In this document: positions 1 through 36,719 of the stretch, one piece after another
How positions within the stretch are numbered: position 1 is the first letter of the stretch
Layout: each line of letters begins with the position of its first letter
Assembly: GCA_009926305.1 (NCBI GenBank)
Contig: RFPC01000020.1
Location: 1-36,719 of the forward strand
Length of the DNA stretch: 36,719 nt
Origin: a bacterium
GTDB taxonomy: Bacteria; Bdellovibrionota_C; UBA2361; RFPC01
Reading direction: 5' to 3'
The notes under the pieces: generated by a model
What the model was told of the DNA's origin: nothing
Database searches by the model: none
The model's input: only the letters and a program-made list of their open reading frames with translations
Position numbers and translations under genes: made by a program

Positions 1-3000
1 CTGGATTTCCTGCCGTGTTTGCGATGGACGAACATCTCCGCGCGATGAGCCCGGCATACTCGGTTCTCTTCGTGGGCTACTACTAGTACCTGCTCCGTTG
101 GAATCTGCTTGCCTCGCTGACCTATCAACAGCTTCCTCAGCCCCTTGGCGCTCAAACTGTTCTTTCATCTTCTCAAAGTTAAGAAGATCATCCTCTGTTA
201 ACTCCACCTCCTGCTTTACTTGGGGAGGGTCTAATACGGCCACACTCGCGCCTTCATCGACTCCTTCAACCCGCGCCTGTGGAGAGTCAGAAGGCCCTCC
301 ATTCGAACGAGTTGGTGATGGTGGCTGTGGACTCGATGTCCTCCCCACAGGGTCAGCCGGGCCACTCTCTGATACCGTTGAACGAGTTCCTCTGCCAGTA
401 GGAGCACCTCCGCTCGGACCACCACTAGCGGGTCCTGAAAACGGCTCTGCTCCTCCGTTCAGTCCCTCATCATCCGCTCTCTGCCATGCCTCATGGATTT
501 CACGCTCAAGCGCATCGCCTGATGTCACTGCCTGATCAGCATCAAGTTGTCGATAAAAATTTTCAATCGCTTCATCACTTACTTCTGTGACCTCTTGAGA
601 TACTTTGTTTCTTGCGTCCTGCAAATTGTGAATCACTGCTGTATCATCCACACTGCGAGAAAGATGCCTGTCTACAGCGCTCTCTCCAGAATTTCCATTA
701 TTCGCCTCTCGCATTTGTTGTTGGCTTCTTTCAGCAATCTTCTCACGCTGCGCTCTTACCTGATCTACATGCGCAGTGATTTCTGGAGTTGAAGAATCAC
801 TTTTCCCACGAATCTTCTTCCACCCTTTCTTCGCAAGCCCACCACCTAAACTCGCAGTCTTAGCAACTCCAATCATGGCTGGTGCAGCAAAAGCTCCTAT
901 CACAGCCCCAGTCCCTGCCATTCGAACTCCAGAAGACAACATACCACTCATCCCTGCAAGAAAGCCGTTCCTCCAAGTATTAGAATCAGCTCCCTGGATA
1001 TACATGCCGACAAGAAACCCATCCGATGCACCTTGAATAGCAGCCTCACCAGCTATAGCCCCCGTTCTTAGCGCTCCTCGACCAGTTGCCCTGGTAGCAT
1101 GCCACGCCATACCACCTACCTTTGAAGCCAAGCCTCGTTCTGCCGTCTGCTCTAAAACCTCTTCGCCTGCTCTACTGACAAGTCTTAGCGTCGCTCCTTG
1201 TGTTTGGCTAACGGCACTCCTCGCTGCCTGACGAGGTGCCACTCGATTTACGATACTCGTCGTTGCTTTACTAATCCCCTTTGAAATGAGAATTCCTGCT
1301 CCTAGAGAAGCAGTATCTACTACTGCCATCCCGGTATCCATTACCGCCTCACTTCCAGAGTAACTATCTCCTTTCATCGCATAGGAGAGACCGGTTCGAA
1401 CAGTGACTAAGCTTCCACCTACTGCAGCTAAATATCCTGCCGTACCGAGGCCAGCGGTTCCCCACGTTACCAGTATCCCACCCGCAACAACTCCCACAGT
1501 CGACGCCGTGTTTACTACTAAATCTGCGAACGCTCTTCGTTCCTGATTACCAATATCAGCCGAATTCGCAGCCGCTTCAAAATGGACAAAGAGCTCATTG
1601 TATCGCTCTGCTCCCAACCGCAATTGGAGCTCCTCCTCACTCATGCTTTTCAGCTCAGCTGGAGTGACCTCTTTCAAGATATCGTCAAACGCTTTCTTTG
1701 ACTCCTCAAACCGGCCCCACGCAGCTCCGGTTGAAATCCATGCACTATCTTCAAATTTCGCATGAATAGTTAATATCTCTGACATCTGAGCGACTGTCTC
1801 AGGCACTCCTACCAGCAAGAGATCCGCCTGCCACTGCTCCTCACCACTTAATTCACCATGCAGACACTCTCTTAAGTACTGAACCGCTTCCTTTCCTTTT
1901 AATTCCTCTCGCTCCTCTAACGCGCAAAACTCCTCTGCTAATGCCACTATTTGCTCTACTGACTTCTGCGAAGTGCCATGTGTCGGATCACCAAGCGCCT
2001 GAAAAAGAAGCTCTTCATTCGTTCCAGCCCCGTCCATTGAAATCTTTAGCTTCAGAGCGTCAGAACATTCCCCTTTTTCTAGCGCACTGCGGTAGAGTTC
2101 AGCAGTAGCTCTGCCCAATCGTCTTTCTACTCCACGCCACATATCACGTGCAACATAGGGTAGCGACGGCGATAACTCCGCATAAGACACCTCGAGTCGA
2201 TCGATACGATCTTTCAAGATCTTTGCATTTTCTTCACGCATTCTCTCAAGCTCTTGTTTTTGATCATCAGAAAGAGCTTCCTGAGCTTCATAAAGCTCTA
2301 TGAGATTCCTCTGACGTTCAATCACTTGCATCAGCTCAGGTGGGAATAGCGCCTCTGTAATTATGTCCTCATCATTTGAAGTGATAGCTCGCGCTAACTG
2401 ACATGCTCCGATCTGATCAAGATTCCCAGATAATTCTGCCTGTAAAAGTTTTTTATCGAGTGCATTGTGAATATTTGTTTCAATATGCTCTGAAAGCGTT
2501 AGAGTTGAATCAGAGAACTTTTTCTCTATCTCTGATAGGCGTTCCTGCCATTGCATGTGCAGCGAAGTTCCCTCGTTAAATAGAGTACCTTTGACCAAAT
2601 GCTGATTATAGCCATACTTCGGTTGCAGCACCGTTTGAGTATAAAAGCTTTCAAACTGCGAAACGAGCATTTCACTTGGAGCACCCGTGGATTCATCCGT
2701 CAACATTCGATTCAATATAGCAACTAGACTTTCTTTCCCTTCAGCGACTTGAGAGAGGAATTCCTGGGATGACATCTGTTGCACTTCTTCGCGTACACTC
2801 TGAATCTCTTTCAGTTGCTGACGAAGAGAGTGCTCGACTTCGGAGGAGAGCGCATTGTTTTCGAGTGTAATAATAAGAGAGTTTTCAGCTGATAAGAGCT
2901 GTAAGAGCTGAAACTGTTGGAGGTGCTCTGCGGTGATTTCTTCCCCGCGAATAAGAAGCTGACCCTCTGGACCATGCGTATGCTTGACTGCGCCTTGATC

Positions 3001-6000
3001 ATCAAATTCCAGACGAAGAGTGAGCACCTCTGCTCGCATCCTGTCACGCTCCTGTTGAAGAAGATTCGAGACCTCTTCAACATCCCTACTCTTTAATGAC
3101 GACTCCAATTTCCGAGCGAATGCCGCATCCGGGTCATCGATGCCAAGCACCACCTCTTCAACCTGCTCTGCATTATCAATTTTCTGAAGCAGCATCTCAT
3201 AGCTCAGCCCTGTTGCCCTCTCGCACTCCTTAAAAAATTCGTTCAGACTTTTCTTGACTCTCTCTTGAAGAAGGGCATTCTCTCTCAGCTCTCCTCTTGC
3301 TGCCTGCTCATATTGATAGGCCTGAATAGCAACTCGGGCGCTCTCCGCTTTTTTTGCTTCATCTTTTGAAAGACGTAATCTTTCTGCTTCTTCTAAAAGA
3401 CGCTTCGCTTCCTCCGCGAGTTCATTACGAGTCGATTCTTCCAGATTTGCAATCGTATCATGTACAGCAGCTAACACCTTCCGATCTGTGCCGAACCAGG
3501 AATCAACGGCATCCTCTATGGCGAATTGGTCATCAAAAGATACATCTCCTCGATAACACGCCAATGCTCTCTCAAGATCGGCACCCTCCATCTCCTCACG
3601 GAAATGCATTAACATGGTTTCTTTGTGCCGAACTTCATACAGCTCAATGGCAAACGATCTTTCTTCTGGAGATAGCCCTCGTAGTGCTGCTCGAATTTCT
3701 TCTTCACTGGTGCCCCAACCAAAGAAACCTCCTTTCATCGCCTCATGAATTTGAAAGACAGCTCCCTCGGCGTTTTTCCATGTCTCTTTATGCTCTTCCA
3801 TGAAGTCAGCCTTCAGACCTTCTCGGGCATTTGTAATTCGCTCTTCCCAACGACTCACTTCTCCCGAAGGAAACACTTCAGAGAGAATCCTTCCGATCTC
3901 ATACTGGTCTGCTTGTCCTTTGTGAATCGGAATCCGAAGGTAATCTCCTGTGACTGCAAGCCGGTCTAAGGCGAAGGCGTTTCTAAGGGTTCCATTCAGT
4001 ACATGCTCCCTTAAAGCTTCGTTGACATTGCTTGATAGTATCTCTGCCTTCTCCTTGCCGAATACCAGAGCGAATCTCTCTATGTACGCCTGACGCTCTT
4101 CAACGAGATCTGCTACCCGATAGCTATTGCCACTTCGTATTCGAGCGCTCTGGAGAAGGCCTCTTGTCTCGACGCTCCCGACTCTCTCTTCGGCTTCTTG
4201 CCGTGTTATGCCACTCAAGTGAGTTTTCGCTACTAGCATGAGCTTTTCTTGAAGCTCTGGGCTTAATTCACCTCGTGCTAAGAGAATCTCCTGCAGAATA
4301 TCATTCGAGTAAAAGGCTGAGCTCTCATTACCATCCGTTACAACTCGAATATTTCCATTTTCCGGAAGCAACTGTTCGATAGTAGTACCAAACAGCTCTT
4401 CCGTCCTTTGAATTATTTGTGGAAGGTTTTCACGATGCTCTTGTGCAAACTCGATTATTTGAAATAGAGAGTCTGGCTGAACCGCAATCTCTTTGAGTGC
4501 AAGAGCATGCTCAGTGATTACATCTCTCTTCTCCAGCTTTTCTAAGAGAGATTGGTACTCCTCCTGCACCAGACTATTCGAAAGTCTCGGGGCAATCGCG
4601 TCATTCGATGCATATTTTACGTCAAGCGCATAGGCAGCTTTTCTTTTCCATCGGTCCGTCCAAAACTCATCTTTTGCAATTTCTACCGCTCCATCGGTCT
4701 CATCATAAGCCTGAGCTAGAATCTTATTCAGAATTATCAGCTCTGTTTTAGTATATCCCCAGTCATGCTGCGTTTGCTGATTTTGGGTGAGGGCATCAAA
4801 TTGGTCTTCGGTGATCTTTTCATTTCGAGCCAAAAATCTAACCATCTCTTCATCATTGGATACTGAGCGAAGCTCTTCAGCTGCCCGCTGCATATCTTTG
4901 AATACACGGTCATAGTGTTGATAGCTTTTTTCATAATGACTCATGAGTTGCGCAAATAGGGGGCTCTCTTCATAAATTCCCTGTTTGCCTAACAGCGCTT
5001 TCACGTTTTCTCGATTCGAAGTCTCTATAGCGCTATCTTGCGGCCCCACTCCTCGACCATCGACTCTATCAAGCTGTGCCTGCTCCCGAATTGTATTTGC
5101 GATAAGGGATACCTTCTGTTCCTCAAGTGCTTCTTGAAAGCGAAGGGTAATCAGTCTTTCCAGAACCTTTGAATCTAACGCAATCGACTCGCTAAAAGCT
5201 GAAGCAGAGGCGATGAGGTCCTGTTTCTCTTTCTGAAAAAATTGCTTTTCATAGTCGGTAAGTTCTCCGCGAGCCACAAAAGAGCGTGCAGCCTCACTCC
5301 CAAGGAGGGAAGCCTCATGGCCAATGACTGTCATAATATCATGAGTGGCAATAGCCTTGTCCTGAGAGACGCTTTCATATAACTGAACTCTTGCTGCTTG
5401 CACTGCTTCTGGCACGTCATGCTTGTCTTCGATCCATGTCTGAGTCACGTGATCTCGCTTCAGAGTGAACTCCTGCTGAAAGTGCTCTCTGTAATGAGTC
5501 GCAACTTGTGAGGCGAGCCCCTGTTGCATGGCAGTATGACCTAGAGCAAGAATGTCTAGATAACTAAAGTAGATATCTTGCTCTGCGAGCCGCAGCTTAC
5601 CCGTAAGTTGTTTCGCAGAGTCATCTTCTATAACTCCAGCAAGGTACAGTGCCGCTCCTGAATCTTTCACCTTGGGGGAGTCAAGCAAACTTTGAACTGC
5701 ATTAGTCCCCAAGGTTTGATCGAGGTGGATTAACACTCCTTGCCGTAACTCAGCAGGAACTTTTCGTAACTCTTCAGCGTAGTCAATAGCTATCAGAGAC
5801 GGATCCTGTCGAATAACGCCTTTTTGCGAATCACGATAGCGTGAAAATGAAATGGCATGTCGAAGAGCTTCATCGCCGTCACGAAGCAGTACCAGCTCTG
5901 CTCTATGATATCGAGTGATATCCCCTGTTGAATATGCCTCAAGAGGAGCCTTCACATCACCAAACAGTGACTCGTACGCTCGAATTGAGCCTCCCCGATC

Positions 6001-7563
6001 TGCTGTTAAGCGATCTACAAAATCATCACTCTGAGCTATGCTCGCAATTCCGAGTTGTTCCTGACCTGAAGAATCAACTCTATATTCAATGCACCTGGCT
6101 GCAAGTGCAGCATGATACGTCGCGTTGTCTGTCTGCAATCCATTGATGAGAATCTTCGCCCGCTCACTCCCAAGAATTGACTCAAGCTGAGACTCTAGTG
6201 TGCAACCATGCTCTTCTTGCAGAACATCATCAAGAAACTGTATCCCATCAGCATTAAGCTCAAGAAGAATAGAGAATACCTCTTTTTCTGAATGTATGTC
6301 GCGGCTATTTAGTGCTAAGAGCCTTTCACTTTTTTCCTGTATTCCTTGCACCTCTTTTACCACCAATGCACTCAATTCTTTCTTTTGTTGCTCATATTCA
6401 GAAAGGGCAAGTGAACGAATAGTAGACTCTTGGGAGAGAATCTCAGGAAATGGAGAGCGCATCAGATGCTGTTCAAAGGTCGCAATCGCTTCACCTTGAA
6501 CCTCTGAGACAAGGTCCTCTTTGGCCATATCGAGAGTAAAACCCTTAAGCTCTTCTCTTACTATCTGAAGAAGGACCTCCCGAGCGAGTTCATGACGTTG
6601 CTCGCTTGTGAGAGTCGTGTCCCCAACTCTATCAAAGGCAGCTACGAGGGAAGAGACAACAGTTTCTAACCCGTGCTGTTCCGTCACCTGTAGGGCTCCC
6701 GTAAAACCCCGCGAAGAGTATGAAGCGATAAGTCCCGACAACTGAGCTTGAGGAGAAAGCCCCTGCGGAGCAGTAAGAACGTGCTCATGAACAAGGTGAG
6801 CAACTTCTGTTGAAAGGTCATAGAGAGCTGGTTCTGCGAGAGAGGCAGCGCCATTACCGATGGAAACCTCGCGCATGGCTTGCTTCTGCCCTTCTAACCA
6901 TTGGCGCTCATCATCTTCAAGAGCCAGGTCGCTATGCGCTGTGAATAAGTTGGATATCTCTTCCTGTAGACGCTCGCGACCAGATTCACTCAGGTCTCCA
7001 TTCGCTAAGCTATTCCTAATCTCTTCAAAGATTGCCGTCGCTATTTCATTCAGCTCATTTTTTGAAATTTCTAGCGCGCTTCCCTTCGATCGTGCCTCGA
7101 TGGCCTGTTCAAGAACTTCTTGAACCTGTGTTTCAGAGAGAGAATTTTCAAGGAGATCTACGAGAACATGTATCGAATCCGGAATAACTGTGGAACGTCC
7201 CTTTCCTCTACGCTTTTTTCCCGAAGAGATTCCATCTCCAACCCGTTGATCTTCAAATGCCTGCTGATCTTTTGAAGAAGTTGATGTTCCGACCTTGGTG
7301 CCTGAGGTTGCAGTTGGAGAGCTTGACATCGTCCTGGATGCAATCACTGCCGCATCTTCAAGGCCAGCGTTTTGAAGCCGTTCATGATTCTCTGCAATCG
7401 CATCTTTGTGTTCTGTTTCTTTGGGAGGTCCCCCCGGGACATTCATTGCTTCAATTACGGCAGAGGCGGCTTCCCTGAACTGACCGCGATAGTCCGTAGA
7501 CACCTCAAGAGACGTCTCCTGATTTTGCTCTACAGCTTGCTGAGCAATGTTCTTGCGCGACAT
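1..7563 (-). CDS. Giant protein with annexin-like repeats (C-terminus beyond window)
   Basis: I read all 2521 codons from ATG 7563 to base 1 and found no stop, so this is the first part of a longer gene. A weak AGGT ribosome site lies 9 nt before the ATG. No signal peptide is visible. Most of the protein is charged and helical. Annexin-like segments are: residues about 420-480; 1275-1341, with GWGT at 1282-1285 and Glu 1323/1324 exactly 38-39 residues after the Thr, the spacing of an annexin type II calcium site; a divergent copy around 1347-1372 (SWFGTDRKVLAAV); and 1835-1918 (MDGAGTNEELL, later GELSG) with an insertion of roughly 12 residues. A probable coiled coil covers about 1372-1440. 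Gly/Ala-rich hydrophobic stretches lie at about 2012-2057 and 2197-2244, and a Pro/Ser/Gly-rich disordered tail starts near 2355. Annexin-like repeats are known in bacteria and bind membranes in eukaryotes; the function here is unknown. A membrane-associated or effector role is inference. Confidence 0.9.
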   Translation of the reverse strand, partial: MSRKNIAQQAVEQNQETSLEVSTDYRGQFREAASAVIEAMNVPGGPPKETEHKDAIAENHERLQNAGLEDAAVIASRTMSSSPTATSGTKVGTSTSSKDQQAFEDQRVGDGISSGKKRRGKGRSTVIPDSIHVLVDLLENSLSETQVQEVLEQAIEARSKGSALEISKNELNEIATAIFEEIRNSLANGDLSESGRERLQEEISNLFTAHSDLALEDDERQWLEGQKQAMREVSIGNGAASLAEPALYDLSTEVAHLVHEHVLTAPQGLSPQAQLSGLIASYSSRGFTGALQVTEQHGLETVVSSLVAAFDRVGDTTLTSEQRHELAREVLLQIVREELKGFTLDMAKEDLVSEVQGEAIATFEQHLMRSPFPEILSQESTIRSLALSEYEQQKKELSALVVKEVQGIQEKSERLLALNSRDIHSEKEVFSILLELNADGIQFLDDVLQEEHGCTLESQLESILGSERAKILINGLQTDNATYHAALAARCIEYRVDSSGQEQLGIASIAQSDDFVDRLTADRGGSIRAYESLFGDVKAPLEAYSTGDITRYHRAELVLLRDGDEALRHAISFSRYRDSQKGVIRQDPSLIAIDYAEELRKVPAELRQGVLIHLDQTLGTNAVQSLLDSPKVKDSGAALYLAGVIEDDSAKQLTGKLRLAEQDIYFSYLDILALGHTAMQQGLASQVATHYREHFQQEFTLKRDHVTQTWIEDKHDVPEAVQAARVQLYESVSQDKAIATHDIMTVIGHEASLLGSEAARSFVARGELTDYEKQFFQKEKQDLIASASAFSESIALDSKVLERLITLRFQEALEEQKVSLIANTIREQAQLDRVDGRGVGPQDSAIETSNRENVKALLGKQGIYEESPLFAQLMSHYEKSYQHYDRVFKDMQRAAEELRSVSNDEEMVRFLARNEKITEDQFDALTQNQQTQHDWGYTKTELIILNKILAQAYDETDGAVEIAKDEFWTDRWKRKAAYALDVKYASNDAIAPRLSNSLVQEEYQSLLEKLEKRDVITEHALALKEIAVQPDSLFQIIEFAQEHRENLPQIIQRTEELFGTTIEQLLPENGNIRVVTDGNESSAFYSNDILQEILLARGELSPELQEKLMLVAKTHLSGITRQEAEERVGSVETRGLLQSARIRSGNSYRVADLVEERQAYIERFALVFGKEKAEILSSNVNEALREHVLNGTLRNAFALDRLAVTGDYLRIPIHKGQADQYEIGRILSEVFPSGEVSRWEERITNAREGLKADFMEEHKETWKNAEGAVFQIHEAMKGGFFGWGTSEEEIRAALRGLSPEERSFAIELYEVRHKETMLMHFREEMEGADLERALACYRGDVSFDDQFAIEDAVDSWFGTDRKVLAAVHDTIANLEESTRNELAEEAKRLLEEAERLRLSKDEAKKAESARVAIQAYQYEQAARGELRENALLQERVKKSLNEFFKECERATGLSYEMLLQKIDNAEQVEEVVLGIDDPDAAFARKLESSLKSRDVEEVSNLLQQERDRMRAEVLTLRLEFDDQGAVKHTHGPEGQLLIRGEEITAEHLQQFQLLQLLSAENSLIITLENNALSSEVEHSLRQQLKEIQSVREEVQQMSSQEFLSQVAEGKESLVAILNRMLTDESTGAPSEMLVSQFESFYTQTVLQPKYGYNQHLVKGTLFNEGTSLHMQWQERLSEIEKKFSDSTLTLSEHIETNIHNALDKKLLQAELSGNLDQIGACQLARAITSNDEDIITEALFPPELMQVIERQRNLIELYEAQEALSDDQKQELERMREENAKILKDRIDRLEVSYAELSPSLPYVARDMWRGVERRLGRATAELYRSALEKGECSDALKLKISMDGAGTNEELLFQALGDPTHGTSQKSVEQIVALAEEFCALEEREELKGKEAVQYLRECLHGELSGEEQWQADLLLVGVPETVAQMSEILTIHAKFEDSAWISTGAAWGRFEESKKAFDDILKEVTPAELKSMSEEELQLRLGAERYNELFVHFEAAANSADIGNQERRAFADLVVNTASTVGVVAGGILVTWGTAGLGTAGYLAAVGGSLVTVRTGLSYAMKGDSYSGSEAVMDTGMAVVDTASLGAGILISKGISKATTSIVNRVAPRQAARSAVSQTQGATLRLVSRAGEEVLEQTAERGLASKVGGMAWHATRATGRGALRTGAIAGEAAIQGASDGFLVGMYIQGADSNTWRNGFLAGMSGMLSSGVRMAGTGAVIGAFAAPAMIGVAKTASLGGGLAKKGWKKIRGKSDSSTPEITAHVDQVRAQREKIAERSQQQMREANNGNSGESAVDRHLSRSVDDTAVIHNLQDARNKVSQEVTEVSDEAIENFYRQLDADQAVTSGDALEREIHEAWQRADDEGLNGGAEPFSGPASGGPSGGAPTGRGTRSTVSESGPADPVGRTSSPQPPSPTRSNGGPSDSPQARVEGVDEGASVAVLDPPQVKQEVELTEDDLLNFEKMKEQFERQGAEEAVDRSARQADSNGAGTSSSPRREPSMPGSSRGDVRPSQTRQEIQ

Positions 7564-7807
7564 GAGTGAAGTACCTAAAAAAACGCTCCTATACACTCTC
7601 GTTATGGAAGAGAATGGAGGCAATGTGGCAAGATTTGTCTAATAACCTGATTTTTTTGGATAAATTAAATCTGCAGCTCAATGCTGCTCTGGCGAGAAGA
7701 GGTTGAAAGAGGTACAAAGAGAAGAAGGATTTGGCGCTTTTGCCCCGTCAAAATCATGGGTCGTACTCCAGTGAAGATGTACTCTGGTGTAGAATGAGAG
7801 AACTGAA
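7564..7807. other. Divergent intergenic region, giant gene / trkA
   Basis: 244 bases between two divergently transcribed genes, so promoters for both should lie here. I could not pick a convincing sigma-70 pair for either. A short inverted repeat GCAGC-tcaat-GCTGC lies at 7673-7687, next to an AT-rich stretch at 7650-7670 that could be a promoter or regulator site. No small gene is supported. Confidence 0.4.
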
Positions 7808-9178
7808 ATGAAGTTTATTGTGCTTGGAGCGGGAGACGTTGGGACTACCCTTGCAACTCAACTCGTGCAAGAACAACACGACGTTGTCCTGATAGAGAAA
7901 AGCGAAACAAAACTTGAAGCGGCTACCTCAAACTTAGACGTCCAAGCGTTACACGGGAACGGCTGCCTCCCCGAAGTCTTAATAAAGGCAGGTATAAATA
8001 CCGCTGATTATTTTATCGCAGTAGCGAATCAGGACGAGATTAATGTAACCGCATCCATAACGGCAAAACTCGTTAATCCCGATACAAAGCGAATAGCTCG
8101 GATGAGAGAAGTTTCGTTCCTGCACGAAGATATCGTGCAGAGTCATCTTTCAGAAATCTTTGACCTCACGATTAATCCGATTCAAGCTGCTGCAGATTAT
8201 CTCCTGCGCCTCTTTCGAGTGGCTGGTGCTCGTGACGTCGTTGACTTTGCTGACGGAAAGCTCCAGCTCATCGGGTTAGATATCAAAGCAACTTCCCCTT
8301 TTATCGGCAAAAAGCTGCGAGGGCTGACTGAGATAAGAGAGAAGCTTCACCTCGTTATTATCGCCATCGTACGAGATGGAGAACTGCTTGTCCCCCGAGG
8401 TAATGATGAGCTCCTAGAAGACGATATGATTTATTGCATTACCCCGCCAGAACAAGTTCACTCTCTCTTTGAAATGGCAGGACATAATTTCACTCCACCG
8501 CGCAGTGCCATGATCTGGGGTGGCGGCTCGCTTGGAAAAGCTCTAACTCATGCCCTTGAAGAAGAAGACATTCAGGTAAAGCTTATTGTATCCCAGGAAC
8601 AGTCAACACATGAACTCCTTGACGAGTTCAAAAACACTCTGATCCTCGTGGGCGATGGGAAAGATAAGGCCCTTCTCTTAGAGGAAAACATTCAAGACAT
8701 TGATTCTTTTATTGCAGTCTCAAATGATGAAGAGGACAACATCCTTAGTGCGTTGCTTGCCAAAAAGCTTGGGGCTCGTTCAGTAATGGCTCTGGTAAAT
8801 AAGGCTTCCTACCTTCCCCTCGTTCACGCTATCGGAGTAGACGTTGTGGTAAGCTCAAGAGCTGCCGCTGCAAATGCAATCTTTGCTCACATCCATAAGG
8901 AAGACGCACTTATTGCAGACCCATCACTTCGTCATCTAGGAGCAGGCTTCCTAGAAATTGTCATCGAGGAAGGAATGCCAATTGCTCAAAAAACAATCTC
9001 TGAAGTGAGGTTTCCATCAGGTGTGCTCTGCGCTGCTATGATTCGAGAAGAAGAGATTATCATGCCATCAGGAGATGCTCTTCTCGCAGTCGAAGACACA
9101 CTTATCCTCTTTATCACCAAAGGCGCTCATGTAAAACTAGAGAAGCTGTTTGGTAAAAAAGTGGAGATGATTTCCTAA
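7808..9178 (+). CDS. trkA: Trk system potassium uptake regulatory subunit TrkA
   Basis: Cytoplasmic NAD(H)-binding gating subunit of the Trk K+ uptake channel. The 456 residues match the usual two-repeat TrkA (about 458 in E. coli). RCK/TrkA-N domain 1 starts at residue 1 with the Rossmann loop GAGDVG (7-12) and an acidic residue closing the second strand (VVLIEKSE). TrkA-C domain 1 covers about 140-225. A second Rossmann loop, GGGSLG, lies near 237-242, and a second TrkA-C domain covers about 370-450. The ATG follows a GAGAGA ribosome site. trkH follows 43 nt downstream on the same strand, so the two subunits are almost certainly co-transcribed. All hallmark features are intact. Confidence 0.96.
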   Translation: MKFIVLGAGDVGTTLATQLVQEQHDVVLIEKSETKLEAATSNLDVQALHGNGCLPEVLIKAGINTADYFIAVANQDEINVTASITAKLVNPDTKRIARMREVSFLHEDIVQSHLSEIFDLTINPIQAAADYLLRLFRVAGARDVVDFADGKLQLIGLDIKATSPFIGKKLRGLTEIREKLHLVIIAIVRDGELLVPRGNDELLEDDMIYCITPPEQVHSLFEMAGHNFTPPRSAMIWGGGSLGKALTHALEEEDIQVKLIVSQEQSTHELLDEFKNTLILVGDGKDKALLLEENIQDIDSFIAVSNDEEDNILSALLAKKLGARSVMALVNKASYLPLVHAIGVDVVVSSRAAAANAIFAHIHKEDALIADPSLRHLGAGFLEIVIEEGMPIAQKTISEVRFPSGVLCAAMIREEEIIMPSGDALLAVEDTLILFITKGAHVKLEKLFGKKVEMIS

Positions 9179-9221
9179 GTAGCGCAAATAAAATTTTTCT
9201 GACCTTACCTGAGAAAGAAAC

Positions 9222-10664
9222 ATGGATCTTCGAATTACTATCAAGCTCCTCGGCGGCCTTTTGTCTCTCCTCTCATTATTCTTGGTTATCCCTGGTGCGT
9301 ATGGAATGCTCATCGGTGAAATTGCAGGCAAGCATTTGATTCTCAGTGCTGTTGGATGTTCACTCCTCGGTGCTCTCGCTTACTTTAGCCAAAAGAGTTA
9401 TCGGGCAGAGCTCAATAATCGGACCGGAATAGCTCTCGTAAGCCTTGCCTGGTTCGGAACAGCGATAGTAGGCGCCATCCCATTCTATCTCTCCGATCCA
9501 GCCATCCATTTTCTTGATGCGCTCTTTGAGTCGACCTCTGGATTCACTGGCACTGGAGCCTCAATCTTGACTGATCTCGATGCGGTGCCGAGAAGTATCC
9601 TGCTCTGGCGCTCGATGACACAGTGGATTGGTGGCATGGGTATTGTCCTGTTCTTTATTGCTATCCTCCCTATTTTTGGACTAGGAGGGGTGCAACTGTT
9701 TCGAGCAGAGACCCCAGGGCCAAGTAAAGACAAAATTACTCCACGGGTGCGGGATACCGCGAAAATGCTCTGGGGACTCTACCTCGGCTTAACTCTTATT
9801 CTTGCATGTCTTCTCTACTTTGCGGGAATGAGCTTCTTCGATGCTATTAACCATGCAATGACGACTACTTCCACGGGAGGATTCTCTACACAATCAACAG
9901 GAATTGCCTTCTTTAATAGTCCACTTATTGAAGACATCTTAATTGTCTTTATGCTGCTATGCTCAATAAGCTTCTCTCTACACTTTCGCCTCCTACTCTC
10001 AGGGTCATTATCTGCACTCTTCTCGACAGAGGCAAAATGGTACTTAGCAATTATTGCTCTTGCAGTAACTCTCTTGACCCTCGGCTTATGGAGTAGTAGC
10101 GGGGCGTTAGTGGAGAGCTTCCGCCATGCTGCTTTCACGGTAGTCTGCACCGCTTCCTCTACTGGCTTTACCAATATCAACTATGAACATTGGTCAGCAG
10201 GACTTCAGTTTCTCCTGATTCTTTTGATGATTATGGGAGGCATGTCAGGCTCAACCTCAGGAGGACTAAAATGCATACGGATTGTCACAGCGATCAAACA
10301 ACTCTCAAAAGAACTGAAAAGAGTGGTTCATCCTCGTGCACTCTATGCGATCAAAATCAATGACCATACGGTTTCGAATGATGTGATCAATGCCATCTGG
10401 GGATTTATCTTCCTCTACATTACCGTTCTTATCGCTCTTAGCTCAATTTTATCTTTTCAAGGTCTCGATCTCATATCAGCCACTACGGCCTCAATCTCTG
10501 CTCTCTCAAATATTGGCCCCGCCCTAGGTGAACTTGGGCCATATGATAACTATGCGGCTCTGCCACTGATATCGAAAAGCGCATTCATTGGTGGAATGCT
10601 TGTTGGAAGACTCGAGTTTTACACTATTATCGTGCTGTTCACCTTTGAATTCTGGAGAAAATAG
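9222..10664 (+). CDS. trkH: Trk system potassium uptake channel subunit TrkH
   Basis: Integral inner-membrane K+ translocating subunit that pairs with TrkA. The 480 residues match the family (about 483). It shows the four pore-loop segments of the SKT superfamily: STSGFTGTGAS near residue 105, TTTSTGGFSTQS near 210, TASSTGFTNINYEHW near 315 and SNIGPALGELGPYDNYA near 430, each separated by hydrophobic helix pairs. The conserved QWIGGMGI segment follows the first pore loop. The gene converges on the downstream lipoprotein gene with only 7 bases between the two stops, so their 3' ends are likely to share or overlap terminators. Confidence 0.96.
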   Translation: MDLRITIKLLGGLLSLLSLFLVIPGAYGMLIGEIAGKHLILSAVGCSLLGALAYFSQKSYRAELNNRTGIALVSLAWFGTAIVGAIPFYLSDPAIHFLDALFESTSGFTGTGASILTDLDAVPRSILLWRSMTQWIGGMGIVLFFIAILPIFGLGGVQLFRAETPGPSKDKITPRVRDTAKMLWGLYLGLTLILACLLYFAGMSFFDAINHAMTTTSTGGFSTQSTGIAFFNSPLIEDILIVFMLLCSISFSLHFRLLLSGSLSALFSTEAKWYLAIIALAVTLLTLGLWSSSGALVESFRHAAFTVVCTASSTGFTNINYEHWSAGLQFLLILLMIMGGMSGSTSGGLKCIRIVTAIKQLSKELKRVVHPRALYAIKINDHTVSNDVINAIWGFIFLYITVLIALSSILSFQGLDLISATTASISALSNIGPALGELGPYDNYAALPLISKSAFIGGMLVGRLEFYTIIVLFTFEFWRK

Positions 10665-10671
10665 CCCGGAG

Positions 10672-11250
10672 CTACTCACGTGCTGCACTTACACTCGCGC
10701 TATATTTGCCCCATAGCGACATATATTCTTTTCCATTCACCGTAATCAATGATTCCACTTGACTGTCCTCAGTTACATTCCTTACTCGAGAGAGGAATTC
10801 ATCGACCACCATAAAATTGTTCGCATCACCTGATACTGAAATTGTATCCTGGGCAATTGAAATGTCCGTTACTTCTAAACCCTTTCCTTCATATGACTGC
10901 GCTATTGTGGAAATCGATTCTTTGAGAGACTGAAGAGATGCATGCGGCGAGTATCTTGCTTTCCCTTCTTCAGAATGAATATGGATATGCGGAAAAACGT
11001 TTCTCCTTCCCGCATGGTGTTGGGCGATAGCAATAGCCTCTTGTTTGTCACTCGGACGTGAAACATAACCATCGAGATAAATTCCAGATTTTCTTTGCGC
11101 TATTTTTATATCAAAAGGAGGCCTCATTCGTGATTCAACGAGCGCTCCCTCAATATCTTTTGCTTGCTTTGCAACGCATCCCGCTGAAAATAAAAACGGC
11201 AAGCATATCAAGGAATAAAGAACGCTTTGTTTTTGAATACTTCGTGACAT
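10672..11250 (-). CDS. Small lipoprotein with two BON-like segments
   Basis: 192 residues from the ATG at 11250. An upstream in-frame ATG at 11256 abuts the AGGAGG ribosome site with no gap, whereas 11250 sits 6 nt after it, so 11250 is preferred. The N-terminus has a basic and hydrophobic signal followed by FSAGC, a relaxed lipobox with Cys 25, so a lipoprotein is likely. Two weak alpha/beta repeats look like BON domains: about residues 40-75 (DIKIAQRKSGIYLDGYVSRP, then a helix) and about 120-165 (LEVTDISIAQDTISVSGDA, then a helix). BON domains occur in periplasmic and outer-membrane proteins that bind phospholipid or peptidoglycan. The gene starts 78 nt after murG on the same strand, so it may be read from the dcw transcript. 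The BON assignment rests on pattern only; function unknown. Confidence 0.75.
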   Translation of the reverse strand: MSRSIQKQSVLYSLICLPFLFSAGCVAKQAKDIEGALVESRMRPPFDIKIAQRKSGIYLDGYVSRPSDKQEAIAIAQHHAGRRNVFPHIHIHSEEGKARYSPHASLQSLKESISTIAQSYEGKGLEVTDISIAQDTISVSGDANNFMVVDEFLSRVRNVTEDSQVESLITVNGKEYMSLWGKYSASVSAARE

Positions 11251-11256
11251 CGGCAT

Positions 11257-11262
11257 CCTCCT
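11257..11262 (-). promoter_or_regulatory. Ribosome binding site that decides the lipoprotein start
   Basis: A perfect AGGAGG on the minus strand, directly adjacent to ATG 11256 and 6 nt before ATG 11250. Normal Shine-Dalgarno spacing favours the second ATG. Confidence 0.75.
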
Positions 11263-11328
11263 TTCATTCTATTACTGAAGAAGAATATGATTTTTAGGGA
11301 TAGAGAAATCGGATGCTCGACAGGTTCT

Positions 11329-12432
11329 TTACGCTTCGACTAACGACTCAATGCCATCTGCAATCCGTTCCGCGGCATTTAATGGTCTCTCAGGACCTTT
11401 TCGCTCAACCATTTGCTGATACTCCTCAGGATCCAGCAGTCTCGTTATCTGCTCAAGCAGCCGTTCTTGGAATGCATCACCTTCCTCGACAACATACGCC
11501 TTTCCCTGGGAGGAGAGAGTCTCCGCATTTCTGTGCTGATGCTGCCCCTGAGCGAATGGGAATGGTACAAATATCGCTGGTCGATTTACGGTCGCTACTT
11601 CCATTACTGTCCCGGCTCCAGCACGACACACGATCACGTCCGCCCAACGATAGGCCTCTCCTAGCTCATGAATAAAACTCTCTACTCTTGCTTCAAGTCC
11701 AACTTCTCTATAGCGATGCTTAAGTCGATCCAAGTGTTCAGGGCGGCACTGATGAAAAAGCTCAAGACTTCTTTCCCTGAGTTGCGGCGCAATCTCAAAG
11801 AAAACATCATCTATTGCTTTTGCTCCTTGAGAACCTCCAATGACGAGAAGATTCTTAATCTCTTTCGGGACTCTCTCCTCCCTCGCAACCTCCAAGACAT
11901 CATGCCGAATTGGATGTCCGGTAAAAACAATTTTTTGCTCTGGAAGATCTCTCGTCTCTGCAAAGGCCACCGAAACCTTAGTTGCAAATCGAGAAAGAAA
12001 TCGATTCGCATTACCTGCTGACAGCTCCGCTTCATGAATCCAAGAGGGAACCCCCTTCAAAGAAGCAACAAGAATCGGCAAGACTGAAGCGTATCCTCCC
12101 ACCCCGACTACCACGGTAGGACGCACTTTTGAAAAAAGGCGCAAGGTATTGAATAACGCTCCGGGAAATTTGAGCAGAAATCGAATCCAGCCCTTTAGGC
12201 CGAGATTGTTCAATCCAGATAGCGATATAGAGTGAGTAGCATACGGTGACGCACGAAAGATATCCTCCTCAAGACGACGCCCACTTCCTACAAAATGAAC
12301 TTCATATCCTCTTCTGGCTAATACGTCGGCAAGGTATCGAGCAGGCATCAGGTGTCCGCCAGAACCGCTGGCAGCAATAAGAACCCGTCGCGCCCTTGAT
12401 TCAACAGTTTCACTTTCCGCTTCTGACAGCAT
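11329..12432 (-). CDS. murG: MurG, lipid II-forming GlcNAc transferase
   Basis: Transfers GlcNAc from UDP-GlcNAc to lipid I on the cytoplasmic face of the inner membrane, giving lipid II. 367 residues, close to the family's usual 355. The N-terminal GT-B domain has the glycine loop GSGGHLMPA (residues 23-31), the second loop GVGGYASVLP and IHEAELSAGNANRF (acceptor-side histidine and glutamate). The C-terminal domain has IGGSQGA and the donor-binding CRAGAGTVMEVA and FAQGQHQHRNA. The ATG overlaps the end of ftsW by 23 nt and follows GGAGG with 7 nt spacing, which indicates coupling. The usual next gene, murC, is absent; a lipoprotein gene follows instead. An N-terminal extension of about 12 acidic residues precedes the domain. 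Confidence 0.97.
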   Translation of the reverse strand: MLSEAESETVESRARRVLIAASGSGGHLMPARYLADVLARRGYEVHFVGSGRRLEEDIFRASPYATHSISLSGLNNLGLKGWIRFLLKFPGALFNTLRLFSKVRPTVVVGVGGYASVLPILVASLKGVPSWIHEAELSAGNANRFLSRFATKVSVAFAETRDLPEQKIVFTGHPIRHDVLEVAREERVPKEIKNLLVIGGSQGAKAIDDVFFEIAPQLRERSLELFHQCRPEHLDRLKHRYREVGLEARVESFIHELGEAYRWADVIVCRAGAGTVMEVATVNRPAIFVPFPFAQGQHQHRNAETLSSQGKAYVVEEGDAFQERLLEQITRLLDPEEYQQMVERKGPERPLNAAERIADGIESLVEA

Positions 12433-13597
12433 TGCTAGGCCTCCGAGCGAGCACTAAGAGGATTCCAACTCCCAATAGACTCACAACCGTACTTGTTCCA
12501 CCATAACTGAGAAAAGGCAAGGCTAAGCCCTTGGTGGGTAATAAACCAAGTACAACCCCCATGTTCAGCAAGGCTGGAGCAACAATGAAAAGGGTTACCC
12601 CTATTCCGAGTGTAAAGGCAAACGTATCATGCGTAAGTCGAAGTGAGATCTTTAGCCCCCGCCACAGAAAGAGGCCAAACAGGAGAAGGACACAAGTGCT
12701 ACCGATAAACCCAAGTTCCTCGGCAACCACTGCAAAGATAAAATCAGTGTGAGCAGCTGGAAGAAAAAACAACTTCTGTTGACTCGCACCAAGACCTACC
12801 CCCGAAAGTTGACCACTTCCGACCGCTATTAGGGATTGGATCAGCTGGTAGCCCTTTCCAGATGCATCTGCCATCGGCTCAAGGAAGGAAAGCAATCGTC
12901 GAACCCGATAAGGGCTGGTAAGTACCAAAGTTAATAATGCGAGGCCACAAAATGCTCCTGAGATAGCAAGATGGCGGAAGCGGACTCCCGCACACAACGC
13001 CATGGCAAATGTAATTAAGAGAGTAAGCGCAGTACTCCCAAAATCTGGTTGCAGTAGATAAAGAAATGCAATAACACCCACGAGCAGAAGTGGCTTAAGA
13101 ATACCCTGTGAAAATATATGTAATCGGGCTTCTCTGCGAGCAAAGTACCCCGCCATGAATACAACAAATCCTAACTTCACCACCTCCCCCGGCTGAAACC
13201 GCAGTCCGAGCAGATTGACCCAGCGCACAGCTCCTCCAGCCTTAACACCAATAGCGGGGACCAATGGCAACAGCAAGAGAATGATGGATGCAGGAAGCAA
13301 TAAGGGAGAGAGTCGTCGAATGAGGGACAACTTCAGACGCGAAATTGCTACAACTCCAACACAACCGATAAGTGCCGCAATCCCCTGTCGCCGCAGATAG
13401 TAATATTCGTCTCCAAACTTCTCCTGAGCAAGCACTCCAGACGTTGAATACAGCATGAGGAGACCAAATGCCATCAGTAAGAGCGTGACGATGACGAGCG
13501 GCACATCGGAAAAGAACGGTGGTGCAAGGCGTTGTTCCCGAGAACGTTCAGGACGCTCGGTTATTACATCGAGGATTGATAACTGCTGTGAAGACAT
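12410..13597 (-). CDS. ftsW: FtsW, SEDS-family peptidoglycan polymerase of the divisome
   Basis: Septal peptidoglycan glycosyltransferase that works with the transpeptidase FtsI. 395 residues with about ten hydrophobic helices. It carries the SEDS signature GLALPFLSYGGTS near the C-terminus, the AEELGFIG segment and a family-typical Gly-rich loop (GVGLGASQQKLFFLPAAHTDFIF). A cytoplasmic N-terminus of about 30 residues precedes the first helix. Its start lies 70 nt after the flagellin stop and its end overlaps murG. A murD gene normally lies just upstream in this cluster, but here a flagellin does. The ribosome site (AAGGT right before the ATG) is weak. Confidence 0.96.
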   Translation of the reverse strand: MSSQQLSILDVITERPERSREQRLAPPFFSDVPLVIVTLLLMAFGLLMLYSTSGVLAQEKFGDEYYYLRRQGIAALIGCVGVVAISRLKLSLIRRLSPLLLPASIILLLLPLVPAIGVKAGGAVRWVNLLGLRFQPGEVVKLGFVVFMAGYFARREARLHIFSQGILKPLLLVGVIAFLYLLQPDFGSTALTLLITFAMALCAGVRFRHLAISGAFCGLALLTLVLTSPYRVRRLLSFLEPMADASGKGYQLIQSLIAVGSGQLSGVGLGASQQKLFFLPAAHTDFIFAVVAEELGFIGSTCVLLLFGLFLWRGLKISLRLTHDTFAFTLGIGVTLFIVAPALLNMGVVLGLLPTKGLALPFLSYGGTSTVVSLLGVGILLVLARRPSNAVRSGK

Positions 13598-13667
13598 ACC
13601 TTGTATCTTCGCGGATTCTCGCCATTGGCACCAGATACGTATTCGCTGAAGAAGCCATGAAAAGAGC

Positions 13668-15518
13668 TTATATGGAAAGAAGCCTCAACAAGAGAGAGGG
13701 CTGTGCATTTGCTTGAGCAAGAGTCGCTACAGCAGCTTGTTGGAGAATTTGGATCCTTACAAGCTCTGCTGCCTCAGAAGCAACATCCACATCTCGAATA
13801 CGTGATTCTGCTGCTAAAATCTCATCCCGCTGTAAAGCGATTGTGTTCTCTGCGTATGACATCCGAGAAAGCGACGCTCCTAGCTGGCCCCGAAGAGCAC
13901 CGACTCCAGCGAGATTCGATGACAATCTATCAACCCCCTCCCGAGCAGCCTCAGCCGAGGTTACTTGAATCGACCCAAGCCCAGCTACCATACGCCGTAT
14001 ATCAGAAATGCCAGCAGAGATGGTTCCAGAGGTCCCATATCCAACCTGAAAGACATGATTCTTCTCATCTGGGGTTAGGGAGTATTGATGAAGATCTCCA
14101 CCAGAATCAGTAGCAAAAGCGGTCTTTCCATCCGCGCTCAGATGAATGTTATTAAGGGTCCCGTGATTGCCGTCCGTCAGCTGGACTACTCGATTTGTAA
14201 TTCGATCGAATTGAAAGAACTCTGTGCTGCCGTCACTGTTTTCGCCAGTAAAATCGCTTGTACTGGAAAAGTTTACCATTGTTCCGTCCAGCGAAAGTGC
14301 AACATTTTGAATTAACTTCGTTTCCTCAAAATTCGTAAGCTGCGTCGTAGCACCTGAACTAATATCAACTTCAAATATTTGTCGGAGGGAATTTCCGTTT
14401 CCAACAAGATCTGAGGTTGAAGTAACGAGGAGCTTTCCATCATCGGTGAGTCCTCTTGCTGTCATCGAATTATCGGAGAATAACACGGAAGACTCCATTC
14501 CCGTCTCGCTTATCTGGACCGAGATAAACTTCCCTGCAGCATTCGAGAATGCTCCTTTGGTTCCATCTGGAGATATGAAGAAATTACTTATAGTACCGGA
14601 AAACTCTTCTCCATTTGTCCAGATTTTTCCCGTTGCTACATCCAGAGCATACAGCCCTGGGTTTGTTGTTGAAGAACCAGTAGCATCATCTTTTGTTCCG
14701 CCGTTCACATATTCGGAACGAGCAAGAAAAAATACTGTCGAACCATCGGCGCTGATTTTTGCCTTTGACTGGTCGGCAGTATTTGAGGAGTTTGTTAACT
14801 GCTGTTCCTGTCCTGTAGCAAAATCATACAGAAACATATCTTCACCAGAGGCATGCTCGAGCGAAAGCACAACCTTGTCATCAACCGTATATCCCTTAAC
14901 AGAAACACTGTTAATGAACGCCCCTCCCATCCAACCAGATAGCACTCCCGAGTTGAGGGTTAATGAGTCGCCCTCTACAGAATCATAGAAAGAAATTTCA
15001 TTTGCCGGAGGAATTCCTGAATAATATGCGAGATATCTTCCACGAACATCAACGCTACTAGACGTAGATGACGATTCAACGAGCGTTCGACCTCCTGAAT
15101 TTGGGCTTCGGTCAAAGATCTGCATCCCGTTAAACTTTGAACTACTGGTGATTCGACGAATCTCTTGATCAAGAGCATTGATCTCTTCCTGCATTGAGAT
15201 CCGCTGCTGCTTACTGAACGTGCCATTGGCTCCTTGTTGGGCCAATTCCTGCATGCGAGCGGTCAGGTTTGTAACTTGTTCAAGCGTTGAGTCTGCGATG
15301 CTTACAAATGATGTGGCATCTGAAACATTTCTACGGGCCTGGGAAAAGACTCGAGCGCGAGAGCTTAAGCTATCTGCTATCGCACGTCCTGCCGAATCAT
15401 TTTGTAATCTTTGACCACTCGAAAGTCGCTCTGATACCCGCATGAGCTCGTTCATCGTGCCACCAAGAATCCGAACCGCTCGGAGGGAAGCAATATTTGT
15501 CTGGAGCGAAAAAACCAT
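13668..15518 (-). CDS. Flagellin with a TolB/PD40-like beta-propeller insert
   Basis: 616 residues. The N-terminal D0/D1 region (1-140) has the classic pattern: NIASLRAVRILG, RLSSGQRLQNDSAGRAIADSL and the long helices to KFNGMQIFDR. The C-terminal D1/D0 region (about 489-616) has FQVG, then GVDRLSSNLAGVGALRGQLGA and ends AQANAQPSLLLRLLSI, so filament assembly should be intact. Between them, residues about 158-488 contain six or seven blade-like repeats with an aromatic strand, an SxDG turn and a Tyr/Asp strand. Examples are ISADGSTVFFLARS (255-268), FISPDGTKGAFS (314-325), LTDDGKLLVTSTSD (357-370), LSLDGTMVNFSSTSD (408-422) and LSADGKTAFATDS (460-472), often ending in TGQEQQLTN or TTQLTN. This resembles the TolB/PD40 propeller of periplasmic proteins and would be displayed on the filament surface. 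It lies between mraY and ftsW, where murD is usual. The ribosome site is weak, and I see no sigma-28 or sigma-54 promoter in the 195 bases upstream. Confidence 0.93.
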   Translation of the reverse strand: MVFSLQTNIASLRAVRILGGTMNELMRVSERLSSGQRLQNDSAGRAIADSLSSRARVFSQARRNVSDATSFVSIADSTLEQVTNLTARMQELAQQGANGTFSKQQRISMQEEINALDQEIRRITSSSKFNGMQIFDRSPNSGGRTLVESSSTSSSVDVRGRYLAYYSGIPPANEISFYDSVEGDSLTLNSGVLSGWMGGAFINSVSVKGYTVDDKVVLSLEHASGEDMFLYDFATGQEQQLTNSSNTADQSKAKISADGSTVFFLARSEYVNGGTKDDATGSSTTNPGLYALDVATGKIWTNGEEFSGTISNFFISPDGTKGAFSNAAGKFISVQISETGMESSVLFSDNSMTARGLTDDGKLLVTSTSDLVGNGNSLRQIFEVDISSGATTQLTNFEETKLIQNVALSLDGTMVNFSSTSDFTGENSDGSTEFFQFDRITNRVVQLTDGNHGTLNNIHLSADGKTAFATDSGGDLHQYSLTPDEKNHVFQVGYGTSGTISAGISDIRRMVAGLGSIQVTSAEAAREGVDRLSSNLAGVGALRGQLGASLSRMSYAENTIALQRDEILAAESRIRDVDVASEAAELVRIQILQQAAVATLAQANAQPSLLLRLLSI

Positions 15519-15671
15519 CTGAACTACTCAACACCGCTTAAGAGCAACACACCCCATCCGCATCGAAAACCAACCAATGGTTCCCTGATCACTATAGGCG
15601 ACTCTTTTTGGAAAAAGGTGAAGAATCTGAGTCTCTTACCTGTCGTTAACAGACATTATTGGTGATTTTTA

Positions 15672-15686
15672 GCAGAGGATCTCTGC
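15672..15686. repeat. Inverted repeat between mraY and flagellin
   Basis: Perfect 6-bp stem GCAGAG / CTCTGC with a 3-base loop, 28 nt after the mraY stop in transcription order. On the minus strand it is followed by TAAAAATCA, not a T-run, so it is not a standard intrinsic terminator. The rest of the 195-base gap (15519-15713) shows no gene. Confidence 0.45.
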
Positions 15687-15713
15687 ATTCATACCAGAAG
15701 TGCTTAGCAGATT

Positions 15714-16778
15714 TTACCGCAGCTTTAGTGTTGAAAGCGAAATAATAGCGAGCACGATTGAGATAATCCAAAAGCGTACAATGATTTTTGGCTCTGCCCA
15801 ACCTTTGAGCTCAAAGTGATGATGTATCGGCGCCATTCGAAAAACGCGTTTTCCAGTAAGCTTAAAAGAATACACTTGAAGGATTACTGAAAGTGCCTCA
15901 ATCACAAAAATTCCACCTGAGATAACCAGTAACATCTCTTGCTTTACCAAGACCGCAATGGTTCCAAGCACGCCACCTAAACTCAGAGCACCGATGTCTC
16001 CCATAAACACTTGGGCTGGGAAGGTGTTATACCACAGAAATCCAAGCCCACCTGCAATGACAGAAGCGAGAATAATAGCAAGCTCGCCTACTCCCGGAAC
16101 GCCCATAATCCCAAGATAACTTGAGAACTCCGCGTGTCCAGTAATGTATGCAAATGCTGCATAGGCCGTAGCTACCGTCATAATGGGGCCGATGGCTAAT
16201 CCGTCTAACCCATCCGTCAAATTCACTGCATTAGAGCAACCAACCACCACAAGCATCACAAAGGGTATAAACCAGATACCGAGATCAAAAAATAAATCTT
16301 TAAAGAACGGAACCGTAAGTCCTGAGGGAAAGTCGGTTACGTAGAGGATAGTTCCAAGCGTTAGAGCAACACCAAACTGCCACGCCAACTTCATTCTACC
16401 ACTAATGCCACCAGAGTCCTGCTGTGTAACCTTTTTCCAGTCGTCAAGAAACCCAAGACCCGCATAAGCGAGCATCACCACCAGCACCATCCAAACAAAC
16501 TTATTGGTAAGATCATTAAATAAAAGGGCAGAAAGCATCATCCCCACTATGACCACGAGCCCTCCCATAGTAGGAGTTCCCTGTTTACTGAAATGGTCTT
16601 TTGGCCCTTCCTGACGAATCGGCTGACCTTTGATTCCTATTTGTCGTAGACGTGAAATAAATATCGGCTGAAAAATGAGAACAAACGTAAATGTAAAAAT
16701 AAACGCTAGCGCAGCGCGAAATGTCAGATAGCGAAAGATGTTGATCTCAAAAAGCGAGTGTAAAACATGATAGAACAT
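15714..16778 (-). CDS. mraY: MraY, phospho-MurNAc-pentapeptide translocase
   Basis: Inner-membrane enzyme that transfers phospho-MurNAc-pentapeptide to undecaprenyl phosphate to make lipid I. 354 residues with about ten membrane helices. Visible hallmarks are GFLDDWKKVTQ (the DDxxK magnesium site), NLTDGLDGLAIGP, VFMGDIGALSLGG and the C-terminal PIHHHFELKGW. All are intact. The ATG overlaps the stop of the murF-like gene (TAATG) and a ribosome site AAGGTGAG lies about 9 nt upstream, which suggests tight translational coupling. The next gene in the transcript direction is the flagellin, 195 nt away. Confidence 0.97.
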   Translation of the reverse strand: MFYHVLHSLFEINIFRYLTFRAALAFIFTFTFVLIFQPIFISRLRQIGIKGQPIRQEGPKDHFSKQGTPTMGGLVVIVGMMLSALLFNDLTNKFVWMVLVVMLAYAGLGFLDDWKKVTQQDSGGISGRMKLAWQFGVALTLGTILYVTDFPSGLTVPFFKDLFFDLGIWFIPFVMLVVVGCSNAVNLTDGLDGLAIGPIMTVATAYAAFAYITGHAEFSSYLGIMGVPGVGELAIILASVIAGGLGFLWYNTFPAQVFMGDIGALSLGGVLGTIAVLVKQEMLLVISGGIFVIEALSVILQVYSFKLTGKRVFRMAPIHHHFELKGWAEPKIIVRFWIISIVLAIISLSTLKLR

Positions 16779-18025
16779 TAGGGAGTCTCACCTTCACTGA
16801 AATTCATATTAGCAAGCGTATACAGTTCATCTCTCTTCTGAAAGAGACCTTCCGCAAGAGTATCGTCCTCAATATAGGCTATTGCGTAAAGAGGGGTTTC
16901 TTGGACTAAGGAACGAATGGCCTCGGGAATACTCTTCACCTCCGTCACCCACTTTTTCAGATCTGGAGAAGTTTCCTGATCAGGCGTTGTCCCAACGAGA
17001 TAGAGCTGAATGTCCTCCAGAAGGTTCTTTTCACTACTCTCGATAAACGGCTTGAGGGCAGCAAGACTATCAGTGATGAGGGCAAAACAGACTCCCTCAT
17101 TGTCAGATATCATCATTCTCAGCGTTTCTACATCTGGAGGGGTTTTCCGCTCAATCCACAGGTCTCCAACTTCACCCATACTCACGTGAAACCCGTATGC
17201 AGGAGGTGCAAAGAATCGGTTGCCGAGCTCTTGAAAGTTCTCCTTCGTGGCCTCCACCTGTACACGTTCTGCTATTTTTGGCAGGAATCGAAGTGCTCGC
17301 AGCAGTCGAAGGTCAGGAACAATCCACGGAGTGATTGAAAACTCGTCTGAGACGTATGCAAATTTTCCGCGATCCATATAGGCAAGCTCTTCACTAACAT
17401 CTTGGGCTGTCTCTATATACAAGACTTCCGCTGCAACATCATCTTGGTGCTCTTTGCTCGGGGCACTTCTTATTACAAGATCAGGCTCTAATTCAGAACG
17501 AAGCCTGCTCATTCCTTCCTCTAAACCAATCAGGTACCACAAACTTTCATCTTCACTATTCATCACGCAGGCAGCCATCGCATGCTCATTCTGACGATGA
17601 GTAAGAAGAGGCGAAAGATCTCTGCTCGATCGAAAGCATCCCTTCTTGAAAGACAGCAACGCACTCGCTACCACCTGTTCGAACCACCCGATGAGCGGGT
17701 CTGCTCCCTCAAGGATCACTACTGGAGAATCCATCTTTGTTCTCCACCACCGAAAGAGCTCCCAAAATGCACTGGCAGGATCCTGAACAAGAATAGAATA
17801 CTCCCTCGCCTCCTGATTTAGCTCAACGCCCTGCTGAGTTACGATCATTGAGGCCCCACGGTCGAAAGCTTGCTGTGCGGTTGCATTCAAATCGAAATAG
17901 ATTTCTCCTGAATTTAATGTATCGAGATCAACCGCTACCCCCCGAGCACCACTATTGATGTTGCCTATCTGCTGAGTAGGCGTCAGAAGAGTTGCCACTT
18001 CCTGAAAGGTTGCTCGAAAAGCCAT
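16778..18025 (-). CDS. MurF-like pseudo-ligase at the murF position
   Basis: 415 residues with an intact frame, between murE (5-nt gap) and mraY (TAATG overlap), exactly where murF lies in dcw clusters. The N-terminal third looks like MurF domain 1: VAVDLDTLNSGEIYFDL corresponds to the family's SIDSR..GDLFFAL, then RGASMIV, SAFWELFRWWR and VVILEG. At the place of the GxxGKT(T/S) ATP loop it has EGADPLIGW (106-114), with no lysine or threonine. The central region keeps a faint ligase pattern (LIGLEEGMSRLRSELEPDLVIRSAP). At the C-terminal DDSYNANP signature it has IERKTPPDVETLRMM (291-305). It is therefore a MurF relative that very probably cannot bind ATP or ligate D-Ala-D-Ala. Conservation of length, frame and coupling argues for a retained non-catalytic role, perhaps scaffolding. 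A true murF should then lie elsewhere; this is inference. Confidence 0.8.
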   Translation of the reverse strand: MAFRATFQEVATLLTPTQQIGNINSGARGVAVDLDTLNSGEIYFDLNATAQQAFDRGASMIVTQQGVELNQEAREYSILVQDPASAFWELFRWWRTKMDSPVVILEGADPLIGWFEQVVASALLSFKKGCFRSSRDLSPLLTHRQNEHAMAACVMNSEDESLWYLIGLEEGMSRLRSELEPDLVIRSAPSKEHQDDVAAEVLYIETAQDVSEELAYMDRGKFAYVSDEFSITPWIVPDLRLLRALRFLPKIAERVQVEATKENFQELGNRFFAPPAYGFHVSMGEVGDLWIERKTPPDVETLRMMISDNEGVCFALITDSLAALKPFIESSEKNLLEDIQLYLVGTTPDQETSPDLKKWVTEVKSIPEAIRSLVQETPLYAIAYIEDDTLAEGLFQKRDELYTLANMNFSEGETP

Positions 18026-18030
18026 AGAGA

Positions 18031-19524
18031 TTACTGCCCCCTCTGCAGCGCTTTTTGAACTTCTTCTTGATCTGAAAAATAAAATGTCTCGTTCTGCACT
18101 ATTTGAAAGTTTTCATGCCCTTTCCCCGCGATAAGGAGAATATCGCCTGACTCAAGCAAAGGAACAACACGAGCAATTGCTGCGCTTCTATCATTTTCTA
18201 TAAATTCAGGCTCTAGACCACTCTTGAGAATATCTTGAATGATCCTATCAGGATCCTCCTTACGGGGATTATCCGAGGTCAGAACGACTCGGTCGGCAAG
18301 TTCTTTTGCGACGCTTCCCATCGCTTCTCGTCGTCTCGGATCTTTCCCCCCTCCGAGTCCAAACATGAGCCAAAGCTTACCTTTCGTTACATCACGCAAA
18401 GCCACCAGAGCGTTCTGCAAAGCATCCGCGGTATGTGCATAATCAACAAAAACGGTTTTTCCCTCGTTAGCAAATCGCTCCATCCGTCCCGATGGCGAAT
18501 CAATTTCACGAAGCACTTCTAAAACTCTTTCTGGGGGATATCCTATGCTTACCAGAACACAAAACACAGCGAGATAATTCCGCGCATTGTATTCTCCTAT
18601 TAAAGGAGACGAGAAAGCATAAGAAGTGCCATTAAAGGTAAATTCCCCCGTTATTCCGTTGGATGAAAGCTCAATATTCCGAAATCGAGCCGAGGCTGAT
18701 TCATGATGACCGAAGGTAGAGTAATTCGCATTCTGCGACGCCGCCCACTTCGCTAACCGACGGCCATATTCATCATCGACTCCAATGATGAGGGGCGTCT
18801 GAGGATTTGCAGCAAGAGCTACTTGAAAAAGTCTCTGCTTGGCTGAAAAGTAATCTTCGAGCCCGTCATGATAATTCAAATGATCAGGGGTGAGATTTGT
18901 AAATACTGCACATGAGTATCGGACATCATCCCCCCTTCGCTGATCTAAGGCATGTGAGGATACTTCCATCACACACGCAGTCGCACCTAGCGATTCTGCC
19001 CATTTGGCTGCTGCATGAATTTCATCGGGTGGAGGAGTTGTTGCTTCACCACGGGTGCGAACCGTGCCTTCAAATTGCACGCCAAGGGTTCCGACCTCCA
19101 ACACACGCTCGCCGAACTGCTCAAGTGCTCGTGAGGCCAGCCAAAGACACGTAGTTTTTCCATTGGTTCCTGTTATTCCGATGGTTGTGTAGTTGTGTAT
19201 TGCATACTCGGAACATAGCGCTGCAATTTGACTTAAGGCTTTTCTCGAATCTCTCACGAGTAGAGCAGGCACACCCACAGATGATGGCAGCTCTTGTTCA
19301 ACAATCACCGCTCCAATTCCTTGCTGAACCACTGCTGGAATAAATGAATGGCCATCATGCGTGACCCCCCCGTAAGCAACAAATATCCCACCTGATTCTA
19401 CTTGACGACTATCATTCGTTACTAGGCATCCTTCCGGAGGCAACTCTGGTTGAACACCATGTAACCACGTCCCATCAAGTAGTTCAGTAAGAACATCCCA
19501 ATCTATTTTTTCCGGAAGCCTCAA
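18031..19524 (-). CDS. murE: MurE, UDP-MurNAc-tripeptide (mDAP) ligase
   Basis: Cytoplasmic ATP-dependent ligase that adds the third residue to UDP-MurNAc-dipeptide. 497 residues, the usual length. Domain 1 has TNDSRQVESGGIFVAYGG (36-53). The ATP loop TGTNGKTT is at 118-125. The central domain has TNLTPDHLNYHDGLEDYFSAK, where the lysine is the usual carbamylation site. The C-terminal domain has YAHTADAL, GGGKDPRRR, DNPRKEDP (418-425; the DNPR form is typical of mDAP-adding enzymes) and GKGHE (467-471). The start codon is TTG at 19524, supported by GAGGAGA 5 nt upstream and no nearby in-frame ATG. The product is the substrate for MurF, but the adjacent murF-like gene looks inactive. Confidence 0.96.
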   Translation of the reverse strand: MRLPEKIDWDVLTELLDGTWLHGVQPELPPEGCLVTNDSRQVESGGIFVAYGGVTHDGHSFIPAVVQQGIGAVIVEQELPSSVGVPALLVRDSRKALSQIAALCSEYAIHNYTTIGITGTNGKTTCLWLASRALEQFGERVLEVGTLGVQFEGTVRTRGEATTPPPDEIHAAAKWAESLGATACVMEVSSHALDQRRGDDVRYSCAVFTNLTPDHLNYHDGLEDYFSAKQRLFQVALAANPQTPLIIGVDDEYGRRLAKWAASQNANYSTFGHHESASARFRNIELSSNGITGEFTFNGTSYAFSSPLIGEYNARNYLAVFCVLVSIGYPPERVLEVLREIDSPSGRMERFANEGKTVFVDYAHTADALQNALVALRDVTKGKLWLMFGLGGGKDPRRREAMGSVAKELADRVVLTSDNPRKEDPDRIIQDILKSGLEPEFIENDRSAAIARVVPLLESGDILLIAGKGHENFQIVQNETFYFSDQEEVQKALQRGQ

Positions 19525-19539
19525 AGAATCTCCTCGTGT

Positions 19540-19567
19540 TGATTTTTATGGTTCGTCTATGAACCAT
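19540..19567. repeat. Hairpin and TGATTTTTA motif in the ftsI-murE gap
   Basis: ATGGTTC and GAACCAT (19548-19554 and 19561-19567) form a perfect 7-bp stem with a 6-base loop. Read on the minus strand the hairpin is followed by TAAAAATCA, then the murE ribosome site and TTG start. The same TGATTTTTA word lies beside the hairpin before the flagellin gene and in the murG-lipoprotein gap. It has no T-run, so it is not a typical terminator. An mRNA processing or translation-control element is possible. Confidence 0.45.
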
Positions 19568-19621
19568 ACATTGACTGCAAGCAAGTGTGAAGAGCTCAGT
19601 GCCCACAAATACTAACAAATA

Positions 19622-21511
19622 CTATTGGTAGTACCCCACCCGTTGGAATCCTTGTTTTTGGGACGGTGTGCCGTTGGCTGGAGGTCTACTAATAATCATC
19701 CCTTGAGATGAATCGTCCCATCGCTCGTTGAGTCCTTCATAGGGTCGTGTGTATTCATTTCTCGTTGATAGCGTATGGAGACTTCTCTGCATAATTCGTT
19801 TGAATACGGGAGCCGATGCAACCCCTCCATAGATTGCCCTTCCTCCATCTATGGTACTGGCTCGTGGACGGTCCATCACAACAAGTAAGACTAAAGGCTC
19901 AGAAACTCCGAGTGCACTCCCATCAGCAAACCCTGCAAACGAAGCGACATACGCATCATCTTCGTATCCTCTTCCATCCTCTCGAGGCCTTTGAGCTGTT
20001 CCTGTTTTTCCACCGACGATTACCCCAGGAATACGAGCTCGAGATCCCGTCCCCTCTTTCTCTTCCACTACTCCTACCAACATTCTTTTAGCAAGGTTCG
20101 CCGTATCAGGTGTGAGTACCCGCTCAGGAAGCTCTGGAGAAACGTCATCCAGGATCAGTGAGACGCTCGGAAGAATGCCACCATTGGCCAGCGCAGACAT
20201 TGCTCGAACAATTTGCAATGGAGTAACCGCAACGCCCTGTCCAAAAGAATGAGTTGCGATGTCTATTGGATACCACTGTTTCGGATTCCTCAAAAGTCCA
20301 GATGATTCACCAGGAAATGGAAGTCCTGTTTTCGAGCCAAAACCAAAACGACGAAGCCCTTGATAAATCCGCTCCTTTCCGAGTCGATCTCCCAGCTTGG
20401 TCATACCAATATTTGAGGAATGAACAACTACATTGTAAGTCGAAAGCAAACTGCTTGGATGTACATCATTAATGGTGTGGCCGCCATAGCGGTAAGAACC
20501 CTTCTCACAATTAATCAACTCATGAAAATGAGTCTCTTCCTCTTCGATTGCCATAGCCGCAATGAATGGTTTTAGAATTGAGCCTGGCTCAAAGGACAAT
20601 TCAAGCGCGTGATTCTTTAAGAGCTCTCGACTATCGAGAGCAAGCTGATTGAAGTTTGGGCTTGGAGACTGGCTCATTCCAAGAATTTCTCCAGATGTAG
20701 CATTCATCATTACGGCGAACGCTCGATCGGCTTGTGCCTTCTGCCGTCCTTCTTCAAGCTCTTCATCCATAATGAGCTGTAATGATGCATCAAGAGTTAG
20801 CGATAGCGGCGAGCCTTTAGGGATACCCTTCAGCTCATGACTCACATGCATAAGTTTCCCAAAGCCATCACGAACCACCTCTGTATTCGCCTCTGATGTA
20901 TTGAGATGTGTATTGAAGCGCGCCTCAAGCCCAGAAAGCCCACCTCCGTCTATCCCGACTTTACCAATGAGGGTTGATGCAGCACTCCCGTACGGATAGT
21001 AACGTCTTGACTCAAGAAGGTAACCAACTCCTCGAAGCTCCTCTTTTTCGAGCGCCTCTGCTGTTGGTCGAGGAAGCTGCCTTTTGATCCAAACGAATCG
21101 TGACTCAGACTCCATCCGCTGTAGAACATCTTCTTTATCAATTCCGATAAGATTCGCGAGTTTCACCGCCGTGACTTCCTTGTCACGAATTTGATGAGGG
21201 CGAATATAAATAGACGCGCTAGGTACAGAGGTTGCAAACAACTTTCCATTACGGTCGCGAATGGCTCCTCTCTCCGCCGCAAGGGTGAAGCTCGAGCCAT
21301 GCTGCTTCTTTGCGCTTCCTTCCCATGAGTGCGCATCTGCAATTTGTAGATGATACAATCTTCCAATAACGACCATTGCCCAAAGACAAGCGACGGCGCT
21401 TACTATTTTCACTCGTGTGCGACGATTTACATGCACTAAAGGAGATGTCTGTGACTCCACTTGGGCACGTGCAGCATAATCTCGAAAAAGGTGGAATTGA
21501 CTCTCGGACAT
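19622..21511 (-). CDS. ftsI: FtsI (PBP3), division transpeptidase
   Basis: Septal peptidoglycan D,D-transpeptidase, a class B penicillin-binding protein anchored in the inner membrane. 629 residues from ATG 21511. A cytoplasmic N-terminus is followed by one membrane helix (about 35-56) and then the pedestal domain (AERGAIRDRNGKLFATSV). The three catalytic motifs are intact: SILK at about 311-314, SSN at about 365-367 and KTGT at about 502-505. The ATG overlaps the ftsL stop (TGATG) and a CTGGAG ribosome site lies about 10 nt upstream. A TTG one codon earlier is possible but less likely. The C-terminal tail of about 50 residues after the transpeptidase domain is polar and probably disordered. 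It is followed by a 97-base gap before murE that holds the hairpin described separately. Confidence 0.96.
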   Translation of the reverse strand: MSESQFHLFRDYAARAQVESQTSPLVHVNRRTRVKIVSAVACLWAMVVIGRLYHLQIADAHSWEGSAKKQHGSSFTLAAERGAIRDRNGKLFATSVPSASIYIRPHQIRDKEVTAVKLANLIGIDKEDVLQRMESESRFVWIKRQLPRPTAEALEKEELRGVGYLLESRRYYPYGSAASTLIGKVGIDGGGLSGLEARFNTHLNTSEANTEVVRDGFGKLMHVSHELKGIPKGSPLSLTLDASLQLIMDEELEEGRQKAQADRAFAVMMNATSGEILGMSQSPSPNFNQLALDSRELLKNHALELSFEPGSILKPFIAAMAIEEEETHFHELINCEKGSYRYGGHTINDVHPSSLLSTYNVVVHSSNIGMTKLGDRLGKERIYQGLRRFGFGSKTGLPFPGESSGLLRNPKQWYPIDIATHSFGQGVAVTPLQIVRAMSALANGGILPSVSLILDDVSPELPERVLTPDTANLAKRMLVGVVEEKEGTGSRARIPGVIVGGKTGTAQRPREDGRGYEDDAYVASFAGFADGSALGVSEPLVLLVVMDRPRASTIDGGRAIYGGVASAPVFKRIMQRSLHTLSTRNEYTRPYEGLNERWDDSSQGMIISRPPANGTPSQKQGFQRVGYYQ

Positions 21512-21840
21512 CAACCATTCACTCCAGCAACAATACGAGTAATTTGTGATGTCTCAGGCTGCTTTAAGTTAAGCTCATCGTATGCTCTTTTTGCCAGCAA
21601 GTCGGGGCGAGTTGCTACCGAGTACTGGAGCTCCAGCTCCTGACGTTCATAGTTGAGCGCTTGTGTTTCTTCCCGAAGCTCCGCTATCTGATATCCAAGC
21701 TCAATTCCCTCCAATTTCACCCAAATTCTGTGTGAGAGTGAGATAGCAAGCAGTAATACCGCAAGAATATGCAGTGTTGTTTTTGATTTTGCAGCTTCAC
21801 GATCGAGATAAACAACCTGATGCTCAAGACAAATTGACAT
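21511..21840 (-). CDS. ftsL: FtsL-like divisome scaffold protein
   Basis: 109 residues, a typical bitopic FtsL layout: a short cytoplasmic N-terminus, one membrane helix (about 22-40, HILAVLLLAISLSHRIW), a coiled coil with heptad Leu/Ile (about 44-78) and a short C-terminal tail (ATRPDLLAKRAYDELNLKQP). In known systems FtsL recruits FtsB and FtsI and activates septal synthesis. Sequence identity in this family is always low, so the assignment rests on topology and on its place between rsmH and ftsI. It overlaps ftsI by one base. Confidence 0.85.
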   Translation of the reverse strand: MSICLEHQVVYLDREAAKSKTTLHILAVLLLAISLSHRIWVKLEGIELGYQIAELREETQALNYERQELELQYSVATRPDLLAKRAYDELNLKQPETSQITRIVAGVNG

Positions 21841-21863
21841 AGTTCCCCCCTGTATAACCTTTC

Positions 21864-22796
21864 TTACCTCACCTCATTTGCCGAAAACTGAAAAACACGT
21901 AAACGCGCACTCCTTGAGCGTGGATTCGCCTCTTGCTCCTTTGCTGTTGGCACTATTGCTTTTGGAGTTAATAGACGTCCCAAAGACTGGCTCTCATGCT
22001 GAAATACACCAGGCACATTTGCTGGCAATCCTTCTCCCCTCCACTTTCTCATTCGTCTTGCAACTAATTTATCTTCTAACGAATGAAAGGAAATGCACGC
22101 AAAGATCCCGCCTGAAGCTATGGCTGTCGGCACAAAGTTCAGAAGATTCTCAATCTGTTCAAACTCAGCATTTACCTCTATTCGAATAGCCTGAAAAACT
22201 ACGGTGGCAGGATGCTTTCCAAACCGATCCTTCATCGGAGTTGCGTTTACAATTGCATCAGCAAGCGAATCAGAAGTGTGAAATGGACGCTGTGACAAAA
22301 TTGCTGAGACGTATCGCTTAAGATTCTTTCGAACGCCTCCTTCAGCAAGAACGCGCGTTAATTCTCCAGCGGTGTAGTTATTCACGACAGTCTCGGCTGT
22401 CAGCTCATCCTCTGGATTCATCCGCATATCAAGGCGGGAATCTTCTCGGAAAGATATTCCTCTTCCGTCTTCAATTTGGTCAGAAGAAAGCCCTAAATCG
22501 GCTAAGATGCCACTAAAAGGTCCGTGCTTTGATATTGTTTCGAGTTCAGAGAAGGAGTGGTGATGCAATGAAAATCGTCCTTCAAATGGTTTCAGTCGGC
22601 TTGCAGCTCTGCTAAGAGCCTTTTGATCGCGGTCGATTCCAACGACTTGCACACTTTCTGACGCTTTCAACATTGCTTCCATATGACCCGCGCCGCCTAC
22701 CGTACAATCAAGAAAAACTCCGCCTCTGTCGAGCTTTAACGCCTTAATAACCTCTTCCAGGAGGACCGAAACATGCACCGTAACTTCTCCTGGCAT
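21864..22796 (-). CDS. rsmH: RsmH (MraW), 16S rRNA C1402 N4-methyltransferase
   Basis: SAM-dependent methyltransferase acting on C1402 of 16S rRNA in the ribosomal P site. 310 residues, the usual length. Motifs seen: HVSVLLEEVIKAL at the N-terminus, FLDCTVGGAGHMEAML (SAM loop), GILADLGLSSDQIED, RLDMRMN, ISFHSLEDKLVARRMR and the C-terminal NPRSRSARLRVFQ. It starts 22 nt after mraZ with an AAGGA ribosome site 9 nt before the ATG, and is followed by ftsL after 23 nt. It is the standard second gene of the dcw cluster. Confidence 0.97.
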   Translation of the reverse strand: MPGEVTVHVSVLLEEVIKALKLDRGGVFLDCTVGGAGHMEAMLKASESVQVVGIDRDQKALSRAASRLKPFEGRFSLHHHSFSELETISKHGPFSGILADLGLSSDQIEDGRGISFREDSRLDMRMNPEDELTAETVVNNYTAGELTRVLAEGGVRKNLKRYVSAILSQRPFHTSDSLADAIVNATPMKDRFGKHPATVVFQAIRIEVNAEFEQIENLLNFVPTAIASGGIFACISFHSLEDKLVARRMRKWRGEGLPANVPGVFQHESQSLGRLLTPKAIVPTAKEQEANPRSRSARLRVFQFSANEVR

Positions 22797-22818
22797 ACCT
22801 GCAATCCTTCATGCCCCC

Positions 22819-23337
22819 TTAGATATCTACATCTGAGAACAACTCAGGGTTCTCTAAAAGCGCCTGTTCAGTCTCTTGAAAAATATGTTCCCAAACTCGG
22901 CTATCCCAAATCCGGAATCCGTGAATTGAGCTCGTAAATGTCACCTCACGCTCAAGACTTGCATATTGTCGAAGGTGTGCTGGAAGAAGGATTCGCCCAG
23001 AGCGGTCAAGCGGACACTCCGCAGCACGACTTAAGTAAAAATTCTCAAGCCGCTGAAGTTTACTGCTAAACCGACTCTTCGCCCGAAGCCGCGCTTCAAA
23101 GTCACGCCATGCGGGTTCGGCGAATCCTTCAACACAACGAGAACCGTCTGAAATGTAGTTCGTAAGAACGACACTAGTACAACCTGCTCCTCCAAGAACT
23201 CGACGGAACTCTGAAGGCAAACTCACCCGACCCTTATCGTCGAGCGAGTGAGAAAAGTTGCCCCGGAATGAAAGTAGCGAACCTGTAGAAACCTCTTGTT
23301 CTAACTCTGATTGAGAAGAAGGAGGATCATTCCCCAT
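22819..23337 (-). CDS. mraZ: MraZ, dcw cluster transcriptional repressor
   Basis: AbrB-fold DNA-binding protein encoded by the first gene of the dcw cluster. In E. coli it binds TGGGN direct repeats and represses its own operon. 172 residues with two MraZ half-domains: FRGNFSHSLDDKGRVSLPSEFRRVL (SLDDKGR, about 32-38) and AAECPLDRSGRILLPAHLRQYA (PLDRSGR, about 113-119), the paired D-x-x-G-R motifs of the family. It has an unusual hydrophilic extension of about 22 residues before the conserved FRG. I see no alternative start nearby, so the extension appears real. Matching operator boxes are visible upstream. Confidence 0.95.
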   Translation of the reverse strand: MGNDPPSSQSELEQEVSTGSLLSFRGNFSHSLDDKGRVSLPSEFRRVLGGAGCTSVVLTNYISDGSRCVEGFAEPAWRDFEARLRAKSRFSSKLQRLENFYLSRAAECPLDRSGRILLPAHLRQYASLEREVTFTSSIHGFRIWDSRVWEHIFQETEQALLENPELFSDVDI

Positions 23338-23393
23338 ATCAAGCCACTCAAAAAACGGTTAGAGAATCTCGCGGGGCACCACTAAACGAAATT

Positions 23394-23417
23394 CCCAGTT
23401 TATCCCACTTTCACCCA
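23394..23417 (-). promoter_or_regulatory. MraZ operator: three TGGG boxes with 10-nt period
   Basis: On the minus strand the sequence reads TGGGT, 5 nt, TGGGA, 5 nt, TGGGA, with boxes at 23414-23417, 23404-23407 and 23394-23397. Direct TGGGN repeats with 5-nt spacers are the known MraZ recognition pattern. They lie 57-80 nt upstream of mraZ, right at the predicted transcription start, where binding would block transcription. Confidence 0.85.
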
Positions 23418-23425
23418 CTCCAGCC

Positions 23426-23455
23426 ATAGTAGTGCCAAACAGGCTTTCCCGTCAA
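23426..23455 (-). promoter_or_regulatory. mraZ/dcw promoter (sigma-70 type)
   Basis: Minus-strand -35 TTGACG at 23455-23450 (5 of 6 matches to consensus) and -10 TACTAT at 23431-23426 (4 of 6) with an 18-bp spacer. The start site would fall near 23419, at the edge of the first MraZ box. The rest of the 327-base gap between mraZ and katG holds the katG terminator-like repeat and no gene. Confidence 0.65.
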
Positions 23456-23568
23456 CCAAAAAACCTCGAGATTTAGCAACTTTAAGTGAGATAAAGTAAA
23501 ATCCGTTGAAAAGTTGATGCGTGACAACACATTAGCCGAAGAGCTTGGAAGTCAGCCTGACGAAACGA

Positions 23569-23607
23569 GAGAGGCCCCTCTCACGTCTTCCGCAAGAGGG
23601 GCCTCTC
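23569..23607 (-). terminator. Long inverted repeat downstream of katG, terminator-like
   Basis: GAGAGGCCCCTCT (23569-23581) pairs perfectly with AGAGGGGCCTCTC (23595-23607): 13 bp, GC-rich, with a 13-base loop. It lies 58 nt after the katG stop. The T content after the stem on the minus strand is poor, so it may be a weak terminator or an mRNA-stabilising hairpin that insulates the mraZ promoter. Confidence 0.6.
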
Positions 23608-23664
23608 CTGAACTTGTGGGCTTCGCTATCAAGAAACAAAGCCCTCTTCTTTTTGAGAAGGGTA

Positions 23665-25894
<2,230 letters not shown>

Positions 25895-26081
25895 CACCAC
25901 CTAACGGCATCACTTCCTCATAGCGAACCGTGGCAAACCACGCCTTTATGCCTATCACGAAATCAAGCTGGATTAAAGAAGCTTTGGTTGGTTATTTCAT
26001 CCCTACGAAACACTCAATCTCGATTCCACCTAGCAGCACTGATACGAGTGTATCAAAAAGCAGAAACATAAGTTGCTCTAC

Positions 26082-26133
26082 AGTGCTACTCCATAGTGCT
26101 GCTCCACAGCACTACTCCACAGCACTACTCCAC
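26082..26133. repeat. 13-bp tandem repeat over the glmS stop codon
   Basis: Four head-to-tail copies of a 13-bp unit, AGYRCTRCTCCAY; the last two are identical (AGCACTACTCCAC). A degenerate fifth copy precedes them at 26071. The array starts inside the last codons of glmS and includes its TAG, then continues into the 3' region. Changes in copy number would not alter the protein, because the stop lies in the first unit read. Confidence 0.85.
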
Positions 26134-27957
26134 AGTCACACTTTTCGCGAGGTTCCGCGGGAGATCCACATCTGTTCCGTTCAACTCGGCGATATAGTAC
26201 GCAATGAGCTGCAAAGGAATGGTAAGCAGCACTGGGCTCAGCAGATCATGAAGAAAAGGAATTTCAATTACCCTTTCGCACACCTCCCGAAGATCATCCG
26301 CTCTATCTGAATCAGTTACAGCAATGATGCGTCCATCCCGTGATTGGACTTCACGTAAGTTTGACAATGTCTTATCAAACTGTTGGGCAGCTCTTTGCAA
26401 CGTAATCACTACCGGAAGGTCCTTATCAATCAAGGCAATTGGACCATGCTTCATCTCACCCGCTGGGTAACCTTCTGCATGTATGTAAGATATTTCCTTA
26501 AGCTTTAAAGCTCCCTCAAGCGCTACGGGATAGCACGACCCCCTTCCGAGATATAAGAAATCAGAAGCCGTGTAGAATTCTTTGGCAACCTCCTCAAGCT
26601 GGGGCTCAAGGGCTAGGGCTTCACGCATCGTTGATGGAAGTTCAATAAGCGCTTGGGCAATCTCCTTTACTCTTTCCGAAGAGACGACTCCTTTCTTTTG
26701 GCCAAGAAACGTCGCAAACAAGAGAGCTGAAACTAACTGCGTTGTGAACGCCTTCGTGGAAGCAACACTAATCTCTGGTCCAGCATGAGTAAACAGCACA
26801 TGGTCTGCCTTCCGTGCAATCGAGGACCCCAACACATTACAAATCGCAAAGGTTTCGCAGTGTTGCTTTGCAAGCTCTAGTGCCGCTAGCGTATCTGCTG
26901 TTTCACCCGACTGACTAACAACTCCGACAAGAGATGTCGAGCTCAAAATTGGTTCGCGATAGCGGAACTCTGAAGCATAGTCCACATCGCACGGAATTTT
27001 TGCCAGCGCTTCGATAAAAAACTTGGCAACGAGACAAGCATGCCATGCCGTTCCACAGGCCACCAAAGTAATACGTTCAATTGCTTGTACATAGTCTTCA
27101 TTAAATTCAAGATCTGATAGAAAAATCGAGCCTTCATCAAGATTAAGACGCCCTCGAAACGTCTCGCCCAACACGCCAGGCTGCTCGTGAATTTCCTTCA
27201 ACATGAAATGCTTGTATCCACCTTTTTGAGCAGTTTCTGCATCCCATGAGACTTCTTCTATCGCACGCTCAACAGGCAGACCTTCGTGTTCAATCCGTAT
27301 ATTTCCAAGCGAGACTTCAGCAAGGTCTCCATCTTCAAGGACAATTACTTTTTTCGTAAATGGAAGAATCGCGGGGATATCACTGGCAATAAATACTTCT
27401 CCGTCACCAAGTCCGATAACTATCGGAGTCGCATTTTTCGCAACAAAGATCCGGTCAGGATGTTCTTGATCGATCGCCAAAAATGCATAGCTCCCGCGTA
27501 ACTTCTTACATGCTGTTTGCAGTGCTTCAAATGGCTCTTTGCCCTTTAGTTCTTTCTCAAACAGCTTTGCCGCAATCTCAGTATCAGTCTCAGAAGCAAA
27601 GGTTGCCCCCTCAGCTGCGAGCTCTGCACGCAACTCAAGGTAGTTCTCGATTATTCCATTGTGAATCAGACTCACGCGCCCAGCTCTATGGGGGTGAGCA
27701 TTGTGCTCCGAGGGTTTGCCGTGTGTTGCCCAACGAGTATGCCCGATACCGAGAGTTCCTTTCTTTCCGCGTGATTCGTCGGCGAGATTATCTCTTAAAG
27801 CCTGCAATTTGCCGCGGGCACGAGCAATGAAAACGTCTCCATCCTCAGCGATAGCAACTCCTGCCGAGTCATAGCCGCGATATTCAAGCCGTTGTAGCCC
27901 ACTTAAGATCACATCCAACGCAGGCGTATCTCCAATATAACCGACGATACCACACAT
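26125..27957 (-). CDS. glmS: GlmS, glutamine-fructose-6-phosphate aminotransferase
   Basis: Makes glucosamine-6-phosphate from fructose-6-phosphate and glutamine, the first committed step to UDP-GlcNAc for peptidoglycan and LPS. 610 residues from ATG 27957. This start puts the catalytic Cys directly after Met (MCGIVGYIG) and has GAGAGGGGG 6 nt upstream; a GTG nine codons earlier is rejected. The glutaminase domain (1-230) shows RGYDSAG, HTRWATHG, HNGIIENY and SETDTE. Two SIS domains follow, with ACGTAWHA, SQSGETADT, STKAFTTQ and the C-terminal LAKSVTVE. It is apparently a single-gene unit with no glmU beside it. Confidence 0.98.
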   Translation of the reverse strand: MCGIVGYIGDTPALDVILSGLQRLEYRGYDSAGVAIAEDGDVFIARARGKLQALRDNLADESRGKKGTLGIGHTRWATHGKPSEHNAHPHRAGRVSLIHNGIIENYLELRAELAAEGATFASETDTEIAAKLFEKELKGKEPFEALQTACKKLRGSYAFLAIDQEHPDRIFVAKNATPIVIGLGDGEVFIASDIPAILPFTKKVIVLEDGDLAEVSLGNIRIEHEGLPVERAIEEVSWDAETAQKGGYKHFMLKEIHEQPGVLGETFRGRLNLDEGSIFLSDLEFNEDYVQAIERITLVACGTAWHACLVAKFFIEALAKIPCDVDYASEFRYREPILSSTSLVGVVSQSGETADTLAALELAKQHCETFAICNVLGSSIARKADHVLFTHAGPEISVASTKAFTTQLVSALLFATFLGQKKGVVSSERVKEIAQALIELPSTMREALALEPQLEEVAKEFYTASDFLYLGRGSCYPVALEGALKLKEISYIHAEGYPAGEMKHGPIALIDKDLPVVITLQRAAQQFDKTLSNLREVQSRDGRIIAVTDSDRADDLREVCERVIEIPFLHDLLSPVLLTIPLQLIAYYIAELNGTDVDLPRNLAKSVTVE

Positions 27958-28057
27958 ATTTCGCCCCCTCTCAACTAACGGCACAAGACTATACTAATGG
28001 CTCACAGATGAGAAGCCTGTCTACGATACACGGCATTCATGGCAAAAATGAACATCG

Positions 28058-28081
28058 AAAACCTGTTGGAACACAGGTTTT
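28058..28081. terminator. Hairpin in the glmS leader, terminator-like
   Basis: AAAACCTGT and ACAGGTTTT form a perfect 9-bp stem with a 6-base loop, followed on the plus strand by TTTTT overlapping the stem end. On the minus strand it sits about 100 nt before the glmS ATG and is followed by TTTTCG. No gene upstream on either strand needs a terminator here, so an attenuator in the glmS leader is possible. A weaker hairpin follows in the same direction. Confidence 0.5.
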
Positions 28082-28273
28082 TACCCCTTCTGATTATTCA
28101 AATGGACTAAGCGTAAAGAGCTGAGATTCTCCAGTTACGATGATCGATACCTTAGACTACATGGGATACATCCCGATGACGGACCTCAATAGCAGACTCC
28201 TCACAATCTCATAGGGTCAAGCAAACCACCGATTTTTACCTCTTTCCCCTTGCTGAAGCTTTCAATGGGCAGC

Positions 28274-28287
28274 TACCATCCATGGTA
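28274..28287. promoter_or_regulatory. Palindrome upstream of folA
   Basis: TACCAT-CC-ATGGTA, a 6+2+6 inverted repeat about 90 nt before the folA ATG. The size fits a dimeric repressor site. Nothing else supports it. Confidence 0.3.
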
Positions 28288-28377
28288 ACGCAGACTTTCA
28301 CTCCCATGTTAGCCAAAAAAAGATGGGAATGTGCCGTACTACACCTGATAACGTACGAAACAAAAGAGGAGCTTCTT

Positions 28378-28872
28378 ATGAAAATTAAAGCCATAGCGGC
28401 TATGGATGAGGGGCGAGTTATCGGAATTAAGAACTCCCTCCCCTGGGATATCCCAGAAGATATGAGATATTTTATGCGTCTGACGAAAGGGCACTCCGTG
28501 TTGATGGGCAGAAAGACCTTTGAATCCACTCCGCTTAACTCCAAGCCGCTTCCCAAGCGGTTAAATATTGTAGTTACGAGAAGTCCCGAAAAATATCAAG
28601 AACGAGAGTCTCTTCACTTCATCTCTGATCCAATAGAGTTTTTAGAAAAGTGTAAGAGCGGAGAAATCTCACTTCCATCCGACGAGCTATGGGTCATTGG
28701 AGGATCTCACCTGTACGAACAGACAATGCCCCTCTGGGACGAGGCCCACATTACTCTAATAAAGGGGCGACACGAAGGAGATGCCTATTTCCCCCCATTT
28801 GAGGACACCTTTGAGCTGGTGTCCAAGGAGGAGATTGAGCCTTGTATATTCCGGCACTTCAAGAAGAAATGA
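28378..28872 (+). CDS. folA: Dihydrofolate reductase
   Basis: Reduces dihydrofolate to tetrahydrofolate with NADPH in the cytoplasm. 164 residues from ATG 28378, chosen because GAGGAG lies 6 nt upstream and the N-terminus MKIKAIAAMDEGRVIG matches the family; a longer frame back to 28282 would add an unsupported extension. Key features: IGIKNSLPWDIPEDMRYF with the substrate-binding acid Asp 28, MGRKTFES (NADPH site), LNIVVTRS, WVIGGSHLYEQTMP (the GG loop) and DAYFPPF near the end. It stands alone; no thyA is adjacent, although these often pair. Confidence 0.96.
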   Translation: MKIKAIAAMDEGRVIGIKNSLPWDIPEDMRYFMRLTKGHSVLMGRKTFESTPLNSKPLPKRLNIVVTRSPEKYQERESLHFISDPIEFLEKCKSGEISLPSDELWVIGGSHLYEQTMPLWDEAHITLIKGRHEGDAYFPPFEDTFELVSKEEIEPCIFRHFKKK

Positions 28873-28964
28873 GTCCACTTGGCTCAGGCTTTCATTTCTG
28901 ATACTTATTTGACTCTTGGAAGAGGGGGAAACCCGAGTCTATCGGTTTAGTTTTCTCCCAATGG

Positions 28965-29041
28965 GCACCCTTAGCTCAGTTGGATAGAGCACTTGGCTTC
29001 GAACCAAGGTGTCGGGAGTTCGAATCTCTCAGGGTGCGCCA
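28965..29041 (+). tRNA. tRNA-Arg (anticodon TCG)
   Basis: Complete cloverleaf with encoded CCA. Acceptor stem GCACCCT / AGGGTGC, discriminator G, D-arm GCTC-AGTTGGATA-GAGC, anticodon stem CTTGG / CCAAG with loop CTTCGAA (anticodon at 28999-29001), and T-arm with loop TTCGAAT. A run of seven T (29048-29054) follows and may help termination. Confidence 0.96.
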
Positions 29042-29267
29042 TCTTTCTTTTTTTCGAATAGAACTCCTGTACTCCCTTGCTATCATAGAGCCACATTTTT
29101 GCTATTCGCATTTTGCTCTCTTCGCGTTTCGCGCACCGCGCATGACCTGTCTTCTTTTTACGAATCTCATACGTTCTGAGCACCGACATCAGTATCCGTC
29201 CGACGCACTTCTTTTCTGGGAAGCAGTCTCTACAGAGAAGGAATACTATCCTGCCAGCTTATCGTGA

Positions 29268-30914
29268 TTACGCTGAAGGCACTGCCGCTTGAAGAAGCTT
29301 CAGTACGACATTTCGATCAAGAGCCCAGAGAAAGGTGGAAAGTCGTGGGCCAGTATCATCAGCAATCAGAAGATTATAAATATCTCGAAAGAACGCTTTT
29401 TGACGCGGCTTATTCTCTTCCATCGATGCATCTGCACGTTTCGGTATGGCATATACTGCGTCATTCAGCTCATTAATACTCATCGGCTCTGCGCTCGAGG
29501 CGTCACGCTCAAGCAGCTCATAGAGCGCAGTGATATGCTCGACCCGCTCTGAAGTCATCTCATTCACAAAGTCACTATTTGGAGCCTCGAGAAGTTGAAT
29601 CCGTTCATGAGGATTGAGTGAAAGCCATTTTTGAGCATATTGCATCCTCCGCACTACTCCATCTCGCCCATAGCTCTGACCCATAGCCTCTAAAATATGC
29701 ATCATCTTATCGGCTTGAAACTGTACGATTTGGCCAAACGAGACTGCTTGTCGGAAAGGAATTGGGTTTTCCTCTATCGGGTCTGAAGAGGTAGCAAGCT
29801 CACCTGCAATCTCAACAGCTCGTTGTTGAGAATGGTTTATTTTCTTGCTTCCACTTCGGATACGAGCAAGCTCTCTGTCGAATTCATCATACTGACGAAA
29901 AATCTCAGAATCGAATGCAAAGTCAAAAACCTGTTGAGGTCGGGAACGGCTAAAGAGCCACATGAGCAGCCGTGGATCATAAAGGTCTAACAAGTCCGCC
30001 GGAGAAACGGTATTTCCGCTCGAGCCAGACATCTTGCCTGCTCCACCACGAATTCCGATGAACTCATAGATAGTTGATACAGGCGGCTCACTCTTGAAAA
30101 TAGCCCGAGAGATTGCCGATGAGGTGTCAAAGCTTCCATTCTGAGAATGGTGGTCTTTCCCCGCGGGCTCAAAGGCTACTTGCTCGTGCTTCCAACGCAT
30201 AGCCCAGTCAGATTTCCAGGGAAGTTTTACAATATGAGTTTTTGTAATATCGATTGTTTCCTGATTCCCCGTATCTTTACATCGGTATTCAATGGAGCAC
30301 TCTCCATCAAAGCTAAGAACTTCGGTATTGCTCTTTCCATTAAAGCTTGAATAGACCGTAATCGGATAATATTGCTCTCGCTCCTGCTCCGTCATCCCCT
30401 GAGTTCTAAACTGAGCCATGATCTCAGCTATCTCCCTACGATTTCTTAAGCAGTAAAGGATTGCATCATCGTACGTACCAGCCCTGTACAGCTTATGCTG
30501 ATACCGATATTCGAGTTCAACTCCCAGGTCCTGCAAAGACTCTTCGAAGCGAAGCTGATGCCTTTTCGCATACGACTCGAGCTTGTCCTCAGGATCAGGA
30601 ACATCGCAAAGCGGCTTTCCTAGGAATTCAGAGAATGTCTGCGGGACTCCTGCTGGGACTTTCCGAAAAACATCAAAATCATCCCAGGACAAAAGAAACA
30701 AAACATTATTCCCCATAGCTTGAAGTGCTTTGAGCACCATTCCAGTAGTAGCAATGTCTCGAAAGTTCCCGATATGGACATGGCCAGAGGGGCTAATGCC
30801 TGCTGCTCCGACGTATGTATCACGCCCTGGAAAGACTTTAAGCACCTTCTCGGCGAGTTGCTCCGACCAGTGCCATCCCCCCTTTGGTGGAGCTTGATGA
30901 TTCTCAGTGCTCAT
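29268..30914 (-). CDS. lysS: Lysyl-tRNA synthetase, class I
   Basis: Charges tRNA-Lys. 548 residues from ATG 30914, supported by AGGAGA about 7 nt upstream; a longer frame from a TTG at 31037 is rejected. It is the class I (archaeal-type) enzyme: a HIGH-like HVHIGN in GISPSGHVHIGN, SWDDFDVFRKVPAGVP, AFEPAGKDHHSQNGSFDTS and a KMSKS-like KMSGSSG in GGAGKMSGSSGNTVSP. The C-terminal helical anticodon-binding region is complete. Class I LysRS replaces the class II form in most archaea and in scattered bacteria such as spirochaetes and alphaproteobacteria. The gene is convergent with the tRNA-Arg and divergent from the efflux operon. The 226 bases after its stop (29042-29267) hold nothing I can identify. 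Confidence 0.95.
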   Translation of the reverse strand: MSTENHQAPPKGGWHWSEQLAEKVLKVFPGRDTYVGAAGISPSGHVHIGNFRDIATTGMVLKALQAMGNNVLFLLSWDDFDVFRKVPAGVPQTFSEFLGKPLCDVPDPEDKLESYAKRHQLRFEESLQDLGVELEYRYQHKLYRAGTYDDAILYCLRNRREIAEIMAQFRTQGMTEQEREQYYPITVYSSFNGKSNTEVLSFDGECSIEYRCKDTGNQETIDITKTHIVKLPWKSDWAMRWKHEQVAFEPAGKDHHSQNGSFDTSSAISRAIFKSEPPVSTIYEFIGIRGGAGKMSGSSGNTVSPADLLDLYDPRLLMWLFSRSRPQQVFDFAFDSEIFRQYDEFDRELARIRSGSKKINHSQQRAVEIAGELATSSDPIEENPIPFRQAVSFGQIVQFQADKMMHILEAMGQSYGRDGVVRRMQYAQKWLSLNPHERIQLLEAPNSDFVNEMTSERVEHITALYELLERDASSAEPMSINELNDAVYAIPKRADASMEENKPRQKAFFRDIYNLLIADDTGPRLSTFLWALDRNVVLKLLQAAVPSA

Positions 30915-31127
30915 GGCTCTTCTCCTGCTTAAAAAATCCGAAACCGTCCCGCTCTGGTCATACCATAAGTTGAAATGGAATTGTAGCGTACCGACAAGAA
31001 ATGAGGCCCCGTAAATAGCGGGCCTTACATGGACCAAAGAGCCCCCTCACCAAAAACTCTCCTACTTACTTTCAGAACGCCTGTCATCGCGCTAGAGTTT
31101 GGAGGAGGTTCAAGCGCACCGCTTTCT

Positions 31128-31166
31128 ATGAGTAAGAGCAATTACAACGCTACGTTTTTACAATGA
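31128..31166 (+). CDS. Possible 12-codon leader peptide before czcC-like gene
   Basis: ATG AGT AAG AGC ... CAA TGA encodes MSKSNYNATFLQ, and its TGA overlaps the next gene's ATG as ATGA, a coupling geometry. A strong GGAGGAGG lies at 31101-31108, but 19 nt before this ATG, which is longer than normal. It could be chance; it is listed because the czcC-like gene has no good ribosome site of its own. Confidence 0.3.
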   Translation: MSKSNYNATFLQ

Positions 31167-32413
31167 TGTCAAAAAAACTCGTTCATCCCCTACTCTTTGT
31201 TACAACACTCCTCATATCAGCTGCTATTCCGCTTAGCCTAACGGCTGAGCAAGCGGGCTTCATAACCTTTAAGGATGTCAAACTTCACGCTCTCGGCAAC
31301 AGCCCGCTACTGAGAGAGCTGGGGCTTGAACTGGACAAAGAGATTGCTCAAGCAATGGAGGTTGAAAGTTTACAAGATCCTCAGCTCCAAGCTTCGATGG
31401 GACTTCCCACCTCAGACGAAATCGGTGGACCAGAAAAACAGATTCAAGTTTCGCTCACCCAGCCAATCAGGCTTAGCGACTTTGGCGTAAGAGGGGATGT
31501 TAGCAGGCTGCTCCGCATCGTTGCTTCGCGAGAAAACAAGTTCGCTGTTCAAAATTTTATCACGAAACTGGCTCTGGCTTATGATACTCTTTGGAGACTA
31601 CAGATTGAAGAGCAACATCTAAAAGAGCAGAGTAGATGGGGACAAAAAGTAGTACGCCTACTCTCATCCTCAGCTAATAGCGGACGATTCTCCGTCCCAC
31701 AAAAAAAGATAGCACAAGCCACTCTGGCCAAGATAAAAGCAAAACTGCTCGGCCTAGAACATGAAGTCTCCATAGCGCAAGCGAACATCACAAGACTGAC
31801 TGGCAAAAGCCTGCCTCATAGACCGCTTGCTAAGATTGAGCTTAATGAACTTCCGGGGTTTGCGTTCCTATGGAATGAAATTGAGCAGAGTGATATGAGC
31901 GTTTTAAAAAGACTATCTGCAAAACAACAGCTCCACCGCTCTCAAGAGAATCTCGCCCAAAAAGACCGCTATTTGAGTCTACAACCTCAAGTTGCATACT
32001 CCAAGAATGAGGATGGGGATAACTTTCTAGGAATAGGATTCTCTATGAATCTCCCCCTATTTCAGGGAAACCGTGCCGAGCGATACCGGAGCAGTTCACA
32101 AGCCAGTGCAACGAACGACAGGCTGAACTACTTAAAGAGTCATGAGTTTAGAGACGAGTTCAGGCTTTTCCTCCATGGGGCCTCTGCGAAGCTACAACAA
32201 GCTAAGGTTTTTCAAGAAGAGGTCGTTCCAAAACTCAAAGAGGCTCTCGATAGTTCAGAATCACTCTTTAACAATGGGCAGTTAACCGTGCTTGAGCTAT
32301 GGGAAGCGAAAAGTGATTATCATGAAGGACTAGATGATTCGACCGCTTTATGGAGCGAGGTTCTGGCTATGCAATTAGAGGTATTTGTTTTAACAGGATG
32401 GTCTTACTTTTAA
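31163..32413 (+). CDS. TolC/CzcC-type outer membrane efflux protein
   Basis: 416 residues. An N-terminal signal peptide (about 1-29: basic start, hydrophobic LLFVTTLLISAAIPLS, then TAEQ) is followed by a periplasmic and outer-membrane body with the two OEP repeats: FKDVKLHALGNSPLLRELGLELDKEIAQAMEVESLQDPQLQ at the first helix hairpin, and a second half with GIGFSMNLPLFQGNRAERYRSS. TolC-type proteins trimerise to form the outer-membrane duct of tripartite pumps. The membrane-fusion protein gene follows 12 nt after its stop, and then the RND pump gene, so the three form one operon. The partners suggest metal rather than drug export. The start could equally be the second Met. Confidence 0.88.
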   Translation: MMSKKLVHPLLFVTTLLISAAIPLSLTAEQAGFITFKDVKLHALGNSPLLRELGLELDKEIAQAMEVESLQDPQLQASMGLPTSDEIGGPEKQIQVSLTQPIRLSDFGVRGDVSRLLRIVASRENKFAVQNFITKLALAYDTLWRLQIEEQHLKEQSRWGQKVVRLLSSSANSGRFSVPQKKIAQATLAKIKAKLLGLEHEVSIAQANITRLTGKSLPHRPLAKIELNELPGFAFLWNEIEQSDMSVLKRLSAKQQLHRSQENLAQKDRYLSLQPQVAYSKNEDGDNFLGIGFSMNLPLFQGNRAERYRSSSQASATNDRLNYLKSHEFRDEFRLFLHGASAKLQQAKVFQEEVVPKLKEALDSSESLFNNGQLTVLELWEAKSDYHEGLDDSTALWSEVLAMQLEVFVLTGWSYF

Positions 32414-32425
32414 GGATATATCGGT

Positions 32426-33550
32426 ATGAAGAAAATGTATCTTGCCGTTGCTTGTCTTCTCCTTACTCCACTAAACGCGAACGCTGGGGATGGACATGCT
32501 CACGGACCGGACGGGTCGCACATCTCGAACGCCTTTCAATCCGCCGGAGGAGGCAAAGTTATAAGTCTTTCTGCTGAAGCAGAGGAAAATCTTGAGATCA
32601 AAACCGAGACAATTACTCCAAGGCCCATAGCTCCAATTCACACCTTGTATGGTCGCATAACTGCGGACCCTAGGCGGGTAGAGCAGATTACAGCACCATT
32701 CTCGGGCAAGGTAGAAAAGATCTTTGTTTTACCCGGCAGCTTTGTCGCCCGTAATGAAGAGCTGGTTAGAGTAATCCCCCTGCAGGTAGGAAGCACTCCC
32801 TTGGTTTTGAAGGCAAAGCAAGGTGGATATGTTACTGATTTAAACGTTTCTCCTGGCCATATTTTTGAGCCTACAGAGAACTTACTGACTGTTAACGACC
32901 TTGAAGTTGTTCTTTTCGAGGGCGATTTATTCGACTTAAGCAATGCGAACAAAATAAAAACAAGCCACTCATGTGAGGTCCATACCAAGAGATTTCCTGG
33001 TAAGCACTTTGCGTGTCAGATAGAAACTGTTGATGCCACCCTCAAGGGCAATCCACCGGTGGGTCATGTTCACGCTCGCCTGGTCAATCAAGACGGCGAG
33101 CTGAAACCAGGCATGACGGGCGAGATTCATCTGGCGTTTGGCGCGCAACAATTAAAGCTGACTGTGCCAGAAGTAGCTGTGCTTGGTAAGTTTGAGAAGA
33201 CCTTCGTTTACCTCAAAAATAACGGAGCTTATGAACGTGTCTTTGTTCGACTTGGGGAGAGCTATGGCGATGACATGGAGGTACTAGAGGGTTTGTCGCC
33301 AGGCGATATGGTAGTCACCCGTGGGCACTATCAGCTACAGTATGCTCAGTCAGATACAGAGCATACCGGTCATCACCATGAGGCCTCTCACCATGAAGCT
33401 ACCCATACGCATAGCCACGAGGATGAACATAGCCATGCTGAAGAACGTAGCTCTGCGGACGAAGATACTGACCAGCATTCGCACGATAGTCACCGACATT
33501 CTCATGATGAAGCACATGACCATCACGATCATGAGGATCATCAACACTAA
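32426..33550 (+). CDS. CzcB/CusB-like periplasmic adaptor with His-rich tail
   Basis: 374 residues. A signal peptide (about 1-20, MKKMYLAVACLLLTPLNANA) is followed by a short His segment (GHAHGPDGSH), then the membrane-fusion-protein body: a beta-barrel strand (IHTLYGRITADPRRVEQITAPFSGKVEKIFVLPGSFV), a lipoyl half (LKAKQGGYVTDLNVSPGHIFEP) and a C-terminal beta-barrel/MP domain (LKPGMTGEIHLAFG, EVLEGLSPGDMVVTRG). Residues 309-374 form a tail with 22 His in 66 positions plus many Asp and Glu, a probable metal-binding or metal-sensing segment. It links the RND pump in the inner membrane to the TolC-type duct. AAGGA lies 9 nt before the ATG. No coiled-coil hairpin is obvious, as in some metal-type adaptors. 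Confidence 0.9.
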   Translation: MKKMYLAVACLLLTPLNANAGDGHAHGPDGSHISNAFQSAGGGKVISLSAEAEENLEIKTETITPRPIAPIHTLYGRITADPRRVEQITAPFSGKVEKIFVLPGSFVARNEELVRVIPLQVGSTPLVLKAKQGGYVTDLNVSPGHIFEPTENLLTVNDLEVVLFEGDLFDLSNANKIKTSHSCEVHTKRFPGKHFACQIETVDATLKGNPPVGHVHARLVNQDGELKPGMTGEIHLAFGAQQLKLTVPEVAVLGKFEKTFVYLKNNGAYERVFVRLGESYGDDMEVLEGLSPGDMVVTRGHYQLQYAQSDTEHTGHHHEASHHEATHTHSHEDEHSHAEERSSADEDTDQHSHDSHRHSHDEAHDHHDHEDHQH

Positions 33551-33579
33551 AAAACTTTCGGGCTTGAAATAGACATCCT

Positions 33580-36500
33580 ATGATTGATCGTATCATCCAA
33601 CTCAGCCTTAATAATCGCATCACCGTATGTGTGATCGCGCTTTTACTGAGCTGGTATGGATTCTTCTCTTTCTCGACACTTCCCATAGATGTTTTGCCAA
33701 ACCTAAACCGTCCTGTTGTTAGCATTCTCACTGAAGCACCAGGCTATGCGCCAGAGGAGGTCGAGACACAGATTAGTTTTCCCATAGAGTCGGTACTGAA
33801 CGGAGCTCCTGGAGTTCACCGAGTTCGCTCTGCGTCAATCCCTGGACTATCTCTTGTCTGGGCTGACTTTGACTGGGAGTCTGATGTTTATCTTGCACGA
33901 CAGATTGTAACGGAAAAGCTGCAACAAGCCGCTGTACAACTTCCCCAAGAAGTAACTCCCATGCTCGGTCCGGTGTCTTCAATCATGGGAGAGATTATGC
34001 TCATTGGGCTCACGAGCGATGAGCCTTTCAATGCTGAATCGATGATGAAACTCAGAGATTTTGCTGAGTGGACGGTGCGACCTCGTTTACTGTCCATCAG
34101 TGGAGTTTCACAGGTCACGGTCATTGGTGGGCATAAGAAGGAGTATCATGTGGTTGTTGACTCCGAGAAGCTTATTAGCCATCAGATAGCTCTTTCAGAG
34201 GTAAAAGATTCACTCGCGGAGGCAAATGTAAATGCCTCTGGAGGCTATCTTATAGGCCCTTACGAGGAGCAACTCACCAGGGCTCTTGGAAGATTTGAGA
34301 GTAAGGCCGACATAGAGCGTTCGCTTGTAAGTAGAGCTGAGCATGAGTCCTCCGCACTGGTACAAGTGAAGCATTTAGCGGAAGTGCGAGTGCAAGGTCC
34401 GCTGGCTAAGCGCGGAGATGCGGGGGTAAATGCTCAATCAGCAGTAATTCTTACGGTGCAGAAACAACCAGATGCAGATACTGTTGCTCTTACAGCGCAA
34501 ATTGAACGAGAGCTACACTCTTTAAAAGCGGGACTCCCAGAAGGAGTCAGCCTCCATCCAAATATTTTTAGACAGAGCCGTTTCATAAGCAGGGCTATTG
34601 AGAATGTAAAAGAGGTTCTGCGCGATGGCGCTATTCTCGTCAGCATAGTGCTTTTTCTTTTCCTGCTAAATTTCAGAACGACCATAGTAACGCTGGTAGC
34701 AATCCCTCTTTCGATAACCTGTTCACTTATCTTCTTTCGATTTTTTGACCTTTCGATTAACACGATGACCTTAGGAGGTTTAGCAATAGCTATTGGTGAA
34801 CTGGTGGACGATGCCATTGTTGATGTTGAAAACATCTTCCGTCGGCTACGAGAGAATCGCTCTCTCCCAAACCCCAAACCAGCCCTAAGCGTGGTATTTG
34901 AAGCCTCGAAGGAGATAAGAAATTCGATAGTTTTTGCAACTCTCATTGTAGTTCTGGTGTTTATTCCACTATTTGCGCTTACGGGCATAGAGGGCAGATT
35001 ATTCAGGCCAATTGGTTATGCTTATGTTACCTCCATTTTAGGCTCACTACTTGTTGCGCTAACAGTTACGCCTGTACTGGCTTCATTTTTGTTCCCGCGC
35101 ATGAGCCAACTTACTGACAACCAAGAGAGCACTCTCGTCAGGTCGCTGAAACGGCTACACAGACGAGGACTGGATCTCGTGTTTCGGTGGAAAACGTTAG
35201 CTTTCAGCTTTCTGTTGTTCTGCATGACAGGAGCAATCTTCACCGGCAGTCAATTTGGTAAAGAGTTCTTACCGCCATTTAATGAGGGTGCATTCACTGT
35301 ATCCGTACTATTGTCACCGGGGACATCTCTATCGGAGTCCAATCGTGTCGCAAAGAAAGCAGAGCAGTTGCTCTTACAACTTCCAGAGATTGAACTTACG
35401 GGAAGAAGAGTTGGGAGAGCCGAGAATGATGAACATGCGCAAGGAGTGCATGCCATAGAGATTGAGGGCGAGTTTAGTGCTTCTGAGAGATCACAAGATG
35501 ATATAATGGCTGATATTCGCACCAAGCTCGCTACTCTTACAGGCGCATCAGTGAGCGTAGGGCAACCTATCTCGCACCGTATTGACCATTTAGTTTCTGG
35601 GGTCCGGTCGCAACTTGCCATAAAGATATTCGGGGCTGACCTAGCCGAGCTACGAGCACTAGCCGAGGAAGTGCGTCGATTAGCAAGTTCTGTAGAGGGA
35701 GTAGTCGATTTATATGTAGAGCAACAGGTTCTTGTTCCTCAGGTTCATATTAGGATTGATCGGGAACAGGCTGCGCTGTTGGGCCTTACTGTACAGCAGG
35801 TGGCTGAGATAGTCGAAACTGCGCTCAAGGGACGGGTTGTAACGAGAGTAATTGAGGAGCAACGCAACTATGATGTAGTTCTGAGGGTTGACGATGTGCT
35901 TCGCAAAAATGCAGAGACCTTGAAGCAACTACCGATTATTCTCAATAATGGTCAGTATGTGCCACTGGAGGCAGTAGCCAACATAGAGCGAGCTCGCGGC
36001 CCGAATACAATTGCTAGGGAGAATACTTCACGACGCATAGTTGTATCTGCCAACATTGCGAATAGGGATATAGTATCGGCGGTGGAGGAAATTCAGCTTC
36101 GTGTGAGTCAAAACATGCCCCTGCCGGAGGGATATTTCATCTCTTATGGTGGTCAGTTTGAAAGTCAGGTGCGTGCATCTTCCCTTATCTATGTGTTGGG
36201 GGCACTGGCTTTAGCCAGTATTTTTCTTGTTCTTTATTTTCATTATCGAAGTTTAAATCTGACTTTACAGGTAATGTTAGCGGTCCCGTTTTCATTTATT
36301 GGGGGAATTCTTGGTGTGTATGTAAGTGGTGGCGTACTTTCTATTGCGTCTCTGGTTGGGTTTATTACGTTAACTGGAATCGCCACGAGAAATGGAATCA
36401 TGATGATAGATCACTATTTGCACCTCATGTCAGAAGAGGGGGAGAACTTTACCCTGCAGATGATTTATCGAGGCGCTTCAGAGAGGCTCGTTCCTGTGCT

Positions 36501-36687
36501 TATGACCGCTTTAACTGCTATTTTAGCCCTTACTCCCATCTTGCTTGGGGCAGAAGCGCCGGGGAAGGAAATTTTATACCCGGTGGCAGTTGTTATCTTT
36601 AGTGGCTTATTTACTGGGACCATCTTGAACCTGCTTATCACCCCTGTCGCCTTTTGGCTCTTCGGCAAGAACTCACGCATACCGTGA
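33580..36687 (+). CDS. RND heavy-metal efflux pump, CzcA/CusA family
   Basis: 1035 residues, full length, with twelve expected membrane helices and two large periplasmic loops. N-terminus IIQLSLNNRITVCVIALLLSWYGFFSF, then LPNLNRPVVSILTEAPGYAPEEVETQISFPIE, the usual HME-type signature. The proton-relay helix 4 reads AIGELVDDAIVDVEN (about 403-417), with paired Asp. The second half shows FGKEFLPPFNEGAF and the helix 10-12 region TGIATRNGIMMIDHYLHL. RND pumps export substrate with proton influx. The operon and the His-rich adaptor suggest a metal substrate, but helix 4 differs from the CzcA (DFGxIVDGAV) and CusA (GAMVDAAIV) forms I know, so the ion is not assigned. Only 32 bases remain after the stop; no gene is seen there. 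Confidence 0.93.
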   Translation: MIDRIIQLSLNNRITVCVIALLLSWYGFFSFSTLPIDVLPNLNRPVVSILTEAPGYAPEEVETQISFPIESVLNGAPGVHRVRSASIPGLSLVWADFDWESDVYLARQIVTEKLQQAAVQLPQEVTPMLGPVSSIMGEIMLIGLTSDEPFNAESMMKLRDFAEWTVRPRLLSISGVSQVTVIGGHKKEYHVVVDSEKLISHQIALSEVKDSLAEANVNASGGYLIGPYEEQLTRALGRFESKADIERSLVSRAEHESSALVQVKHLAEVRVQGPLAKRGDAGVNAQSAVILTVQKQPDADTVALTAQIERELHSLKAGLPEGVSLHPNIFRQSRFISRAIENVKEVLRDGAILVSIVLFLFLLNFRTTIVTLVAIPLSITCSLIFFRFFDLSINTMTLGGLAIAIGELVDDAIVDVENIFRRLRENRSLPNPKPALSVVFEASKEIRNSIVFATLIVVLVFIPLFALTGIEGRLFRPIGYAYVTSILGSLLVALTVTPVLASFLFPRMSQLTDNQESTLVRSLKRLHRRGLDLVFRWKTLAFSFLLFCMTGAIFTGSQFGKEFLPPFNEGAFTVSVLLSPGTSLSESNRVAKKAEQLLLQLPEIELTGRRVGRAENDEHAQGVHAIEIEGEFSASERSQDDIMADIRTKLATLTGASVSVGQPISHRIDHLVSGVRSQLAIKIFGADLAELRALAEEVRRLASSVEGVVDLYVEQQVLVPQVHIRIDREQAALLGLTVQQVAEIVETALKGRVVTRVIEEQRNYDVVLRVDDVLRKNAETLKQLPIILNNGQYVPLEAVANIERARGPNTIARENTSRRIVVSANIANRDIVSAVEEIQLRVSQNMPLPEGYFISYGGQFESQVRASSLIYVLGALALASIFLVLYFHYRSLNLTLQVMLAVPFSFIGGILGVYVSGGVLSIASLVGFITLTGIATRNGIMMIDHYLHLMSEEGENFTLQMIYRGASERLVPVLMTALTAILALTPILLGAEAPGKEILYPVAVVIFSGLFTGTILNLLITPVAFWLFGKNSRIP

Positions 36688-36719
36688 GACGCTATGTAGC
36701 ACGTACCGAGTTGAGCCTT

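Follow-up and report, generated by a model that had tools for sequence, protein, structure and literature searches.

A predicted seven-bladed beta-propeller inserted in a flagellin, and diversified propeller-bearing flagellins in the same class

Overview

A flagellin gene at positions 13668–15518 of the window (the whole stretch of DNA analysed, 36,719 nucleotides) encodes, between its two assembly halves, an insert that according to profile evidence is a seven-bladed TolB/PD40-type beta-propeller, two of the blades having been assigned by eye and no confident structure model being available. We consider it probable, at roughly 60 %, that this propeller and the related ones described below are binding or recognition heads displayed on the flagellum. 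Ligand, expression and structural data are absent, and export, assembly, display, co-assembly and binding are inferred. The flagellin core, propeller family, number of blades, orthology within the class, expansion of the family and unequal divergence of core and insert were established as far as sequence comparison allows.

Flagellin gene and domain architecture

The reading frame has an ATG start and encodes 616 aa with no internal stops. Its main features are as follows.

13668..15518, minus strand: flagellin gene with propeller insert, 616 aa
15108..15503, minus strand: N-terminal D0/D1 half, residues 6–137 (Flagellin_N, E 1.8e-25)
14043..15089, minus strand: insert of ~350 aa, residues about 144–492, predicted TolB/PD40-type beta-propeller (insert profile, PD40 in homologs, blade HMM)
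13677..13922, minus strand: C-terminal D1/D0 half, residues 533–614 (Flagellin_C, E 3.5e-18)

Flagellin_N and Flagellin_C matched opposite ends of this one reading frame, both over the Pfam cut-off, which was the criterion for a flagellin (FliC). An initial sequence-only reading had placed a propeller at residues 158–488 between intact D0/D1 halves. Its limits and coordinates were found to be correct, and the two halves are indeed intact around the insert.

The Flagellin_N score of the window core was 90–95 bits, compared with 120–140 bits for this genome's short flagellins, indicating a core that diverges more than that of ordinary flagellins. In addition, three residues are absent, in frame, from a conserved N-core motif after residue 39 (window about 15399–15404), which reads SGQRLQ---NDSAG in the window protein and SGLRINRAADDAAG in relatives. 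Both features would fit a protein that is not a filament subunit but uses the flagellar export gate and then acts free or as a minor component near the tip or hook. Both assembly halves are, however, full length, and we regard such a role as very improbable. A scan for sigma-28 promoters gave no clear enrichment relative to shuffled sequences.

Propeller fold of the insert

Blades were predicted with an HMM trained on relatives only, with the window protein left out of training. Five blades were found in the window flagellin (residues 225–242, 255–299, 358–395, 408–448 and 460–472) with a summed score of 85.1 bits, whereas 1,000 shuffles of the insert gave at most two blades and a top sum of 12.9 bits. 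Blades 1 and 4 were added by eye on the basis of position and motif, bringing the total to seven.

14949..15056, minus strand: blade 1, residues about 155–190, by eye from position and motif, with an aligned blade seen in homologs
14790..14906, minus strand: blade 2, residues about 205–243, blade HMM match 225–242 (5.1 bits)
14622..14762, minus strand: blade 3, residues about 253–299, blade HMM match 255–299 (19.5 bits)
14481..14585, minus strand: blade 4, residues about 312–346, by eye from SPDG turn and spacing, with an aligned blade in homologs
14331..14462, minus strand: blade 5, residues about 353–396, blade HMM match 358–395 (29.5 bits)
14172..14309, minus strand: blade 6, residues about 404–449, blade HMM match 408–448 (28.8 bits)
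14061..14150, minus strand: blade 7, residues about 457–486, weak blade HMM match 460–472 (2.2 bits)

The minimum required to close a ring (four or more blades) is reached with the five HMM blades as well as with all seven, and the initial estimate of six or seven blades can be narrowed to seven. The repeats described as having TGxxQQLTN endings are present, but the motif was generously drawn, as Q-L-T ends only three blades (TGQEQQLTN, SGATTQLTN and TNRVVQLTD).

The window protein alone matched no Pfam propeller family at cut-off, the best being DPPIV_N with an E-value of 0.084, and no match to PD40 (PF07676) was listed for it at E-values up to 10. PD40 was over the Pfam cut-off in five homologous flagellins, and a profile of the nine-member insert family matched TolB structures in the PDB with E-values from 9.4e-12 to 7.5e-7. 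The proposed TolB/PD40-like fold was therefore upheld through the homologs and the family profile, while the suggested PD40 check failed on the window sequence by itself. A PDB search with the insert as a single sequence returned chance antibody matches and weak propeller ones, none of them reliable. AlphaFold2 run without an alignment gave a pLDDT of 41 for the full protein and 42 for the insert, and the coordinates were not used. Nearly all Foldseek matches to the poor insert model were propellers, but with a TM of about 0.2, which is weak support.

The insert resembles TolB/PD40 propellers of the WD40-like superfamily in its SxDG turns, its Q-L-T blade ends and its profile match to TolB structures. 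It differs in being seven-bladed and inside a flagellin, with no Tol-Pal role. No TolB N-terminal domain was found beside the propeller, which is flanked by the flagellin halves with no other domain matched.

Flagellinolysin is similar in that a functional folded domain lies between intact flagellin D0/D1 halves and is displayed on the filament (PMC5595980, PMC7643111). In flagellinolysin, however, this domain is a metallopeptidase (gluzincin protease) in the hypervariable region, whereas the window flagellin has a beta-propeller without a protease motif. The window propeller could likewise be a filament-displayed enzyme, given that some propellers are enzymes and that weak similarity to the propeller regions of DPP IV and Dpp5 was observed. 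Those matches do not extend to the catalytic domains, and the window protein lacks the HExxH motif and any match to a peptidase catalytic domain, so that the criterion for flagellinolysin is unmet. The invariant columns of the insert are, moreover, mostly blade-turn residues (Gly, Asp, Ser and Ala). An enzymatic function is scarcely credible on this evidence.

Distribution and orthology of TolB-type flagellins

Whether other flagellins carry the same insert had been raised as a check, and a search of 97 genomes of relatives using the insert only found it inside flagellin ORFs in 8/97, namely the window genome and seven further genomes, all from the same class. A tree was then inferred for 134 flagellin cores from the class, in which long genes had been fetched on purpose, so that it represents types and not unbiased fractions. 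The long flagellin ORFs fetched comprised 65 of FG-GAP type (insert 314–403 aa), 9 of TolB type (359–388 aa) and 13 of intermediate size.

Most TolB-type cores fell in one clade (support 0.976), nested among the FG-GAP and mid-size types, and the ordinary short flagellins formed a separate clade (support 0.996). The window flagellin clustered with single members from three relatives, G001, G002 and G004 (support 0.946). Because of this grouping within the TolB clade, the window gene is most likely, as judged from the core tree, an inherited ortholog rather than an isolated chimera. It had first been taken for an unusual single protein; it is instead a member of an ortholog group, and among the propeller-bearing flagellins that have expanded across the class its type is the minority. 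Bin contamination was considered and rejected, as same-genus and same-family genomes hold members of the same clade.

A further, more distantly related flagellin (L146, 1126–2841, plus strand, genome G044) carries a different PD40 subfamily with SGDTNGxxDVFVRD repeats and seven clear blades. Its C-core showed no clear grouping in the TolB clade, and it may represent an independent acquisition.

FG-GAP/VCBS-type flagellins and paralog expansion

The FG-GAP type of insert is commoner than the TolB type in the class, with matches in 23/46 class genomes, a count that also includes non-flagellin FG-GAP proteins. The window genome itself encodes a second propeller flagellin of this kind (L158, 1015–2994, plus strand, contig G000:C4), which is 660 aa long and has an FG-GAP/VCBS integrin-type propeller (FG-GAP_3, E 2e-38). 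The criterion of an FG-GAP match or repeated DxDxDG loops was met by this protein, and neither was present in the window protein. All three of Flagellin_N, FG-GAP_3 and Flagellin_C were matched in 15/15 sampled FG-GAP-type flagellins, and in the flagellin sets of two genomes each propeller had seven DxNxDG motifs spaced 47–49 residues apart. The L158-type flagellins thus share seven FG-GAP repeats with DxDxDG loops with the integrin-like FG-GAP/VCBS propellers (PF13517; PMC8023676), but the members described in that work are secreted proteins, lectins, toxins and integrins, and flagellins are not mentioned.

The number of flagellins longer than 550 aa varied between genomes, from 17 in G005, 12 in G004, 10 in G001 and seven in G003 to two in the window genome and one in G002. 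Many FG-GAP-type flagellins were seen in relatives, some of them in tandem arrays (e.g. L179). The mid-size flagellins L041, L186, L192, L207, L212, L213, L223, L195 and L184 are 415–487 aa long with inserts of about 200 aa, and had weak FG-GAP matches in some cases and no family match in others. Giant FG-GAP-rich ORFs were also observed in G000:C44 (2,179 aa), G005:C14 (3,898 aa) and G035:C60 (4,585 aa), that of G005:C14 having a weak Flagellin_N match below cut-off.

Divergence of core and propeller

FG-GAP paralogs within one genome were 94–97 % identical in the N-core and 36–53 % identical in the propeller. Likewise, pN was 0.02–0.04 in the N-core and 0.33–0.45 in the propeller, with pS about 0.6 in both. 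These propellers retained their blade skeleton and the DxDxDG-loop aspartates, and nearly all other positions varied. For TolB-type orthologs the median identity was 46 % in the core and 26 % in the insert. At the sequence level, the paralog comparisons show inserts whose evolution is strongly relaxed or diversifying; positive selection is not proven, because the mean pN/pS of the insert is below 1 with pS close to saturation. Swapping of cassettes between paralogs was also considered, and the similar synonymous divergence of core and insert argues for divergence in place.

The role suggested in the initial reading, binding of a ligand, a surface or prey, is thus far only inferred: extreme propeller divergence beside a constrained core would fit binding, and would fit evasion of phages or grazers equally well. 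The main rival explanation is that the propellers form a variable coat against flagellotropic phages, grazers or host immunity, without a specific ligand. This would be consistent with propellers that diverge far faster than cores, in paralogs and in TolB-type orthologs alike, and with the many paralogs per genome. However, the seven-bladed scaffold is conserved, its metal-loop aspartates are invariant, and one slot is occupied by propellers of two unrelated superfamilies, none of which a coat would require. These are arguments from design and not tests, and with them we hold a ligand-free coat to be rather unlikely.

The propellers could also be structural, with outer domains forming a sheath or lattice on the filament that changes its stiffness or its swimming in viscous media. 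In several flagellins, sheaths made of dimerised outer domains have an effect on motility (PMC8931119), and the insert sizes are uniform at 314–403 aa. The sheath flagellins of EHEC H7, Achromobacter and S. meliloti resemble the window flagellin in having large outer domains between D0/D1, which affect motility and adhesion, but those domains lack convincing structural homologs, whereas the window flagellin has a recognisable propeller (PMC8931119). In a sheath the packing contacts should be conserved, yet it is the propellers of paralogs that differ while their cores remain nearly identical. A purely structural role is considered distinctly unlikely.

Proposed role

Binding is the usual use of the beta-propeller fold. 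In the favoured reading, that of a displayed binding head, the propeller flagellin would be secreted by the flagellar export gate like any flagellin subunit, and its D0/D1 halves would polymerise into the filament. The propeller would stand in place of the surface-exposed D2/D3 middle, presumably projecting once per subunit, where it would most likely be a non-enzymatic head that adheres to or recognises surfaces, particles or cells. Two kinds of precedent lead us to favour binding. Binding, of sugars among other ligands, is common in these propeller superfamilies, and lectins and integrins are found among the VCBS-type members (PMC8023676). In other bacteria, outer domains of the filament function in adhesion (PMC8931119) or, as in flagellinolysin, as enzymes (PMC5595980).

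At the level of the class, the TolB-type and much commoner FG-GAP/VCBS integrin-type propellers would form a multigene repertoire. Near-identical cores within a genome suggest that paralogs could co-assemble as mosaic filaments with many binding specificities. It is a tentative suggestion, and one we would not yet rely on, that such flagella constitute a receptor repertoire in which dozens of paralogs share mosaic filaments and integrin-like and TolB-like propellers recognise surfaces, particles or prey cells. Should this hold, hypervariable binding heads would be displayed multivalently on a natural scaffold, the flagellar filament, and two questions would become testable: whether flagellum-based adhesion or recognition is driven by outer domains, and whether one filament is assembled from many flagellins.

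Occurrence outside the class and previous reports

A full-length TolB-type profile was searched against 397 genomes around an unrelated lineage, with only about three candidates per genome scored, and the flagellin matches ended within or before the insert. When the FG-GAP flagellin profile was searched against 46 genomes from other lineages, as many as 27 candidates being scored in each, no match spanned both propeller and flagellin among the matches listed; FG-GAP propellers and flagellins both occurred in these genomes, separately, among those same matches. The absence of propeller flagellins outside the class is not proven. Giant flagellin ORFs of 919–1,172 aa were noted in other lineages (G060:C34, C9 and C51, and G362:C97).

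A full-text literature search limited to open-licence papers found no description of propeller-bearing flagellins, and propellers are mentioned neither in the flagellinolysin paper nor in a global flagellin survey. Domain-inserted flagellins are already known; we found no report of propeller-bearing ones or of their diversified paralog families in the open-licence literature, where they are apparently undescribed.

Genomic context

Within the dcw (cell-wall) gene cluster, the flagellin gene is flanked by mraY and ftsW (window 13598–15713). This position is not conserved, as the mraY–ftsW gap of the same-genus genome G002 has no flagellin and the orthologs are located elsewhere. The G002 gap also lacks a Mur ligase; in the relative G005, mraY is followed by a Mur ligase ORF. 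In a four-gene dcw tree the window branched deep. Its placement near Bdellovibrionia was weakly supported (0.31), and the enclosing group, which also takes in Desulfobacterota and Nitrospirota, had a support of 0.99.

A 415-aa protein with no Pfam family match occupies the usual murF place (window 16778–18025, minus strand). Identity to the counterpart from the same genus is only 33 %, compared with 84 % for mraY, and the murF place holds a Mur ligase-like ORF in the relatives G003 and G004. It is possible that the 415-aa protein is a degenerate or replaced MurF.

FlhA-family export genes are present in the window genome. Three separate FlhA/FHIPEP-family proteins were observed (G000:C3:82346, L269; C8:24579; C107:730), and flagellar or type III-like export in this genome may involve more than one system.

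Follow-up and report, generated by a model that had tools for sequence, protein, structure and literature searches.

A run of dcw genes headed by mraZ lies on the minus strand of the 36,719-nt contig RFPC01000020.1 from an uncultured member of the Bdellovibrionota_C; this whole stretch of DNA is referred to below as the window. Three short direct repeats stand immediately upstream of mraZ at the edge of a putative promoter, which raises the question of whether they form an operator for MraZ, and whether control from this site might extend to a flagellin gene found further along the same run.

The mraZ promoter region and its repeats

The mraZ gene (22819..23337, minus strand) encodes a protein of 172 aa that matched Pfam PF02381 with an E value of 6.4e-25. 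DxxGR motifs matter for MraZ binding, and the DxKGR and DxxGR motifs were both invariant in 11 aligned sequences, that of E. coli among them. The nearest named MraZ records came from MAGs labelled Bdellovibrionales (HKST-UBA25, whose MraZ is 82% identical), Deltaproteobacteria, and Oligoflexia. The boxes lie directly upstream of mraZ, which opens a dcw run that continues on the same strand (11329..22796) with rsmH, an ftsL-like gene, ftsI, murE, a 415-aa ORF, mraY, the flagellin gene, ftsW, and murG.

Direct reading of the minus strand confirmed that TGGGT (23417-23413), TGGGA (23407-23403), and TGGGA (23397-23393) recur with a period of exactly 10 nt at the edge of TTGACG-18-TACTAT, as a sequence-only reading of the locus had claimed. 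With the preceding base included, the candidate MraZ boxes on this strand are GTGGGT (box 1, 23413..23418), GTGGGA (box 2, 23403..23408), and CTGGGA (box 3, 23393..23398), the last being one base off GTGGG. The first box is 81 nt upstream of mraZ.

The predicted dcw promoter, assigned by direct reading and a sigma-70 scan, consists of the -35 hexamer TTGACG (23450..23455, minus strand) and the -10 hexamer TACTAT (23426..23431, minus strand), separated by an 18-nt spacer, with 7 nt between TACTAT and the first box. The pair has 9 of 12 consensus matches, TACTAT alone has 4 of 6, and this was the only minus-strand sigma-70-like match within 19592-23700. Over 10600-23700, 11 sigma-70-like sites were observed versus a mean of 13.4 in shuffles, and the match taken alone is not significant. 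The promoter call is supported by its position and by relatives, not by match score; in an alignment, all four of the closest named relatives have TTGAC at the -35. Transcription is predicted to start on the minus strand within 23412..23419. A start near 23419 is suggested by the position of the -10 hexamer, and the start reported for E. coli, if carried over to the window, could place it nearer 23412. The former would give a predicted mraZ leader of 82 nt (23338..23419, minus strand), as measured from the promoter to the start codon, with the boxes at its 5' end.

The exact triple TGGGN6TGGGN6TGGG occurred once in the assembly (2,988,209 bases, 95.86% complete), before mraZ, and the backwards control gave none. 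When the 178-nt stretch upstream of mraZ was shuffled 20,000 times with dinucleotides preserved, just 2 shuffles contained it; the triple is more than chance. A regulon of MraZ beyond mraZ was sought in the same genome and rejected: GTGG triples with at most one mismatch were found at 5 places, versus 5 in the backwards control. Exact RTGGGN5RTGGG pairs numbered 16 versus 3 in the backwards control, but were likewise rejected as a regulon, as 13 of the 15 outside the window lay within long open frames and two (L106 and L108) were not clearly placed. One such pair, at G000:C67, is inside a flagellin coding frame. L108 is a lone GTGGGTATTAGTGGG pair around 1434-1448 of contig C139 of the genome bin, in a stretch without a clear gene.

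Two further features of the region were examined. The 415-aa ORF (16778..18025, minus strand) stands in the place of murF and has weak similarity to the MurF-type N-domain (0.0029 to murF). It had no significant Pfam match and no visible GTNGKT-type loop, and its single-sequence structure model was uninformative (mean pLDDT 33). Elsewhere in the genome are a MurF-like protein whose N-terminal part is membrane-like (contig C31, L063) and a MurD-like protein (contig C23, L066), both named by reading and by their matches at the murF and murD positions in relatives. The 415-aa ORF might be a degenerate MurF. Between a katG-like gene (23665-25866, minus strand, named by eye) and mraZ, a hairpin with 13-bp arms (GAGAGGCCCCTCT...AGAGGGGCCTCTC) was noted by eye at 23569-23607. 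The hairpin is absent from the listing of the terminator scan; perhaps it is the terminator of the katG-like gene.

Conservation of the repeats upstream of mraZ

MraZ was searched for in 57 genomes and found in 49, counting the genome of the window itself. The class set held 41 rows, of which L006 and L045, having less than 150 nt upstream, were set aside and the other 39 were scored. A GTGG triple at period 10 reached at least 11/12 in 29 of these 39 mraZ upstreams and was perfect in 17. At each of the periods 7, 8, 9, 11, 12, 13, and 14 the count was 0/39, and the period-10 triple again gave 0/39 when sought on the reverse strand or within the opening 220 nt of the coding sequences. Shuffling of the class rows gave 11/12 at period 10 in 2 of 1,950 cases. 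Ten of the 39 rows were below 11/12, among them L044, which was without any triple above 6/12.

Eight rows came from outside the class. One of these (L058) gave no match in the MraZ search, and of the seven scored, L053, L054, L056, and L059 reached 11/12 and L055, L057, and L060 did not. Named genomes provided 171 confirmed relatives, and the best 80 were taken, 77 of them with at least 150 nt upstream. Within this best 80 of 171, the period-10 triple reached at least 11/12 in 23 of 28 class-like loci, which are not independent because they are largely the same contigs as the class rows, and in 46 of 49 more distant loci, which had been chosen by closeness to the window MraZ. At any other tested period, at most one of these loci from the best 80 of 171 reached 11/12. 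Labels of the named loci include Candidatus Binatia, Patescibacteria, Bacteroidetes, and Oscillospiraceae.

In an alignment of the closest relatives, the boxes stood out as conserved. The closest named relative, L109, has ATGGA aligned to box 3, and its best triple (11/12) is one box further upstream; the box array is therefore not fixed. The occurrence of box triples in both the class and the distant loci indicates that they are a very common feature of mraZ. Conservation of the boxes in relatives, proposed earlier as a check, was thus borne out. The accompanying claim that the site lies in a different lineage holds but comes as no surprise, since boxes of this kind stand before the majority of the mraZ genes examined, including those of other phyla.

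The conservation and period specificity of the boxes argue, together with the uniqueness of the triple in the assembly, against a chance repeat beside promoter-like sequence. This reading draws on the finding that sigma-70-like sites are no commoner here than in shuffles, and we consider it exceedingly improbable.

An RNA element in the leader, in which transcribed G-runs could base-pair, recruit a protein, or fold into a G-quadruplex, was also weighed, as all three boxes would be within the transcript if it starts at 23419. In the related genus g14 (rows L007, L008, L010-L012, L015-L018, L021, and L023), the third box is followed in 11/11 rows by CCC, at a distance of exactly 12 nt from the box start; the same holds for 1/12 other order rows (L025) and 0/16 rows in the rest of the class. 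This CCC could be an inverted fourth box or part of a leader hairpin. It could pair with GGG, as an RNA element would have it, but the window is without CCC at the g14 position. Furthermore, a 10-nt period maintained across many phyla is more readily explained by the DNA helix than by RNA folding, and the MraZ of Burkholderia cenocepacia is reported to bind a DNA fragment with such repeats (PMC7761207). A leader element is accordingly rated as highly unlikely.

The E. coli-like layout, the single exact triple in the assembly, the conservation at period 10, and an intact MraZ with both motifs lead us to conclude that the boxes are very probably a canonical, conserved MraZ operator of the dcw cluster, for which we infer the start, the binding of MraZ, the ring, and the sign of regulation. 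Of the proposed E. coli-type MraZ autoregulation, the operator reading is therefore the part that layout and conservation support well, and the sign is taken as repression by analogy with E. coli. RNA polymerase would start near 23419 from TTGACG-18-TACTAT, and an oligomeric MraZ ring would contact the three GTGGG/TGGGA boxes, spaced at one box per helical turn, with one subunit after another. Lying over roughly the first 25 transcribed bases, the ring would hinder initiation or promoter escape, such that mraZ and its downstream genes would be transcribed less when MraZ accumulates. The site is real but ordinary and already understood in kind; the palindrome and the propeller flagellins described below are leads worth more.

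The upstream palindrome and the flagellin gene

The alignment of the closest relatives also brought out a second element, TTTAA-N5-TTAAA, upstream of the -35. In the window, its palindrome-like counterpart TTTATCTCACTTAAA (23481..23495, minus strand) is centred at about -69 and has 9/10 matches to TTTAA-N5-TTAAA. The near relative L109 has a perfect copy. The order comprised 24 rows, and 23 were counted after removal of L006. TTTAA-N5-TTAAA reached at least 9/10 in 17 of the 23 rows (shuffles 4.7%) and was perfect in 12 (shuffles 0.4%), numbers that overstate the independent support, since the rows are related and 11 of the 23 are from one genus. Within these 23 rows it ranked first among 11,264 combinations of half-site and gap. 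By family, it was present in 4/4 rows of f1, 9/11 of f11, and 1/1 each of f4, f7, f8, and f13, and was absent in f3, f5, f6, and f12. In the rest of the class, 2/14 rows were at 9 and none was perfect (shuffles 7.9%), with no clear excess; of the rows from other phyla, 2/4 reached 9 and none 10 (shuffles 9.5%).

Of the 17 rows, 12 have the palindrome 38 nt from the -35, and 9 of those 12 come from the genus that supplies 11 of the 23. The remaining rows have 37 nt and 35 nt (one each), 25 nt (the window and L014), and 21 nt (L022, whose -35 was probably misread). The possibility that the palindrome is a sigma-70 -10 (TTAAAAT) with a -35 of its own was rejected, as none of the few rows read by eye had a -35 suitably spaced from it.

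Genome searches with the longer order consensus CTTTAA-N5-TTAAAATA, allowing at most one mismatch, gave hits in 26 of 27 genomes among the matches listed, and controls were often similar in A+T-rich genomes. On the matches listed, a widespread regulon was not favoured but may exist: of 30 loci viewed among them, 16 held an exact match, and 9 of the exact ones were mraZ sites. Of the remaining exact loci among those listed, 4 were in the high-control genomes G013 and G015, which left L193, L194, and L200; the sites at L193 and L194 precede an scpA-like ORF, named by reading. In the genome of the window, the single match listed is at another place, and the control also gave one. The window copy, TTTATCTCACTTAAA, was not matched by CTTTAA-N5-TTAAAATA at one mismatch and has three departures from it.

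We suggest tentatively that the dcw promoter of the order, which is deltaproteobacterial and uncultured, may be a two-input switch, in which MraZ would act on the boxes at the start site and a putative factor on TTTAA-N5-TTAAA, with the window copy weakened. Positions near -82 or -69, where the palindrome would be centred, are places usual for an activator. The three departures of the window copy from the longer order consensus lowered our rating of this possibility. If it is true, the second conserved palindrome would be a new handle on the switching of cell-wall and division genes in the order.

The sequence-only reading further held that MraZ might influence the flagellin, given its place in the same gene string. 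The gene (13668..15518, minus strand) encodes a 616-aa flagellin with a beta-propeller-like insert, stands in the place of murD, and is indeed on the same strand and in the same gene run as mraZ. Its start is 7.9 kb downstream of the predicted transcription start, with six genes between it and mraZ, a gap of 195 nt after mraY, and ftsW following after 70 nt. Since the terminator scan listed no terminator-like site in the 195-nt gap, read-through from the dcw promoter is possible, and MraZ might control the flagellin by way of the dcw transcript. In keeping with this, no GGAGG ribosome site precedes the gene, although 4 of the 7 other flagellins viewed have one, and no convincing sigma-28 or sigma-54 site was found before it. 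The best sigma-28-like match was 10/16, versus 9-11/16 in the seven others, a comparison covering 8 of 10 flagellin loci that says little because the other flagellins viewed were also without a clear sigma-28 site.

Several observations argue against such control. Neither the exact genome search nor that with at most one mismatch found an MraZ triple before the window flagellin, and at an E value of 1e-4 the flagellin had no match in 20 relative loci around mraY. Eleven of these loci span mraY and ftsW, and the other nine stop short of ftsW or diverge before reaching it. Between mraY and ftsW, a murD-like ligase is present in seven of the 11, the two genes are adjacent in three (L075, L079, and L086), and in the same-genus locus L068 of G001 the slot is taken by an opposite-strand ORF of 248 aa. 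The flagellin belongs to a dispersed, multi-copy family with many relatives in the five family genomes searched, and its place in the dcw run therefore looks like a lineage-specific insertion. The suggested influence of MraZ on the flagellin thus found no specific support, with no triple, 7.9 kb of intervening DNA, and 0/20 relative loci, and we regard control by read-through as rather unlikely.

The insert of the window flagellin (about 150-490) is predicted to be all-beta and matched WD40 and TolB propellers in the PDB. Among six flagellin relatives scanned (L220, L221, L222, L225, L229, and L230), four had 6-7 FG-GAP repeats and two had weak PD40 matches. Flagellins of this family are thus predicted to carry propeller inserts; flagellins with an inserted protease are known, as reported in PMC5595980.

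Comparison with known MraZ sites

The mraZ promoter of E. coli K-12, Pmra (NC_000913, mraZ at 89634-90092), reads TTGACA-18-TAAACT followed, after 7 nt, by GTGGGAAATT GTGGGGCAAA GTGGGAATAA, the hexamers being the best match by script. It shares with the window TTGAC(A/G), the 18-nt spacer, the 7 nt that separate the -10-like hexamer and the first GTGGG, and three boxes at a 10-nt period upstream of mraZ-rsmH. In contrast, box 3 of the window reads CTGGG where E. coli has GTGGG, the first box is 81 nt from mraZ in the window and 44 nt in E. coli, and in E. coli an additional GGGGT stands where a fourth box would be. The E. coli start is reported at 38 bp before mraZ (PMC7761207). This is 6 nt inside the first box and equivalent to about 23412 in the window. 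As it is unusually far from TAAACT, the assignment of the hexamers is not beyond doubt in either E. coli or the window. MraZ is reported to repress its genes in E. coli (PMC7761207).

In B. cenocepacia, PmraBc is described as having repeats that lie downstream of the -10 and cover the mapped start, and EMSA showed binding of MraZ to the fragment (PMC7761207). As in the window, these 7-nt repeats with 3-nt spacers have a 10-nt pitch and lie downstream of the -10, over a start site that in the window is predicted. In contrast to the window's three, there are four of them, and their binding and start have been tested experimentally.

The Mollicutes site is given as AAAGTG[T/G] repeats, which in the account of PMC8475190 occur in M. 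genitalium at the mraZ promoter and nowhere else. The Mollicutes share direct repeats at this promoter with the window, whose second box reads AAAGTGGG; the core as quoted is unlike the window boxes. Mycoplasma MraZ is described as an activator in the B. cenocepacia paper (PMC7761207), whereas its role is referred to as that of a repressor in the M. genitalium paper (PMC8475190). Binding of the repeats by an octameric ring of MraZ is attributed to Fisunov et al. in PMC7761207. MraZ structures in the PDB include 1n0e, 9qlg, 9sx6, and 9qlr, and none of the papers listed by our literature search dealt with the newer ones.

An MraZ feedback site has thus already been described in E. coli, Burkholderia, and mycoplasmas. 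That an uncultured lineage keeps such a site, its geometry little changed, supports the view that this feedback is an old feature of dcw control.
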